Source of the DNA: Clostridia bacterium
GTDB taxonomy: Bacteria; Bacillota; Clostridia; Oscillospirales; CAG-272
NCBI GenBank assembly: GCA_017503285.1
Contig: JAFVTH010000026.1
Location: forward strand, 1-54,104
DNA length: 54,104 nt
Reading direction: 5' to 3'
The position numbers and the translations under genes are program-made. A model generated the notes under the pieces. That model was not told where the DNA came from and ran no database searches. It saw only the letters and a program-made list of their open reading frames with translations. This document shows positions 1-54,104 of this stretch, in pieces (positions within the stretch are counted from its first letter, which is position 1; every line of letters starts with the position of its first letter).

Positions 1-165
1 TAAATTACTTGTTTCGAGTAGTATTCTTCAACTTAAAAGAATTTTCTTAAGAGTTCCGTTTCTTTCAGTACATCAGTTCTCTTTTCAAAAAACTTTTTGT
101 TCATTGTTCAATTTTCAAGGATCTTTCTCGCTTCCTAAAGGGTCTTTCCCCTAGTCAGCCTTGCT
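1..165 (-). promoter_or_regulatory. Leader of a leftward rRNA-type operon (partial)
   Basis: This stretch holds no ORF. Read on the minus strand it contains CCTTGAAAATTGAACAATG (about 101-119), which resembles the spacer/leader boxes that precede or separate rRNA genes in Firmicutes. It lies directly downstream of two strong tandem promoters that fire leftward. I infer that a 16S rRNA gene (or another rRNA/tRNA operon) begins just beyond base 1; the gene itself is not in the window. Confidence 0.55.
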
Positions 166-194
166 ATTATATCACTTTGAAATACAGTTGTCAA
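166..194 (-). promoter_or_regulatory. Strong rrn-type promoter P2
   Basis: The minus strand shows a perfect -35 TTGACA (189-194), a 17-nt spacer and a perfect -10 TATAAT (166-171). It points left, out of the window, into a leader with rRNA-type boxes. Consensus hexamers at ideal spacing are typical of rRNA promoters. Confidence 0.8.
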
Positions 195-258
195 GAGCTT
201 TTTTGAACTTTTTTCAAAATTTTTCAATATTTTCTTGATTTAATTACATAGCTTGTAC

Positions 259-287
259 ATTCTATCATTTTTTTGTTGATTTGTCAA
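259..287 (-). promoter_or_regulatory. Strong rrn-type promoter P1
   Basis: The minus strand shows TTGACA (282-287), a 17-nt spacer and TAGAAT (259-264). It lies 93 bases upstream of a second consensus promoter with the same orientation. Tandem strong promoters are a hallmark of rRNA operons. Both lie downstream of the terminator at 308-332, so they are insulated from the lipid operon. Confidence 0.75.
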
Positions 288-300
288 TAGTTTTTCAATA

Positions 301-340
301 AAAAATATCGACCCTGTTTTTACAAGGGTCGACTTTTTTC
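301..340 (-). terminator. Terminator of the lipid operon
   Basis: Inverted repeat TCGACCCT (308-315) / AGGGTCGA (325-332) with a 9-base loop. On the minus strand it is followed by TATTTTT, and on the plus strand by a T run, so it could work both ways. It lies 25 bases past the stop of the last gene in the leftward operon. Confidence 0.75.
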
Positions 341-357
341 TACATTATTTATATAGG

Positions 358-1344
358 TTAAATAAGCACGCCGTCGAGGCAAATGAAATTAACACTAGCA
401 AGGGACTCCATAGCTATAGACAAATAGTACTCTTTCTCGTTGAAAGCTAGCTTTACTGTCCTTGTAGGATATAAATTAGTATTGATTTTTGCCGGTATGA
501 AGCTATCAATTGTATTATCAAGCTTAAAAATTGCTTCCTTTTTTGTCCACAATGATAGCAGATCCAAAAAGCTTTCTGCGTTTTCTCCATCACAAATAAC
601 GTGATTTCTTGAAGGATTCAAGGCGCTATGCTCTTTTATCTCCTCAATATCAACACCGATATCATGATGGCTAACTGCCACGGCAACCATTTCATTTGTA
701 TGAGATATGGAGAAAAAGCAGCTTGGCATGCTTGGCTTGCCTCTTTTATCCTTTTTAACCTTAGAAAGCGCTTGCTTTTTGCCTAGATATTCAGTTAAAG
801 CATAATCTAAAAGGCCATATGCACATCTTTTTTGCTCAATTGACGAATTGTTTTTAAGCTTTTTAATTTCTTCAAGTGCTATTTTAGGTAGCTTTTTAAA
901 ATTCTTGAATCTTTCAACGCTACAAGCATAAACATCTACATGGCTAAGACCTGACGCAATTTCCTTTCTTAGATCATCTAGCTGTGAACTTTTATGCTCT
1001 CCGAAAACACATTCATTTGCAAAATGCTCGCAATTATTGTGTAAAAAGTGATAGCCCTTCTCTCCTATTCGGGAAAGGGCATTTTCTATAATTTGCTGGT
1101 TTGAAAATTTTTTCTTAAGCTCTTTTTTGTCAAAATCAGCAGCCTCGGCAAAGCGACCCTTCAAAAAATCCTCAATATCAGTTTCGTATACGCAAACAGA
1201 TGTTGGATCAACCCTTGGGTTAACAACGCTATCCCCAAATTGCACAACTGTATTTTCGCTAACACAAATAGCGTAGTGATAAAAGCTGCCGGATTTTACA
1301 CGAACCATATCACCGGGCTTTATTTCCCTAAAGGACCACTTCAT
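358..1344 (-). CDS. LRAT-domain / 4'-phosphopantetheinyl transferase fusion protein
   Basis: This 328-residue protein carries two domains. Residues about 8-115 look like an LRAT (lecithin:retinol acyltransferase, permuted NlpC/P60 fold) domain: a His in the FYHYAIC segment (H23) and the nucleophile Cys in NNCEHFAN (C105). Residues about 138-328 look like an Sfp-type phosphopantetheinyl transferase, with FSISHT (211-216), GVDIEE (230-235) and WTKKEA (266-271), the last two carrying the Mg-binding acidic residues. The second domain should convert apo-carrier proteins to the holo form. Its likely targets are the ACP just upstream (4-base overlap) and the carrier domain of the AMP-ligase in the same operon. 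LRAT relatives move acyl chains between lipids or onto amines, or hydrolyse them; the substrate here is unknown. It is the last gene of the operon. Confidence 0.75.
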   Translation of the reverse strand: MKWSFREIKPGDMVRVKSGSFYHYAICVSENTVVQFGDSVVNPRVDPTSVCVYETDIEDFLKGRFAEAADFDKKELKKKFSNQQIIENALSRIGEKGYHFLHNNCEHFANECVFGEHKSSQLDDLRKEIASGLSHVDVYACSVERFKNFKKLPKIALEEIKKLKNNSSIEQKRCAYGLLDYALTEYLGKKQALSKVKKDKRGKPSMPSCFFSISHTNEMVAVAVSHHDIGVDIEEIKEHSALNPSRNHVICDGENAESFLDLLSLWTKKEAIFKLDNTIDSFIPAKINTNLYPTRTVKLAFNEKEYYLSIAMESLASVNFICLDGVLI

Positions 1345-1586
1345 TTACTTTGACCTTCGATATAGTCAATAACGCCGCCTACGGTTTCAAAATCGTTCAT
1401 ACCTACGCTTTCAAAGCGAACAGAAAAGTTTTCCTCAATTGCGATAATCATATATAACATACCAATAGAGTTAAGTCCAAGCTCCTCAACGAGCTTTGTG
1501 CTCTCTGTCATGGTATCAAGTCCGTCCTCGCCATTTACCATGGCAAAAACCTCTTTAAGCTTTTCAAAAATCACTTCTCTTGACAT
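1341..1586 (-). CDS. Acyl carrier protein
   Basis: This is an 81-residue acyl carrier protein of the PP-binding family. The phosphopantetheine-accepting Ser is Ser40 in ELGLNSIGM, where the usual DSL is NSI. The rest fits the four-helix carrier fold (acidic helix II, IAIEENFSVRFE, and a C-terminal FETVGGVIDYI). An ATG 6 bases further upstream would sit almost on the AGGA sequence; the ATG at 1586 has AGGA seven bases away, so I chose it. The gene overlaps the phosphopantetheinyl transferase gene by 4 bases and follows two acyltransferase genes. It is probably a dedicated carrier rather than the housekeeping fatty-acid-synthesis ACP, because no fab genes are nearby. Confidence 0.85.
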   Translation of the reverse strand: MSREVIFEKLKEVFAMVNGEDGLDTMTESTKLVEELGLNSIGMLYMIIAIEENFSVRFESVGMNDFETVGGVIDYIEGQSK

Positions 1587-1609
1587 AATCATTTCCTTTT
1601 CAGGTTGAA

Positions 1610-2296
1610 TTATTTTTTAAGATTGTTCTCGTAATATGCTTCAAGCTCCTGCTCCTTATCGTGCAGGTACTCACTAACCTTGTTAACATCCTTAAGAGTT
1701 GGTATACCACCGCATACGTCCTCGAGAAAAATCGGTTCTCCAACGATCATTTTTTCGCGCTGGTACCACTTTGTCTTTTTAACAATGTAAACAGGGATAA
1801 CCGGCACCTTGTTCATAATAGCAAACAAGGCAGCGCCACCCTTAAACTTTTGCACCTCTGCCTTTTCATCTTGATTAATTTTTCCCTCTGGGAAAAGGAC
1901 AAGAAGCTTATCAGAGGTTAAAACGTCTGATACATTGTGATATGTGTCAATAGTAACATTTTCTCTGTCTACAGGAATGCAGTTAACATTTTTGAAGAAA
2001 AATGCGCTAAGCGGCTTTTCAAAAACCTCTTTCATAGCAAGAATCCAACGTCTTCTAAATGGAAAGGCAAACTGTATTCTTACGCAGTCCATAGCTCCAA
2101 TATGGTTAGAAATAATAAGAGCGCCCTTGAACCTTTTCTTTTCTCCAAGTCTAATGATTTTAGGCCTCATTATAAGCCACATAGGAATAAAGCCGGTTAT
2201 CTTGACAAAATCATAGATAAAGTACTTAAAGGAAAAAAGCTTATACTTTTTTACCTTTTTTCTTGGCTTTTTCTTCTTTTCTTCGTTCTGTTTCAT
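1610..2296 (-). CDS. PlsC-type acyltransferase (1-acylglycerol-phosphate acyltransferase family), copy 1
   Basis: This 228-residue protein has all the blocks of the PlsC/AGPAT family: NHIGAMD (catalytic H65 and D70), VNCIPVDRE (104-112), FPEGKI (135-140) and VPVIPVYI (164-171). The family transfers acyl groups from acyl-ACP, acyl-CoA or acyl-phosphate to a lysolipid hydroxyl. The first 18 residues are very rich in Lys and Arg, probably for membrane contact. The gene begins 56 bases inside the end of the upstream acyltransferase gene; no later Met leaves an intact domain, so I keep this start although its SD (AAGAG) is weak and close. The neighbouring AMP-ligase and ACP suggest that the acyl donor is a carrier-bound fatty acid. 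The acceptor cannot be told from sequence. Confidence 0.85.
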   Translation of the reverse strand: MKQNEEKKKKPRKKVKKYKLFSFKYFIYDFVKITGFIPMWLIMRPKIIRLGEKKRFKGALIISNHIGAMDCVRIQFAFPFRRRWILAMKEVFEKPLSAFFFKNVNCIPVDRENVTIDTYHNVSDVLTSDKLLVLFPEGKINQDEKAEVQKFKGGAALFAIMNKVPVIPVYIVKKTKWYQREKMIVGEPIFLEDVCGGIPTLKDVNKVSEYLHDKEQELEAYYENNLKK

Positions 2297-2903
2297 CTCT
2301 TAACTCAATAATTTTATTTCTCATATATTCGGTGAGAGTTTTGATATTCTCGCCTATTTCAGCATCCTTATCAATAATATCCTCGGGGTATATCTTCTTG
2401 CCTATCATAACGCGGGCATTACCCTTGCCAAAGTAGTTACCATCTGTATAGACAGGAACCACAGGTGCGCCGGACAAAATTGCAATATATGCTGCGCTCG
2501 GCTTGAATTCCAGAGGAGTAGGCTCCCCTTCCACAGGAAGCCTTGACTCAGGATATATTTCAATAATTCCACCCTTTTTGAGGATATCAACAGACTCCTC
2601 GATAAAGGCGAAGTTTTTGCCCTCACGGCTGATTTTAATGCCGTCAAGCGCGGTCAAAAACCACTTAAGGGGCTGTGACTTAAACAAAATGTCAGCCATT
2701 AAGCATCTAATATGAGAACCGATAAAGGTTTGCTGAATCATTGCAAAATCATAAAGTGTATTATGATTTGCTACAATGATTGCAGGTCCCTCTAAGGTTC
2801 TGTTTTGAGAAGCCTCGTCCTCGTAATAATACTTTGGTCTGAAGAAAACCATTTCAAGAGGATAAGCAGTATACTTGAAAAAGCCACAGAAAAATCTACT
2901 CAT
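2241..2903 (-). CDS. PlsC-type acyltransferase, copy 2 (divergent)
   Basis: This is a second 220-residue PlsC-family protein. It shows ANHNTLYD (H47, D52), GIKISRE (88-94) and APVVPVY (146-152). The third block reads YPESR (117-121) rather than the usual FPEG, so the acceptor or phosphate-binding part of the site differs from copy 1. The C-terminus is a charged tail of Lys, Glu and Arg. The start codon shares one base with the stop of the transporter gene (TAATG), which points to translational coupling. Two different acyltransferases in one operon would allow two successive acylations, or acylation of two acceptors. Confidence 0.82.
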   Translation of the reverse strand: MSRFFCGFFKYTAYPLEMVFFRPKYYYEDEASQNRTLEGPAIIVANHNTLYDFAMIQQTFIGSHIRCLMADILFKSQPLKWFLTALDGIKISREGKNFAFIEESVDILKKGGIIEIYPESRLPVEGEPTPLEFKPSAAYIAILSGAPVVPVYTDGNYFGKGNARVMIGKKIYPEDIIDKDAEIGENIKTLTEYMRNKIIELRDETERRKEEKAKKKGKKV

Positions 2904-4909
2904 TATACTATATCAACCTTGTTCATATCCAACTGCATAATTGTAAGTCCTACTACATTCAATGGGAGTAATGGCAAAAGTATGCTGAATATGATTGGAA
3001 TAATTTTATTATTTACCTTAACGCCCTTAGCCTCTGCTTCTCTTTCAATAACCTTATAGAATCTAAGGATTGTGTAAATTGAGAAGAAAGGAATAAGTGC
3101 GGAAAGAAGGTATGTAAGAATTGCGCTACCGCCGATTAGCGCTTCCTTTTTGCAATCCTTGAAGGATTTAAGCTGGAAGCCATTCCAAATGAAGCCGAAA
3201 ACACCTGCAGAAAGAACCCAGAAGGCTGCGTTTCTGAATGGGATTTCCTTTTCCTTTGCCAAGGCAGGCTTTTCTTCATTAAGAATCGGTGTAATATCAA
3301 GGCTTGGATTATGCTTCTTAAGCTCAACCGCGACAACATCTGCAGAAAAGTCCTTAGGCATCTTAAAGCAAGCTATAAAGCCAAGAACGCACATAATGCA
3401 AACAATGATTGGAACTAAAAGCGCGCCAAGGCTAAACACCTCGCCGTTCTTAAGAGTACCTTCAAGTATAAGCTCCGCATCCGTATCAATGCCAATCCAG
3501 TCACCAACATTAACAGGCATCTCAAGTTTGATAGAAGCAAGCACCGCGTGTGCTGCATTATCACAATAGCCATCTACATGGGCAAACGCACCTGTTTTGC
3601 CATTGAAGTAGAACATTTTAATATTCTCATAAACAAGACTTGATGCAATAGCACCGATAATAGATGTGGTAACAGCCTGTGCAGCAAAATACATTGCCGA
3701 ATGGTTTTGTCTTGTAAGTTTTTCCTCCACGCTTGAAACCTGAGCAGGAACAAGAAGAGGCATCATAAAGAACGCACCTATGCCCCAGCTGCCGACAAGA
3801 CCGCCAACAATTGAAATTGTCAATTGAAGAGGCTTGTTGCCGCCTGTTACAAAGAGGCTGGCAAGGTCGAAGGACAAAATTGCGATTGCAAAGGCAATAA
3901 GGCAGGTTTGATAGGTAAATCTAACGCCTTTTTTCCTCTTAACCTTTTCGAAAAGATACAGCATAACGGGAACTGGCGCAAAAGCAAATGTTTCTACTAT
4001 AGCCATTTCATTTGGGTTAAAGCCCATACCACCTACTATAAGTGAGTTCATAGAGGTAAGGAACATTTGTAGTCCAAAGAAGGCTGTACAATTTACAATA
4101 AGCCAGGAAAGGAAAACCTTGTTGCCAAATGTAACCTTAAGGCTTTGTACAAGTGTTGGCTGCTCTTCAATAAAGCCTTCCTTTTCTGGATAGCCATACT
4201 TTTCGCCCTCTTTAATCATAAAGAGAGGAATAAGCATTGTACACATAAGGATAGATCCAACGATTGCAAGTGTATCAATGTGCATATTTGCACCACCAAG
4301 AATAACAGGAACAAGTGCATAAACCAATGCATAAACGATTGTATCAAATACAGCCTTGTAGCTGGAAACTCTAAGTCTTTGACCCTCGCTATCGCAAACC
4401 TGTGAAAGGCTACCGTAGAAGGCGATAAGACACATTGTATATGTGCTAAAGAAAATTAATGCACAAGCAGTAATCCAAATTGTATTTGTAAGCTGTGCGT
4501 TAAATGCTTGGTCAGCATTGGAAATGTCGAATATCTTTGAACCAATCGGAATCCAACAGCCGATGTAGCTTAGCACCATTGGAATAAAGCAAATTAAAAT
4601 TGGCGGACGGCGTCTGCCCCATTTTGTGTTAAGTGAATCCGTAACCTTGGCAAACGGAATATCAATAAGACCATCAAATGCCTTAGAAACGAACCACAAA
4701 ATTGGGAAAATCCAAGGGATAATGTGGATAAAACCACCTGCTATTGCCATAAGCTCCTTATTGTCAGCAGTTGAAGCAAATAGCATTGTCGGGTTAATCG
4801 CATCTGTAAAGTATGCACCCATTAAAATCATCATAAGATTTGGACCTAAGCCGGACATCGCATATACGACTTCTTTCCACTTCTTATCTAAGCTTCTTAC
4901 CTTTGTCAT
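2903..4909 (-). CDS. GPH/MelB-family MFS transporter with DUF4234-like C-terminal domain
   Basis: This 668-residue polytopic membrane protein starts with EVVYAMSGLGPNLMMILM and contains the KWGRRRPPI loop, both typical of the glycoside-pentoside-hexuronide (MelB) branch of the major facilitator superfamily. An unusually long loop of roughly 65 residues precedes the last helix of the MFS core. After about residue 555 there is an extra region, FWVLSAGVFGFIWNGFQ to QLDMNKV, with three or four predicted helices and an Ile-Tyr-X-X-X-Arg-Phe-Tyr-Lys pattern; it resembles DUF4234. Family members move sugars, but eukaryotic MFSD2A, a MelB relative, moves lysophosphatidylcholine. In an operon with acyltransferases and an acyl-activating enzyme, a lipid substrate is a reasonable inference. 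SD AAGGAG lies well placed before the ATG. Confidence 0.82.
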   Translation of the reverse strand: MTKVRSLDKKWKEVVYAMSGLGPNLMMILMGAYFTDAINPTMLFASTADNKELMAIAGGFIHIIPWIFPILWFVSKAFDGLIDIPFAKVTDSLNTKWGRRRPPILICFIPMVLSYIGCWIPIGSKIFDISNADQAFNAQLTNTIWITACALIFFSTYTMCLIAFYGSLSQVCDSEGQRLRVSSYKAVFDTIVYALVYALVPVILGGANMHIDTLAIVGSILMCTMLIPLFMIKEGEKYGYPEKEGFIEEQPTLVQSLKVTFGNKVFLSWLIVNCTAFFGLQMFLTSMNSLIVGGMGFNPNEMAIVETFAFAPVPVMLYLFEKVKRKKGVRFTYQTCLIAFAIAILSFDLASLFVTGGNKPLQLTISIVGGLVGSWGIGAFFMMPLLVPAQVSSVEEKLTRQNHSAMYFAAQAVTTSIIGAIASSLVYENIKMFYFNGKTGAFAHVDGYCDNAAHAVLASIKLEMPVNVGDWIGIDTDAELILEGTLKNGEVFSLGALLVPIIVCIMCVLGFIACFKMPKDFSADVVAVELKKHNPSLDITPILNEEKPALAKEKEIPFRNAAFWVLSAGVFGFIWNGFQLKSFKDCKKEALIGGSAILTYLLSALIPFFSIYTILRFYKVIEREAEAKGVKVNNKIIPIIFSILLPLLPLNVVGLTIMQLDMNKVDIV

Positions 4910-4928
4910 AATACTCTCCTTGTCTTAA

Positions 4929-6872
4929 TTACAATCTGTCCTGTAAATACAGGCAGAAATCATTAATTGTTGCAATAGATTGATCCTCAACTATTGGGAA
5001 CGGTACGTTAAAGTCCTCTTTAATATTTTCAACAAGCTGGAAATATGAAAGAGATGTACCACCAAGCTCAAAGAAAAAGTTGTGTGTGTACTGGCTTTCG
5101 GAAAGCTCCTTTTCTAAAACCTCCTCAAACAGAGCCTTTACCTTTGCTCTTAGCTCCTCGTTAATGTTTTCTTCCCTTTCCTCGTCCTCAAATTCCTCCG
5201 GATAAATAAGCTTCATCTCTTCGCTTGCAATCCTTTGGCGGATTTTATTGCGATTCAGCTTAAACTCACTATCGGTCATAAGAGGCTCGAAGGTAAAGTT
5301 AACATCGTCAATTAAGGAAACATATCCATTTTTCTCAATTGTCTTGAAAACCTCAGCCTTAATGCCTGCGATCTTCTGCTTTGAAAAATATCTGTTGACG
5401 CTAATTAGCAAAGTAGATTTTATTTTTCCCTTCTTCTCTACTGCAAGCATACAAACATTTGTGTCAGGAATTGAAAACTTATCTTCAATCATGCTTGGAG
5501 AAATGTTTTCGCCCGAGGCACCAACAATCAAGTCATCACTTCTGCCAAGAATGTATACATGCCCCTTTTCGATTTTTGCACCGTCTTGAGTGCAGAACCA
5601 GTCATTTTCTGTGTATTTGGTAGTGCCATCCTTGGTGATAATTTCGGAAGCAATAGATTTTGACTGAATTTCCAAAATGCCCTCACTATTAACTCGACAC
5701 TTGACAGAGCCAAAGGGCTTTCCAACAGAGCCACTATTTAGGTATTTTGTTGAATCGCTAAGCTCAACACAGGTAATACCAATTTCGGTCATACCATAGC
5801 CGTTTGCCATACGATAACCGATGCCGTTAAAGAAGCTAAGGGTTTTTGTGGTAACAGCGCCACCACCGGAAATAAGGAATTGAATGCTATTTCCAAAAAG
5901 GTTTTCTCTTATTTCCTTAAATGTCCTTTTTGCAAAGCAACGACCCAAGGCGGGTGAATTTTTTTGTAATGAGTTAGAAAGATTTAATCCCTTTCTAAAT
6001 TTCTCAACAAGCTCCGGCCTTCTTTGAGCCATAAGCTTATTTGCGCTCTTTCTCATCCTTTCCCATAGCATAGGAACGGCGAAAATGTGTGTGACCTTGT
6101 GCTTTTTAACGGTGTTTATAATAGTTTCACCGGATAGGTTGTTTAGTAGTACAAAGGTCCTCGAAAAGAACGCAAACCACATAAAGCAAGCAACCAAGCC
6201 AAAAACGTGGTAAAATGGCAAGAATGTAAGCTGCTTTAGTCTACCCTCATAATGAGCGTGGATAAGCTTTGACCTTTCAACAATGCTTTGTGAGTTATAA
6301 ATCTGCTCACAAATAGCCTTACCATTATAAACGCAAAGCTTAACATTGTTTGATGAGCCAGAGGACATAAGAATGATTTTATCAGCCCACTGCCCTAACG
6401 TACAGGCAGGTGTATCCTTATCAATATCCTTGTAGTTTATTGTATTTACTGAAAACTCCTTAGAGTCTGTAATTACAGCCCTTACCTCATTGTCCTTAAG
6501 TATGGATTCCAAAACATCTCCCTCAAGGCGCTTGTTCATAAGAAGAGGTACGTTGCCACATTTCAAAATAGCCCAAAAAACCTCAACCCACTCAACAGAG
6601 TTATCCATATACATACCGATAATTGAGCCATATGGTGCATCTATTTTTGATTTTAATGAATATGCAGTTTTTAACACATTTTCATTAACCTGTCCATATG
6701 TATATTCATATATTTTATTTCCATCTGTGGTTTCAAACATAATGTTGTCAGCCATGGAAAACATAATTTCATAAACAGATTTAAAGGTTTCTTCACTAAC
6801 CTTTAACTTAGACATTTGCTGCTTGACAAAGGCTCGCATTGTCTTGCAGGTGCCTATACCGTGTATTTCCAT
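4929..6872 (-). CDS. Acyl-AMP ligase with C-terminal carrier domain
   Basis: This 647-residue protein belongs to the ANL (AMP-forming acyl/aryl-CoA synthetase) superfamily. The P-loop is MSSGSSNNVK (169-178), followed by NGYGMTE (357-363), GRSDD (443-447) and the C-terminal catalytic Lys in LNRNKIRQR (K543). Residues about 570-647 form a carrier domain with phosphopantetheine Ser607 in ELGGTSLSY. The enzyme should activate a carboxylic acid with ATP and load it on its own carrier or on the free ACP encoded later in the operon. The LPFYHVFGLVACFMWF segment looks like a fatty-acid-type ligase. It is the first gene of the operon, with SD GAGGA before the ATG and a promoter at 6924-6952. Confidence 0.85.
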   Translation of the reverse strand: MEIHGIGTCKTMRAFVKQQMSKLKVSEETFKSVYEIMFSMADNIMFETTDGNKIYEYTYGQVNENVLKTAYSLKSKIDAPYGSIIGMYMDNSVEWVEVFWAILKCGNVPLLMNKRLEGDVLESILKDNEVRAVITDSKEFSVNTINYKDIDKDTPACTLGQWADKIILMSSGSSNNVKLCVYNGKAICEQIYNSQSIVERSKLIHAHYEGRLKQLTFLPFYHVFGLVACFMWFAFFSRTFVLLNNLSGETIINTVKKHKVTHIFAVPMLWERMRKSANKLMAQRRPELVEKFRKGLNLSNSLQKNSPALGRCFAKRTFKEIRENLFGNSIQFLISGGGAVTTKTLSFFNGIGYRMANGYGMTEIGITCVELSDSTKYLNSGSVGKPFGSVKCRVNSEGILEIQSKSIASEIITKDGTTKYTENDWFCTQDGAKIEKGHVYILGRSDDLIVGASGENISPSMIEDKFSIPDTNVCMLAVEKKGKIKSTLLISVNRYFSKQKIAGIKAEVFKTIEKNGYVSLIDDVNFTFEPLMTDSEFKLNRNKIRQRIASEEMKLIYPEEFEDEEREENINEELRAKVKALFEEVLEKELSESQYTHNFFFELGGTSLSYFQLVENIKEDFNVPFPIVEDQSIATINDFCLYLQDRL

Positions 6873-6923
6873 TAATTAATTCCTCTTTTAATAAAGAATT
6901 TGCAAAAAAGCATATACATGTGT

Positions 6924-6952
6924 ATTATATCATAATATATGCGCGTATTCAA
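6924..6952 (-). promoter_or_regulatory. Promoter of the lipid operon
   Basis: The minus strand shows TTGAAT (6947-6952), a 17-nt spacer and a perfect TATAAT (6924-6929), about 50 bases upstream of the AMP-ligase start. This is a housekeeping sigma-A type promoter. The rest of the 337-base gap between the AMP-ligase and the SASP gene is AT-rich and contains the SASP control elements. Confidence 0.75.
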
Positions 6953-7072
6953 GTAAAAAACGATATTTTTTGTTTTTTTGTTGAATTTTGTGTGACGGTT
7001 TTGTGGAAAAAGCTTACTTTTTTGTATTTTAGTGGTGTTTTTAATCGTTTTTTATGCAATAAATTTTACCAT

Positions 7073-7101
7073 TAATATTTTTGAATTATTACACCATAAT
7101 A
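7073..7101 (+). promoter_or_regulatory. Sigma-G-like promoter of the SASP gene
   Basis: TAATA (7073-7077), a 17-nt spacer and CATAATA (7095-7101). This fits the forespore sigma-G pattern (GHATR, then CATNHTA) except for the first base of the -35 element. No comparable sigma-A promoter is seen at this spot. The leader would be about 100 bases long. Confidence 0.5.
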
Positions 7102-7144
7102 ATAGCAGAGCGTTCGTGATTTAGCTTTCATATTGTCTTGCGAT

Positions 7145-7172
7145 ATAGGCGATTTGAATGCAAGTCGCCTAT
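7145..7172 (+). promoter_or_regulatory. Leader hairpin upstream of the SASP gene
   Basis: ATAGGCGATTTG (7145-7156) pairs with CAAGTCGCCTAT (7161-7172) through 12 base pairs, one of them G-U, around the 4-base loop AATG. No T run follows, so it is not a terminator. It lies in the predicted SASP leader, 37 bases before the start codon, and may stabilise the mRNA or control translation. Confidence 0.55.
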
Positions 7173-7209
7173 GCTCGATAATATAGATATTAATGAATAG
7201 GAGTTTATT

Positions 7210-7413
7210 ATGTCTAAGAACAATATCACTGTTCCAGAAGCTAAGGCTGCTCTTGATAAGTTCAAGATGCAGGCTGCTAGCGAAGTAGGCGTAACTCTCA
7301 ACCAGAGTGGCTACAACGGTGACCTTACTGCTCGTCAGGCTGGTTCTATCGGTGGTCAAATGGTTAAGAAGATGATTGAATCTTACGAGAATTCTATTAA
7401 GAACCAGAGATAA
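7210..7413 (+). CDS. Alpha/beta-type small acid-soluble spore protein
   Basis: This is a 67-residue alpha/beta-type SASP. These proteins coat spore DNA and hold it in an A-like form that resists UV, and they are degraded by the Gpr protease on germination. Family features seen are the ASEVG segment (the Gpr cleavage region), GYNGDLTARQAGSIGGQMVKK (reported here only as a region, residues about 38-58) and a C-terminal amphipathic helix. SD ATAGGAG sits six bases before the ATG. It is monocistronic, with a sigma-G-like promoter and its own terminator. It is the strongest proof that this organism makes endospores. Confidence 0.93.
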   Translation: MSKNNITVPEAKAALDKFKMQAASEVGVTLNQSGYNGDLTARQAGSIGGQMVKKMIESYENSIKNQR

Positions 7414-7490
7414 GTCTTATAGAATTAACTGTTCTCTATCTTTCAAGTTGCTAAAAGCAGTTTGAGGTTAAGACCTGGGAACACAAAAAA

Positions 7491-7522
7491 AGCATTTCCG
7501 TTTCGGCGGAAATGCTTTTTTC
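7491..7522. terminator. Bidirectional terminator between the SASP gene and the GH2 gene
   Basis: AGCATTTCCG (7491-7500) and CGGAAATGCT (7507-7516) form a perfect 10-base-pair stem with a 6-base loop. It has T runs on both strands (TTTTTT to the right, the run of A at 7484-7490 to the left), so it serves the SASP gene and the convergent glycosidase gene. Confidence 0.9.
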
Positions 7523-7525
7523 ATA

Positions 7526-9241
7526 TTATTTCTTCTCGTACTCTGTGATTGCCTTAATCTTTTTCATATCAAATTTTGGCTTTCTTTCGTATGTATAAAG
7601 GCCATTAACCTCTTGCTCCACATCGTAAAGCTGTGTATAGCAGAAGCCGCAAACATATGGAGAATCAACAAGAATCTTTGTAAGATACTCGTATCTTTCC
7701 AAAAATTCCTCCTCTGTCTTTGGTCCTTCGCCATAGCCCCAGCCACCTGTGTTCTCGGTATCCCAGCGAATGCCACCATATTCACTAAGGTAAAGTGCCA
7801 TATCCTTATAGTCCTTAGATTTTTGGTATCTTGCCACCCACTCGTGCTTTTTGTCGTAATTCTCGGCAAACTCCTCGTAGGTTGGCGCAAGGTATATCTT
7901 TTCAAATTCTTCCTTCTCTTGAAGATAGTCGTGAAGGTCGTAAATATCAGACACAACCTGATAATTTCCACTTGTGCCTACGCATGGACGAGTTGTATCA
8001 ATTGCCTTTGTTGTGTAGTAAAGTGTACGAATAAAGTCATCATTTTGATGTCTGTAATCGTAGTCCCATGTTTCATTTAGTGGGCACCAGCCAATGATTG
8101 ACGGATGGTTGAAGTCACGCACAAGCTCTCTTTGCCACTCCATAAGGAAAGGTGCTAAATGATCCATATTTGAGCAATCAATACCCCAGTTTCCTGTTTC
8201 GCCGAACACCAGATAGCCAAGCTTATCACAATGGTAAAGGAAGCGTGGCTCAAAAACCTTTTGGTGAAGCCTTGCGCCATTGAAGCCGGCATCAAATGAA
8301 AGGTAAATATCTCTTACAAGCTCCTCCTCATCCTTTGCGGTATAAATGCCATCCTTGTAAAAGCCCTGGTCAAGAACAGTGCGAAGGTATAGAGGCTTGC
8401 CGTTCAATAAATAATCCTTCTTACTAAACGCTGTGGAGCGAATACCGAAATAGCTCTTTACAACGTCATTACCATAAGTAAGCACCAAATCATAAAGTCT
8501 ACCGTGGCCTGCTTCCCACAAATGAAGCTCGCTTAAGTTAAGTGTAACACGGCTAACGCCCTCTCCAAGGCTTGCCGCTGTCTTACCAACCAGCTTACCC
8601 TCGTATGTTGCTACTGCTGTAAATTCTGCACTACCAACAGCTTCAACCTCGATTTGAACGCACTGTTGCTCTATAGATGTATAGTATCTTACCGACTTAA
8701 TGTAGCTTTTTTCAACATACTCAAGCCAAACTGTTTGCCAAATACCTGTTGTTCTTGTATAGTCACAGCCTTGTGATTGATATGTTTTTGACTGCTTACC
8801 CGATGCCTTACCTGCCGGGTGTTTGTCAATAGCACAAACAGTAATAATATTCTCTTTGCCCCTGTTTATATATGTGGTGATATCAATATCAAATCCGACA
8901 TATCCACCGACATTGTGATATACCTGTATGCTGTTAACATAGATGTAGCTTTCATAGTCAACTGCTCCAAAATGTAGTATAACATTCTTGTCGTTATCCT
9001 CAATGTTTACCTTTTTTAAGTACCAAACACAATTAAGAAAATCGGTGTTGCCTATCCCTGAGAGCTTGCTTTCAGGACAGAAAGGTACAATGATTTTAGA
9101 GTTAAGAGACGTTCTCTTGTTAAAGCCTCTATCTCTACCGCTTATGCCAAAATCATATTCAAACTCCCACTCGCCATTTAGGTTAATCCAATTTTCTCTT
9201 TCAAATTGGGGATTTGGATGCTCGGGTCTTGGAATGTTCAT
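7526..9241 (-). CDS. Glycoside hydrolase family 2 protein (beta-galactosidase/beta-glucuronidase-like)
   Basis: This 571-residue protein has the GH2 order: N-terminal jelly-roll (INLNGEWEFEYDF near the start, then the VWYLKK region), an Ig-like domain (residues about 185-275) and a TIM barrel. The acid/base Glu is E390 in LNETWDYD and the nucleophile is E487 in SEYGG. It has no signal peptide, so it should act on imported oligosaccharides. It is shorter than LacZ (about 1,020 residues), lacking the C-terminal domains, and resembles the short GH2 enzymes of gut Clostridia. Which sugar it releases cannot be told. It starts 18 bases after pcrA with SD AGGAG, so the two are probably co-transcribed. 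Confidence 0.88.
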   Translation of the reverse strand: MNIPRPEHPNPQFERENWINLNGEWEFEYDFGISGRDRGFNKRTSLNSKIIVPFCPESKLSGIGNTDFLNCVWYLKKVNIEDNDKNVILHFGAVDYESYIYVNSIQVYHNVGGYVGFDIDITTYINRGKENIITVCAIDKHPAGKASGKQSKTYQSQGCDYTRTTGIWQTVWLEYVEKSYIKSVRYYTSIEQQCVQIEVEAVGSAEFTAVATYEGKLVGKTAASLGEGVSRVTLNLSELHLWEAGHGRLYDLVLTYGNDVVKSYFGIRSTAFSKKDYLLNGKPLYLRTVLDQGFYKDGIYTAKDEEELVRDIYLSFDAGFNGARLHQKVFEPRFLYHCDKLGYLVFGETGNWGIDCSNMDHLAPFLMEWQRELVRDFNHPSIIGWCPLNETWDYDYRHQNDDFIRTLYYTTKAIDTTRPCVGTSGNYQVVSDIYDLHDYLQEKEEFEKIYLAPTYEEFAENYDKKHEWVARYQKSKDYKDMALYLSEYGGIRWDTENTGGWGYGEGPKTEEEFLERYEYLTKILVDSPYVCGFCYTQLYDVEQEVNGLYTYERKPKFDMKKIKAITEYEKK

Positions 9242-9259
9242 ATCTATTCTCCTAAAAAA

Positions 9260-11620
9260 TTATATTTTCTTCATTAGCTTGGCTACATAGGTTGCCATAA
9301 GCTTTTTTGTGCCAACAGTATCAAAGGCAATTTCGTACATAAAGTCGTTACTCATTGGTATAACATTAAGCACGGTGCCCTCTCCAAAGGTAAAGTGTCT
9401 TACTCTATCTCCTATTTTATAAACAATGATATCCTTCTTCTCTACCTTCTTTGGTGCGCCAAAGCTTGGTGCTTGTGCTCTTGGTGCAGGATTAAAGCCA
9501 CCATAAGAAACAGCCCTCTCTCTTTGCACATCAAGGTATTTATCGTCAATCTCACGGACAAAGCGAGATATTGGATTGCGCTGTGTCATATTGTACAGCA
9601 TTCTTTCCTTGGCGTGAGTGATAATAAGAATCTTCTTTGCTCTTGTTATTGCAACATAAGCAAGCCTTCTTTCCTCCTCTATCTCATCAGGAAGTGCAAT
9701 GGACTGCTGTCCCGGGAATATTCCCTCCTCCATACCGGGCAAAAACACAACCGGGAATTCAAGTCCCTTTGCGCTATGAATAGTCATAAGAGTAACCTTA
9801 TCTGTGCTTTCGTCATAGTCGTCAACATCTGACATAAGCGCAACCTCCTCAAGGAAGCCTGACAAGGATGGCTCATCGGTATTTTCCTCATACTCTCTTA
9901 CTGCAAGGTATAGCTGGTCAAGGTTTTCAAGCCTTTCAGCCTCTGCTTGTCCCTTGGAAATAAGGTCCGCCTCATATCCTGTGCGCTTTGCAACCTCGCG
10001 TACAAATTTTGTAAGAGGCATAAGCTCCATATCCTCTTTAAGTGAGTTTATGATTTTTGCAAAGGCAAGCATACCATTTGCAGCAATTTTAGGAATTGCG
10101 TTGTAGCTTGTTGCGTTTTCGACAATTTCCATTGCCGGAAGACCAAGCTCCTCTGCCATAAGCTCCATATTCTTAATAGAGGTATCTCCAATTTTTCTTG
10201 GCGGAACGTTAATAATTCTCTTTAAGTGGATTGTATCGCTTGTGTTATTAATTACGGACAAAAATGCAAGAATATCCTTGATTTCTTTTCTGTCGTAGAA
10301 CTTTTTGGTTCCAAGCATTCTATACGGAATACCACTCTTTACGAACATTGTTTCAAGGTTCATAGACTGAGCATTCATACGATATAAAATTGCAAAATCA
10401 CTATATGAAAAGCCTCTTTTATTGCGAAGCTCCACTATTTTGTCAATTATGTAACGGGACTCATCATTTTGTGTGTAGTTTTCCTTGACGATGATTTTGT
10501 CCCCCTCCTCGTTTTGACACCAAAGCTCCTTCATATGCTTGTGCTGGTTATTCTTAATTACGCAGTTTGCCGCATTAAGAATATTAGAGGTGGAACGGTA
10601 ATTCTGCTCCAGCTTAACAATTTTTGCATCCTCGTATTTTCTGTCGAAGTTAAGGATATTTTCAATGGTTGCGCCACGGAATTTGTAAATACTCTGGTCA
10701 TCGTCGCCAACAACCATGACATTTCTGTAAAAGTCACCAAGCAAGGAAACAAGAACAAATTGCGCCTTATTGGTATCCTGATACTCGTCAACCAAAACAT
10801 ACTTGAATTTATTTTGATAATGGGCTAAAACATCCGGGTTCTCACGAAGAAGCTCCACAGTTTTCATAATAATGTCATCAAAGTCCAAAAGATTTGACTC
10901 CATTAATCTTTTTTGATAAAGCTCGTAAATTCGTGCTATATCCTTATATTTGGCATCCTTGCCAACCTCGTAGGCATACTCCTCAGGAGTTTTAAGCTTG
11001 TCCTTTGCACCGCTGATATTGTTGATAACAGTTTTGAGGGACAACAGCTTTTCGTCAATGCCAAGGTCCTTCATACAACCGGAGATTGTCTTTTTCGAGT
11101 CGTCACTATCGCAAACACCAAAGCCGTGGCGATAACCCACAAGCTCCCCATGCTTACGAAGGATTTTCATACAAACATTGTGGAAGGTGCCTGCCCAAAT
11201 ATCCTCGGCGCACTCCGGGCCAACGGTTTTAGCAAGCCTTTCCTTTATTTCGTTGGCAGCCTTATTTGTAAAGGTGATTGCCAAAATTGACCACGGCTGA
11301 CAGGGGTATTTTGCAAAGGTTTCAAGATATTTTTCAAGAATTTCTTTTGGGTATACTGTAGCCCTTTCAAGGTCCTCTATTGCGTCCTCATTTATAAAAT
11401 CCGGAATATCGTCAGTAAAATAGGCATCACCAAATTTTATAATGTGCGAAATGCGATTTACAAGCACAGTAGTCTTTCCACTGCCTGCGCCGGCAAGTAT
11501 CAAAACAGGGCCATTTACTGTATAAACAGCCTGTCTTTGCTTTTCATTGAGAAAAGAATAATACTTATCAAAAAGTGCCCTTTTGGCACGTAAAAATCTA
11601 TTTTTTATTTCTTCAGTCAT
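9260..11620 (-). CDS. pcrA: UvrD/PcrA-family DNA helicase
   Basis: This is a superfamily 1A 3'-5' DNA helicase of 786 residues. Motifs seen are LNEKQRQAV (Q motif), GAGSGKTT (Walker A), DEYQDTN (motif II), GDDDQSIYKFRGA (motif III), LEQNYRS (IV), TIHSAKGLEF (V) and VAITRAKK (VI). The C-terminal RVRHFTFGEGTVLNV region is the PcrA/UvrD Tudor-like RNA-polymerase contact. PcrA acts in repair, rolling-circle replication and removal of RecA or stalled polymerase. An ATG nine codons upstream exists, but the promoter at 11653-11681 would start transcription right at it, and GGAAGG precedes the ATG at 11620, so I chose the latter. Confidence 0.92.
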   Translation of the reverse strand: MTEEIKNRFLRAKRALFDKYYSFLNEKQRQAVYTVNGPVLILAGAGSGKTTVLVNRISHIIKFGDAYFTDDIPDFINEDAIEDLERATVYPKEILEKYLETFAKYPCQPWSILAITFTNKAANEIKERLAKTVGPECAEDIWAGTFHNVCMKILRKHGELVGYRHGFGVCDSDDSKKTISGCMKDLGIDEKLLSLKTVINNISGAKDKLKTPEEYAYEVGKDAKYKDIARIYELYQKRLMESNLLDFDDIIMKTVELLRENPDVLAHYQNKFKYVLVDEYQDTNKAQFVLVSLLGDFYRNVMVVGDDDQSIYKFRGATIENILNFDRKYEDAKIVKLEQNYRSTSNILNAANCVIKNNQHKHMKELWCQNEEGDKIIVKENYTQNDESRYIIDKIVELRNKRGFSYSDFAILYRMNAQSMNLETMFVKSGIPYRMLGTKKFYDRKEIKDILAFLSVINNTSDTIHLKRIINVPPRKIGDTSIKNMELMAEELGLPAMEIVENATSYNAIPKIAANGMLAFAKIINSLKEDMELMPLTKFVREVAKRTGYEADLISKGQAEAERLENLDQLYLAVREYEENTDEPSLSGFLEEVALMSDVDDYDESTDKVTLMTIHSAKGLEFPVVFLPGMEEGIFPGQQSIALPDEIEEERRLAYVAITRAKKILIITHAKERMLYNMTQRNPISRFVREIDDKYLDVQRERAVSYGGFNPAPRAQAPSFGAPKKVEKKDIIVYKIGDRVRHFTFGEGTVLNVIPMSNDFMYEIAFDTVGTKKLMATYVAKLMKKI

Positions 11621-11652
11621 CAAGCCTTCCATCCATTCAAAATTCATATTTC

Positions 11653-11681
11653 AGTATATCATAATTATGTACGATTGTAAA
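11653..11681 (-). promoter_or_regulatory. pcrA promoter
   Basis: The minus strand shows TTTACA (11676-11681), a 17-nt spacer and TATACT (11653-11658). The predicted start at about 11646 gives a 26-base leader to the chosen pcrA start and argues against the upstream ATG. Confidence 0.7.
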
Positions 11682-11738
11682 TAGCATTTGTGTCATTTTC
11701 TGCTTTTTTGTTAGCACTTTTTGACACAATCAAAATAA

Positions 11739-11769
11739 AAAATGAGCCCAAAATTTGAGCTCATTTTTT
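11739..11769 (-). terminator. Terminator after tRNA-Leu
   Basis: AAATGAGC and GCTCATTT form the stem around an A/T-rich centre, with T runs on both sides. On the minus strand it lies just past the 3' end of tRNA-Leu. Confidence 0.75.
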
Positions 11770-11771
11770 AT

Positions 11772-11858
11772 TGGTGCCGGTGATCGGGGTCGAACCGATA
11801 CGGTATCGCTACCACCGGATTTTGAGTCCGGCACGTCTGCCAATTCCATCACACCGGC
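11772..11858 (-). tRNA. tRNA-Leu (anticodon CAA)
   Basis: An 87-base class II tRNA with a complete cloverleaf. The acceptor stem is GCCGGTG/CACCGGC, followed by discriminator A and an encoded CCA. The anticodon stem is CCGGA/TCCGG with loop CTCAAAA, giving anticodon CAA, which reads UUG. A variable arm (GGTGGTAGCGATACC region) and a T arm with GGTTCGACCC are present. Its own promoter lies at 11872-11900. Confidence 0.95.
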
Positions 11859-11871
11859 TAAGTGCTTAGAT

Positions 11872-11900
11872 ATTGTAACACAGTTTTTTTTAGTTTGCAA
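11872..11900 (-). promoter_or_regulatory. tRNA-Leu promoter
   Basis: The minus strand shows TTGCAA (11895-11900), a 17-nt spacer and TACAAT (11872-11877), 13 bases before the mature tRNA. I see no terminator between the DUF1667 gene and this site, so read-through from the glycerol operon is also possible. Confidence 0.6.
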
Positions 11901-11927
11901 TACCTTTTTATAAATTTTTCAATTTTT

Positions 11928-12149
11928 TTAGCACTCTACATTTTTCGTAGCAATCAGGTCTACTTCCTTGCCACAAATGTTCTTTACAACTACCTCTCCG
12001 TTTTTGAAGGGTGGCTCAACAACGAGCCTTGATATTTCCTTCATAATCTCCTCGATATCCTTTTGCAAAACCGGACGAGAGGTTTTTACAGGGAGAAGCT
12101 TTAGTATTTGGCTATTTATCTTAATTGTGGTTGTTACTACAATGCCCAT
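11928..12149 (-). CDS. Shortened DUF1667 protein
   Basis: This 73-residue protein matches the C-terminal half of DUF1667: TTTIK, LPVKTSRPV and VVVKNICGKEVDLIATKNV. DUF1667 proteins usually have about 115-120 residues and start with a cysteine-rich metal-binding part (CPxGC and a second Cys pair). That part is missing, and only two isolated Cys remain. The start codon shares one base with the stop of the flavoprotein gene (TAATG), so translation is coupled and this start is firm. The family normally sits with anaerobic glycerol-3-phosphate dehydrogenase genes, as here. Either the shorter form still works as a subunit, or the gene lost its 5' part when the upstream stop was fused to it. Confidence 0.75.
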   Translation of the reverse strand: MGIVVTTTIKINSQILKLLPVKTSRPVLQKDIEEIMKEISRLVVEPPFKNGEVVVKNICGKEVDLIATKNVEC

Positions 12150-13162
12150 TACTGCTTCTTCTCCTTTTTCTTCTTTTTGTCTTCTTTAAGGCTTTTAAGA
12201 TGCTCGGCAACAAATTTACCAGCCTTTTTTCCGTCAAGAATTATATCATCTACATCCTCGTGAATCATACGTGAGTTTCCACAGGAGAAAATGCCATCAA
12301 TGCTTGTTTCCATCTTTCTTGTTGTGCGCGGACCGTGGGTAGATTGTCTCATTTCAATGCCTAAGCTGTTTGCAAGCTCATTTTCCGGGATAAATCCACA
12401 GGAATAAACAAGAGAGTCACATTCAACCCTTTCCTTTGTTTCCTTAATCGGTCTGCCCTTTTTGTCAAGCTCTGCAATTTCAACGCCCTCTATTCTGTCC
12501 TTACCAAAAATCCTTGTGATTGTGGTATGGAGCTTTAGAGGAATATTGAAGTAATCAAGGCATTCTCCAACCTTGACTCTTTCGCTTTGCGGTTTTTTCT
12601 TTGAATCACAAACGAACACAACCTGTCCACCCTCAAGGGTAATACGCCTTGCAATTACAAGAGCGAGGTCAGTTGTACCAACGACTACTGTTTTTGCCCC
12701 GGGCATATAGCCCTCAAGGTTAATAAAGCGCTGTGCTGTGCCTGCTGACAAAATGCCTGCAGGACGTGTACCACCTATGGACAAGCCACCCCTTGACCTT
12801 TCACGACAGCCCGTTGCTAAAACAATTGCCTCGGCAGTAATTTTAGTGTACCCAAGCTCAGGGGAAATAAGGGTAATAATCTTCCTTTTGTCAATAGACA
12901 AAACTGTTGTGCTTGTCATACAGGTTATACCTGCGTTTCTTACCTTATCGGCAAGCTCTGTTGCAAGCTCAGTACCGGTTTTATTATCCTTACCAAAGCC
13001 GGCGTGTATGCAAAGATTGAGAGTACCACCAAGCTCCTCTTCTCTTTCCAAAACCAAAATGTTTTCCTTAGGAATTCCGTTTTTGAGCGCACTAAGGGCA
13101 CAAGACAAGCCAGCAGGGCCGGAGCCGATAATAACTAATCTTTTTTTCATTGTCTTGCTCAT
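12149..13162 (-). CDS. FAD/NAD-dependent oxidoreductase of the glycerol-3-phosphate dehydrogenase operon
   Basis: This 337-residue pyridine nucleotide-disulphide oxidoreductase-like flavoprotein has an FAD-binding GSGPAGLSCA near residue 13, a LGGTLNLCIHAGFG segment and a second nucleotide site (TVVVGTTDLALVIARR). It ends in a Lys-rich tail. It is shorter than the typical partner of this operon (about 420 residues). It overlaps the GlpA-like gene by 4 bases and the DUF1667 gene by 1. The likely role is electron transfer from the GlpA-like dehydrogenase to NAD or another carrier. The symbol glpB would be a guess, because E. coli GlpB is only loosely similar. Confidence 0.75.
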   Translation of the reverse strand: MSKTMKKRLVIIGSGPAGLSCALSALKNGIPKENILVLEREEELGGTLNLCIHAGFGKDNKTGTELATELADKVRNAGITCMTSTTVLSIDKRKIITLISPELGYTKITAEAIVLATGCRERSRGGLSIGGTRPAGILSAGTAQRFINLEGYMPGAKTVVVGTTDLALVIARRITLEGGQVVFVCDSKKKPQSERVKVGECLDYFNIPLKLHTTITRIFGKDRIEGVEIAELDKKGRPIKETKERVECDSLVYSCGFIPENELANSLGIEMRQSTHGPRTTRKMETSIDGIFSCGNSRMIHEDVDDIILDGKKAGKFVAEHLKSLKEDKKKKKEKKQ

Positions 13163-14613
13163 TTCGTCCTTCCTCCGATAACATTAGAATTTGATGTAAA
13201 CTTTTTAACATCAGAAATTTTGATATTTAGCTCTCTTGCAATGATTTCTGCAACCTTAGCACGGCAATAACCACCCTGACATCTACCCATACCGGCACGG
13301 GTACGACGCTTAACCATATCTATGGTGTGGGCAGGTATTGGTCTTTTGATTGCATTTATTATATCACCCTCGGTAACCATTTCGCAACGACATACTATTT
13401 TTGCATAGTGAGGGTCTTTTCTTACCGCGTTTCTCTTTTCGGACTCTGTCATATCCATAAAGAGCTTGCAGTTTCCGTCCTTGGTTCTGGTTGGTATATA
13501 GTCCTCTTTTTCTTCCATTTTCAAGCCTGCACGGTCGAGAATTTTTATAATATACTCACCAATTGCAGGAGATGAGGCAAGACCCGGGGATTCTATACCG
13601 GCTGCGTGAACGAAGCGAGGGAATTTCTTTGATTCCTGAATATAAAAGTCGCCACTTGTAGGTGTTGAACGAACGCCTGCAAATGTGGTAATAACGGTGT
13701 TTAGATTGATGCTTGGTACTATGCCACGAGCGCCCTCGGAAATTTCACGAACGCCCTCCACGGTAACACCTGTATCTGCCTTTGATTCTACAACATTTGC
13801 ATTAGGTCCAACAAGGACATTTCCGTCAACAGTTGGAGAAACAAGAATACCCTTTCCCTTTTCGCTTGGGGTAACAAAAAGCGTATGGGTAACAACCTTA
13901 CCCTCACACTTATCAAGAAGCAAGTATTCGCCACGGCGAGGTATGATTTTGAACGGTAGTGGATCGCCCAGCATTTCTGCGATTTCATCTGAATAAAGAC
14001 CTGCTGCATTTACAACGTACTTAGCCTTGACTACTCTATTGTTTGAATACAAAAGATAGTTTCTTTGGTTCTTTTCGATTTTATCAACCTTGTATTCAAA
14101 AATATAATCAACACCGTTGGTGCATGAATTTTCGCCAAGTGCGTATGCTAAATCATATGGGCAGACAATGCCAGCAGAGGGGGCATACAGGGCGTATTTC
14201 GCATCTCTTGACACATTTGGCTCCATCTTTCTAAGCTGAGATTGTGTCAAAATTTCAAGCCCGCGAACACCATTTTTCTTGCCACGGACAAGAAGAATTT
14301 TAAGCTGATTAAGGTCCTTTTTATTGTAGCCCAAAACAAGAGAGCCACATTTTTTATAGTGAACGCCTAATTGCTTTGCTATTGGACCAACCATTTTCGC
14401 GCCCTTTACATTGAGCTTAGCCTTTAGGCTACCCTCCGGGGCATCATAGCCAGCGTGTATAACTGCAGAGTTTGCACGGGTTGTACCCGATGCAATATCA
14501 ATACCTGCCTCTAACACGACGGCATTAACATTATATTTACTAAGATAAAATGCTGTCATAGTGCCAACAATACCGGCACCTATAATGGCAACATCATATA
14601 CTTTTTTAGACAT
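13159..14613 (-). CDS. Glycerol-3-phosphate dehydrogenase-like FAD oxidoreductase with BFD-type [2Fe-2S] domain
   Basis: This 484-residue protein has a DAO-type FAD domain starting VAIIGAGIVGTMTAFYL, a HAAGIESPGLASSPAIGEYI segment (residues about 345-365) and a C-terminal BFD-like iron-sulphur domain with CRCE and CQGGYC (a CxC plus C-x4-C pattern). This matches GlpA/YgaF-like enzymes that oxidise glycerol-3-phosphate or a 2-hydroxyacid in anaerobes. An ORF start 14 codons upstream is ruled out because AAAGGAG stands seven bases before the ATG at 14613. It leads an operon with a second flavoprotein and a DUF1667 protein. No glycerol kinase or facilitator gene is present, so the substrate is inferred from operon structure. 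Confidence 0.78.
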   Translation of the reverse strand: MSKKVYDVAIIGAGIVGTMTAFYLSKYNVNAVVLEAGIDIASGTTRANSAVIHAGYDAPEGSLKAKLNVKGAKMVGPIAKQLGVHYKKCGSLVLGYNKKDLNQLKILLVRGKKNGVRGLEILTQSQLRKMEPNVSRDAKYALYAPSAGIVCPYDLAYALGENSCTNGVDYIFEYKVDKIEKNQRNYLLYSNNRVVKAKYVVNAAGLYSDEIAEMLGDPLPFKIIPRRGEYLLLDKCEGKVVTHTLFVTPSEKGKGILVSPTVDGNVLVGPNANVVESKADTGVTVEGVREISEGARGIVPSINLNTVITTFAGVRSTPTSGDFYIQESKKFPRFVHAAGIESPGLASSPAIGEYIIKILDRAGLKMEEKEDYIPTRTKDGNCKLFMDMTESEKRNAVRKDPHYAKIVCRCEMVTEGDIINAIKRPIPAHTIDMVKRRTRAGMGRCQGGYCRAKVAEIIARELNIKISDVKKFTSNSNVIGGRTK

Positions 14614-14645
14614 TTTAAAACTCCTTTTTTGGAAGGGTACGCTTA

Positions 14646-14674
14646 ATTTTAGCATAATTTTACTTTTTTTTCAA
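14646..14674 (-). promoter_or_regulatory. Promoter of the glycerol-3-phosphate dehydrogenase-like operon
   Basis: The minus strand shows TTGAAA (14669-14674), a 17-nt spacer and TAAAAT (14646-14651), upstream of the start at 14613. It is divergent from the mrnC promoter. Confidence 0.65.
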
Positions 14675-14683
14675 GTATATTAC

Positions 14684-14713
14684 TTGATTATGTGCTTATA
14701 GGTGTGCTAAAAT
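14684..14713 (+). promoter_or_regulatory. mrnC promoter
   Basis: TTGATT (14684-14689), an 18-nt spacer and TAAAAT (14708-14713), 22 bases before the mrnC start codon. Confidence 0.6.
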
Positions 14714-14735
14714 ATGAAAAAGCGAGGTTTTAATT

Positions 14736-15113
14736 ATGATTGATATAACACAAATCAGCGCGAGCGCACTTGCGTACCTTGGAGATTCTGTCCTTGAATG
14801 CTTAGTGCGTGAGGCTTTAATAAGAAAGGGGCTTGAAAAGCCCTCTAACCTAAACAAGGAAGCCCTTAACTATGTTACTGCGGTTAATCAAAGCAAGGCA
14901 TTTCATTTTATTGAGGGCACTCTTTCCGAAGAGGAAAGCTCCATTTTCAGAAGAGGAAAAAACTCCTCTCACTTAAATGTTCCAAAAAGCGCCTCCCCTA
15001 TTGAATATAAAGTAGCAACCGGCTTTGAGGCGATTTTCGGCTATTTGAGACTAAAGAGCGACGAGGCTCGAATTTTAGAGCTTTTTGCTCTTGCATATCC
15101 GGATTTGAAATAA
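14736..15113 (+). CDS. mrnC: Mini-ribonuclease III
   Basis: This 125-residue protein is a stand-alone RNase III catalytic domain without a dsRNA-binding domain. ALAYLGDSVLE holds the catalytic Asp and Glu of the first signature, and FRRGKNS and YKVATGFEAIFGYL carry the rest. In Bacillus MrnC matures 23S rRNA ends. It is normally found next to cysS and rlmB; here it stands alone between a divergent redox operon and an ABC exporter. SD GCGAGG precedes the ATG. Confidence 0.92.
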   Translation: MIDITQISASALAYLGDSVLECLVREALIRKGLEKPSNLNKEALNYVTAVNQSKAFHFIEGTLSEEESSIFRRGKNSSHLNVPKSASPIEYKVATGFEAIFGYLRLKSDEARILELFALAYPDLK

Positions 15114-15118
15114 AAATT

Positions 15119-15141
15119 GGAAGCTTATGCTTCCTTTTTTT
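15119..15141 (+). terminator. mrnC terminator
   Basis: GGAAGC and GCTTCC form a 6-base-pair stem with loop TTAT, followed by seven T, right after the mrnC stop. Confidence 0.8.
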
Positions 15142-15175
15142 CACAAAAAATTCACTAAAAAAATCCCTAAATTTA

Positions 15176-15204
15176 TTGACATATATTTTTGTTGGGTTTA
15201 TAAT
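15176..15204 (+). promoter_or_regulatory. ABC exporter promoter
   Basis: Perfect TTGACA (15176-15181), a 17-nt spacer and perfect TATAAT (15199-15204). It rules out the longer ORF start at 15176 for the first ABC gene and supports the start at 15242. Confidence 0.8.
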
Positions 15205-15241
15205 TGTTATGTTATATTTTTGGCAAAGAAAGGATGATTTT

Positions 15242-17068
15242 ATGTTTGCAAATATCAAAAGGCTAAGCAAATGTATAGGCGAATATAAGACATCTTCCAT
15301 ATTGTCTCCCTTGCTTGTTGCTTTTGAAGTAATTATGGAATGCTTAATTCCCTTTTTAACAGCCGATTTGATAACCTTTATTGAATATACAAATAAAACC
15401 GAGGGTGCATCAAGACCTCAGCTTATTAATTTAATTTTATCTTTAGGAATCGAAGAAAGCAATCACATTGGAATTATTGCCGTGTACTGCTCTGTACTGG
15501 TTGTTTTAGCTGTGCTTTCCCTTCTCTTTGGCGCTCTTGCCGGTATACACTGCGCAAAGGCATCCTGCGGATTTGCAAAGAATCTTAGAAAGGAGCTATA
15601 CGAAAGCTCCTCTAACTTCTCCTTTGAGAACATTGACAAGTTTTCCACATCCAGCCTTGTAACCCGCTTGACAACTGATGTTACAAACGTTCAGCAATCA
15701 TTTATGATGATTATAAGAACAGCTATCCGTTCTCCACTTATGTTTATAGTTTCAGTTGTTCTCGCCTTTATACGTGGCGGTGTTATGGCGCTTGTTTTTG
15801 TAGTTGTTATTCCTATTTTGCTCTTCGGTCTTATTATGATTGCTAAAAAGGCAATGCCTATTTTCAGAAAGGTATTTAAAAAGTACGACACATTAAATGC
15901 CTCTGTACAAGAAAATGTACATGGTATGAGGGTTGTAAAATCCTTTGTACGTGAGGAGCATGAAACAGAAAAATTTGAAAAAGCCTCCGGCGATGTGGCA
16001 GGTGACTTTGTAAGAGCTGAAAAAATACTTGCATTTAATAACCCAATTATGCAGCTTTGTATGTATATTGTTATGGTTTCGGTTTGCTTATTTGGCTCTT
16101 ACTTAATTATTAGCACAAACGGTCAATCCTTTGCAGTAGGCGACTTTACTGCTACTCTTACCTATGGTATGCAAATACTTATGAGCCTTATGATGCTATC
16201 CATGATTTTCGTAATGACCACAATGTCTATGGAAAGCGCCAACCGTATTTGCGAGGTTTTAGAGGAAAAAACTACAATTGAAAACCCCGAAAACCCAATT
16301 ATGACTGTTGAAAACGGTGATATTGAGTATAGTAATGTAAGCTTCAAATATTCACAGCGTGCTGAAAAATTTGCACTAAAGGATATTAATCTATCAATAA
16401 AATCCGGTCAAACTGTTGGTATTATCGGTGGTACAGGCTCTTCAAAATCCACACTTATTCAGCTTTTGCCTCGTCTTTATGATGTAACTGTGGGATCTGT
16501 TAAGGTTGGCGGACACGATGTAAGAGAGTACGATATTGAAGCTTTGCGTGATGCTGTTGGTATTGTTCTGCAAAAGAACGTTTTGTTCTCCGGTACAATA
16601 AAGGACAACCTACGTTGGGGCAACGAAAATGCAACAGATGAAGAAATGGAAAGGGCTTGCATTCTTTCACAGGCCCACGACTTTATTGTTTCCTTCCCTG
16701 ACGGGTACGACCACTATGTTGAGCAGGGAGGCACTAACCTTTCCGGTGGACAAAAGCAAAGGCTTTGTATCGCCCGCGCTCTTCTTAAAAAGCCAAAGAT
16801 TCTCATTCTTGATGACTCTACAAGTGCTGTTGATACTCGCACAGACGCATTTATACGCAAGGCTATGAGCGAGGAAATACCAAACACGACAAAAATTATA
16901 ATTGCTCAAAGAATTTCAAGTGTACAGGATGCTGATATGATTATCATTCTTGATGATGGTAAAATCAACGGTCTTGGCACACATGAATATCTTGTTGAAA
17001 ATAACGAGATTTACAAGGAAATCTTCGTTTCTCAGACTAAGGGAAAGGGGGACTCCGATAATGAATAA
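15242..17068 (+). CDS. ABC exporter half-transporter with degenerate ATP site
   Basis: This 608-residue protein has six membrane helices followed by an ATPase domain. Walker A is GGTGSSKST, where the usual Gly before Lys is Ser; the signature is LSGGQ. The Walker B end is ILDDSTSAVD with Asp in place of the catalytic Glu, and the switch residue is Gln in IIIAQRISS in place of His. These are the marks of the inactive-site partner in heterodimeric exporters such as BmrC or TM287. The start at 15242 has SD AAAGGATG. The partner gene overlaps its end by 8 bases. The substrate may be drugs, peptides or lipids. Confidence 0.9.
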   Translation: MFANIKRLSKCIGEYKTSSILSPLLVAFEVIMECLIPFLTADLITFIEYTNKTEGASRPQLINLILSLGIEESNHIGIIAVYCSVLVVLAVLSLLFGALAGIHCAKASCGFAKNLRKELYESSSNFSFENIDKFSTSSLVTRLTTDVTNVQQSFMMIIRTAIRSPLMFIVSVVLAFIRGGVMALVFVVVIPILLFGLIMIAKKAMPIFRKVFKKYDTLNASVQENVHGMRVVKSFVREEHETEKFEKASGDVAGDFVRAEKILAFNNPIMQLCMYIVMVSVCLFGSYLIISTNGQSFAVGDFTATLTYGMQILMSLMMLSMIFVMTTMSMESANRICEVLEEKTTIENPENPIMTVENGDIEYSNVSFKYSQRAEKFALKDINLSIKSGQTVGIIGGTGSSKSTLIQLLPRLYDVTVGSVKVGGHDVREYDIEALRDAVGIVLQKNVLFSGTIKDNLRWGNENATDEEMERACILSQAHDFIVSFPDGYDHYVEQGGTNLSGGQKQRLCIARALLKKPKILILDDSTSAVDTRTDAFIRKAMSEEIPNTTKIIIAQRISSVQDADMIIILDDGKINGLGTHEYLVENNEIYKEIFVSQTKGKGDSDNE

Positions 17069-19025
17069 GCCGGTAAAAAATCCGCGTGGACCTATTATGG
17101 GTAGACCACAGAAAAAGGTTAAAAAGGGTACATTTGGACGCGTGCTTAAATACCTGTTCCAGTTTTACAAGGGACCTATAATTCTTGTAGGCGTTTGTAT
17201 CGTTTTAAGTGCTATGGCACAGGCTTCTCCGTCTATTTTCCAAAGAACCGTTCTTGACTATGTTGACAAGGCTCTCAAGGGTATTATGGGTGGCGAGCTT
17301 AGCGGTCCTGCAGAAGCCCTTGAGGTATACTTCCCTCACATTGTTACAACTGTTTCAATTCTAATTGGAATTTACGTTGTGGGTCTTATTTCATCCTTTA
17401 TTTACACAAGGACAATGGCTACTGTTACACAGGGCTTCCTACACAAAATGAGATGCCTTATGTTCTCTAAAATGCAGAAGCTACCTATCAAGTATTTTGA
17501 TAGAAATACCCACGGCGATATTATGTCCCACTACACAAATGATATTGACACTCTAAGACAGCTTGTTTCTCAATCTATCCCTCAAATTATAACTGCTTCT
17601 GTAACGCTTATAACCGTTGCGTTCTTTATGCTATTTATGAGTGGCTGGATGACGCTTGTTGTAGTTCTTGGTGTTATTGCTATTACCATTGTAACCAAGG
17701 TTATCGGTGGTGGCGGCGCAAAATACTTCATGAAGCAACAGATCTCCTTAGGTAAAACCGAGGGATATGTTGAGGAAATGATTAACGGTCAAAAGGTTGT
17801 AAAGGTATTTAACCACGAGAAAAAGAGCGTTGAGGAGTTCGACAAGCTAAACAATCAGCTTTGCAACGATGCAACGAAAGCAAATAAGTATGCAAATACC
17901 CTTATGCCTATTATCAATAACATAGGACACATTTTATATGTTTTGATTGTTTTTGCAGGCATTTTGCTTGTTCAATTTAACGTTCCAAACTGGTCAATTT
18001 CCGGCATGGAGCTTAATATCCCAACAGTTATTGCATTTATTGGTATGTCAAAGCAATTCACAAACAACCTCTCTACCCTTTCACAGCAGGCAAATGCTAT
18101 TATAATGGGTCTTGCCGGCGCTGAGCGTATTTTTGATATGCTTGACGAGGAGCCTGAGGCTGACAATGGTTATGTAACACTTGTTGATGCTGAGCTTGAC
18201 GAAAGCGGCAACATTGTTGAAGCAAGCAAGCATACAGGAATTTGGGCTTGGAAGCATCCCCACGGCGACGGAACTGTAACCTATACAAGGCTAATGGGCG
18301 ATGTGCGCATGGATATGGTTGACTTTGGATATGTTGAGGACAAAATTGTTCTACACGATATTACTCTCTTCGCAGAGCCGGGACAAAAGATTGCCTTTGT
18401 TGGTGCAACCGGTGCCGGTAAGACAACCATAACCAACCTAATTAACCGTTTCTATGATATTGCAGACGGCAAAATCAGGTATGATGGAATTAACATTAAT
18501 AAGATAAAGAAGGATGATTTGCGCCGCTCTCTCGGTGTGGTTCTACAGGATGTAAACCTATTTACAGGAACTGTTATGGACAATATCCGTTATGGTAGAC
18601 TTGATGCCACCGATGAGGAATGCATTGAGGCTGCAAAGCTTGCAAACGCACACTCCTTTATTGAAATGCTGCCAGATGGCTACAACACCATGCTAACCGG
18701 TGGTGGAAGTGGTCTTTCACAGGGACAAAGACAGCTGATTTCTATTGCTCGTGCTGCTGTTGCAGACCCACCTGTTATGATTCTTGACGAGGCTACATCA
18801 TCTATTGATACTCGAACAGAGGCTATTGTTTCTGCAGGTATGGACTCGCTTATGAAGGGCAGAACCGTATTTGTAATTGCGCACAGGCTTTCGACCATTA
18901 AAAACTCAGATGTTATCATGGTGCTTGAAAAGGGTCGCATTATTGAGCGTGGCTCACACGAGGACCTTATTGCCGAAAAGGGCAAATACTATCAGCTTTA
19001 TACAGGCGCATTTGAGCTTGATTAA
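17061..19025 (+). CDS. ABC exporter half-transporter with intact ATP site
   Basis: This 654-residue partner begins with a basic, Pro-rich tail (PVKNPRGPIMGRPQKKVKK), then six membrane helices and an ATPase domain. Walker A is GATGAGKTT, the signature LSQGQ, Walker B ILDEATSSID with the catalytic Glu, and the switch His in VIAHRLS is present. A roughly 60-residue insert, rich in acidic and aromatic residues, lies between the membrane and ATPase domains. An ORF start 37 codons earlier lies inside the upstream gene; the ATG at 17061 follows a G-rich SD (GGGGG) and overlaps the previous gene by 8 bases. Together the two form a heterodimeric exporter. Confidence 0.9.
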   Translation: MNKPVKNPRGPIMGRPQKKVKKGTFGRVLKYLFQFYKGPIILVGVCIVLSAMAQASPSIFQRTVLDYVDKALKGIMGGELSGPAEALEVYFPHIVTTVSILIGIYVVGLISSFIYTRTMATVTQGFLHKMRCLMFSKMQKLPIKYFDRNTHGDIMSHYTNDIDTLRQLVSQSIPQIITASVTLITVAFFMLFMSGWMTLVVVLGVIAITIVTKVIGGGGAKYFMKQQISLGKTEGYVEEMINGQKVVKVFNHEKKSVEEFDKLNNQLCNDATKANKYANTLMPIINNIGHILYVLIVFAGILLVQFNVPNWSISGMELNIPTVIAFIGMSKQFTNNLSTLSQQANAIIMGLAGAERIFDMLDEEPEADNGYVTLVDAELDESGNIVEASKHTGIWAWKHPHGDGTVTYTRLMGDVRMDMVDFGYVEDKIVLHDITLFAEPGQKIAFVGATGAGKTTITNLINRFYDIADGKIRYDGININKIKKDDLRRSLGVVLQDVNLFTGTVMDNIRYGRLDATDEECIEAAKLANAHSFIEMLPDGYNTMLTGGGSGLSQGQRQLISIARAAVADPPVMILDEATSSIDTRTEAIVSAGMDSLMKGRTVFVIAHRLSTIKNSDVIMVLEKGRIIERGSHEDLIAEKGKYYQLYTGAFELD

Positions 19026-19052
19026 AAAAGGGCGATTTACTCGCCCTTTTTT
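19026..19052. terminator. Bidirectional terminator after the ABC exporter
   Basis: AAAAGGGCGA (19026-19035) and TCGCCCTTTT (19041-19050) form a perfect stem with a 5-base loop and T runs on both strands. It also overlaps the end of the convergent gene at 19051. Confidence 0.85.
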
Positions 19053-19536
19053 ATATTAGAATTTTCTTTTTTTCAAACAAATTTAGCTCCTCATCCTGTC
19101 CTATTCTTTCTAAAATTTCCTTTTCAAAGGACATTTCCCCGGAAATATAATCAAAAACCTCGTTTTCAAGAAGACAAGCGACCATTTTTTTATCATATAT
19201 GCCAAGTGTGGCAACACTATCGTTTTCTTTATGTGATAAAATTAATTCATCAAGCTCAAGAAAGGATACATTTTCGGAATACACAAGAAAAAATGCGTCC
19301 TCTAAGCTGCCTCTTATATTTTTCAGCTTTGATGAAGTGCTTTCCTTGCTATTATCATTTACGCAGGTTATATCAATGCCGTTTGTGGTGTAATAAAATA
19401 AGTCTTTTCTTGTTATGACATACTGAGGATAGCTTACAAACAAAATAAAGCTGTAAATATCGTATGCCACAAAATGCTCAATTATTTTTGCTATTTCTTC
19501 CCTTTTTGGATTTGCTATATTAATTACTGCCTTCAT
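19051..19536 (-). CDS. Truncated, probably inactive RfbF-like nucleotidyltransferase homologue
   Basis: This 161-residue protein has no obvious active site, but its order of segments matches sugar-1-phosphate cytidylyltransferases (RfbF, about 257 residues). EIAKIIEHFVAYDIYSFILF matches the WHIMKIYSHYGFNDFIIC type region, SSKLKNIRGSLEDAFFLVYS matches GGRLKRV...FMLTYGDG, and VFDYISGEMSFEKEILERI matches VFDYIDGDDTVWEREPLERL. The Gly-rich GGLGTRL loop that binds the nucleotide is missing, and the metal-binding YGDG has become YSEN. SD AAGGAG precedes the ATG, so it is expressed. It is either a regulator-like remnant or an enzyme with lost function. This reading is from memory of the family. Confidence 0.5.
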   Translation of the reverse strand: MKAVINIANPKREEIAKIIEHFVAYDIYSFILFVSYPQYVITRKDLFYYTTNGIDITCVNDNSKESTSSKLKNIRGSLEDAFFLVYSENVSFLELDELILSHKENDSVATLGIYDKKMVACLLENEVFDYISGEMSFEKEILERIGQDEELNLFEKKKILI

Positions 19537-19643
19537 TTTCTCTCTCCTTTTTTCTTATTTTTTGCCAGATTTTATAAAATTATTCCCGTTTTTTATATTA
19601 TTATTTGTTCATATGTTTGTTTATTCATATATAAAACAAAAAG

Positions 19644-19670
19644 AAAAAGACGGCGTTTTGCCGTCTTTTT
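19644..19670 (-). terminator. Terminator after the CotH-like gene
   Basis: AAAAAGACGGC (19644-19654) and GCCGTCTTTTT (19660-19670) form a perfect stem with loop GTTTT. It lies just past the stop of the CotH kinase-like gene and has T runs on both strands. Confidence 0.85.
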
Positions 19671-19689
19671 TTACTTATGAAGCCTTATG

Positions 19690-21555
19690 TTACTTGATTT
19701 TTTTCTTTTTCATTACTAATATGGCTACTACTACAGCTACTGCCACAACGACAGAAGAAGCACATACTATAACAACAATTAAAGCTGTATTGTCGTTTGG
19801 TGCTGTGTCAATTGGCGGGTCGTTAAGCACTCTTTCTCTTAGGGTAACCTGACAGCCCCACTCGGTTGCCAACCAATTTGCTCTATTTTCAATATGCTCG
19901 CAGAAATAACCGATAACTGTACTGTTATCTCCGTCTACACCGTTTGAATATTCGCTTACAAAGTTAAATACAGGTGCTGATTGCCATCTGTCGTAATGTG
20001 TGCCGTCATAGTAGGTTGGCCAATATGTGTAGTTGTTACTTTTCCATCTTGACCTTTCCATATCAACTGATGTGCCAAGGTCCTTAACCTGTGCTTCGAT
20101 AAAGCCACCCTTGTCAATCATATCAAAGAGGTCATTATATAGGAGTGTAAACACCTCGGTTACTCTTTTGTTAAAATCGTCCTTTGCGGTAAGTCCAGCC
20201 CAGATGCTTCTATTTTTAGCCCAGTAGCCCTCGGTTGACGAAGCGCCGTTTTTATGTATGTTTCCAAGTGTATTGTCACAATCCCAAAGTGGACCCTTTT
20301 GAATTTTTGAATATACACCATCAATATCCTTATCCTTATAGAAATACATGCTGGATGAGCCGGCGTCATAATTTCTACCAAGCTCTGCAATTATGTATGC
20401 ATATACAAAGGTATCAAGCTCAATATATTCTGTATAGTGCTTACCAAAACGGTTTTTGCCGTTTGATGACATTATTGCCTCCTCCATTTCAGCAAAAATG
20501 CCTGCAATATATTCCACCTGCTCACGACTGGCATATTCAGGGGATTTTATAACATAATGGCTACCGTTTTCTGTAACGAAATAGCAACGCTCATCCTTAT
20601 AGTAGTTATTATCAAGCTCTATTAGGTATCCGCCTGTAATATCCACAGGGTTAACAACGCCATCAATATAGCTATATTCGGTCAAGATTGAGTTATCAAT
20701 AAGCGTGCCACCGGTTGCCGTTATTGGATTTTCATTAAATTCAGGGTTTAGAAGCTCCGTTTCCTCTTCAAGGTCATAAATATTTACTCTGCCGTTATCT
20801 ATTTCTACCTTTTCGCAAAGAAGATAAACGCCGTAGTATTCGCCGTTTATGTAAAGGTCAACGCTTCTAAAGTCGCACATATCCATACCAAGAATTTTGG
20901 CAATTTGATACATTGTGCTGTTTCTTAGCAGTGATTGGTCCAGATAGTTTGCAAGAAGCACCCAAGAACGGTCATTTGACATACCAAACAATGGGGACTT
21001 GTGTCCAAGCTTTATTGCAAAGGGCTTTTTAGCATAAGAGTTTGTGGTATTTCCTCTAACCTTGATCTCACTAAGCTCGCCCAAGGTTTCCTTATATTCA
21101 TAAGTGCCATTTTTGTTTACAATAAATATTTCGCTTTCCTTGTCCTTGCCGTTATATTCTATCATGTTTTCTGCGTCCCTTGAGGTTTCAACATGCATGC
21201 TGGGCAGGCTACTGGCAAAGTAAAAGGTCAATTGTCGCTCTGCACCTAAATCAAAAACTGTAAGCTTATAGCACTTAACACAATTTTCGTCCTGGGCTTC
21301 ATAGCCGGTTAAATCAAGGGTGGTGCCGTTTTCTAGGGCTACATATGCTCCATCCTTTTGATACTTAATGTTGCTCGGAACATTAAGCTTTACGCTATTT
21401 GGACTTACAAATGATGGTACATAGTATATATATCCGTCATTTGACTCAATTGTTACTGTATCGTTTGCCTCAATACTAATGCCGGTTGCTGATATTACAG
21501 CGGTTAGGGAAAGCACGGTAATAATCATCATTAAGAAAAAATAAAGCTTTTTCAT
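19690..21555 (-). CDS. CotH kinase-family protein, secreted and membrane-anchored
   Basis: This 621-residue protein has a signal peptide (KKLYFFLMMIITVLSLTAV) and, at the C-terminus, a membrane helix (ALIVVIVCASSVVVAVAVV) followed by KKKKIK, so it should hang outside the cell. The middle (residues about 155-440) is a CotH kinase domain: VRGNTTNSYAKKPFAIKL, SWVLLANYLDQSLLRN, GVYLLCEKVEID and PLWDCDNTLGN (the DCD metal site). CotH phosphorylates spore coat proteins in Bacillus, but exported relatives are common in Clostridia with unknown targets. The gene overlaps the CDF transporter gene by 4 bases (ATGA). The N-terminal 140 residues are a beta-rich region I do not recognise. Confidence 0.85.
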   Translation of the reverse strand: MKKLYFFLMMIITVLSLTAVISATGISIEANDTVTIESNDGYIYYVPSFVSPNSVKLNVPSNIKYQKDGAYVALENGTTLDLTGYEAQDENCVKCYKLTVFDLGAERQLTFYFASSLPSMHVETSRDAENMIEYNGKDKESEIFIVNKNGTYEYKETLGELSEIKVRGNTTNSYAKKPFAIKLGHKSPLFGMSNDRSWVLLANYLDQSLLRNSTMYQIAKILGMDMCDFRSVDLYINGEYYGVYLLCEKVEIDNGRVNIYDLEEETELLNPEFNENPITATGGTLIDNSILTEYSYIDGVVNPVDITGGYLIELDNNYYKDERCYFVTENGSHYVIKSPEYASREQVEYIAGIFAEMEEAIMSSNGKNRFGKHYTEYIELDTFVYAYIIAELGRNYDAGSSSMYFYKDKDIDGVYSKIQKGPLWDCDNTLGNIHKNGASSTEGYWAKNRSIWAGLTAKDDFNKRVTEVFTLLYNDLFDMIDKGGFIEAQVKDLGTSVDMERSRWKSNNYTYWPTYYDGTHYDRWQSAPVFNFVSEYSNGVDGDNSTVIGYFCEHIENRANWLATEWGCQVTLRERVLNDPPIDTAPNDNTALIVVIVCASSVVVAVAVVVAILVMKKKKIK

Positions 21556-22748
21556 TCCTCTTCTCCAAATCTTTCGGAAAAATAATCTCTATCAACGGTT
21601 AAAACAAGGTTGTAAAGTGGATTCAATGCCTTGATTTTTTCAGTTAAAAGCTCAACAATTTGCTTATTTGTGAGACTAATTTCGTTAGTAACACTAACAT
21701 CAAAAATAATGTTAGTGTGTGTTATGCCCTTTACAACCCTAAAATCGTGTAGCGACACAGGTGACGAATATTCCGACGAAAGCTCTGACACAATAACCAT
21801 ACATTCTGCTCTGAGCTCCATTGTTTCCGGGTCATTTACAGATACTGGGTCCATATGGATAACAAGATTTATGCCATCCTTCAAAAAGTCTGCCTCAATA
21901 ATATCCATAAGGTCGTGGCTATGCATAACATTTGCATCGGCATCTATTTCCACGTGTACGGTGGCAAAGCACCTTTTTTCTCCATAAGTGTGTATAACAA
22001 GGTCATGTATACCAAGCACACCCTCATAGCTCTTTATTTTTGTAATGATAGAATGTATAAAGTCAGCATCGGGCGCTTGACCTATTAGCTTGTTTGAGGT
22101 TTCAATAACAAGTCGAATACCCATTACAATGATGTAAGCAGCAATAATAATACCTATAATTGCGTCTGTGTAAACAAAGCCTGTGTACTTTGTAATTATC
22201 ATACCAACAACAACGGCAAGAGTGGCAAAAACATCACCAACGCTATCAATAGCGCTTGCCATAAGGGTTTGTGAGTTTATGTGCTTGCCGAGCTTTACGT
22301 TCAAAACAGCCATCGCTATTTTTACAAGAATAGTGGCAGACATAATGATAATCAAGGCAAGGTCAATATCCTTGTTAACCTCTGGTGGGGTTATTATTGT
22401 TTCAATAGATGTAATAAGCATTTCAACGCCGAAAAAGCCAATAAAAATAGCTATAATCAGCGAGCTTATGTATTCTATTCTTTCATGACCATATGGGTGG
22501 TCCTTATCTGCCGGCTTTCCTGACATAGAATAGCCAACGACGGTAATTACATTGGACCCTGTGTCTGATAAATTGTTAATTGAATCAGCTATTGCAGAAA
22601 TACTTGAGGTAAAAATACCTACGAAAAGCTTTACTGCAAATAGCAAAATATTGGAGATAATTCCAACTATACCAGCAAAACGCCCGACGCGCACACGCAC
22701 CTCGGGCCTTTGTGGTTCATTATAATCCTTTATAATCTTACTGAACAT
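21552..22748 (-). CDS. Cation diffusion facilitator family transporter
   Basis: This 398-residue protein is a CDF (ZitB/FieF-like) metal exporter. Six membrane helices contain SAIADSINNLSDTGSN (helix 2 metal site) and the DHPYGHERIEY motif (HERxE), with a second metal pair in helix 5 (ASAIDSVGD). The cytoplasmic C-terminal domain follows and is longer than in FieF. Substrate is probably Zn, Mn or Fe. The gene begins 11 bases inside the end of the ThyX-like gene and overlaps the CotH-like gene by 4 bases, so the three form one operon. GGAAG stands three bases before the ATG, a tight spacing. Confidence 0.9.
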   Translation of the reverse strand: MFSKIIKDYNEPQRPEVRVRVGRFAGIVGIISNILLFAVKLFVGIFTSSISAIADSINNLSDTGSNVITVVGYSMSGKPADKDHPYGHERIEYISSLIIAIFIGFFGVEMLITSIETIITPPEVNKDIDLALIIIMSATILVKIAMAVLNVKLGKHINSQTLMASAIDSVGDVFATLAVVVGMIITKYTGFVYTDAIIGIIIAAYIIVMGIRLVIETSNKLIGQAPDADFIHSIITKIKSYEGVLGIHDLVIHTYGEKRCFATVHVEIDADANVMHSHDLMDIIEADFLKDGINLVIHMDPVSVNDPETMELRAECMVIVSELSSEYSSPVSLHDFRVVKGITHTNIIFDVSVTNEISLTNKQIVELLTEKIKALNPLYNLVLTVDRDYFSERFGEEE

Positions 22749-23370
22749 TGTCTTCCTTTACTGCAATAAGCTCCTTTGCATATGGTAGGCTCATAATCCA
22801 GTCGCACATTGTGTGCCACTCTGCAAGCTTATGAGTCCTTCTTGCATAGTATATGTTTATGAGTGTTTCATAATTCAAGGTGCAGGTTCTCATTTGGTTG
22901 TAGCTGGATGGCAAAAGCTGAATCATATCATGCCAGTATGATTTATCCTTTGTTTCTATAAACTTTAGACGCGCTTTTTCAAGATGTGCAATAACAGAAT
23001 CAAGAACCTCAAGTGCCTCATCACTCATTCTGTCGCAGCTAAAGTCTGCCCTTTCGAACTCCTTTGCTTGAATCTTGTGCATTGTTGATGTGGAGTTTGC
23101 AACGGTTGCAACCTTATAGGTATCGTACTCCTTCCACCAATAAAGTGGTGCTGTTATATCAACAGATACAAAGATTTGACGAAGATATTTTCTATGGTCG
23201 CTACCTGCCTTTGCAAGCTTTTTAGCCAAGGAAAGATCATTTTCGCCAAGGACAAAATTGCCCTCCTCGTCATAGTAGCTATCCATTCTCGCCCAGGAAT
23301 TTAATGGATTACGTGCGCCACGAATGGCGTTTTCCATATTCATAACACTAACACGCTCGATTTTAATCAT
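22738..23370 (-). CDS. ThyX-like protein of unknown function
   Basis: I do not recognise a named family with certainty. This 210-residue protein has an invariant-looking core SDHRKYLRQIF, WWKEYDTYKVATVANSTSTM and a C-terminal Cys/Arg-rich helix (YNQMRTCTLNYETL). The pattern and helix order recall flavin-dependent thymidylate synthase ThyX, but the RHRxxSxNxxSxR signature is not present, so thymidylate synthase activity is doubtful. Similar proteins exist in Clostridia and phages as far as I recall. GGAGG precedes the ATG at 23370, which is 10 codons downstream of the longest ORF start. It leads an operon with a CDF transporter and a CotH-like protein. Confidence in the gene is high and in the function low. 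Confidence 0.6.
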   Translation of the reverse strand: MIKIERVSVMNMENAIRGARNPLNSWARMDSYYDEEGNFVLGENDLSLAKKLAKAGSDHRKYLRQIFVSVDITAPLYWWKEYDTYKVATVANSTSTMHKIQAKEFERADFSCDRMSDEALEVLDSVIAHLEKARLKFIETKDKSYWHDMIQLLPSSYNQMRTCTLNYETLINIYYARRTHKLAEWHTMCDWIMSLPYAKELIAVKEDNVQ

Positions 23371-23405
23371 AAAATCCTCCAAAGATTTTGTTAATTTCAT
23401 ATATT

Positions 23406-23434
23406 ATAATAACATATATCCCTTTTCTTGTCAA
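23406..23434 (-). promoter_or_regulatory. Promoter of the ThyX-like/CDF/CotH operon
   Basis: The minus strand shows perfect TTGACA (23429-23434), a 17-nt spacer and TATTAT (23406-23411), 36 bases upstream of the ThyX-like start codon. Confidence 0.7.
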
Positions 23435-23528
23435 CTTGCCTTTTGGTCTAACTTTCATATTTTTGTGTATAATTACATTTTTGGTGGCAAATAATAGACT
23501 TGCAAATATATTTGAAAGGACAAAACAA

Positions 23529-24206
23529 ATGGAAGAAAACGAAAACAAGAAAAACGCCAGAATCTTTTACCTTACTCTGGCGGTAATTATGACAGCAGTA
23601 ATTGTGCTTGTTATTGCAACAACCGTAGCAAGACGCAATTTACCTGACAATGACATAAACACAAACGACACAAATTCATCTCTCAATAACGACCAACAAA
23701 CAGGAATTGAGGACCCTGAGGACCAAATTCCGGAATTTACAATGCCTGTAAGCGGTGAGTTGAGTGTGGACTTTAGCGATAGCATTCCTGTATTTTCACA
23801 AACCATGAATGACTACAGAACTCACCTTGGTGTTGACCTTTCCGCGCCTCTTGGTACAGAGGTGGTAGCAGTTGCAGACGGTGTTATCACAAATGTATGG
23901 AACGACCCATTTATGGGCACCTGTGTCTCAATTGAGCATTCAGGAAACGCAATTAGCGTTTACAAAAACCTTGATCCAACAGTTAAGGATGGCATCGTTA
24001 TTGGCACCTCTGTAAAGAGTGGAGATGTAATAGGTGCAGTTGGCGAAAGCGCAATGAATGAAATTGCCGAGGAGCCTCACCTACACTACGAATTAAAGGT
24101 TGACGGAAAGCATGTTGACCCTAAGCCGTTTTTCAAGTTCTTCGGTAAGGGAGAGGAAAATAAGGAGCCAAGCACAGAGGGCGAAAACAATACCGAAAAT
24201 CAATAA
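23529..24206 (+). CDS. SpoIIQ-like M23 peptidase-family protein
   Basis: This 225-residue protein has one N-terminal membrane helix (FYLTLAVIMTAVIVLVIATT) and an outside M23 (LytM) domain. Metal-site residues look intact: HLGVD, with the HLHYE motif near residue 190. The DFSDS region, the NPFMGT-like step and the PKPFF end fit SpoIIQ, the forespore protein that pairs with SpoIIIAH across the sporulation septum. In B. subtilis SpoIIQ lacks catalytic residues, while clostridial forms keep them. The start at 23529 has SD AAAGGA; a 47-codon upstream extension is not supported. A GTATA element at 23489-23493 stands 14 bases before GGCAAATAAT, loosely like sigma-F sites. It could also be another M23 cell wall hydrolase. 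Confidence 0.7.
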   Translation: MEENENKKNARIFYLTLAVIMTAVIVLVIATTVARRNLPDNDINTNDTNSSLNNDQQTGIEDPEDQIPEFTMPVSGELSVDFSDSIPVFSQTMNDYRTHLGVDLSAPLGTEVVAVADGVITNVWNDPFMGTCVSIEHSGNAISVYKNLDPTVKDGIVIGTSVKSGDVIGAVGESAMNEIAEEPHLHYELKVDGKHVDPKPFFKFFGKGEENKEPSTEGENNTENQ

Positions 24207-24235
24207 AACACTCTACCCTGTGTAGATAAAATAAA

Positions 24236-24262
24236 AAAAGCCAAGCGATTTGCTTGGCTTTT
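24236..24262 (+). terminator. Terminator after the SpoIIQ-like gene
   Basis: AAAAGCCAAGC (24236-24246) and GCTTGGCTTTT (24252-24262) form a perfect stem with loop GATTT. T runs on both strands let it also serve the convergent epimerase gene that ends at 24272. Confidence 0.85.
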
Positions 24263-24271
24263 ATTTATTAT

Positions 24272-25240
24272 TTATGCCCAACGCATGCCTGTTGGCTTTT
24301 CTTCCTTAATCATAACCTTATCAAGGAATTCAACAGCCTTTTTAAGACCCTCGTCAATAGTCATAAGGCTATCCTCATGCTCAATTGAAAGAACCTTGTC
24401 GTAGCCCACAAGTCTGAGGTTAGAAACGAAGTCTCTCCAGAAGGTTTCGCCATTGCCATAGCCTACTGTACGGAAAATCCAAGAACGATGGATTTCATCG
24501 CCATAGTGCTTTGTATCAAGTACACCGTTTACAGATGTGTTAGCGGCATCTACCTTTGTATCCTTTGCGTGAACGTGGTAGATAGCGCCGGCAAGCGCTC
24601 TGATTGCCATAACCGGGTCAATACCCTGCCAAATCAAGTGAGATGGGTCAAGGTTAGCACCGATAACATCGCCAACAGCATTTCTTAGCTTAAGAAGAGT
24701 TTCCGGATTGTATACACAGAAGCCCGGGTGCATTTCAAGAGCAATCTTTGTAACACCGTGAGCCTTTGCAAACTCTGTTGCTTCCTTCCAATAAGGAATC
24801 ATAACCTCATTCCATTGATAATCAAGTGTTGCAAGAAAATCATCCGGCCACGGGCATGTAACCCAGCTTGGAAGCTTTGCATCAGGGTCAGAGCCGGGAC
24901 AGCCTGAGAATGTGATAATTGTGTCAATACCAAGCTTTTCAGCAAGCAAAATTGTGTTTCTCATATCCTTATCGAATTGAGCAGCAATTTCCTTGTTTGG
25001 ATGTACCGGATTGCCGTGAGTTGCAAGTGCGCAAATTTCTACATCGTACTTTTTGAATGTCGCCTTAAATTCCTCAAGAGCCTTTGGATCTGCAAGAAGC
25101 TTTTCCGGGTCACAATGGTCCTTGCCCGGGTATCCGCCAGCACCAATTTCCACAGAATGAACACCGAGAGAGGAAATGATTTTTAGTGCCTCATCAAGAG
25201 GCTTTGAACCGTAAAGGTTAGCTAAAACACTAAGTTTCAT
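24272..25240 (-). CDS. Sugar phosphate isomerase/epimerase (xylose isomerase-like TIM barrel)
   Basis: This 322-residue protein has the AP-endonuclease-2/xylose isomerase-like TIM barrel. Likely metal ligands lie in LEMHPGF (Glu), NLDPSHL (Asp, His), HVHAKD and SIEHED (Glu). Relatives act on inositol derivatives, sugars or hydroxypyruvate. It follows a Gfo/Idh/MocA dehydrogenase after a 58-base gap with a hairpin, and the two probably act in sequence on an inositol-like or keto-sugar substrate, by a pattern seen for such pairs. SD AGGAG precedes the ATG. Confidence 0.85.
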   Translation of the reverse strand: MKLSVLANLYGSKPLDEALKIISSLGVHSVEIGAGGYPGKDHCDPEKLLADPKALEEFKATFKKYDVEICALATHGNPVHPNKEIAAQFDKDMRNTILLAEKLGIDTIITFSGCPGSDPDAKLPSWVTCPWPDDFLATLDYQWNEVMIPYWKEATEFAKAHGVTKIALEMHPGFCVYNPETLLKLRNAVGDVIGANLDPSHLIWQGIDPVMAIRALAGAIYHVHAKDTKVDAANTSVNGVLDTKHYGDEIHRSWIFRTVGYGNGETFWRDFVSNLRLVGYDKVLSIEHEDSLMTIDEGLKKAVEFLDKVMIKEEKPTGMRWA

Positions 25241-25257
25241 ATTAATCTCCTATATTG

Positions 25258-25286
25258 AAAGGAAACACAAAGATGTGTTCCCTTTC
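25258..25286 (-). promoter_or_regulatory. Intercistronic hairpin
   Basis: GGAAACAC and GTGTTCC pair, with a one-base bulge, between the dehydrogenase and the isomerase/epimerase genes. No T run follows on the minus strand (CCTTTC follows), so it may be an mRNA processing or stability element, not a terminator. Confidence 0.4.
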
Positions 25287-25298
25287 TTATATCAAATA

Positions 25299-26387
25299 TT
25301 AGTTAAAGTAGTATGGCTTGCCTGTCTTTGCAGATTCGTAAATACCCTCAAGAATCTGTGTTACGCAGTATGCCTGCTCAGGAAGAACGGTTGGCTCTGT
25401 ATCGTTAATAACAGCCTCAATCCATTGTCTTGCCTCTTCGTTTCCTGCATTATAAGATCCTGCATCATAGAATGCAACACCCTTGCCATCAAGGTTAGGT
25501 CTTGTTTCGTACATTTTGTTGTGCTTAACGCCGTTGATTTCCAAAATGCCCTGGTCAAGCATTCTTGCACCTGCCTTAGTACCGCAAACGGTTGTGCAAG
25601 CCTCCTTAGTATCGGTCATATTGATAGCCCAAGAGGATTCGAGAACTATTGTTGCACCATTTTCCATAACAACAAAGCCGAATGCGCTGTCTTCAACAGT
25701 AAATTCCTCCGGCTTCCAGTTACCGAATACGTTTGCGCTTTCAGTTTGGTCGTTAAGCTTGTGATATGTAGTACCTACACAATACTTTGGCTTATAGTTG
25801 TTCATTGTCCAGAGAGTAAGGTCAAGTGCGTGAGTACCGATATCGATAAGCGGACCACCACCCTGCTCATACTCGTTAATAAATACGCCCCAGGTTGGAA
25901 CGGCTCTACGACGAAGAGCTGTAGCCTTTGCGTAATAAATGTCGCCAAATACACCTTCATCAGCCTCAGCCTTTAGATATTTAGCATCAAGTCTTTGTCT
26001 GTTTTGATAGCCGATTGTAAGCTTTTTACCTGTGCGCTTTGCAGCGTCAACCATCTTCTTTGCCTCTTCAGCGTTTATAGCCATTGGCTTTTCGCACATA
26101 ACGTGCTTACCAGCCTCAAGTGCATCAACTGTAATGAAGCTGTGGCTTCTGTTAGGTGTGCAAACGTGAATAACGTCAATTGTAGTGTCCTTAAGCAGCT
26201 CCTTATAATCGGTATAAGACTTTGCACCCTCAACACCATATTTCTTTGCAGCCTCAATGGCTCTTTCCTCGATAATGTCACAGAAAGCAACCATTTCAAC
26301 TTCCTTTACCTTGCTAAGGCTTGGCATGTGCTTACCATTTGCGATACCACCGCAGCCGATGATACCAACTCTGATTTTCTTTTCCAT
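25299..26387 (-). CDS. Gfo/Idh/MocA-family dehydrogenase
   Basis: This 362-residue NAD(P)-dependent oxidoreductase has the N-terminal Rossmann fold (VGIIGCGGIANGKH), the conserved CEKPMA (Lys-Pro) catalytic region near residue 98 and the IDIGTHALDLTLW segment with the substrate-binding His. The family includes inositol 2-dehydrogenase, glucose-fructose oxidoreductase and 1,5-anhydro-D-fructose reductase. It is the first gene of a two-gene operon with a sugar isomerase/epimerase, with SD GGAGG and a promoter with a palindrome at the start site. The exact substrate is unknown. Confidence 0.88.
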   Translation of the reverse strand: MEKKIRVGIIGCGGIANGKHMPSLSKVKEVEMVAFCDIIEERAIEAAKKYGVEGAKSYTDYKELLKDTTIDVIHVCTPNRSHSFITVDALEAGKHVMCEKPMAINAEEAKKMVDAAKRTGKKLTIGYQNRQRLDAKYLKAEADEGVFGDIYYAKATALRRRAVPTWGVFINEYEQGGGPLIDIGTHALDLTLWTMNNYKPKYCVGTTYHKLNDQTESANVFGNWKPEEFTVEDSAFGFVVMENGATIVLESSWAINMTDTKEACTTVCGTKAGARMLDQGILEINGVKHNKMYETRPNLDGKGVAFYDAGSYNAGNEEARQWIEAVINDTEPTVLPEQAYCVTQILEGIYESAKTGKPYYFN

Positions 26388-26421
26388 AATTTATTCCTCC
26401 GAACAAATAATAATCAATTAA

Positions 26422-26438
26422 TGTACGAGTCACGTACA
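26422..26438 (-). promoter_or_regulatory. Palindromic operator candidate at the dehydrogenase start site
   Basis: TGTACG (26422-26427) and CGTACA (26433-26438) form a perfect inverted repeat with a 5-base spacer, just downstream of the -10 box. A regulator bound here would block transcription. TTGTACGTACAA-type sites are known for GntR-family regulators such as AraR, but no such regulator gene is in the window. Confidence 0.5.
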
Positions 26439-26443
26439 ATTTG

Positions 26444-26472
26444 AGTATATCATATTAATATTGCCAATTCAA
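26444..26472 (-). promoter_or_regulatory. Promoter of the dehydrogenase/isomerase operon
   Basis: The minus strand shows TTGAAT (26467-26472), a 17-nt spacer and TATACT (26444-26449), followed at once by the palindrome at 26422-26438. Confidence 0.7.
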
Positions 26473-26489
26473 GTAATATTTGTCAAAAA

Positions 26490-26972
26490 TTATATAATTT
26501 TTGCGTGTGAGGTAACAAGAACTCCGTTGCTTGTATTTACTATACCGTAGCTACCCTCGTAGCCTATGCTGCCCGGGTTGAAAAGGTGTATCCTCTTGTC
26601 GTATACATCATAAATATTGTCCTCTATAAGGTGAGTGTGTCCAAAGAAAGCGGCACTACAATCAAGCTCTGCTGCACGATAGGTCAAGCTTTCATAACGG
26701 CTCTTTGCGCCATACAAATGACCGTGTGTTATGAATATCTTAATACCGTCAACGCTTATAACCTGCTCACTACGGGTTGAACCTGTAAAAAAGTCACAAT
26801 TTCCCTTTACCTCGTAAAAAGCAATATTGGGGTAACCTGCCTTCAAATATTCTATATCACTAAGCCCGTCGCCTAAGAAAATCACTATATCTGTATTGCT
26901 TTTATGAAGATCAATAGCGTCTGCAATTCTGTCAGCTCTACCGTGAGAGTCAGAAAAAACAAGCATTTTCAT
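26490..26972 (-). CDS. YfcE/MJ0936-family metallophosphoesterase
   Basis: This 160-residue protein has the metallophosphoesterase motifs: FSDSHG (D-x-H), LGDG (GDx), KGNCD (GNxD type), HGH and GHTH. It likely hydrolyses phosphodiesters with Mn or similar metals; the substrate is not known. GAGGAG precedes the ATG at 26972; the 12-codon upstream extension of the ORF is not supported. It stands alone and is divergent from the three-gene hypothetical operon. Confidence 0.88.
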   Translation of the reverse strand: MKMLVFSDSHGRADRIADAIDLHKSNTDIVIFLGDGLSDIEYLKAGYPNIAFYEVKGNCDFFTGSTRSEQVISVDGIKIFITHGHLYGAKSRYESLTYRAAELDCSAAFFGHTHLIEDNIYDVYDKRIHLFNPGSIGYEGSYGIVNTSNGVLVTSHAKII

Positions 26973-27047
26973 AAGAGTTTCTCCTCTCCTGTGTCCATTT
27001 GCTATCATTTATCATAACATATTATTAGCAATTTTGGGAGGTGTTTT

Positions 27048-27266
27048 ATGAAAATTGATAAAAAAACCATTGATGCCGTGCTTAAAATGAACGACGATCA
27101 GCTTTGGAAAACCATACAGCTTGTTGCAAGAAAAAGCGGAAGCACAGGCTTTGCAAGTATGGAAAAGCCTAAGGATATGACAAAAATACGACAGACATTA
27201 GCCTCTCTTAGTGAGGATGATATAAACAAGGCAATCGATGAATTCAACAGAGGAAAGAAAAAATGA
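27048..27266 (+). CDS. Hypothetical protein, first of a three-gene operon
   Basis: I do not recognise this 72-residue protein. It is charged and probably all-helical, with SGSTGFASMEKPKDM in the middle and a Lys-rich end. It has no signal or membrane segment. SD GGGAGG is strong. It overlaps the next gene by 4 bases (ATGA). CATAACATA at 27013-27021 fits the -10 pattern of sporulation sigma-E/K promoters, but no matching -35 is clear. Context suggests a conserved clostridial set of small proteins, perhaps linked to sporulation, which is inference. Confidence 0.75.
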   Translation: MKIDKKTIDAVLKMNDDQLWKTIQLVARKSGSTGFASMEKPKDMTKIRQTLASLSEDDINKAIDEFNRGKKK

Positions 27267-27640
27267 GCGAAAACAATTTTGAGAGCATGTTTGCAAAAAT
27301 TACCTCTAATCCAGAGCTGATGAGCAAAATCTCAGAGGTGGTAAAAAACAACAAAAGTGGCGAAATTAGCGACACTCTACCCGATGTTTTATCCTTGATT
27401 GAGCCAGAAATTGATAAGGATGACGATCAACAAAAGGCATCAACCGAGGGCGAGAGTCAAGGCTCTCTTGGTGCAATTGGAGAAATTAGCAAGCAGATTT
27501 CAAAAAGCACACCGTTACTCCTTGCTATAAAGCCTTATCTTAATAAAAGCAGACAGGATTTGGTTGAAAATTTAGTAAAGCTTTCTTCTCTTGCCAGTGT
27601 TTTGAATATAGCGGGATTAGATTTGGGAAAGCAAGCATAA
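27263..27640 (+). CDS. Hypothetical protein, second of a three-gene operon
   Basis: I do not recognise this 125-residue protein. The N-terminal 60 residues are acidic and helical (MFAKITSNPELMSKISEVV), followed by a Gln/Ser/Asp-rich low-complexity link (residues about 53-72) and a mildly hydrophobic C-terminal part (STPLLLAIKPYLNKSRQDL). No membrane helix is certain. SD GAGGAAAG lies inside the end of the preceding gene, with a 4-base overlap. The next gene starts 10 bases after its stop. Confidence 0.75.
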   Translation: MSENNFESMFAKITSNPELMSKISEVVKNNKSGEISDTLPDVLSLIEPEIDKDDDQQKASTEGESQGSLGAIGEISKQISKSTPLLLAIKPYLNKSRQDLVENLVKLSSLASVLNIAGLDLGKQA

Positions 27641-27650
27641 GGGGGGTAAA

Positions 27651-28091
27651 ATGTTTACACGATATAGCAGTAGCTTGAACATACCAAAAAACTATGGTGG
27701 CAGCAGATTTAGAATGCCACCGGAAACAGAAACAAAGACCCACAGAGAGACTGGACCTGTTCCACACAAAAGAGATACTACATATGAGGCAAACTATGTA
27801 GCCAATGAGCCGCTTAAAGAAGTCGACGAAGCCGAAATTATCGACACATCTCCCACAGAAAACGAAAATTTAGACTATTTTGAATCTTGTGGAGATGAGG
27901 ATAGGTTGCCGGAGAAAAACCAACAGCAAAAGCAAATTTTAGAGCTAAAGGAGGGCTTTTCTCGTCTTTTTTCAAGCATAAAAAAGGACGACCTTTTATT
28001 AGTCGCCCTTATAATTTTAGTTGCAAGCAATAATGACGGCTCGGACTTTGGCACGACCCTGCTCCTGGCTCTTCTTCTAATTTACCATTAA
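27651..28091 (+). CDS. Hypothetical protein with hydrophobic C-terminus, third of a three-gene operon
   Basis: I do not recognise a named family for this 146-residue protein. The N-terminus reads SLNIPKNYGGSRF, the middle is hydrophilic and acidic, and the C-terminal 35 residues hold two short hydrophobic runs split by a polar turn (DDLLLVALIILVASNNDGS, then FGTTLLLALLLIYH). I recall similar DDLLLLALILLL tails in proteins of spore-forming Clostridia. SD GGGGGG is strong. The stop codon overlaps the stop of the convergent gene by 4 bases, and a terminator for that gene lies inside this coding region (27984-28010). Confidence 0.75.
   Translation: MFTRYSSSLNIPKNYGGSRFRMPPETETKTHRETGPVPHKRDTTYEANYVANEPLKEVDEAEIIDTSPTENENLDYFESCGDEDRLPEKNQQQKQILELKEGFSRLFSSIKKDDLLLVALIILVASNNDGSDFGTTLLLALLLIYH
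27980..28010 (-). terminator. Terminator of the 28088-28870 gene, nested in the convergent gene
   Basis: On the minus strand AAGGGCGAC and GTCGTCCTT pair over 9 bases with one G-U pair and a 9-base loop, then TTTT follows directly, making six T in a row with the stem end. The same DNA read on the plus strand has an A-C mismatch in the stem and no T run. So it should stop leftward but not rightward transcription. Confidence 0.5.
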
Positions 28092-28870
28092 GCAAAAAAT
28101 ACAGACATAAGCTCGGCAAGAAGCACGTGATTGAGCTGACCCATTGGTGCTTGGTGCAAGGTATCCTTGCCAATTCTTGCTTCCATAATTTCAAATGTAA
28201 ATTTGAGCTCGCCACCCAGTATTGAAACGTCCATACCATTACCATCCTCACTACACAGGCAGTCAAGATAAGAAAGTCGAGCTGCAAGCTTAGGATATTC
28301 TTCAACTATTGATGATATAGAATATAGGTTGTCCTCCCTTTCCACCATTGTGCTAAAGGAAACGACCACTCCTCTTTTTCGTATATCTACATCTATATTT
28401 ATTGTGCTTGAATTATTAATATCATTTAGGATTGAAAGCGTTGCAACATATATTGTAAGAATGTGGTCGAGATACAAATCGAGTCTACCATCGTTTTTTA
28501 TATTTACCTTGAAGGCTTTGTGTGCAAACTTAACGTTTTCAAGAATGGTATTAATAAATCCATTTATAAACTCTCTTACATCAACATTGACAATGTCCCT
28601 CATATCCACAATTCTTTGATAGGTATCTATAATTCTTTTATCAAAAAGCAATGATGCCTCATCTCTATCCATTTCTACAAAAAGATCCGGTGTTATATTC
28701 TGTTTGCTTTTGTTATATTCAAGATCTACAAGGCTGACATTTAAGGATGAGTTTGCGTGTAGGAAAAAGCTTTCATTAGTTTCGGTATTTTCCTTATAAA
28801 CTAAAGCGCCATTTTCGTCCATTTCTATAGTTGTTAGTGGTGCTTTTCTTTTGTTTTCTTTTGAATTCAT
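28088..28870 (-). CDS. Hypothetical protein, weakly histidine-kinase-like C-terminal half
   Basis: I do not recognise this 260-residue protein. The N-terminal 90 residues contain a beta-rich part with MDENGALVYKENTETNESF. The C-terminal half has an order of segments like a degenerate GHKL ATPase: YQRIVDMRDIVNVDVREFIN (two-helix region), ILTIYVATLSILNDINN (N-box-like), RKRGVVVSFS and DGNGMDVSILGGELKFTFEI. Clear N, G1 and G2 boxes are missing, so ATP binding is doubtful. SD AAAGGAAA precedes the ATG. It is divergent from hprK and convergent on the three-gene hypothetical operon. Confidence 0.6.
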   Translation of the reverse strand: MNSKENKRKAPLTTIEMDENGALVYKENTETNESFFLHANSSLNVSLVDLEYNKSKQNITPDLFVEMDRDEASLLFDKRIIDTYQRIVDMRDIVNVDVREFINGFINTILENVKFAHKAFKVNIKNDGRLDLYLDHILTIYVATLSILNDINNSSTINIDVDIRKRGVVVSFSTMVEREDNLYSISSIVEEYPKLAARLSYLDCLCSEDGNGMDVSILGGELKFTFEIMEARIGKDTLHQAPMGQLNHVLLAELMSVFFA

Positions 28871-28889
28871 AATATTTTTCCTTTATTTA

Positions 28890-28918
28890 TTGCATTTTTT
28901 TATTGTGTGTGGTAAAAT
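28890..28918 (+). promoter_or_regulatory. hprK promoter
   Basis: TTGCAT (28890-28895), a 17-nt spacer and TAAAAT (28913-28918), followed by a short leader with SD AAGGAG before the ATG at 28953. Confidence 0.65.
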
Positions 28919-28952
28919 TATCTCGTAATGAATCTACTTAAGGAGACATTTT

Positions 28953-29894
28953 ATGGAAAACGAAGCTACAACTACCGGTGCTGTTCTACTAACTAAGCTT
29001 ATTGAAGAATTTAAGCTTGAGAGCATTTATGCGCCGGAAAATTTAGAAAGCATAAAAATCACTCGTGCAGAAATACACCGTCCCGGTCTTCCTTTAACTG
29101 GATTTTTCGACTATTTTGACCCGGAAAGAATACAAATCCTCGGTCGTGCGGAGTCTATTTATCTTGAAAAGCTTGAAGCCAGCGACAGATATAATAAAAT
29201 CCGTGCGTTTATGGAGAAAAGACCTGTTTGCGTTATAATCGCAAGAGATTTGGTGCCATTTCCTGAAATGATTGAAATGGCTAAGGAATTTAACATTCCT
29301 TTCTTTACAACGAGCATTTCTACAAACAGCTTTGTTTCCTCTATTATTGCTTCTCTACACGTGCATCTTGCTCCAACAATAACAAGACACGGTGTTTTGG
29401 TTGAGGTTTATGGCCTTGGTCTTTTGATTCTTGGTGATAGTGGTATTGGTAAGAGTGAAACTGCTATTGAGCTTATCAAAAGAGGTCACCGTTTAATTGC
29501 TGACGATGCTGTAGAAATTAGCAAGGTGTCTGAAAAGGCACTTGTTGGTAAGGCGCCTGAAATCATCAGATACTATATGGAGCTGCGTGGAATCGGTATT
29601 GTTGATATCCGTAGAATCTTTGGTATCGGTTCTGTTAAGGAAACTGAGAAAATCCAGCTTGTTATTAAGCTTGAGCCTTGGATTGATGGCAAGATCTACG
29701 ACCGTATGGGTCTTGAGAATGAAACATATAACATTTTAGGCTTAGATATCCCTGCTATTACAATTCCTGTGCGTCCCGGTAGAAACCTTGCCGTTATTTT
29801 AGAAATTGCTGCAATGAACGCAAGACTAAAGCTCCAGGGCTACAACACCGCCGAGGAATTCAACAAAAAGCTTGAGGAAATTTATAAGGCATAA
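28953..29894 (+). CDS. hprK: HPr kinase/phosphorylase
   Basis: This 313-residue protein is the bifunctional HPr(Ser) kinase/phosphorylase that controls carbon catabolite repression with HPr and CcpA. The P-loop is GDSGIGKSE (161-169), the catalytic His is in RHGVLVEVYG (His146) and the family signature is ELRGIGIVDIRRIFGIGS. In many Firmicutes hprK leads an operon with lgt; here it is followed by its own terminator and stands alone. The start has SD AAGGAG and a promoter at 28890-28918. Confidence 0.93.
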   Translation: MENEATTTGAVLLTKLIEEFKLESIYAPENLESIKITRAEIHRPGLPLTGFFDYFDPERIQILGRAESIYLEKLEASDRYNKIRAFMEKRPVCVIIARDLVPFPEMIEMAKEFNIPFFTTSISTNSFVSSIIASLHVHLAPTITRHGVLVEVYGLGLLILGDSGIGKSETAIELIKRGHRLIADDAVEISKVSEKALVGKAPEIIRYYMELRGIGIVDIRRIFGIGSVKETEKIQLVIKLEPWIDGKIYDRMGLENETYNILGLDIPAITIPVRPGRNLAVILEIAAMNARLKLQGYNTAEEFNKKLEEIYKA

Positions 29895-29898
29895 AGAT

Positions 29899-29926
29899 AA
29901 AAGGGCTACTTTTATAGCCCTTTTTT
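29899..29926. terminator. Terminator after hprK, overlapping the XRE gene end
   Basis: AAAAGGGCTA (29899-29908) and TAGCCCTTTT (29915-29924) form the stem with T runs on both strands. The XRE gene on the other strand ends inside it, at 29912, so it terminates both genes. Confidence 0.8.
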
Positions 29927-30154
29927 ATCGTTTTCTTCTAATGGTGCGTATTCTAAAATATCACCAATTTCACAGTTAAGGGCATTACAAAGTCTTGCCA
30001 AAACATCTGTATCAAGCCTTGTGATTTTGTTATTGCAATAATTGTTTAATTGTGTACGTTCCATCTCTGCCAGGTGACAAAGCTTGTTCTTGCTAAGTCC
30101 CCTTTTGGCAAGGATTTCATTGATTTTTATTATTATTTTTCCGTAATTACTCAT
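29912..30154 (-). CDS. XRE-family HTH transcriptional regulator
   Basis: This 80-residue Cro/CI-type DNA-binding protein carries one helix-turn-helix: KNKLCHLAEMERTQLNNYCN (residues about 22-41), followed by the LDTDVLARLCNALNCEIGDIL helices typical of the YozG/HTH_26 subgroup. There is no effector domain. A perfect 10-base inverted repeat covers the -35 and -10 boxes of its promoter, so it likely represses itself. SD TAGG stands before the ATG. It lies between hprK and the alpha-galactosidase gene and might regulate either. Confidence 0.88.
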   Translation of the reverse strand: MSNYGKIIIKINEILAKRGLSKNKLCHLAEMERTQLNNYCNNKITRLDTDVLARLCNALNCEIGDILEYAPLEENDKKGL

Positions 30155-30207
30155 ACTACACCTACATTTTACATCTTATAAGTTAAGTATATACAAGTTA
30201 CTGGGGA

Positions 30208-30242
30208 ATAATAAGTTGTAAGAAGTTACGTGCAACTTATTA
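30208..30242 (-). promoter_or_regulatory. XRE promoter with palindromic operator
   Basis: TAATAAGTTG (30209-30218) and CAACTTATTA (30233-30242) are a perfect 10-base inverted repeat with a 14-base spacer. On the minus strand the -35 TTGCAC (30230-30235) and -10 TATTAT (30208-30213), spaced by 16, each overlap one arm. Further AACTT copies lie towards the gene (30181-30200). Confidence 0.6.
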
Positions 30243-30250
30243 CACCGCTC

Positions 30251-30278
30251 AAATACGGGCTAATTTTAGCCCGTATTT
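30251..30278 (-). terminator. Terminator after the alpha-galactosidase gene
   Basis: AAATACGGGCTAA (30251-30263) and TTAGCCCGTATTT (30266-30278) form a long stem just past the stop of the alpha-galactosidase gene. The T run on the leftward side is only TTT, so termination may be partial. Confidence 0.65.
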
Positions 30279-30281
30279 TAT

Positions 30282-32480
30282 TTATGCCAGCGTAATGTGG
30301 TAAAGTCTTGATGGGTAGGTAAAGAAATCATACTCTAATTCAAGACCAAGATTCATAAGTGCTGCGCCGAGATAAGTCTTTTCACTACCGTTTATTCTAT
30401 AAAATCTATTTGGTAAAAGACCCTTAACCCTTACATAAAAAGGCGGTGTGCATGCGTCTGTATCGTATCTAACGGCGCAAACAAGAGCCTCGCTGCCGTC
30501 CTCCTTTGCTGTTTCCCATACGCAGTACATGCTCTCATCAGACGCGAAAGGAGAAATAAGCCTGTAATACTCGCCATGCTGAATAAGCTCATAATGCTTT
30601 TTAAATTCAACGATTTGGCGCTTAATCTCTTCCTTTTCCTCGTCTGTCATCTTAGTTACATCAAGCTCTAAGCCGTATGTTCCAAAATATGCAACATTTC
30701 CTCTTGTTTTAAGTGGTGTAACTCTTGCATTTTGATGGTTAGGACACACGGAAACGTGTGCGCCCATTGTGGATACAGGATATGCAAAGGATGTACCATA
30801 TTGAATTTTTAGACGGTCAATAGCATCTGAGTTATCGCTGGTCCAAACCTGTGGCATATAGTAAAGCATACCACAGTCAAAGCGCCCACCGCCACCGGAG
30901 CAGCTTTCAAAAAGGATATCCGGGTATTTGGTGGTTATTCTTTCAAGAAGGTCATAAAGCCCAAGCATGTAGCGATGGTATACCTCGCCCTGCTTTTCGG
31001 GAGGAAGCGCTACACTATAAAGGTCTGAAATATGACGGTTAAAGTCCCATTTTACATAGGAAATATTTGCGCTATCTAAAACGGTTGTAAGCTGGTTATA
31101 GATATTATCTACAACCTCCTTGCGTGAGTAGTCAAGAACATATTGGTTTCTTGAAACCTGTGGATCTCTGTCCGGCATCTTAAAGGCATAGTCCGGATGA
31201 GCACGATAAAGGTCGCTGTCCTCGGAAATACATTCCGGCTCGAACCAAATGCCGAACTTCATACCCTCTGCGTTAATTCTTTCAGCAAGGTTTTTAAGTG
31301 TGCCTTGTAGCTTTTTCTCGTTTGGAGTCCAGTCGCCAAGACCAGAATGGTCGTCATCTCTCTTTCCAAACCATCCGTCATCCATAACAAATAGCTCTAC
31401 ACCAAGCTTTTTAGCCTCGTGTGCCATTGAAACAAGCTTATCGGCATTAAAGTTAAAGTATGTGCCCTCCCAGTTATTAATAAGCACAGGGCGCTGTGTA
31501 TTTTTGTATTTGCCACGGCAAAGGTTGTTTCTTATGGCCTTATGGAAGCAACGGGACATATTTCCAAAGCCCTCGTTACTATAAACCATTGCAGCCTCCG
31601 GGCATTCAAAGGTGCCGTTTGGCAAAATTTCATAGCTAAAGTTTTCCGGGTTAATGCCTGCAACAACACGGGTTTTCTCCCATTGGTCCTTCTCTGCGGC
31701 GATTTTGAAGTTGCCACTATAAACAAGGGCAATACCCCAAGCGCTACCATACTCCTCATTTGCGTCTTTATCGCAAACAACAACGAATGGATTTTGCATA
31801 TGAGATGAGCCACCACGCATACTTTCGATTGTAATTTGAGAGTGCTTTATGCCGGTCCTTTCAACCATTCTTTCTCTCATATGTCTGCCGTGGAAGTTAA
31901 GCATATCGTAGCTACCACGAGGCAAGTCAAGTGTTAAGGTAAGCGCCTTTTCAAGCTTTATTGACTTATCTGTTTTGTTTTCAACGGTTACACTTCTTGT
32001 AATAAGGTCGTATTCCTCAAAAACACCATAATATAGATGAAAATATATGTCGTGCACCTTGTCCTTAAGAGTGATAACCAAGGTATCTGCCTCGTCACCA
32101 TAAAATGATGGCAAGCCCTTTATAGAATATTTGCCCTTTATAACCTCAGCGCCTACAAAGCGAGGCTCAACACCGAAGGAGCCGTCACTATTACGAACGC
32201 CGATGGCATTAAGACGGAAATCTCCAATGCCTGCGCAGGAAAGCTCCTGACTGGCTTCCCCATATGTATACTGGTTGCAAACACCGATAGAATCAGCAGG
32301 ATTTGGTGAAAAGCTTGGTTGTGAATTACATTTGGAATAATAATGAAGGTCCATGTACTCCATTTTTGCGCCATAGTAGGTATGAACAAGCACATTTAAC
32401 TCATCCACCTTCATTTGGTACATAGTGTTTTTTGTGGTTAGTGTGTAGGTTTTATCCTTATTATTAATTAGAATAGCCAT
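30282..32480 (-). CDS. GH36 alpha-galactosidase
   Basis: This 732-residue protein is a full-length family 36 alpha-galactosidase. An N-terminal beta-supersandwich is followed by a TIM barrel with VMDDGWFGKRDDD, WFEPE, the nucleophile D479 in KWDFNRH, CSGGGGRFD and the acid/base D549 in WTSDNSDAIDR. It removes alpha-1,6-galactose from raffinose-type sugars, melibiose or galactomannan fragments. With no signal peptide it acts in the cytoplasm. It has its own promoter at 32511-32539 and SD AAGGAG. No sugar transporter gene is adjacent; a binding-protein gene lies directly upstream in the same direction. Confidence 0.95.
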   Translation of the reverse strand: MAILINNKDKTYTLTTKNTMYQMKVDELNVLVHTYYGAKMEYMDLHYYSKCNSQPSFSPNPADSIGVCNQYTYGEASQELSCAGIGDFRLNAIGVRNSDGSFGVEPRFVGAEVIKGKYSIKGLPSFYGDEADTLVITLKDKVHDIYFHLYYGVFEEYDLITRSVTVENKTDKSIKLEKALTLTLDLPRGSYDMLNFHGRHMRERMVERTGIKHSQITIESMRGGSSHMQNPFVVVCDKDANEEYGSAWGIALVYSGNFKIAAEKDQWEKTRVVAGINPENFSYEILPNGTFECPEAAMVYSNEGFGNMSRCFHKAIRNNLCRGKYKNTQRPVLINNWEGTYFNFNADKLVSMAHEAKKLGVELFVMDDGWFGKRDDDHSGLGDWTPNEKKLQGTLKNLAERINAEGMKFGIWFEPECISEDSDLYRAHPDYAFKMPDRDPQVSRNQYVLDYSRKEVVDNIYNQLTTVLDSANISYVKWDFNRHISDLYSVALPPEKQGEVYHRYMLGLYDLLERITTKYPDILFESCSGGGGRFDCGMLYYMPQVWTSDNSDAIDRLKIQYGTSFAYPVSTMGAHVSVCPNHQNARVTPLKTRGNVAYFGTYGLELDVTKMTDEEKEEIKRQIVEFKKHYELIQHGEYYRLISPFASDESMYCVWETAKEDGSEALVCAVRYDTDACTPPFYVRVKGLLPNRFYRINGSEKTYLGAALMNLGLELEYDFFTYPSRLYHITLA

Positions 32481-32510
32481 AGCCTTCTCCTTTTTGTTTT
32501 ATTCCCTTTT

Positions 32511-32539
32511 AGTTTACCATAATTTACATTGCTTTTCAA
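32511..32539 (-). promoter_or_regulatory. Alpha-galactosidase promoter
   Basis: The minus strand shows TTGAAA (32534-32539), a 17-nt spacer and TAAACT (32511-32516), 31 bases upstream of the start codon. Confidence 0.65.
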
Positions 32540-32565
32540 CAAGTTTATACATTTTTATATATGAA

Positions 32566-32595
32566 AAATACCCACAGGTTGCCCTGTGGGTATTT
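32566..32595 (-). terminator. Terminator after the solute-binding protein gene
   Basis: AAATACCCACAGG (32566-32578) and CCTGTGGGTATTT (32583-32595) form a perfect 13-base-pair stem. It separates the binding-protein gene from the alpha-galactosidase promoter. Confidence 0.8.
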
Positions 32596-32611
32596 GGTTT
32601 ATAACGAAAAA

Positions 32612-34201
32612 TTAATAGTCGTTCTTTGCCCAGTTATCATTCCATTGCTTGAGTGTATCGTTTGCAGCGTCACGATATGTCTCAAAGTCGTGTTGGAATG
32701 TATTGTTTTCTGTTGAGAAAGAAGCATTTTGAACGTTTGTCAAAAGACCATTCCAGCTGTGCATGTAACCAACGTCATAGCAAAGGTTAGCAAGAATATA
32801 GTTCATAACCATATTCATTGTGTCGCCATCCTTCTTGTAGTCTACAACCTTTGAAGCAATGTTCTGGTAGTAGCCCTTACCGTTAAGCTCCATCATACCC
32901 TCGTCATTGAGAGTATAACCCATTACATACTCTTGACCTGTCCATGAAAGAACATCAAGGAAGTATGTAGACATGTTCTTACTTGGTGTTGTTGTAGGAA
33001 CGCACAAGAGGCATGCCTGATATGTAGTTGGAGTGTAATAGTTTTCTTGGTCAGCATTAAGCTTTGGCATTGGAACTGCGCCAGCCTTAATGTTGTTTTC
33101 ATTATCCTCGCCGAAGTAATCAAACTTTTGAACAACCTCGTTGTAGAAAAGAAGTCTCTTCTCGCCGAAGGCTGTCTGCATAGCGCCGTATCCACTTGGT
33201 TCACCATCCGGTGCATCCCAGCTTGTACGAGCCCACTCAGCATTTTTGTACTCAATTAGCTTTGGAACGAGTGTAGAAACTCTACCATCGTTAAGGCTGA
33301 TTTCGTACTTACCAGTAGCCTCGTTTACGCTAACCTGTTGAATACCACTTGTTTGATAGTATTTAGCAAGGTTGGTTGTACCGAAGCCGAATTTGTCTTT
33401 ATTGCCCAAGCCTTCTGTACCATCAACATTCTGACCGCCGATGATACGAGCAACGTTTTCCATTTCCTCAAGTGTCCACTCGCCAGCGATTACCATATTG
33501 TAAACATTTGGGAAGGACTTGATTTCCTTAGCCATATCTACGTTAAAGAAGATAAGGTTTGCAGTTGACTCATCAAGGAATGAGAAGTCACCGGCAACAT
33601 AATATGTTTTGCCACATACAGAGTAGGACTCACGAGCTACCTGGTTGAAGTATGGCTTTGAAAGGTCGATGTTAGGGCTGTTTGCAAGGTTGAAAAGAAT
33701 ACCGTTGCCAACAAGTGTCTGTGCCTCGTACATACGTGGCATAGCAAGGTGGAATTTTTGACCAGCCGGGTTTGCTTGGTTTGTGGTAAGAATGTTTGAA
33801 ATACCATTACCCTTAGCATCAATCCAGTTTAGTGTAACACCATAAACCTCTTTAATGAGATTTTCTCTTTCAATAAGAGATGTGTTGATAATTCTACCGA
33901 ACTTAAGATCCAAATCTGCGTCGTTTCCAGTATTAACGAATGGGAGAGTAAGCTCAGCCTGTGCCCAAGGTGCACCCGGTTCGCCCTCATTCCAAATTGT
34001 CGCAAGAATGTCAATGGTCTTACCGTCATATGTCTTTGCTCTATCAGCTTCCGCCTTTGTATATTCGTCTCTTGAGTTTATGCTACCGATAGGGAGTGTC
34101 TTATCTTCATCATCGTAAAGTGTAACACTTCCACCGCCACATGAAACGATACAAGGAAGGAGCATCAAAGCAACGAGCAATAATGCGAAAATCTTTTTCA
34201 T
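32612..34201 (-). CDS. Extracellular solute-binding lipoprotein
   Basis: This 529-residue protein has a lipoprotein signal peptide (KKIFALLLVALMLLPCIVSC) with the lipidated Cys followed by GGGS. The mature part looks like a large family 1-type extracellular solute-binding protein: AEWARTSWDAPDGEPSGYG, ALLFYNE-like FGEKRLLFYNE and the DVLSWTGQEYV segment. Such proteins bind oligosaccharides for ABC importers, but no permease or ATPase gene is next to it. SD AGGAGG and the promoter at 34241-34269 are strong, so it is probably made in quantity. The ligand is not known. Confidence 0.82.
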   Translation of the reverse strand: MKKIFALLLVALMLLPCIVSCGGGSVTLYDDEDKTLPIGSINSRDEYTKAEADRAKTYDGKTIDILATIWNEGEPGAPWAQAELTLPFVNTGNDADLDLKFGRIINTSLIERENLIKEVYGVTLNWIDAKGNGISNILTTNQANPAGQKFHLAMPRMYEAQTLVGNGILFNLANSPNIDLSKPYFNQVARESYSVCGKTYYVAGDFSFLDESTANLIFFNVDMAKEIKSFPNVYNMVIAGEWTLEEMENVARIIGGQNVDGTEGLGNKDKFGFGTTNLAKYYQTSGIQQVSVNEATGKYEISLNDGRVSTLVPKLIEYKNAEWARTSWDAPDGEPSGYGAMQTAFGEKRLLFYNEVVQKFDYFGEDNENNIKAGAVPMPKLNADQENYYTPTTYQACLLCVPTTTPSKNMSTYFLDVLSWTGQEYVMGYTLNDEGMMELNGKGYYQNIASKVVDYKKDGDTMNMVMNYILANLCYDVGYMHSWNGLLTNVQNASFSTENNTFQHDFETYRDAANDTLKQWNDNWAKNDY

Positions 34202-34240
34202 TATAAACCTCCTATGTTTTTTTGCTTTTTCGCTGTAAAT

Positions 34241-34269
34241 ATTATACTATAACTTTGCACAAAAATCAA
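34241..34269 (-). promoter_or_regulatory. Solute-binding protein promoter
   Basis: The minus strand shows TTGATT (34264-34269), a 17-nt spacer and perfect TATAAT (34241-34246), 40 bases upstream of the start codon. Confidence 0.7.
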
Positions 34270-34342
34270 TATATTATATTTATTTTTTTGTGTTAATTAT
34301 CAAAATTCACCATAAATTTACAAAGATAAGTGGGAAAAGAAA

Positions 34343-34370
34343 AAATAGCAGAGCCTTAGCCCTGCTATTT
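34343..34370 (-). terminator. Terminator after gdhA
   Basis: AAATAGCAG (34343-34351) and CTGCTATTT (34362-34370) form the stem with a 10-base loop. On the minus strand a T run follows, just past the gdhA stop. Confidence 0.8.
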
Positions 34371-34379
34371 CGACTTTTA

Positions 34380-35732
34380 TTAAACCACACCCTGTGCAAG
34401 CATTGCATCAGCAACCTTGATAAAGCCAGCGATATTTGCACCGGCAACAAGGTCGTCACCAAGGCCATATTGGTTTGCAGCCTTGATGGAGTTTTGGAAG
34501 ATGTTTTTCATAATGCCCTTAAGCTTTTCATCAACCTCTTCAGCGCTCCAGCTGTAACGCATAGAGTTTTGAGACATTTCAAGACCGGAAACAGCAACAC
34601 CACCTGCGTTAACTGCCTTAGATGGAGCAACGATAACGCCATTTGCCTTTAGGTATGCAACAGCCTCGTTTGTTGTAGGCATATTAGATACCTCAACGTA
34701 GTACTTAACGCCATTTGCAACGATCTGCTCCGCTTCCTTCATGCCAACCTCGTTTTGAGTAGCACATGGCATAAGAATGTCAGCCTTTACGCCCCATGGC
34801 TTTTCCTTTGCGAAGAATGGAACACCAAACTTATCAGCATAATCCTGTACCCTGTTACGGCAGGATGCACGCATTTCGAGAAGGAAGTTAATCTTTTCAT
34901 CAGTTGTAATACCGTCCTCGTCGTAGATGTAGCCATCAGGACCGGAGATTGTAACAACCTTACCGCCAAGCTCTGTAACCTTCTTTACAGTACCCCAAGC
35001 AACGTTACCGAAGCCAGAGATTGCAAAGGTCTTGCCCTTAATTGTATCCTTAAAGTAGTCAAGCATATTTACAGTGTAGTAAACCGCACCATAGCCTGTT
35101 GCCTCCGGACGGATGAGAGAGCCACCATAGGAAACGCCCTTACCTGTAAGAACACCTGTAAATTCATTACGGAGTCTCTTGTATTGACCGAACATATAGC
35201 CAACCTCTCTTGCACCAACGCCGATATCGCCAGCCGGAACGTCAAGGTCTGCACCTATATGTCTTGAAAGCTCTGTCATAAAGCTTTGGCAGAAGCGCAT
35301 AACCTCTGCGTCGCTCTTGCCCTGTGGGTCAAAGTCAGAGCCACCCTTACCACCACCCATAGGGAGTGAGGTCAAGCTGTTCTTAAATGTTTGCTCAAAG
35401 CCGAGGAACTTAATAATGCCCTCGTATACTGATGGATGGAAACGGATACCACCCTTATATGGACCGATAGCGCTGTTGAACTGAATTCTAAAGCCTCTGT
35501 TTACTTGAACCTTTCCATTGTCGTCAACCCATGGAACTCTGAACTTAATAATTCTTTCAGGCTCAACCATTCTCTCAAGAACGCCACTTGTTATGTATTC
35601 CGGGCGCGCCTCGATAACCGGCTCGATAGACTCGAGAACCTCTTTTACGGTCTGATGAAACTCAGGCTCGTTAGCGTTTCTCTTTACAACTCTTTCCATT
35701 AATTCGTTAAGATACTCATTCTTAAAGCTCAT
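34380..35732 (-). CDS. gdhA: NADP-type glutamate dehydrogenase
   Basis: This 450-residue protein is a hexameric glutamate dehydrogenase of the bacterial NADP-type group. KGGIRFHPS, PMGGGKGGSDFDP (catalytic Lys) and PAGDIGVGAREVGYM are seen, with the nucleotide site in SGFGNVAWG. It makes glutamate from 2-oxoglutarate and ammonia, or the reverse. AAGGAG precedes the ATG at 35732, ruling out the 17-codon longer ORF. The gene starts 33 bases after proS with no promoter or terminator between them, so they are likely co-transcribed. Confidence 0.95.
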   Translation of the reverse strand: MSFKNEYLNELMERVVKRNANEPEFHQTVKEVLESIEPVIEARPEYITSGVLERMVEPERIIKFRVPWVDDNGKVQVNRGFRIQFNSAIGPYKGGIRFHPSVYEGIIKFLGFEQTFKNSLTSLPMGGGKGGSDFDPQGKSDAEVMRFCQSFMTELSRHIGADLDVPAGDIGVGAREVGYMFGQYKRLRNEFTGVLTGKGVSYGGSLIRPEATGYGAVYYTVNMLDYFKDTIKGKTFAISGFGNVAWGTVKKVTELGGKVVTISGPDGYIYDEDGITTDEKINFLLEMRASCRNRVQDYADKFGVPFFAKEKPWGVKADILMPCATQNEVGMKEAEQIVANGVKYYVEVSNMPTTNEAVAYLKANGVIVAPSKAVNAGGVAVSGLEMSQNSMRYSWSAEEVDEKLKGIMKNIFQNSIKAANQYGLGDDLVAGANIAGFIKVADAMLAQGVV

Positions 35733-35764
35733 TTTTGTATTCTCCTTACAAATAAAATTCAAAA

Positions 35765-37201
35765 TTAATATGCCTTGCCCCAATATACAAGCTTATCTGT
35801 CTTCTTGCCACAGCAGATGCAGGTGCCCTCTGTACCCTGCTCACCAAACGGCAAGCAACGAGAGGTAACGTCCGCAAGCTCCTTAAGCTTTAGCTCACAA
35901 GCCTCATCACCACACCAGTGTGCTCTTATGTAACCGGACTTTTCTTCTGCTGTCTTTATAAAGCTATCAAGCTCAGTTTCTGTATATGTGCGATTTTTTC
36001 TATTTTCCTGTGCCTTGTTAAAGAGATTTTCTGTAATCTCGTTAAGAAGCATTGGAATCCTTACTTCAAGCTCGTCAAGGGAGCAAATGGTTTTTTCGCC
36101 ATTGTCTCTACGAACGAGAACGCATTGGTTTGCCTCGATATCACGAGGACCAAGCTCAAGTCTAACCGGAACGCCTTTCATTTCATATTCAGCAAACTTC
36201 CAGCCCGGGGAGTTGTCTGAAATATCAATCTTTGATCTTGCAAACTTGGAAATTCTCTCATAAACCTCTGTTGCCTTGTCGATAACGCCCTCTTTATGTT
36301 GAGCTATTGGAACAACAACAACCTGGATTGGCGCAACCTTTGGTGGTAAAACAAGACCGCTATTATCACCATGTGTCATAATGATCGCGCCGATAATTCT
36401 TGTGGAAACACCCCAAGAGGTTTGATAGCAATACTTGAGAGTATTGTCCTTATCAAGATATTGAATGTCAAATGCCTTTGCAAAGCCGTTACCGAAGTTG
36501 TGGCTTGTGCCACCCTGAAGCGCCTTACCGTCGTGCATAAGAGCCTCAACGGTATATGTAGCCTCTGCACCTGCAAACTTTTCCTTGTCTGTCTTTCTTC
36601 CCTTCAAAACAGGGATACCAAGGTCTTTTTCAAAAAAGTCTGCATATACGTTAAGCATTTGAAGTGTCTCTGCCTCTGCGTCCTCTGCTGTTGCATGCAT
36701 TGTGTGACCCTCTTGCCACAAAAACTCTCTGCTACGAAGGAACGGACGAGTTGTCTTTTCCCAGCGAACAACGCTACACCATTGGTTATAAAGCTTTGGC
36801 AAATCTCTGTAAGAGCGAATTATGTTTGCATAATGCTCACAGAAAAGTGTTTCTGAGGTTGGGCGAACACAGAGCCTTTCTGTAAGTGGCTCAGTACCAC
36901 CATGTGTAACCCACGCAACCTCCGGTGCAAAGCCCTCAACATGGTCCTTTTCCTTTTGAAGAAGGGACTCCGGAATGAACATTGGCATATAGATATTCTC
37001 TACGCCTGTTTCCTTGAAGCGACCATCAAGAAGCTTTTGTATATTTTCCCAAATTGCATAGCCGTATGGGCGAATAATCATGCAGCCCTTTACGCTTGAG
37101 TAGTCAATAAGGTCTGCCTTTTTAACTACGTCGGTATACCATTTAGCAAAATCCTCCTCCATTGAGGTAATTTGCTCAACTAATTTCTTTTCCTTAGCCA
37201 T
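35765..37201 (-). CDS. proS: Prolyl-tRNA synthetase, short (archaeal/eukaryote-like) type
   Basis: This 478-residue class II synthetase has motif 1 (FIPESLL region), motif 2 ([21 protein letters not shown], residues about 143-163) and motif 3 with [10 protein letters not shown] and ARSK near the anticodon domain. The length and the C-terminal Cys-rich domain (CGDEAC and CICCGKK, possibly Zn-binding) identify the eukaryote-like type that lacks the editing insert of the bacterial form. It charges tRNA-Pro. The 235-base gap upstream holds its promoter, a small leader hairpin and the clpE terminator; I see no T-box. Confidence 0.95.
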
Positions 37202-37227
37202 TTTTAGCCTCTTTTCTTTTCACGATT

Positions 37228-37252
37228 ATGTGGCACACGGGATACCACAATA
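37228..37252 (-). promoter_or_regulatory. Small hairpin in the proS leader
   Basis: TGTGG and CCACA pair around an 11-base loop, about 30 bases before the proS start and after the promoter. It is too small for a T-box. The role is unknown. Confidence 0.3.
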
Positions 37253-37266
37253 ATTTTTATACAATT

Positions 37267-37295
37267 ATATTAGCACACACAATTCTTAATTTCAA
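37267..37295 (-). promoter_or_regulatory. proS-gdhA promoter
   Basis: The minus strand shows TTGAAA (37290-37295), a 17-nt spacer and TAATAT (37267-37272), about 66 bases upstream of the proS start. Confidence 0.65.
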
Positions 37296-37399
37296 GATTT
37301 TTTTATCATATTTTAAGCGCTTTTATGCATTTTTTTGCAATTTTATCGTTTTAACACACTAAAGCGTTTATGGAGTCAATTTTTTTGTGCAAAATAGCA

Positions 37400-37431
37400 A
37401 TAAAAATCTCCCTGTTTTCGGCAGGGAGATT
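37400..37431 (-). terminator. clpE terminator
   Basis: AATCTCCCTG (37405-37414) and CAGGGAGATT (37422-37431) form a perfect stem with a 7-base loop. On the minus strand TTTTTATT follows. It lies six bases past the clpE stop. Confidence 0.85.
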
Positions 37432-37436
37432 AATTC

Positions 37437-39707
37437 TTATTTACATTTTACACTAAGCTCGCCCTTTTTGATAGACACACTTGCCATTGTGATGTTGCCA
37501 CGAATTTCAAAGATAATTGCGTGTGCAAGCTTATCCTCAATTTGTGTTTGAATGTATCTTCTCATATTACGAGCACCGTATTTCTTGCTGAAGGACTGCT
37601 CTGCGATAAAGCTGCAAACCTCGCTTGTGTAGCTAAAGTCAATGTTTCTTTCGCTAAGCGCCTCCTTAAGGTCCTTAAGCATAATGTCAGCAATGCGAAC
37701 GAAATCATCCTTTTCAAGAGAACGGAAGGTGATAACCTCGTCAATTCTGTTGATAAATTCAGGGCGAAGGAAGCCGGAAAGCGCCTTCTCTGTCTTTTCC
37801 TTTGCAAGCTGATTTGTATCAGAGGAAAAGCCTGCCTGAGATGATGTTACAGTTGCGCCTGCGTTGGTTGTCATAATGATAACTGTGTTTTCAAAGTTAA
37901 TAAGTCTGCCCTGTGAATCGGAAATCTTACCCTCATCAAGGATTTGAAGAAGGATATTAAGAACGTCCGGGTGCGCCTTTTCAATTTCATCGAAGAGAAC
38001 AACGGAATATGGGCTTCTTCTAATCTTTTCTGTAAGCTGTCCTGCCTCATCATAGCCGACATAGCCCGGAGGAGAGCCTATAATCTTTGAAACGGAATGC
38101 TTTTCCATAAACTCTGACATATCAAGCCTTACAAGGTTGTCAATGGAGTTAAACAGCTCCCTTGCAAGAGTTTTTACAAGCTCTGTTTTACCAACGCCTG
38201 TTGGTCCTGCAAAGATAAAGGATGCAGGGCGCTTTTTAACACTAACGCCTGCTCTGTTTCTTTGGATTGCGCTTGTTAGGGACTTAACCGCCTCGTCTTG
38301 ACCAACGATTCTAGACTTAATTCTTTCCTCAAGACCGGCGAGCCTTTCAAACTCCTCCTCGGAGATGTTGCTTGCAGGAATACCTGTCCAAATTTCAATA
38401 ACGCCTGCAAGGTCCTGCTTTGTCATAACCGTGCCATCGCACTCCTTATCAAGCCTTTCCTTGTCGAGCATTAGGGTGGATTTCTCAGTTTTTAGCTCTG
38501 CTAATGCCTTGTAATTGCTCTCACTTGCATCCTCGGCAATTTTGGCGTTTATAGCCTCTGTCTTTTTGTCAACCTCGGCAAGCTTTTCAATGACCCTGTG
38601 TCGCTCATTTATGTGCGGAGAGTGTAAAACGATATGTGAGCAAGCCTCATCAATCAAGTCTATTGCCTTGTCCGGTAAGAACCTGTCTGTTATATATCTT
38701 TCACTCATTATAACGGCGCTTTTTGCCATTTCGTCAGAGATTTTTACACCGTGGTATATCTCGTAGTAATGCTTAATGCCCTTTATCATTTCGATACACT
38801 CGTCAATTGTAGGCTCTTCAACCTTTACAGGCTGGAAGCGCCTTTCAAGAGCTGCATCCTTCTCGATATATTTTCTATATTCCTTAAGAGTTGTAGCACC
38901 GATAACCTGTATTTCGCCACGGCTAAGTGCAGGCTTTAATATATTTGCGGCATTCATACTGCCCTCAGAGTTACCTGTGCCAACAATATTATGAATTTCG
39001 TCAATAACGAGGATAATGTTGCCTGCCGCCTTAACCTCCTTAAGAAGACCGTTGATTCTTGACTCAAACTGTCCTCTGAACTGAGTGCCTGCAACAAGTG
39101 CAGTTAGGTCAACAAGATATATCTCACAATTCTTTAGCTTATATGGAACATCGCCACTAACAATTTTTTGGGCAAGAGCCTCTGCAATTGCAGTTTTACC
39201 TACACCCGGCTCGCCTATAAGGCATGGGTTATTCTTTTGGCGACGGCTAAGGATTTGGATAACCCTTTCAAGCTCTCTTTGTCTACCAACAATTCTATCA
39301 AGCTTGCCGTTTAATGCGTCTTGTGTAAGGTTGTGGCAGAAGGTGTTAAGATGCTTTCTTTCATCCTTCTTCTTTTTGTCGCCATCCTTGCTTTCCTTTT
39401 TGCCCTGCTCCCCTGTTGAGAAGCCTGCATTTTTCATAAGCTTAGAAAAGTCAATAGTAGGACCTTCCTCCCCATCCTCGTCCTCGCCGTTTTCGGAGAG
39501 TGTAGGAAGCATCTCACTAAACATTTTTTCCATATTTTCAAGCTCTTCCTCGGTAATGCCCATCTTTGTCATCATATCGTTGACAGGCTTAATACCAAGC
39601 TCCTTTGCGCAAACGAGGCATAGTCCCTCCTGCTTTTGCACATTGTTTTCAAGCTTCATTATATAAACCGTTGCCGGTCTTTTTTTGCACCTTGCGCACA
39701 TTTCCAT
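37437..39707 (-). CDS. clpE: ClpE-type AAA+ unfoldase
   Basis: This 756-residue Hsp100 protein has an N-terminal four-Cys zinc motif (CARCKKRP and CLVCAKEL), which marks ClpE rather than ClpC. Two AAA+ modules follow: Walker [10 protein letters not shown] (residue about 163) and GPTGVGKTE (about 497), with Walker B VIDEIH and LFDEIEKAH, and [12 protein letters not shown] in the second. It unfolds proteins, usually for ClpP. Firmicute clpE genes are often controlled by CtsR, but I see no GGTCAAA repeat near this start. Only 18 bases separate it from the CvpA-family gene upstream, so it depends on transcription from that operon. SD AGAGGAA precedes the ATG. Confidence 0.9.
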
Positions 39708-39725
39708 CTTATGTTTCCTCTTGTA

Positions 39726-40463
39726 CTACCTCTGTATTAGGGTTGAAATCCAGCCTAACACATTTAATTTATTGAAAAATCCTACTATTAAGGATTTATC
39801 TATCGTTTCTCTGTCCAAATAGCCCACGGTAAACGGACCTATATAATTTGAAAGCGCATATAAGCCAAGGCTAATGCCCCACAAAACAAGGGCAGCTATA
39901 ACCACACCTATAACAAAGCCCAAAAATCTGTTTGCTGACTTAATGCCCTCGAAGCAGGTAAGCTTGTCAAGAAGCGGAACAATAAGGCTCAAAATAATAA
40001 GCGCTATAAGAAATACACCTATTACGGCAATAATGGAGCAAATCATATTTGACATAGCCCCACCAACATTTTCGCTAAGCGATGGGATAACAGAGGTTTT
40101 GCCCTCTGCAAGGCTATCGAAGTCAGCCGAAAGCTGCTCTATATCTGCACCAAATTTTACTAGAATGCTGTTGTAAAAATTACTTTCGTTGCCGTCGTAT
40201 AAGGTAAAGAAAATGCTTGCTGTCTGCCCGTTTGACTCACAGAACGAGGTTAGCGAGCTGCCAACCCAGCCAATAATTGCATTTTTGAAGAAAAGTGATG
40301 CCAAAAGATTTGCAACAGGCACCCTTAATACTAATGCTAAAACAACGGAAATTATGAGCTTACACGAGTCAAGCACGCTTCTGAAAAAGCCGGTAACGGT
40401 AAACTTGATAATAATGATCACGGCAATAACAAGCATTGCTATATCAATAATTATATTTCCCAT
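39726..40463 (-). CDS. CvpA-family membrane protein (second of a pair)
   Basis: This 245-residue protein has the CvpA/colicin-V-production-protein layout. An opening helix (MGNIIIDIAMLVIAVIIIIK) is followed by TGFFRSVLDSCKLIISVVLA, a soluble loop of about 70 residues and two further helices (VIGVFLIALIILSLIVP and NRFLGFVIGVVIAALVLWG). GGAAAGGAG precedes the ATG at 40463, so the 17-codon longer ORF is rejected. Its upstream neighbour is a related protein of similar length, and clpE follows 18 bases after its stop. The cellular role of this family in Firmicutes is poorly known; links to division and envelope functions have been proposed. Confidence 0.82.
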   Translation of the reverse strand: MGNIIIDIAMLVIAVIIIIKFTVTGFFRSVLDSCKLIISVVLALVLRVPVANLLASLFFKNAIIGWVGSSLTSFCESNGQTASIFFTLYDGNESNFYNSILVKFGADIEQLSADFDSLAEGKTSVIPSLSENVGGAMSNMICSIIAVIGVFLIALIILSLIVPLLDKLTCFEGIKSANRFLGFVIGVVIAALVLWGISLGLYALSNYIGPFTVGYLDRETIDKSLIVGFFNKLNVLGWISTLIQR

Positions 40464-40483
40464 AAGCTCTCCTTTCCTTTTTC

Positions 40484-40524
40484 TAAAAACAGGGACTGTA
40501 CCTGTTATACACAATACAGTCCCT
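40484..40524 (-). terminator. Intra-operon terminator between the two CvpA-family genes
   Basis: AGGGACTGTA (40491-40500) and TACAGTCCCT (40515-40524) form a perfect 10-base-pair stem with a 14-base loop. On the minus strand GTTTTTAG follows. It would reduce, not abolish, transcription of the second CvpA gene and clpE. Confidence 0.7.
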
Positions 40525-40533
40525 ATAGTTGCT

Positions 40534-41268
40534 TTATTTTATTGCAAAGCCCTTAACCCACTCCCAGAAATCGTCCTTAAAGAACTTGACGATAACTGTA
40601 TTGTTAACATAATCCATATTGAAAATGTTTGGATAATACGAATAACCGAACTCAAATACCTTTTCGATTGCAAGGGACACAAGCATAGCGATAAACGCAG
40701 CCATAATTGCACCGATAAGCATACCCAAAATAACATTGAGTGTTTTAACAATTGCAACCTGTGCAGCCTTGTTAAGCAAGAAGCCTACAAGTAAGAAAAC
40801 AAGCTCAGCAACAATAAATATTGCTACAAAGGCTATAACAACACCAATAAGCAATGCGAATTGTGTACCAAGAATATCAGTAAATTCCTCAACAACCTCT
40901 ACGCTTGCAGGCTCTTCATTTACGAAGTGAAGCCAAAGCTTGTCCGTTGTTTCCTGGTCAAGCCCGGATGTAAGAAGGTTAATAAACCAGTTTGGAATAC
41001 CGTCAACTATTGTGTGTAGGGCATATGTGCCGTTAGATTGAATGGTAGACTCTAGCAAGCCTCTAACTGTGCGCTTACCCCAATCAAGAAAGAAGGCGTT
41101 ACTAATAACCTTTCCAAGAGGCGTACAAAAGATGATCGCCACAAGGGGTGCAAGAATAGTTTTGACAAGAGCCATAAGTGAACGAACAAAGCCACGAATG
41201 GCATAGCGTATCACAAAGAAAAGGCAGATAGCTACAATAACGATATCGAAAATTAAGCTAACACTCAT
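40534..41268 (-). CDS. CvpA-family membrane protein (first of a pair)
   Basis: This 244-residue protein has the same layout as its downstream neighbour: N-terminal helix (LIFDIVIVAICLFFVI), RGFVRSLMALVKTILAPLVA, an outside loop (residues about 60-125), then two more helix groups (FALLIGVVIAFVAIFIVAE and NVILGMLIGAIMAAFIAML) and a C-terminal aromatic tail. The two are clearly paralogues and not identical copies. The promoter at 41301-41329 and SD AGGAGG are strong. Confidence 0.82.
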   Translation of the reverse strand: MSVSLIFDIVIVAICLFFVIRYAIRGFVRSLMALVKTILAPLVAIIFCTPLGKVISNAFFLDWGKRTVRGLLESTIQSNGTYALHTIVDGIPNWFINLLTSGLDQETTDKLWLHFVNEEPASVEVVEEFTDILGTQFALLIGVVIAFVAIFIVAELVFLLVGFLLNKAAQVAIVKTLNVILGMLIGAIMAAFIAMLVSLAIEKVFEFGYSYYPNIFNMDYVNNTVIVKFFKDDFWEWVKGFAIK

Positions 41269-41300
41269 CTTTTTTCCTCCTATAAATTATTACTTAATAT

Positions 41301-41329
41301 ATTATAAACACTTTTTAGGCATTTGTCAA
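41301..41329 (-). promoter_or_regulatory. Promoter of the CvpA-CvpA-clpE operon
   Basis: The minus strand shows perfect TTGACA (41324-41329), a 17-nt spacer and perfect TATAAT (41301-41306). It lies directly after the truA stop and fits a strong sigma-A promoter. Confidence 0.8.
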
Positions 41330-41332
41330 CTA

Positions 41333-42091
41333 CTAATAGAATATTTTTTTAAGGTAAAGTCCCTCTGCTCCGGCTGTAAAGCCAGCCTTGTCTCTGTTTT
41401 GGGACTCAATAATTGATTTAACATCCTCCGGCTTTATTTTTCCGCTATCAATCCAAAGGAGTGTGCCAACCATTATTCTTACCATATTGTAAAGAAATCC
41501 ATCTGCCTCGACGGTAAATTCCACAAGGTCACCATTTCTTTCTACTCTTGCGTCATATACTGTGCGAGTGGTGTCCTCTATTTTTGAGCCAACTGCCATA
41601 AAGGCATCGAATTTATGGGTTCCTATGAAAAATTTGGCACCCTGTGTCATTCTTTCAATGCTTTCGTCGCTAATTTCCCTACCATATTCAAGGGCTAAAT
41701 TTTCATAAAATGGGTTTTTAATGCGGCTTGCATGAATTTTATAAACGTACTGCTTTTTGATAACATTATACCTTGGATGAAATGTATCCTCCACCTCTTT
41801 AGCTGACAAAACAGCTATATCACGAGGTAGCTTTATATTCATAGCAATTGGAACCTTATCGGTGGGCACGGTGATTTTGTCCTCTTCATTTCTTGGCTCT
41901 ACGGTTGCGCAAAAGCCAAGTGCATGAACACCGCTATCGGTACGGCTACAGCCTGTTACATTACAATCAAAGCCAAATGCCTCTCTTGCTGCTTTATTAA
42001 GCATAAGGGCAATTGTAGGAAGCTCACCCTGAAGCTGGTAGCCACAATATGCGTGTCCGTTATATGCAATCGTTAATAAAAGCTTTTTCAT
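41333..42091 (-). CDS. truA: tRNA pseudouridine(38-40) synthase TruA
   Basis: This 252-residue protein modifies U38-40 in the tRNA anticodon arm. The catalytic Asp lies in GCSRTDSGVHALG (residues about 45-60), and FHPRYNVIKKQYVYKI and NMVRIMVGTLL are typical. The stop TGA of ecfT and the ATG share one base (TGATG), and the SD is weak, so translation is coupled. The longer ORF start at 42166 lies inside ecfT and is rejected. The ecfA-ecfA-ecfT-truA order is the usual one in Firmicutes. Confidence 0.93.
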   Translation of the reverse strand: MKKLLLTIAYNGHAYCGYQLQGELPTIALMLNKAAREAFGFDCNVTGCSRTDSGVHALGFCATVEPRNEEDKITVPTDKVPIAMNIKLPRDIAVLSAKEVEDTFHPRYNVIKKQYVYKIHASRIKNPFYENLALEYGREISDESIERMTQGAKFFIGTHKFDAFMAVGSKIEDTTRTVYDARVERNGDLVEFTVEADGFLYNMVRIMVGTLLWIDSGKIKPEDVKSIIESQNRDKAGFTAGAEGLYLKKIFY

Positions 42092-42936
42092 CAAAGTTTG
42101 TATCCGTTTCCATAAATGTTTATTAGAATTACACCGGCAAGAAGCAAAACCGGAATTAAGAACCAAAATAGATCCCTTAAGTGCATTTTAAGCTTTTTCA
42201 TACGTGTTCTGCCGTTTCCGCCACGATATCCTCTGCATTCCATAGCTGTTGCCAGCTCGTCTGCTCTTCTGAAGGCTGAAACAAACAGTGGAATAATAAT
42301 TGGAATAAGCGCCTTTGCTTTTTTGATAAGTCCGCCATTATTAAAGTCTGCTCCTCTAGCCTTTTGCGCATTCATAATCTTATTGGTTTCCTCAATAAGA
42401 GTTGGAATAAAGCGAAGAGCTATGGTCATCATCATAGCAAACTCGTGAACCGGAATCTTTATTTTTTTAAGGGGCGACAACGCTGTTTCTATACCATCTG
42501 TTAGCTCTATTGGAGTTGTGGTATATGAGAAAAACAGGGTTGTGCAAACAAGAAGGCAAATAATTCTTGCAGCCAAAAGTCCTGCGTTGTAAAGTCCTTC
42601 CCAATACAGGGTTATTGTCCATGTGTCCGGAATGACTGTATACTGAAAAATCATGCTTGCCTCTGTGCCACTTGTCCAAAATACGTTCAGAACAGCGGTA
42701 AATAAAACTATAAAAACAAGCGCCCTAAGACCGCGCAGGATTGTAAAAATAGGAACTCTACTAAGAATTACGGCAAAAACAAGAACGCACGCAAGCGGAA
42801 TAAACGCATAAGCATCTCTTGCCACAAAAATTGCAACGATATACACAATTACAAAAAACAGCTTAGTGCGAGGGTCCAGCTTGTGAATTACAGAATCCGA
42901 CTCGTAATATTGTCCTAATCCGACATCAAAATTCAT
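42091..42936 (-). CDS. ecfT: ECF transporter transmembrane subunit EcfT
   Basis: This 281-residue protein is the transmembrane scaffold of a group II energy-coupling factor transporter, which shares its ATPase core among several vitamin-binding S proteins. The coupling helix motif is AFRRADELATAMECRGY. It starts with a one-base overlap with the ecfA2 stop (TAATG). No S-component gene lies next to it, as expected for group II. Confidence 0.92.
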   Translation of the reverse strand: MNFDVGLGQYYESDSVIHKLDPRTKLFFVIVYIVAIFVARDAYAFIPLACVLVFAVILSRVPIFTILRGLRALVFIVLFTAVLNVFWTSGTEASMIFQYTVIPDTWTITLYWEGLYNAGLLAARIICLLVCTTLFFSYTTTPIELTDGIETALSPLKKIKIPVHEFAMMMTIALRFIPTLIEETNKIMNAQKARGADFNNGGLIKKAKALIPIIIPLFVSAFRRADELATAMECRGYRGGNGRTRMKKLKMHLRDLFWFLIPVLLLAGVILINIYGNGYKL

Positions 42937-43799
42937 TAGTTCTGCCCTCCTTTGCCATAAAGACTTTTGAGAGCTGAAAATGCGCCGTCAACGGTATAAA
43001 TGTTTTCAGGAATGTCAAGTCCAGCCTTACGCATTGCCAAAACGATGCTTGTAATTTCAGGAACATCAAGTCCTGCATCGAAAAGCATTTTGTGATTGGA
43101 AAATACCTCCTCGCAGGTGCCGTTTGCAAGCACCCTTGCGTGAGACATAACAACCACTCTATCGCAGTACATAGCCATGTCCTCCATGCTATGGCTGACG
43201 ATAATGACACTTGTTCCGCTTTCTTCACTATATTTTCTTATACCGCTAAGAATTTCACGTCTGCCCTTTGGGTCAAGACCTGCCGCAGGCTCATCAAGAA
43301 CCAAAATTTTTGGCTCCATTGCCATAATGCCAGCAAGGGCAACTCTCCTTTTTTGTCCACCGGACAAATCAAATGGGGACTTTTCTAAAATTTCAGGTGT
43401 CAAGCCACAGAACGCAATGCTTCTGCTTACTCTTGCCTCGATTTCCTCAGCCTCAAGTCCCATATTTTTAGGTCCATAGGCAATATCCTCTCTTACAGTT
43501 TCGGCAAATAGCTGATATTCGGGGTATTGCATAACCATACCAACCTTGAATCTAACCTTGCCTATCTCTCTTGGCTTTGCCCAAATGTCCTGTCCATCGA
43601 CAATAACCGTGCCGCTATCCGGCTTCAAAATGCCGTTTAGCATTTGCACAAGAGTAGATTTACCTGATCCTGTGTGCCCGATCAAGCCGGTTATTGAATT
43701 TTCCTCAATCTCAAGAGAGATATCATCTAACGCTTTGATCTCATACGGAGTTTTTCTGCCGTACCAAAAGCTCACATTTTTCAGTTCAATTATTGACAT
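42936..43799 (-). CDS. ecfA2: ECF transporter ATPase EcfA2
   Basis: This 287-residue ABC ATPase has Walker A GHTGSGKST, signature LSGGQKRR, Walker B VLDEPAAGLD and switch His in VSHSMED. It is the second of two ATPases; the partner with the NGSGKST loop lies just upstream. SD AAGGA precedes the ATG. Confidence 0.9.
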   Translation of the reverse strand: MSIIELKNVSFWYGRKTPYEIKALDDISLEIEENSITGLIGHTGSGKSTLVQMLNGILKPDSGTVIVDGQDIWAKPREIGKVRFKVGMVMQYPEYQLFAETVREDIAYGPKNMGLEAEEIEARVSRSIAFCGLTPEILEKSPFDLSGGQKRRVALAGIMAMEPKILVLDEPAAGLDPKGRREILSGIRKYSEESGTSVIIVSHSMEDMAMYCDRVVVMSHARVLANGTCEEVFSNHKMLFDAGLDVPEITSIVLAMRKAGLDIPENIYTVDGAFSALKSLYGKGGQN

Positions 43800-43817
43800 T
43801 TTTAATCCTTGTACTAG

Positions 43818-44678
43818 TTAAATATTGTTTTTAATCAGCTCTGCAACAGTATCAAAATCATACACTCCTAAGGGTATTTTTGTCCCTAACTCGGTATTTA
43901 ACCTGTGCATAAGCTCCACGGATTGTGGCACCTCAAGCCCTGCCTGCCACAGCTTTTCCGGCTCGGAAAACACCTGGCTTGGCGTACCATCTAAATAAAG
44001 CTCTCCGCTTTTCATAACCACTACTCGGTCGGCTAAAACTGCCTCGTTCATATAGTGGGTTATTAATACAACGGTAATTTTTTCTTCCTTGTTTAGGCGC
44101 AAGATGGTATTCATAACCTCTTTTCTGCCTATTGGGTCAAGCATTGCAGTAGATTCATCAAAAATAATGCATCTTGGCTTCATCGCTATTGTGCCGGCAA
44201 TTGCAACCCTTTGCTTTTGTCCACCGGATAAGCGATGGGGCGCATGGCGAGCATACTCGCTCATATTTACAATTTCAAGCGCCTCGTCAACACGCTTTCT
44301 TATTTCGTCAGAGGGCACGCCCAGGTTTTCCGGTCCGAACGCCACGTCCTCCTCTACTACTGTTGCAACTATTTGGTTGTCCGGATTTTGGAAAACCATA
44401 CCAACCTTTTTTCTAACCTCAAAAACATCATCCTCACTCATATCCTTGTGGGTAATGTCCTTGCCGTCCACAAAGATTTTACCACTGTTAGGTGCTAAAA
44501 TCATATTAATAAGCTTTGCAGTTGTTGACTTTCCGGAGCCGTTATGACCAAGAATTGCAACAAACTCCCCTTCATTAATCTCGAGGGAGAGATTTTTCAC
44601 AGCAAAGCTATTATCGCCACCCTCGCTTTCCGGGTAGCTAAACGAAACGTTTTCTAACTTAATTAGGGGTAAGCTCAT
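43818..44678 (-). CDS. ecfA1: ECF transporter ATPase EcfA1
   Basis: This 286-residue ABC ATPase has Walker A GHNGSGKST, a Q-loop FQNPDNQ, signature LSGGQKQR, Walker B IFDESTAMLD and switch His in ITHYMNE. Ser in place of Pro in DES is usual for EcfA1. It follows the RNA methyltransferase gene after 15 bases, with SD AAAGGAAG. Confidence 0.9.
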   Translation of the reverse strand: MSLPLIKLENVSFSYPESEGGDNSFAVKNLSLEINEGEFVAILGHNGSGKSTTAKLINMILAPNSGKIFVDGKDITHKDMSEDDVFEVRKKVGMVFQNPDNQIVATVVEEDVAFGPENLGVPSDEIRKRVDEALEIVNMSEYARHAPHRLSGGQKQRVAIAGTIAMKPRCIIFDESTAMLDPIGRKEVMNTILRLNKEEKITVVLITHYMNEAVLADRVVVMKSGELYLDGTPSQVFSEPEKLWQAGLEVPQSVELMHRLNTELGTKIPLGVYDFDTVAELIKNNI

Positions 44679-44693
44679 TTATCTACTTCCTTT

Positions 44694-45572
44694 TTATTTT
44701 TTGCTTGCTGTCCAGCGCGCGCTTGCACCACAGGGCAAAAAGCCTTTTGTTTCTGTAACAGGTAATGCAAGCTCAGCAGTTTCAGCCTTGCCGCCATGAC
44801 GGCTAACCACCTCAACATCAAGCACATAACCCATTGTAAGGGCGCTAAGACCTGTTGTATATGAATTTATTAGCATAAATAGTGGATCATCTGAAATAAG
44901 CTTTTCGCAGAGGCTAACGAAGTCGCAAACTGCGTCCTCCAGCTTCCAAACCTCTCCACCCGGTCCTCTGCCATATGATGGTGGGTCCATAATGATTCCA
45001 TCGTATTTATTGCCACGGCGAATTTCGCGCTCAACAAACTTACGGCAGTCATCAACTATGTATCTAACAGGTGCGCTTTCAAGCCCACTTGATTGTAAAT
45101 TTTCCTTTGCGCAGGCAACCATACCCTTTGAGGCATCTACGTGTACAACGGATGCGCCAGCCTTGGCAGCGGCTGCAGTTGCACCGCCTGTATATGCAAA
45201 CAGGTTAAGCACCTTAACCTCCTTGCCTGCCTTGCGCCTTTCCTTTATAAGCTCAGAAAACCAATCCCAGTTTGCAGCCTGCTCCGGGAAAAGTCCTGTA
45301 TGCTTAAAGCCCATTGGCTTTAAGTTAAAGGTAAGCTCGCCGTAATTTATGGTCCACTTTTCCGGAACGTCGTTTTTAATCCAAGCACCACCACCGCTTT
45401 TTGAGCGACGATAGATGCCGTCCGCCTTATTCCATAGCTTATGATTTCTTTTGCCCCTCCAAATAACCTGCGGGTCCGGGCGAATAAGAATATATTTACC
45501 CCATCTTTCCAGCCTTTCGCCGTCGGAGGTATCTAAAAGCTCATAATCCTTCCAATTATCTGCTAAATACAT
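44694..45572 (-). CDS. RlmI-like class I SAM-dependent methyltransferase
   Basis: This 292-residue protein resembles the catalytic part of 23S rRNA (cytosine) methyltransferases of the RlmI/RlmK type. The SAM-binding motif is VLNLFAYTGGATAAAAKAGA (residues about 142-161), with VVHVDASKGM and the catalytic MDPPSYGRG. The PUA domain of full-length RlmI is missing. GAGGACAAA precedes the ATG at 45572, and the 22-codon upstream extension would run into ruvC, so it is rejected. It stands between ruvC and ecfA1. Confidence 0.82.
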   Translation of the reverse strand: MYLADNWKDYELLDTSDGERLERWGKYILIRPDPQVIWRGKRNHKLWNKADGIYRRSKSGGGAWIKNDVPEKWTINYGELTFNLKPMGFKHTGLFPEQAANWDWFSELIKERRKAGKEVKVLNLFAYTGGATAAAAKAGASVVHVDASKGMVACAKENLQSSGLESAPVRYIVDDCRKFVEREIRRGNKYDGIIMDPPSYGRGPGGEVWKLEDAVCDFVSLCEKLISDDPLFMLINSYTTGLSALTMGYVLDVEVVSRHGGKAETAELALPVTETKGFLPCGASARWTASKK

Positions 45573-45579
45573 TTTGTCC

Positions 45580-46077
45580 TCACATTTTATAGTATTTTCC
45601 AAGTACATTTGAGCCAACGTGCCCATGGCATATTGCAAGCGCCAATGCGTCCGCTGTGTCGTCAGGCTTTGGTGGCTTTGGTAAATTCAAAAGCGTTGTA
45701 ACCATGGTTATAACCTGCTTTTTCTCTGCCCTGCCATATCCAACAACAGCTTGCTTAACCTGAAGCGGCGTATATTCAAAAATCTTAAGTCCCTTTTCGT
45801 GGGCGGAAAGAATAATAACCCCTCTTGCCTCGGCAACGCAAATTCCTGTTTTTTGGTTTGTGTTCCAAAAAAGCTCCTCAACCGCCATAACATCGGGCTT
45901 GTACTTATCTATGATTGTATTCATACCATCGTGTATTTGGCGCAGCCTTTCCTCAATCGGAACGCCTGCCTTGGTTTGTATAGAGCCATAGCCCATAACT
46001 CTAAATTTGCCGTTTACACACTCTAAAACTCCCCAGCCAACGATGGCAAAGCCGGGGTCAATACCTAATATTTTCAT
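45580..46077 (-). CDS. ruvC: Holliday junction resolvase RuvC
   Basis: This 165-residue endonuclease has the acidic active site: Asp7 in GIDPGFA, the EE pair at 67-68 in MAVEELFW, and the C-terminal PDDTADALALAICH. It cuts Holliday junctions left by RuvAB. Its genes ruvA and ruvB lie 3 kb away on the other strand. SD AAGGA stands 13 bases before the ATG, longer than usual. It leads the leftward operon with an RNA methyltransferase, ECF core and truA. Confidence 0.94.
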   Translation of the reverse strand: MKILGIDPGFAIVGWGVLECVNGKFRVMGYGSIQTKAGVPIEERLRQIHDGMNTIIDKYKPDVMAVEELFWNTNQKTGICVAEARGVIILSAHEKGLKIFEYTPLQVKQAVVGYGRAEKKQVITMVTTLLNLPKPPKPDDTADALALAICHGHVGSNVLGKYYKM

Positions 46078-46117
46078 AACAAGCGGGAAGTCCTTTCTTG
46101 AAAAAATCTTACAGATT

Positions 46118-46146
46118 ATTTTATCATATTTTTACCTCTATGTCAA
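46118..46146 (-). promoter_or_regulatory. Promoter of the ruvC operon
   Basis: The minus strand shows perfect TTGACA (46141-46146), a 17-nt spacer and TAAAAT (46118-46123), upstream of ruvC. Confidence 0.75.
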
Positions 46147-46181
46147 ATATATTTTATTTTTTCAAGTTATAATAAATATTA

Positions 46182-46210
46182 TTGATTTTAATAGTAAATT
46201 GTGGTAAACT
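46182..46210 (+). promoter_or_regulatory. Promoter of the DUF951-YfhO-ruvAB operon
   Basis: TTGATT (46182-46187), a 17-nt spacer and TAAACT (46205-46210), 36 bases before the DUF951 start. It is divergent from the ruvC promoter 36 bases away. Confidence 0.6.
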
Positions 46211-46245
46211 ATTATAGAGTATTTTTTCATGAAAGGAGCCTATAC

Positions 46246-46449
46246 ATGTCTACTATTCCAATTATAAGCATTGGCGACACATTGGAGCTTAAAAAGCAGC
46301 ACCCCTGCGGACAAAAGCTTTTTAAGGTTTTGCGTATTGGTGCTGATATTAAAATCGAATGCATCGGATGCAAGCGCACTCTTACGCTTGATAGGCTTAA
46401 GGTTGAAAAAATGATTAAAAAAATTATTCCCGGTGAAAGTAATGAATAA
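46246..46449 (+). CDS. DUF951 protein
   Basis: This 67-residue protein has the DUF951 pattern: LELKKQHPCGQKLFKVLRIG, IECIGCKRTLTL and LDRLKVEKMIKKI. The two pairs of Cys (PCG and CIGC) suggest a small nucleic-acid or metal-binding beta-barrel of unknown function. SD GAAAGGAG precedes the ATG at 46246, 15 codons downstream of the longest ORF start. It overlaps the YfhO gene by 8 bases. Confidence 0.88.
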   Translation: MSTIPIISIGDTLELKKQHPCGQKLFKVLRIGADIKIECIGCKRTLTLDRLKVEKMIKKIIPGESNE

Positions 46450-49246
46450 AAAATTAGATAAGCTCTCTTTCCTTGATGCAACAAGAGGCTTTTTGTATAA
46501 CGGTATTGACACGCTTTCCAAAAAGGTAATAAGTAAAAGCTATCTTTTCCTTTCCTTTTTAGTCCCTGCCGTGATAGTTAGCATCGTATTTATATTTCTT
46601 GGCATCTATCCTTACGGAAATAACTCTATTCTTACCCTTGATATGAACGGACAATACGTTTATTTCTTTGAGCAGTTTAGAGATATCCTTACAGGACAGG
46701 CGTCCTTTTTCTACACCTTTGAGCGCTCGCTTGGCGGAGAATTTCTTGGAAATTATACCTATTATTTAGCTTCTCCCCTCTCCATCATAGTTGCTTTCTT
46801 CCCTGCCAATATGATTACCGAGGCTATTGCTATTATGATGATTATCAAGGCCGGTCTTGCCGGCTTTACCTTCTCTATCTATCTTGATAGGACAAGGAAG
46901 AAAAACATACCTGCCTTTGTTATGTTTTCAACAATGTATGCCCTTTGCTCATATGCGACTATATTCCAGTCAAACACAATGTGGATGGACGCCTTAATTT
47001 GGCTTCCACTTATTACACTTGGAATTGAGTCTGTTATCAAGGAAAACAAGTTTAAGCTTTATATTATTTCCTTGTTTATGGCTATTTGGAGCAACTACTA
47101 CATTGGCTATATGATTTGTATTTTTGTTGTGCTTTATTTCTTTTTCTATCTTTTTGCACACAAATCTACGGAGATTAATTTTCTAAACGAAAAAAATCAC
47201 GGCTTAAAGAGCTTTGGCAGAATTGCGCTTTACTCTATTGTTGCTGTTTTAATGGCCGGTGCAATTATTGTTTCAGCTTACTATTCCTTGCAGTTTGGCA
47301 AAAGCGATTTACAGCAAAACAGCTTTGCGCCTGACCTTAGATTTAATCTTTTGGACCTTATTTCAAAGTCCTTTATCGGCTCTTTTGACACTATTCGCGG
47401 TGAGGGCACGCCAAACATTTACGCAGGCACGCTTGCGCTTATACTTGTTCCTGTTTTCTTTGCTACAAAAAAGGCGACACTGCGTGAAAAGATTGCCTAT
47501 GGTGTGCTTTGTGCAATTTTTGTGCTAAGCTTCTCTATTAACACCCTTGACCTCATTTGGCACGGCTTTCAGATGCCTATTTGGCTTAACTATCGTTATA
47601 GCTTTATTTTCTCCTTTATCCTGCTTTGCATGGCATATCGTGGCTATGAGGCTATTGGAGAGTGCTCCGGAAAGCTGATTGGCGGTATTGGCGCAACAAT
47701 TTTGTTTGCTTTGCTGATTGTTTGCCAAGAGGTTACCCTTGTTAAGTATACAGGCGGCGACAAGCAGGATGCCGGTCCAAGTATTGAAATGATTGTGGGC
47801 ACGATTATCGCAGTCGTTCTGCTTACCACATTTATTATACTGTTTATTAAGCTAAAGGCTAAGCAGACCTTTGCCTTGCTTATTGCTTTAACTGTTTGCA
47901 TAGAGGCATATGCAAGCACAATGATAAACTGGACCTATGAGGTGCAGGATGCCGGCTGGGCTTCACGATACTCTTATAGATATTTTATTGATGAAAGCTC
48001 GACTGTTTCAAAGGCAATTCAAATATTTGACCCGACCTTTTACAGAATTGAAAAGGGCTTTCAAAGAAAGCCAAACGACAACCTTGCGCTTGATATCAAG
48101 GGTATTACCGAGTTTACATCAACCTTTAACAAGGGCGCACGTGATTTCCTACAGAACTTAGGCTTCCAGGCTGATTCGCAAACTACAACTTACCTTACCG
48201 GTAACGAGCTTTCCGAGTCGCTTTTGGGCGTTAAGTATATTATGCAAAACACCAAGGTTGAAGAGGATGGCAGCTCCACAAATACAGTTAGCAAGCTTTA
48301 TATTCCTGTTGAGCTTTCCAAGACCTTCTCTGTTCATTACAATCCTTACGCTTTGCCTATTGCTTATTCAGTAGATGAGGCTATTAAAAAGGTTGCTATC
48401 CAAAGGACCACAAACACCCATCTTGAATATGCAGAAAACATTTTAAGTGCTATGCTTGGCGCTGACGGCGATGTGCATGACAGCTGTAATTTTACAGTTA
48501 CACTTGATGGATGCTACAAAACCAAGGACGAAGAGGTTGACCCTAATAACACAGAGATTGAAAAGTCCGGCGTTAGCTACAGAAAGCTATCCGACCGCCA
48601 ATCTGCTTCCTTTACCTTTAACATTACTGCACAGAGAGATGGCGAGATTTATATGTTCTTGCCTACTCTATATAACACGCCTGCAACCTGTCACGTTAAT
48701 GGCGAGCTGCTTTGTACTCTTTTCCAAAGTGACACCTACAAGGTACACAATATCGGCGAGTACAAGGAGGGGGACGAGATTAAGGTAAAGCTTACCTTTG
48801 AGGCTAAGAGAATTTTCCTTTTAGACTCTGAGGACTACTTTATCCAGTACAGCCCCGACAAGCTAAAGAGCAAAACCGACGAGCTTAAGGCCGGTGGGCT
48901 TGATGTTAAGAATTATAGCGATACACTTATTGAGGGTACAATTAAAAATACAGACAAGAATACAGTTTTTACTACCATTCCATATGATGCATGCTGGCAG
49001 GTTTATGTAGATGGACAAAGGGTTGACACGTTTAAGTGTATAGAGTCTATGATTGCATTTGATTTGCCTGAAAATGAAAACGCTGACCATACTTATAGCA
49101 TCACTATGAAATATGTTCCTCTACAATGGATAATCGGATCTGTTATAAGCCTTGTTGGAATTAGTGGCTTTGTTGTCCTTTGTGTGCTTGAAAGAAAAAG
49201 AAAGAAAAAGGTAGTTTTGGAAATTACCGATGGAGAAAGCAAATGA
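46442..49246 (+). CDS. YfhO-family membrane protein
   Basis: This 934-residue protein has about a dozen membrane helices in the first 500 residues (LVPAVIVSIVFIFLGIYP, LASPLSIIVAFFP, IYIISLFMAIWSNYY type) and a large outside domain of about 380 residues, then a last helix (WIIGSVISLVGISGFVVL) and the basic end RKRKKK. TLDMNGQYVYFFEQFRD is a YfhO signature. In Bacillus and Listeria YfhO is proposed to glycosylate lipoteichoic acid as a GT-C-type glycosyltransferase. The ATG at 46442 follows GGTGAAAGTA, better placed than the one at 46433. Its stop overlaps the ruvA start by 4 bases. Confidence 0.87.
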   Translation: MNKKLDKLSFLDATRGFLYNGIDTLSKKVISKSYLFLSFLVPAVIVSIVFIFLGIYPYGNNSILTLDMNGQYVYFFEQFRDILTGQASFFYTFERSLGGEFLGNYTYYLASPLSIIVAFFPANMITEAIAIMMIIKAGLAGFTFSIYLDRTRKKNIPAFVMFSTMYALCSYATIFQSNTMWMDALIWLPLITLGIESVIKENKFKLYIISLFMAIWSNYYIGYMICIFVVLYFFFYLFAHKSTEINFLNEKNHGLKSFGRIALYSIVAVLMAGAIIVSAYYSLQFGKSDLQQNSFAPDLRFNLLDLISKSFIGSFDTIRGEGTPNIYAGTLALILVPVFFATKKATLREKIAYGVLCAIFVLSFSINTLDLIWHGFQMPIWLNYRYSFIFSFILLCMAYRGYEAIGECSGKLIGGIGATILFALLIVCQEVTLVKYTGGDKQDAGPSIEMIVGTIIAVVLLTTFIILFIKLKAKQTFALLIALTVCIEAYASTMINWTYEVQDAGWASRYSYRYFIDESSTVSKAIQIFDPTFYRIEKGFQRKPNDNLALDIKGITEFTSTFNKGARDFLQNLGFQADSQTTTYLTGNELSESLLGVKYIMQNTKVEEDGSSTNTVSKLYIPVELSKTFSVHYNPYALPIAYSVDEAIKKVAIQRTTNTHLEYAENILSAMLGADGDVHDSCNFTVTLDGCYKTKDEEVDPNNTEIEKSGVSYRKLSDRQSASFTFNITAQRDGEIYMFLPTLYNTPATCHVNGELLCTLFQSDTYKVHNIGEYKEGDEIKVKLTFEAKRIFLLDSEDYFIQYSPDKLKSKTDELKAGGLDVKNYSDTLIEGTIKNTDKNTVFTTIPYDACWQVYVDGQRVDTFKCIESMIAFDLPENENADHTYSITMKYVPLQWIIGSVISLVGISGFVVLCVLERKRKKKVVLEITDGESK

Positions 49247-49848
49247 TTTACCATGTAAACGGAAATCTTGAATATTGTGAGCAGGGCTTTTGCGTGGTTG
49301 ACTGCTCCGGTGTTGGCTATAAGCTGACTATTAGCGACAACACCTATCAAGAGATTGTTGGCCATGTGAACGAAAAAATGAAGCTCTATACCTATTTGCA
49401 GGTTCGTGAGGACGGGGTTGAGCTTTGTGGCTTTAAGACTCTTGACGAATTAAACGCATTTAAGCTCTTGATTACTGTTTCCGGTGTTGGACCGAAGGCG
49501 GCAATGGCTATTTTGTCCCTTCTTACACCTGACAGGCTTAGCATGGCTATAACCTCTGAGGATACAAAGGCTATTGCTAAGGCAAACGGTATCGGCGCAA
49601 AAACTGCTGCGCGCGTTATTTTGGAGCTTAAGGATAAAATTACCAAGCAGGTATTTACCACTACCGCCTCCTCCGATGCAGGTGCGCCTGTTATTGTTCC
49701 TAAGAATTCTAATCTTTCCGAGGCTCTTGAGGCTCTTGTGGTTCTTGGCTACTCTCGCTCAGATGCGCAACGCGCTCTTGGCGGCATTGACCCTAAGCTT
49801 GAGGTTGCGAAAATTATTCCGCTTGCTCTTAGTAAGCTATTGAGGTGA
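49243..49848 (+). CDS. ruvA: Holliday junction branch migration protein RuvA
   Basis: This 201-residue protein starts with the OB fold ([12 protein letters not shown]), followed by two helix-hairpin-helix motifs ([14 protein letters not shown] and [19 protein letters not shown]) that bind DNA, and the C-terminal RuvB-contact domain ([14 protein letters not shown]). The ATGA overlap with YfhO means translational coupling. ruvB follows after 4 bases. Confidence 0.95.
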
Positions 49849-49852
49849 TAAG

Positions 49853-50908
49853 ATGATTGAAGAGACAGAATTTGACTTTGAAAGCAGAATAGTATCTACT
49901 GAGGCCTCCGGAGAGGACAACGAGGTTGAAATAAGCCTACGCCCTAAGACCTTTGACGAGTATATAGGTCAAGAAAAGGTGCGTGAGATGCTTAAGGTTT
50001 ATATTGATGCGGCTAAGGGCCGCGGAGATTCTCTTGACCATGTTTTGTTATATGGCCCTCCCGGTCTTGGTAAGACTACCCTTTCCGGAATAATTGCGGC
50101 TGAAATGGGTGTTAATTTTAGAGTGACATCCGGTCCTGCTATTGAAAAACAGGGTGACCTTGCTGCTATACTTACAAACCTTGCGCCGGGCGATGTTCTT
50201 TTTATAGATGAAATACACCGTCTTTCCCGTTCTATTGAGGAAATTTTGTACCCTGCGATGGAGGACTATGTGCTTGATATTATTATCGGCAAGGGTCCTG
50301 CTGCAAGGAGCATCCGTGTGCCGCTGCCTAAGTTTACTTTGATTGGCGCAACAACACGTGCCGGACAGCTGACAACGCCATTAAGAGATAGATTTGGCGT
50401 GCTTTTAAGGCTTGAGCTTTATACCCCGGACGAGCTTGCGACTATTATTAAAAGAAGCGCTTCTCTGCTGAATGTTGGCATTGACGATGATGGCGCTTAT
50501 GAAATTGCTTCTCGCTCAAGAGGTACACCGCGTATTGCGAACAGACTTTTGAAGCGTGTAAGAGACTATGCGCAGGTTAAGGGAGATGGCAAAATTACCC
50601 TTGAAATTGCACAGATGGCGCTAAAATCCCTTGAAATAGACGAGCTTGGTCTTGATAATATTGACAGGAAAATGCTTGAAACTATTATTAAGTTTTATGA
50701 TGGTGGTCCTGTTGGCCTTGAAACTCTTGCTGCTACTATCGGAGAGGAAAGCATCACTATTGAGGACGTTTACGAGCCTTATCTTATGCAAATTGGATTT
50801 CTTAGCCGTACACCACGCGGCAGGTGCGTAACAAGACTTGCATATGAGCATCTTGGCATCCCATTTAACGGCGCAGGCGGATATCAGTTAAAATTAGATG
50901 AGCAATAA
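49853..50908 (+). CDS. ruvB: Holliday junction branch migration ATPase RuvB
   Basis: This 351-residue AAA+ motor has Walker [10 protein letters not shown] (residues about 66-74), Walker B FIDEIHR, the GATTRAG sensor 1 region, the arginine finger region RDRFG and the C-terminal winged helix ([19 protein letters not shown]). It drives branch migration with RuvA. A terminator follows directly. Confidence 0.96.
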
Positions 50909-50936
50909 AAAAAGGAGCGAAAATCGCTCCTTTTTT
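50908..50936. terminator. Bidirectional terminator after ruvB
   Basis: AAAGGAGCGA (50911-50920) and TCGCTCCTTT (50924-50933) form a perfect stem with a 3-base centre and T runs on both strands. It also serves the convergent 58-residue peptide gene. Confidence 0.88.
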
Positions 50937-50943
50937 GTTTAGG

Positions 50944-51120
50944 TTAGAATAGCAAATCTTGGATGTTTGCTGTAGATGTACCCTTTGTTACGGTTTGAAC
51001 ACCCTTGCCGTCGCCATAATCAAAGTCTACTGTTGTTGTTCTGATATTTTCGGAAGAAAATTCCATAATATCCTCACTTGCTACTACCTCATTTGTGTAG
51101 CTTGGCTTTGTGTATTTCAT
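50944..51120 (-). CDS. 58-residue peptide coupled to the BspA-like protein
   Basis: This small ORF of 58 residues starts MKYTKPSYTNEVVASEDIME and ends with a Thr/Gly/Asp-rich part (VDFDYGDGKGVQTVTKG, then NIQDLLF). The start codon shares one base with the stop of the BspA-like gene (TAATG), with GAGGAAAACG as the SD, and a terminator follows, so it is a real cistron. I recall short MKYxKP proteins next to clostridial surface proteins, but know no function. It has no signal peptide, and the N-terminal half looks like a leader-type helix. A precursor peptide or a partner of the surface protein are both possible; neither is proven. Confidence 0.7.
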   Translation of the reverse strand: MKYTKPSYTNEVVASEDIMEFSSENIRTTTVDFDYGDGKGVQTVTKGTSTANIQDLLF

Positions 51121-53888
51121 TATACGTTTTCCTCCTTATTTACAATTATATCAGTTGTTTGGTTTGCTTCTGCGTTTGCAACAACCTGGTTATATGTTAC
51201 AGCTTCAACTGTGGTTGTATTTGCGCCGTTGCTAATGTATGTTACTGTATCGCCATCTATTACATATGCGCAAACAAACAGCTCTGCATCCTTGTAGTCA
51301 TCTACAAGTCCTGTAACCTGCATTTCAAAGATTGAATACTGCTTCTTATCATCAAATGACACGCTAAACGCACCTTCCTTTAATGTTGTACCATCAAAGA
51401 GTGTATTTGTTGCACCAAGCTTTGCTACAGATGCTACTGCCAAGCCGTACTGAAGTGTTTTGCCGGTTGTTTCATAAAGCTCAAGCGCCTCAAAGTTTAC
51501 TGCAAAGCCTTGAAGGATTGCTGTGCCACTATATGAATAGCCGTTGTTTACAAAGATTGCAGGAACTTGATATTCTGCTTTGTCAAGAATTGTAAAGCTT
51601 TCAACATCGCAAGCGGTACACTTGTAGTAATAATAGCCTACTTTAAGGAAACCGTTGTCGTACTTAATAGTGTCAAATTCTCCCTTTGTGTGACCCTTGG
51701 CATCAATTGTTTCATTGAGTGATAAATTATATTTTCCGCATGGACAGTAATATTTGATTAAGCCTGTTTCTGTACATGTAGCATCTGTGATATCTTGACA
51801 TTTGTATGCATGATTATCTGCATTTTCGGTAAGTGCAGCAGCAAGCTCTGCATAAAGTGCATCGTTTACGTCCTTGGATCTGTTTGCAATTGAAAGAACA
51901 TCGAAATTATACGCCTTGCCGCTTGAGCAGAAGAATACCACGCTACCAGTGTTTTTATAGTTGGAAGCGTTGTTTGTGCTATACACTTTTATAAGACCCA
52001 TATTGGTTACATCTGTAACATTTTCATTTGCAAAAACAAATGTTACATTTGCATTTCCCTCGCCCCAAACAAACTGGGTAAGCTGTCCCAAGAAAACAAC
52101 AGTTTTGGGAGAATCTGCACCGATACCGGAAAATGCCGCTGTTGCTCTCATATCAACAAAGTTTTCGCCAAAAACAAGAACATCGTTTATGCTCTTGCAG
52201 TTTATAAACATTGAGCCACGCTGGTTGTTGTTTGTGTAAAGCTGGTTACCAGAAAATCCGGTCAAGCTAGATGGCATATAATAAACAGTTGGTTTTTCCG
52301 GAAGAACAAGCTTGGAAAGGTCAAGAGTCTCTCCGTCGTAGCATTGTCCTACTGTAAATGGCTTATCAACAAAATACATATTTGGTGCATTGTCGAAAGA
52401 ACCTTGGTTAACACCATTCAAGCGAAGGGTTTGCATAGAATCAGGCATATATACTGCTGTTAAAGAATTGCAGTTTTCGGCAATGAAACGGTCAGGAAGG
52501 GATGTTGTTCCCTCAGGAATACTCATTGCAACCAATGAAGGACAGCCCTTGAATACGCCGCAGCTAGGAAACTCTACTTTAGTATAAGACTCGCCGTTAG
52601 CGATAGCATTTGTGATTTTTGCATTTACCTTATCAAAGCTAACAAGCTTAAGGTTGTTACAGTAACAAAACGCTCCTTGTCCAACATTTTTAATTGTTGA
52701 TGGGAATTCTACATACTCTAATCTATCACACTCTGAAAAGGCGAAGCTATTAACATATGTTGTTCCCTCATTGAAAATCAAAACTCCGTTTGTACCGTTT
52801 ATATAATACAAGGATGAGCATCCCTTGAAGGAATATTGACCAAATTCTTTTGCTCCACTTGGTATATTAATTGTTTCAAGAGATGAGCAATTTTGGAAAC
52901 AATAGTTAACAAAGTTAGTAACTGTTTCAGGAATTACTATATCATTAAGAGCGGTGCATCCATTGAACATACCATGTGTTACTCTTGTCAAATTGCTTGG
53001 CAATTGTACAGATTCTAGCACTGTACACTGAGAAAAAGCATAATTACCAATTTTATTGTACAGTAATCCGTTGTGTAGCTTTACGGACACAAACGGAAAT
53101 TTTGCAAAGGCGTATGCATTAATGCTTGTTACGTCCTCTGGAAGGGTAAAATCAGCTTCCAATTGAACATTAGCAAAATAAACTTTAGAGTTTACTGTCA
53201 CAGGAACGCTGCTTTCATTTCCGAACGAAATGTTTTTAACCCATTCATTAATTGTGCCGGTATACTTAAATTCAGCAATATTAACGCAGCCACTGAAAGC
53301 ATTTGATCTTATCGCTGTAACGGTGTTTGGTATTGTTATCTTCGTAAGAGATTCACAATTTCTAAACAAATGTGGGTTTATAGTAGTTACTGTGCTTGGT
53401 ACTACAAGCTCAGTTAGCAAATTACCATTAATGTAAAGATTTTTAGCATAATTAATTGGATTGGCTGTATCGTTTCCGTTTGTTGTATTAGCGCCGAAAT
53501 ATGTGTTAAACCACTGCTCCAAGGTGCCAGTATAATTAACTCTATTAATGTTTTTTGCACCATTGAACACTTGATCGTTGAACTTAACCATATTTCCACC
53601 AAATTCAACAGATGTGATTTTAGTGTTGTTGTAAAAAGCCCTATACGCAGCCTCTGTTACCTTGTAGGTTTTTTCCTCGTAGGTAACGCTTTCAGGGATA
53701 ACAACTTCTGAAATTGTTATCTTTTGGTTGTCTGTGCTTAAGATTGCATAGCCGTCAAAGCCATCGTAGTCTGTTGACTCTGTAAGGGTGTAGTGCAAAT
53801 CGCCAATTTGAGTTGCACTTACAGAAAGAGCCAAAATTACTACGAGCAATAGCGACATTGCAAGAGTAAGTAAAATTCTCTTTTTCAT
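51120..53888 (-). CDS. BspA-like leucine-rich-repeat secreted protein
   Basis: This 922-residue protein has a signal peptide (KKRILLTLAMSLLLVVILAL, then VSATQ) and about 15 leucine-rich repeats of the BspA/TpLRR (LRR_5) type, for example ITIPNTVTAIRSNAFSGC and IVIPETVTNFVNYCFQNC. Near residues 695-740 a Cys-rich segment (DITDATCTETGLIKYYCPCG) and AKGHT resemble a short repeat found in clostridial surface proteins. The C-terminal 160 residues are a beta-rich region. No LPXTG or membrane anchor is visible, so it is probably released or held non-covalently. The ATG at 53888 has SD TAGGAG; a 10-codon longer ORF start is rejected. Confidence 0.88.
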   Translation of the reverse strand: MKKRILLTLAMSLLLVVILALSVSATQIGDLHYTLTESTDYDGFDGYAILSTDNQKITISEVVIPESVTYEEKTYKVTEAAYRAFYNNTKITSVEFGGNMVKFNDQVFNGAKNINRVNYTGTLEQWFNTYFGANTTNGNDTANPINYAKNLYINGNLLTELVVPSTVTTINPHLFRNCESLTKITIPNTVTAIRSNAFSGCVNIAEFKYTGTINEWVKNISFGNESSVPVTVNSKVYFANVQLEADFTLPEDVTSINAYAFAKFPFVSVKLHNGLLYNKIGNYAFSQCTVLESVQLPSNLTRVTHGMFNGCTALNDIVIPETVTNFVNYCFQNCSSLETINIPSGAKEFGQYSFKGCSSLYYINGTNGVLIFNEGTTYVNSFAFSECDRLEYVEFPSTIKNVGQGAFCYCNNLKLVSFDKVNAKITNAIANGESYTKVEFPSCGVFKGCPSLVAMSIPEGTTSLPDRFIAENCNSLTAVYMPDSMQTLRLNGVNQGSFDNAPNMYFVDKPFTVGQCYDGETLDLSKLVLPEKPTVYYMPSSLTGFSGNQLYTNNNQRGSMFINCKSINDVLVFGENFVDMRATAAFSGIGADSPKTVVFLGQLTQFVWGEGNANVTFVFANENVTDVTNMGLIKVYSTNNASNYKNTGSVVFFCSSGKAYNFDVLSIANRSKDVNDALYAELAAALTENADNHAYKCQDITDATCTETGLIKYYCPCGKYNLSLNETIDAKGHTKGEFDTIKYDNGFLKVGYYYYKCTACDVESFTILDKAEYQVPAIFVNNGYSYSGTAILQGFAVNFEALELYETTGKTLQYGLAVASVAKLGATNTLFDGTTLKEGAFSVSFDDKKQYSIFEMQVTGLVDDYKDAELFVCAYVIDGDTVTYISNGANTTTVEAVTYNQVVANAEANQTTDIIVNKEENV

Positions 53889-53924
53889 GGTTTCTCTCCT
53901 AAAAAAATAAATATTCACGTACGT

Positions 53925-53953
53925 ATTCTAACACAGGTGTGGAAAACTGTCAA
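53925..53953 (-). promoter_or_regulatory. Promoter of the BspA-like gene
   Basis: The minus strand shows perfect TTGACA (53948-53953), a 17-nt spacer and TAGAAT (53925-53930). The palindrome ACGTACGT (53917-53924) lies directly downstream of the -10 box, near the start site. Confidence 0.8.
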
Positions 53954-53960
53954 GTTCAAC

Positions 53961-53978
53961 AAAAAAAAAAAAAAAAAA
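53961..53978. repeat. A18/T18 homopolymer tract upstream of a surface-protein promoter
   Basis: Eighteen A in a row on the plus strand. It ends seven bases from the -35 box of the BspA-like promoter. Such a tract can slip in replication and can act as an UP element. The remaining bases 53979-54104 are AT-rich and show no gene. Confidence 0.9.
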
Positions 53979-54104
53979 TGATTATATTTGTTTATATTGC
54001 ATAATAAAATTAAAAATATTGTTGATAGGTCTACAAAAACACGATATTTTGAACCTGTTTTAGACTATCGGTATTTTACTTTTTAGGCAAAATGAAATTT
54101 GTTA

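Follow-up and report, generated by a model that had tools for sequence, protein, structure and literature searches.

What pathway, if any, is served by an acyl ligase, a transporter, two acyltransferases, an acyl carrier protein and a fused acyltransferase/phosphopantetheinyl transferase when their genes are packed side by side? The question is raised by one end of the window, by which we mean the whole stretch of 54,104 nucleotides analysed here (contig JAFVTH010000026.1 of a Clostridia bacterium, GTDB lineage Oscillospirales; CAG-272).

A compact operon of acyl-activation and acyl-transfer genes

Six tightly packed ORFs occupy positions 358–6872, all on the minus strand (Table 1). An earlier note, made from the letters alone, had described them as a six-gene operon with named domains, coupled by overlaps or short gaps. 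Our ORF check recovers all six and Pfam agrees on the domains, the phosphopantetheinyl transferase (PPTase) half of the last gene being recognised through a family profile that hits solved Sfp (5e-10). As read from the coordinates, a 19-base gap lies between LIG1 and the transporter gene, followed by a 1-base overlap of the transporter gene with PlsC1, a 56-base overlap of PlsC1 with PlsC2, a 17-base gap before ACP and a 4-base overlap of ACP with LRAT.

The control sites that the note had assigned to the operon hold up in part. The promoter-like site exists, and its TTGA..-TATAAT core is found at the equivalent position in three close relatives (L071, L072 and L073), but the scan alone is weak, with 41 promoter-like sites in the first 10,000 bases against 26.9 expected. 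Likewise, the terminator hairpin is well supported by folding (-18.5 kcal/mol, z -5.9), while the terminator scan stays at expectation (8 sites versus 7.8). The note's further statement that no fab, polyketide or peptide synthetase gene is near agrees with our scan, in which the 37 window proteins covered yielded no fab, PKS or NRPS gene (several short ORFs fell outside it), and an ordinary fab or polyketide setting was rejected on this ground.

Table 1. Positions of the operon's genes and of the sites around them in the window
Feature	Coordinates	Strand	Basis
LIG1, AMP-forming acyl ligase with C-terminal carrier domain, 647 aa	4929..6872	-	Pfam
Long MFS_2 (GPH-type) transporter, 668 aa	2903..4909	-	Pfam
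PlsC1 acyltransferase, 220 aa	2241..2903	-	Pfam PF01553
PlsC2 acyltransferase, 228 aa	1610..2296	-	Pfam PF01553
Free-standing acyl carrier protein (ACP), 83 aa	1341..1592	-	Pfam PP-binding
LRAT-type thiol acyltransferase/Sfp-like phosphopantetheinyl transferase fusion, 328 aa	358..1344	-	Pfam LRAT, family-profile match to Sfp
Promoter-like site TTGAAT-17-TATAAT	6924..6952	-	Scan, core in relatives
Terminator hairpin 307-333 (11 pairs, one bulge) with U-rich tail	298..333	-	Folding, scan
Spot between PlsC2 and ACP, position of LIG2 in most relatives; LIG2 absent here	1593..1609	-	Locus comparison

The operon belongs to a conserved cassette of Clostridia

The operon is a member of a patchy yet conserved cassette of Clostridia, whose gene order recurs in many bacteria of the gut and rumen; no description of it was found in the open-licence literature. 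Among the best 80 of 300 loci found via LIG1, the run includes PlsC1 in 77, PlsC2 in 73, ACP in 61 and LRAT in 61, and 13 of these runs stop at a sequence end ahead of LRAT. Adding nine loci found via LRAT and the window itself (L041, being one contig with L071, was dropped) gives a set of 90, with PlsC1 in 87, PlsC2 in 83, ACP in 71 and LRAT in 71 in conserved order, the nine raising the LRAT count relative to the separate tally of the 80 above. Gene order is retained in relatives that are ~40% identical. ACP and LRAT need not occur together, as some loci keep one without the other: LRAT occurs without a free ACP in L106, L131 and L141, ACP without LRAT in L126 and L144, and L116 and L138 have neither.

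The earlier note had suggested looking for the shared order in other Clostridia, and had named a lack of co-inheritance in relatives as grounds for refuting its view. The shared order is found in the 90 loci and co-inheritance in 11 genomes sharing LIG1 and LRAT, so that this refutation fails. These come from 146 genomes of the family, where LIG1 is present in 11 and LRAT in 12 (hypergeometric p ~1e-15, window included and kinship ignored). Distribution is patchy further out as well, with LIG1 in 24/394 genomes of the order and 2/398 of the phylum; 14 of the 22 LIG1-bearing order genomes besides the window and G027 were looked at. Protein distances correlate with those of LIG1 at 0.83 for PlsC1, 0.86 for PlsC2, 0.87 for LRAT, 0.79 for ACP and 0.65 for LIG2 (shuffle maxima 0.12–0.27), values obtained without an unlinked control gene and of which kinship alone may yield much.

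A chance neighbourhood of ordinary lipid genes, with no common pathway, is hardly credible in the face of an order kept across 90 loci, which already contradicts it, and of the LIG1-LRAT co-occurrence and distance correlations of 0.65–0.87. PlsC, ACP and acyl ligases are, admittedly, common families, and six of 16 further LIG1-like places (L151–L154, L162 and L163), all divergent and two of them ended by a contig edge, have no adjoining cassette gene; LIG1-like enzymes thus also work elsewhere.

Catalytic residues of the ligase, acyltransferases and carrier are kept

LIG1 carries AMP-binding (3e-39) and PP-binding (1e-7) domains in Pfam. Its residues E363, D430, R444 and K538 are present in 106/106 family members and the carrier Ser607 in 103/106, counts that include both L145 and L160, whose LIG1 is identical. 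Among curated models this divergent protein matches MenE best rather than Aas, which counts against a role in salvage. PlsC1 (1e-17) and PlsC2 (6e-22) match PF01553 above cut-off, with the (N/S)Hx4D motif in 93/94 and 89/89 family members, respectively; the best NCBIfam match of PlsC1 is the Aas-type model PRK08633 (2e-12, under cut-off). The ACP (PP-binding, 1e-6) has its attachment Ser in 76/76 family members, and is an extra one, since PlsX, ACP and PlsC genes also exist separately in the genome.

The long transporter (MFS_2, 3e-28) has 13 hydrophobic segments by a crude scan and a C-terminal extension with two hydrophobic segments. MFSD2A, which has a lysolipid role, is the best solved relative of a 27-row profile that includes shorter transporters, with a weak match (E 4e-5, 25.9 bits), whereas a five-row profile built from the long form alone finds no solved relative at 0.01. 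Curated matches are to sugar carriers, namely a glucuronide transporter for the long form (6e-6) and the GPH family and MelB for a short form, and are likewise counted against lipid salvage. No LplT model, if the libraries hold one, is among the transporter's matches in Pfam (which gives MFS_2) or NCBIfam (which gives the glucuronide transporter).

The LRAT-PPTase fusion

In the last gene, an LRAT domain (residues ~1–135) is fused to an Sfp-like PPTase (~150–328). Pfam places the former at 8e-18 (65.3 bits against a cut-off of 24.3), with a match that begins at residue 7, and a profile of the family reaches the solved relatives PLAAT3 (3e-9) and Sfp (5e-10). His23 and Cys105, the latter within an NCEHF motif, are invariant (79/79). 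PLAAT3 has an H-H-C triad; at the position that our alignment gives for the second His, this residue is mostly replaced (Gln 52, Ala 24, Glu 2, His 1; n=79). According to PMC3142127, LRAT may be able to dispense with the third residue of the triad.

The PPTase half scores below cut-off both with Pfam ACPS (6e-4, 20.2 bits; cut-off 25) and with AusB, its best NCBIfam model (5e-8, 32.6 bits; cut-off 225). Sfp-type PPTases are marked by the motifs G(V/I)D-E and WxxKE, and both occur in the window protein, as GVDIE at 230 and WTKKEA at 266, and, by a strict pattern, in 30 of the 47 LRAT proteins of at least 250 aa. The last 19 residues of the fusion are hydrophobic in a crude scan.

It is conceivable, though on balance doubtful, that the LRAT cysteine acyltransferase draws its acyl chain from the dedicated ACP instead of a phospholipid, aided by an activating PPTase of its own, and that exogenous fatty acids thus end up as N- or O-acyl groups on an undescribed lipid. 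If the fusion did use acyl-ACP, the LRAT family would be extended from phospholipid-dependent to carrier-dependent acyl transfer. We think it very unlikely that LRAT is instead a thioesterase or proof-reader acting on mis-acylated carrier, given its retention in three LIG2-less loci without a free ACP; what speaks for such a role is the fusion to a PPTase, the overlap of the ACP and LRAT genes, the replacement of the second triad His by Gln or Ala in 76/79 and the phospholipase activity of PLAAT relatives reported in PMC4624172.

A second ligase, present in most relatives, is missing from the window

A FadD-like ligase of ~505 aa, LIG2, is present in 72 of the 88 scored loci, including the window's nearest relatives L071, L072 and L073, and is absent from the window. 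This tally omits the second-type loci L155, L158, L164 and L165 (described below) as well as loci cut ahead of the LIG2 spot, counts L087 and L140 among the LIG2-bearing loci, and has the LIG2 states of L156, L157, L159, L160, L161 and L166 set by hand. No operon-type LIG2 was found elsewhere in the window's genome, where an unlinked ligase on contig C19 scores 233 bits against the LIG2 model; as this genome is only 74.7% complete, the absence of an operon-type LIG2, and equally of FakA and FakB, is not proved.

The lack of LIG2 could signify a partly degraded copy, in which ACP and LRAT-PPTase have been left with no acyl supply, and the LIG2 genes of the three nearest relatives fit this, as does G034 (L044, outside the 90 loci), a cassette remnant with a shortened LIG2 and no LIG1. 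However, all remaining frames in the window are open with catalytic residues intact, and the missing LIG2 is no peculiarity of this genome: it is absent from 16/88 loci, which takes at least nine changes on a quick LIG1 tree. Far from the window on that tree, the LIG2-less group of L047, L156, L157 and L166 keeps ACP in 4/4 and LRAT in 3/4, the contig of L166 stopping just past ACP. We regard degradation as improbable.

Fak-like and hydrolase genes adjoin the cassette in relatives

In relatives, the operon continues with genes for an alpha/beta-hydrolase, a DegV/FakB-like protein, a GPH-type transporter and a FakA-like protein. FakA-like genes are found in the run of 51/90 loci and FakB-like genes in 55/90, with neither in the window operon; a second cassette type, FakB-FakA-transporter-LIG1-PlsC1-hydrolase, is seen in four loci. 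The DegV/FakB-like genes match a DegV model at 7e-59 and FakB1 at 3e-33, and the FakA-like genes match a YloV subfamily model at 7e-148, above cut-off, and FakA at 5e-111. In L091, the one operon tested for both, FakA (372 vs 975 bits) and FakB1 (115 vs 350) are both under the curated cut-offs. The hydrolases are esterase-like.

Where the long transporter is missing, the run of most relatives goes on into genes for a hydrolase and for FakB-like and FakA-like proteins, and FakB occurs in 0/14 long-transporter runs versus 55/76 runs without it. In nine of the 14 long-transporter loci the sequence reaches at least 1,500 bases past the run, and in one of the 14, L118, Fak genes occur on the locus outside the run. 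The Fak module and the long transporter all but replace each other, much as two supply routes for one pathway might. The window's genome (74.7% complete) has three FakA-like and three DegV genes outside the operon; these were rejected as operon-type copies, the best FakA scoring 568 bits where the operon median is 897 and the best FakB 230 bits where it is 547.

The earlier note had proposed a split, self-contained pathway of lipid salvage or remodelling. Salvage or remodelling gains support from the hydrolase, DegV/FakB-like, GPH transporter and FakA-like genes in relatives' operons; "self-contained" is less well supported, the window having neither LIG2 nor Fak genes in its operon.

Proposed function

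We suggest, with a confidence just short of even, that this cassette is dedicated to acyl activation and acyl transfer in the salvage or remodelling of exogenous lipids, akin to a split LplT-Aas system with an extra thiol acyltransferase. The genes, their catalytic motifs, their co-inheritance and the company of FakA-like, FakB-like and hydrolase genes in relatives are observed, whereas every substrate, the direction of transport, the coupling of carriers to LRAT and the product are inferred. The Sfp-like half of the fusion would convert the LIG1 carrier domain and the free ACP to their holo forms, and LIG1 would adenylate a fatty acid and load its own carrier. In this genome, where no second cassette ligase was found, the ACP might be loaded by LIG1 or by the unlinked C19 ligase. 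The MFS_2 transporter may import an amphiphilic acceptor, e.g. a lysolipid, to be acylated by PlsC1 and PlsC2, and LRAT could form an acyl-Cys105 thioester and hand its acyl chain on to another hydroxyl or amine.

A PPTase accompanied by dedicated carriers is more often a mark of biosynthesis than of salvage, and this counts against our preferred explanation, as do the Fak-like matches under the curated cut-offs, the loose tie between ACP and LRAT, the Fak genes on locus L118 and the LIG1-like places that lack the cassette. The cassette might instead make a particular acylated or secreted lipid, e.g. an N-acyl or multiply acylated one, which the transporter exports, with Fak and hydrolases merely supplying acyl chains; LIG1, joined by LIG2 in relatives, would then load two different acids on two carriers, for O-acylation by PlsC1 and PlsC2 and N-acylation by LRAT. 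Having two ligases, two separate carriers and a PPTase built in is reminiscent of a biosynthetic design, the spread is patchy (LIG1 in 11/146, 24/394 and 2/398 genomes, as above), and LRAT-like enzymes include N-acyltransferases according to a portion of PMC7387801. The extra genes that recur in at least 24 loci argue the other way: these encode hydrolases and FakA-like, FakB-like and zinc-ribbon proteins, and include no headgroup, glycosyltransferase or condensation genes (neighbour cluster c4 was treated as antisense shadow ORFs and ignored). We rate the making of such a lipid, which the earlier note had named as its alternative, as a realistic possibility, though with less than even chances.

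Gut and rumen Clostridia live amid dietary and host lipids. The cassette, in which ligases that adenylate acids onto private carriers are joined to two PlsC enzymes and an LRAT-type enzyme, often with Fak-like and hydrolase genes, offers a concrete set of candidate genes for lipid uptake beyond FakAB.

Comparison with known systems

The LplT-Aas system of E. coli combines transport, AMP-forming acyl activation, a carrier and a PlsC acyltransferase in one working unit. The operon recalls it in that PlsC1 is closest to an Aas-type model, albeit under cut-off, and differs in having ligase and PlsC as separate ORFs, two PlsC, a LIG1 with its own carrier, an MFS_2 transporter, and an added ACP and LRAT-PPTase. 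With ligase and PlsC unfused, it is not a member of the LplT-Aas type.

The LRAT domain with its invariant His and Cys is shared with LRAT/PLAAT proteins and S. aureus LnsA. PLAAT has a C-terminal membrane anchor, a place taken here by a PPTase domain (with 19 terminal residues hydrophobic by the crude scan noted above); in addition, the gene adjoins that of an ACP, and Gln or Ala mostly stands in for the second triad His. For LnsA a signal peptide is predicted, as stated in PMC7387801, whereas the LRAT match here starts at residue 7.

Fatty acid amide clusters of gut Clostridia (OaaA, OaaACP, OaaC), as outlined in part of PMC13142362, similarly have a free-standing adenylation enzyme and an ACP; they use a condensation domain, and identity with them was rejected as no such domain is found among the 37 window proteins. 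FakAB, reported to serve exogenous fatty acids in Gram-positive bacteria, is approached by the FakA-like and FakB-like genes in 51/90 and 55/90 runs; the window operon has neither, and the cassette also adenylates acids onto carriers. Finally, AasS of Vibrio is reported to be an acyl-ACP synthetase that recycles exogenous fatty acids, whereas the ligase here is adjoined by dedicated carriers and acyltransferases.

The operon as a short form of a recurring cassette

The six-gene operon is the short form, with LRAT-PPTase as its last gene, of a cassette found in whole or in part at 90 loci in the order LIG1-(long MFS)-PlsC1-PlsC2-LIG2-ACP-LRAT-(PPTase)-hydrolase-FakB-(second transporter)-FakA-hydrolase, where LIG1 is the carrier-bearing AMP-ligase, LIG2 a second ligase and the Fak names denote likeness. 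These loci comprise the best 80 of 300 related stretches from a LIG1 scan of one genome per named species (84,980 species), nine reached via an LRAT search and the window, each scored with one profile per role.

Cassette genes in the run (row of consecutive cassette genes)
Gene	All 90 loci	Best 80 of 300 only
PlsC1	87	77
PlsC2	83	73
LIG2	68	60
ACP	71	61
LRAT	71	61
PPTase	45	
Hydrolase	56	
FakB	55	51
FakA	51	
Second transporter	25	
Long MFS	14	

LRAT was missing from the run in 19 of the best 80 of 300, in 13 of which the sequence stops before its place; it lies further along in L087 and L140, and L116, L126, L138 and L144 lack it. Proteins of a neighbour cluster (c7; L042, L049, L116, L121) begin with what by eye is a paired CxxC, and the one scanned (L049) had no Pfam match.

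Within the window, the six minus-strand genes described in the earlier note were all recovered in place, with spacings from a 56-base overlap to a 19-base gap, as were their domains (AMP-binding plus carrier, MFS_2, two PlsC, ACP and LRAT). The PPTase assignment is weak, its half of the fusion scoring under the Pfam threshold; among solved structures, the family profile hit Sfp at 5e-10, and the LRAT half hit PLAAT3 at 3e-9. The proposed terminator is a strong hairpin (z -5.9). Many promoter-like sites, the proposed promoter among them, lie in this AT-rich region, but the core of the proposed one also precedes LIG1 in three close relatives. A leader matching that at the start of the window is present in L071, a near relative whose contig likewise stops there, and L072 is without it; no rRNA gene is in view beside the window's leader, where the contig ends.

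Coordinates of features
Location	Strand	Feature
Window 358-6872	minus	Six-gene operon
Window 1-290		Leader; looks like that of an rRNA operon
Window 166-194	minus	Near-perfect sigma-70 promoter in leader (12/12)
Window 259-287	minus	Near-perfect sigma-70 promoter in leader (11/12)
Window 7210-7413	divergent from operon	Small acid-soluble spore protein gene
Window 37437-41268		Two adjacent CvpA-like (Colicin_V) genes next to ClpB-like AAA gene
L065:6551-8422 (window's genome)		Family 8 glycosyltransferase fused to PlsC-type acyltransferase
L064, G000:C7:5000-20000 (window's genome)		Row of FakA-like, PlsX, FakB-like, GNAT-like, ACP and PlsC genes
L048:3892-4867 (relative)		Small zinc-ribbon proteins, recurring directly after the cassette (cluster c3, 24 loci)

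Co-inheritance and distribution

In a set of 146 family genomes, of which the window's is one, LIG1 occurs in 11 and the LRAT domain in 12 (the query was the window protein, which distant LRAT proteins would escape). All 11 LIG1 genomes have LRAT, a sharing with p about 1e-15, uncorrected for kinship; the twelfth LRAT genome holds LRAT-PPTase, ACP and a truncated second ligase (L044). At E 1e-60, 24 of 394 genomes from the order have LIG1-like genes, as do 2 of 398 from the phylum. Titles among the best 80 of 300 name Clostridia, Clostridiales, Ruminococcus, Oscillospiraceae, Lachnospiraceae, Ruminococcaceae and Christensenella, two saying just 'bacterium', and wherever an organ is printed it is an animal gut or rumen site.

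Cassette genes adjoin ten of 16 further LIG1-like places, which come from 14 of the 22 other LIG1-bearing genomes of the order, a single genome of the phylum and, as a second copy, from G031. L156, L157, L159, L160, L161 and L166 are of the window-like kind; L155, L158, L164 and L165 form a second type (FakB, FakA, transporter, LIG1, PlsC1, hydrolase), and G031 holds both (L042, L155). The six with no cassette genes alongside (L151-L154, L162, L163; contig ends cut L151 and L152) are the divergent ones. In L151 and L152 the LIG1 relative lies within frames of at least 1105 and at least 922 residues, both running off the contig end.

The second ligase

The five LIG2 examples scanned are FadD-like acyl ligases. 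Of 88 scored loci, 72 carry LIG2, among them those nearest to the window (L071-L073), and 16 do not; on a quick LIG1 tree this takes at least nine changes. The place of LIG2 in the window measures just 17 bases, and no ortholog was found elsewhere in this 74.7% complete genome (best unlinked ligase, 233 bits). Where an operon has ACP but no LIG2 (L047, L074, L075, L139, L156, L157, the window and others), we predict that LIG1 or an unlinked enzyme must charge the ACP.

Catalytic residues

LIG1 residues E363, D430, R444 and K538 are invariant in 106 proteins, the carrier serine is kept in 103 of these, and the ACP serine in 76/76. The (N/S)Hx4D motif occurs in 93/94 PlsC1 and 89/89 PlsC2 proteins, and an FPEG-like motif in 83 and 88, respectively. 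All 79 LRAT domains retain His23, Tyr98, Asn104, Cys105 and His107. The second triad His is mostly replaced (Gln 52, Ala 24, Glu 2, His 1), so the active site is not that of a standard PLAAT. Both PPTase motifs matched a strict pattern in 30 of 47 LRAT proteins of at least 250 residues. The 17 failures include L140, cut by the sequence end, and nine proteins shortened to 280-286 residues; in the rest only the strictness of the pattern may be at fault. The shortened proteins (L076-L080, L082, L086, L088, L097) have a short PPTase half lacking its motifs, with LRAT residues intact.

The long transporter, the Fak module and a possible function

The 668-residue transporter is an MFS_2 protein with extra hydrophobic segments (597-615, 639-657) past the usual domain. 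With a 27-sequence profile its best solved relative was MFSD2A (4e-5), followed by plant SUC1 (7e-3); curated family matches of the transporters are to sugar carriers. Long transporter and Fak module come close to excluding each other: FakB is in the run at 0/14 loci with the long transporter versus 55/76 without, five of the 14 stopping less than 500 bases after the run with the downstream side out of view. Restricted to LRAT loci with a visible next gene, the counts are 0/7 versus 52/56. L118, a long-transporter locus, carries Fak genes at another point of its locus.

The Fak-like genes, together with alpha/beta hydrolases whose N-termini are hydrophobic, share the run and point to exogenous fatty acid or lipid; a caution is that L091, the operon tested, falls short of the curated cut-offs for FakA and FakB1. 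The simplest model, to which we give slightly under even chances on sequence alone, is salvage or remodelling, in which the private carriers would hold activated acyl chains, PlsC1 and PlsC2 would transfer these onto an imported acceptor, and LRAT would carry out a further transfer. The same genes could instead make a particular acylated lipid, the main rival, which we consider possible but somewhat less likely.

Our search of open-licence literature found no earlier account of such a cassette. A condensation domain, which the fatty acid amide clusters known from gut Clostridia use, was not found among the 37 window proteins scanned. Relatives of the LRAT domain include PLAAT and, at superfamily level, LnsA. 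The cassette would work like LplT-Aas, and its MFS_2 transporter may or may not belong to the transporter family of that system; however, one feature that defines the system, the PlsC-ligase fusion, is absent from the window operon.
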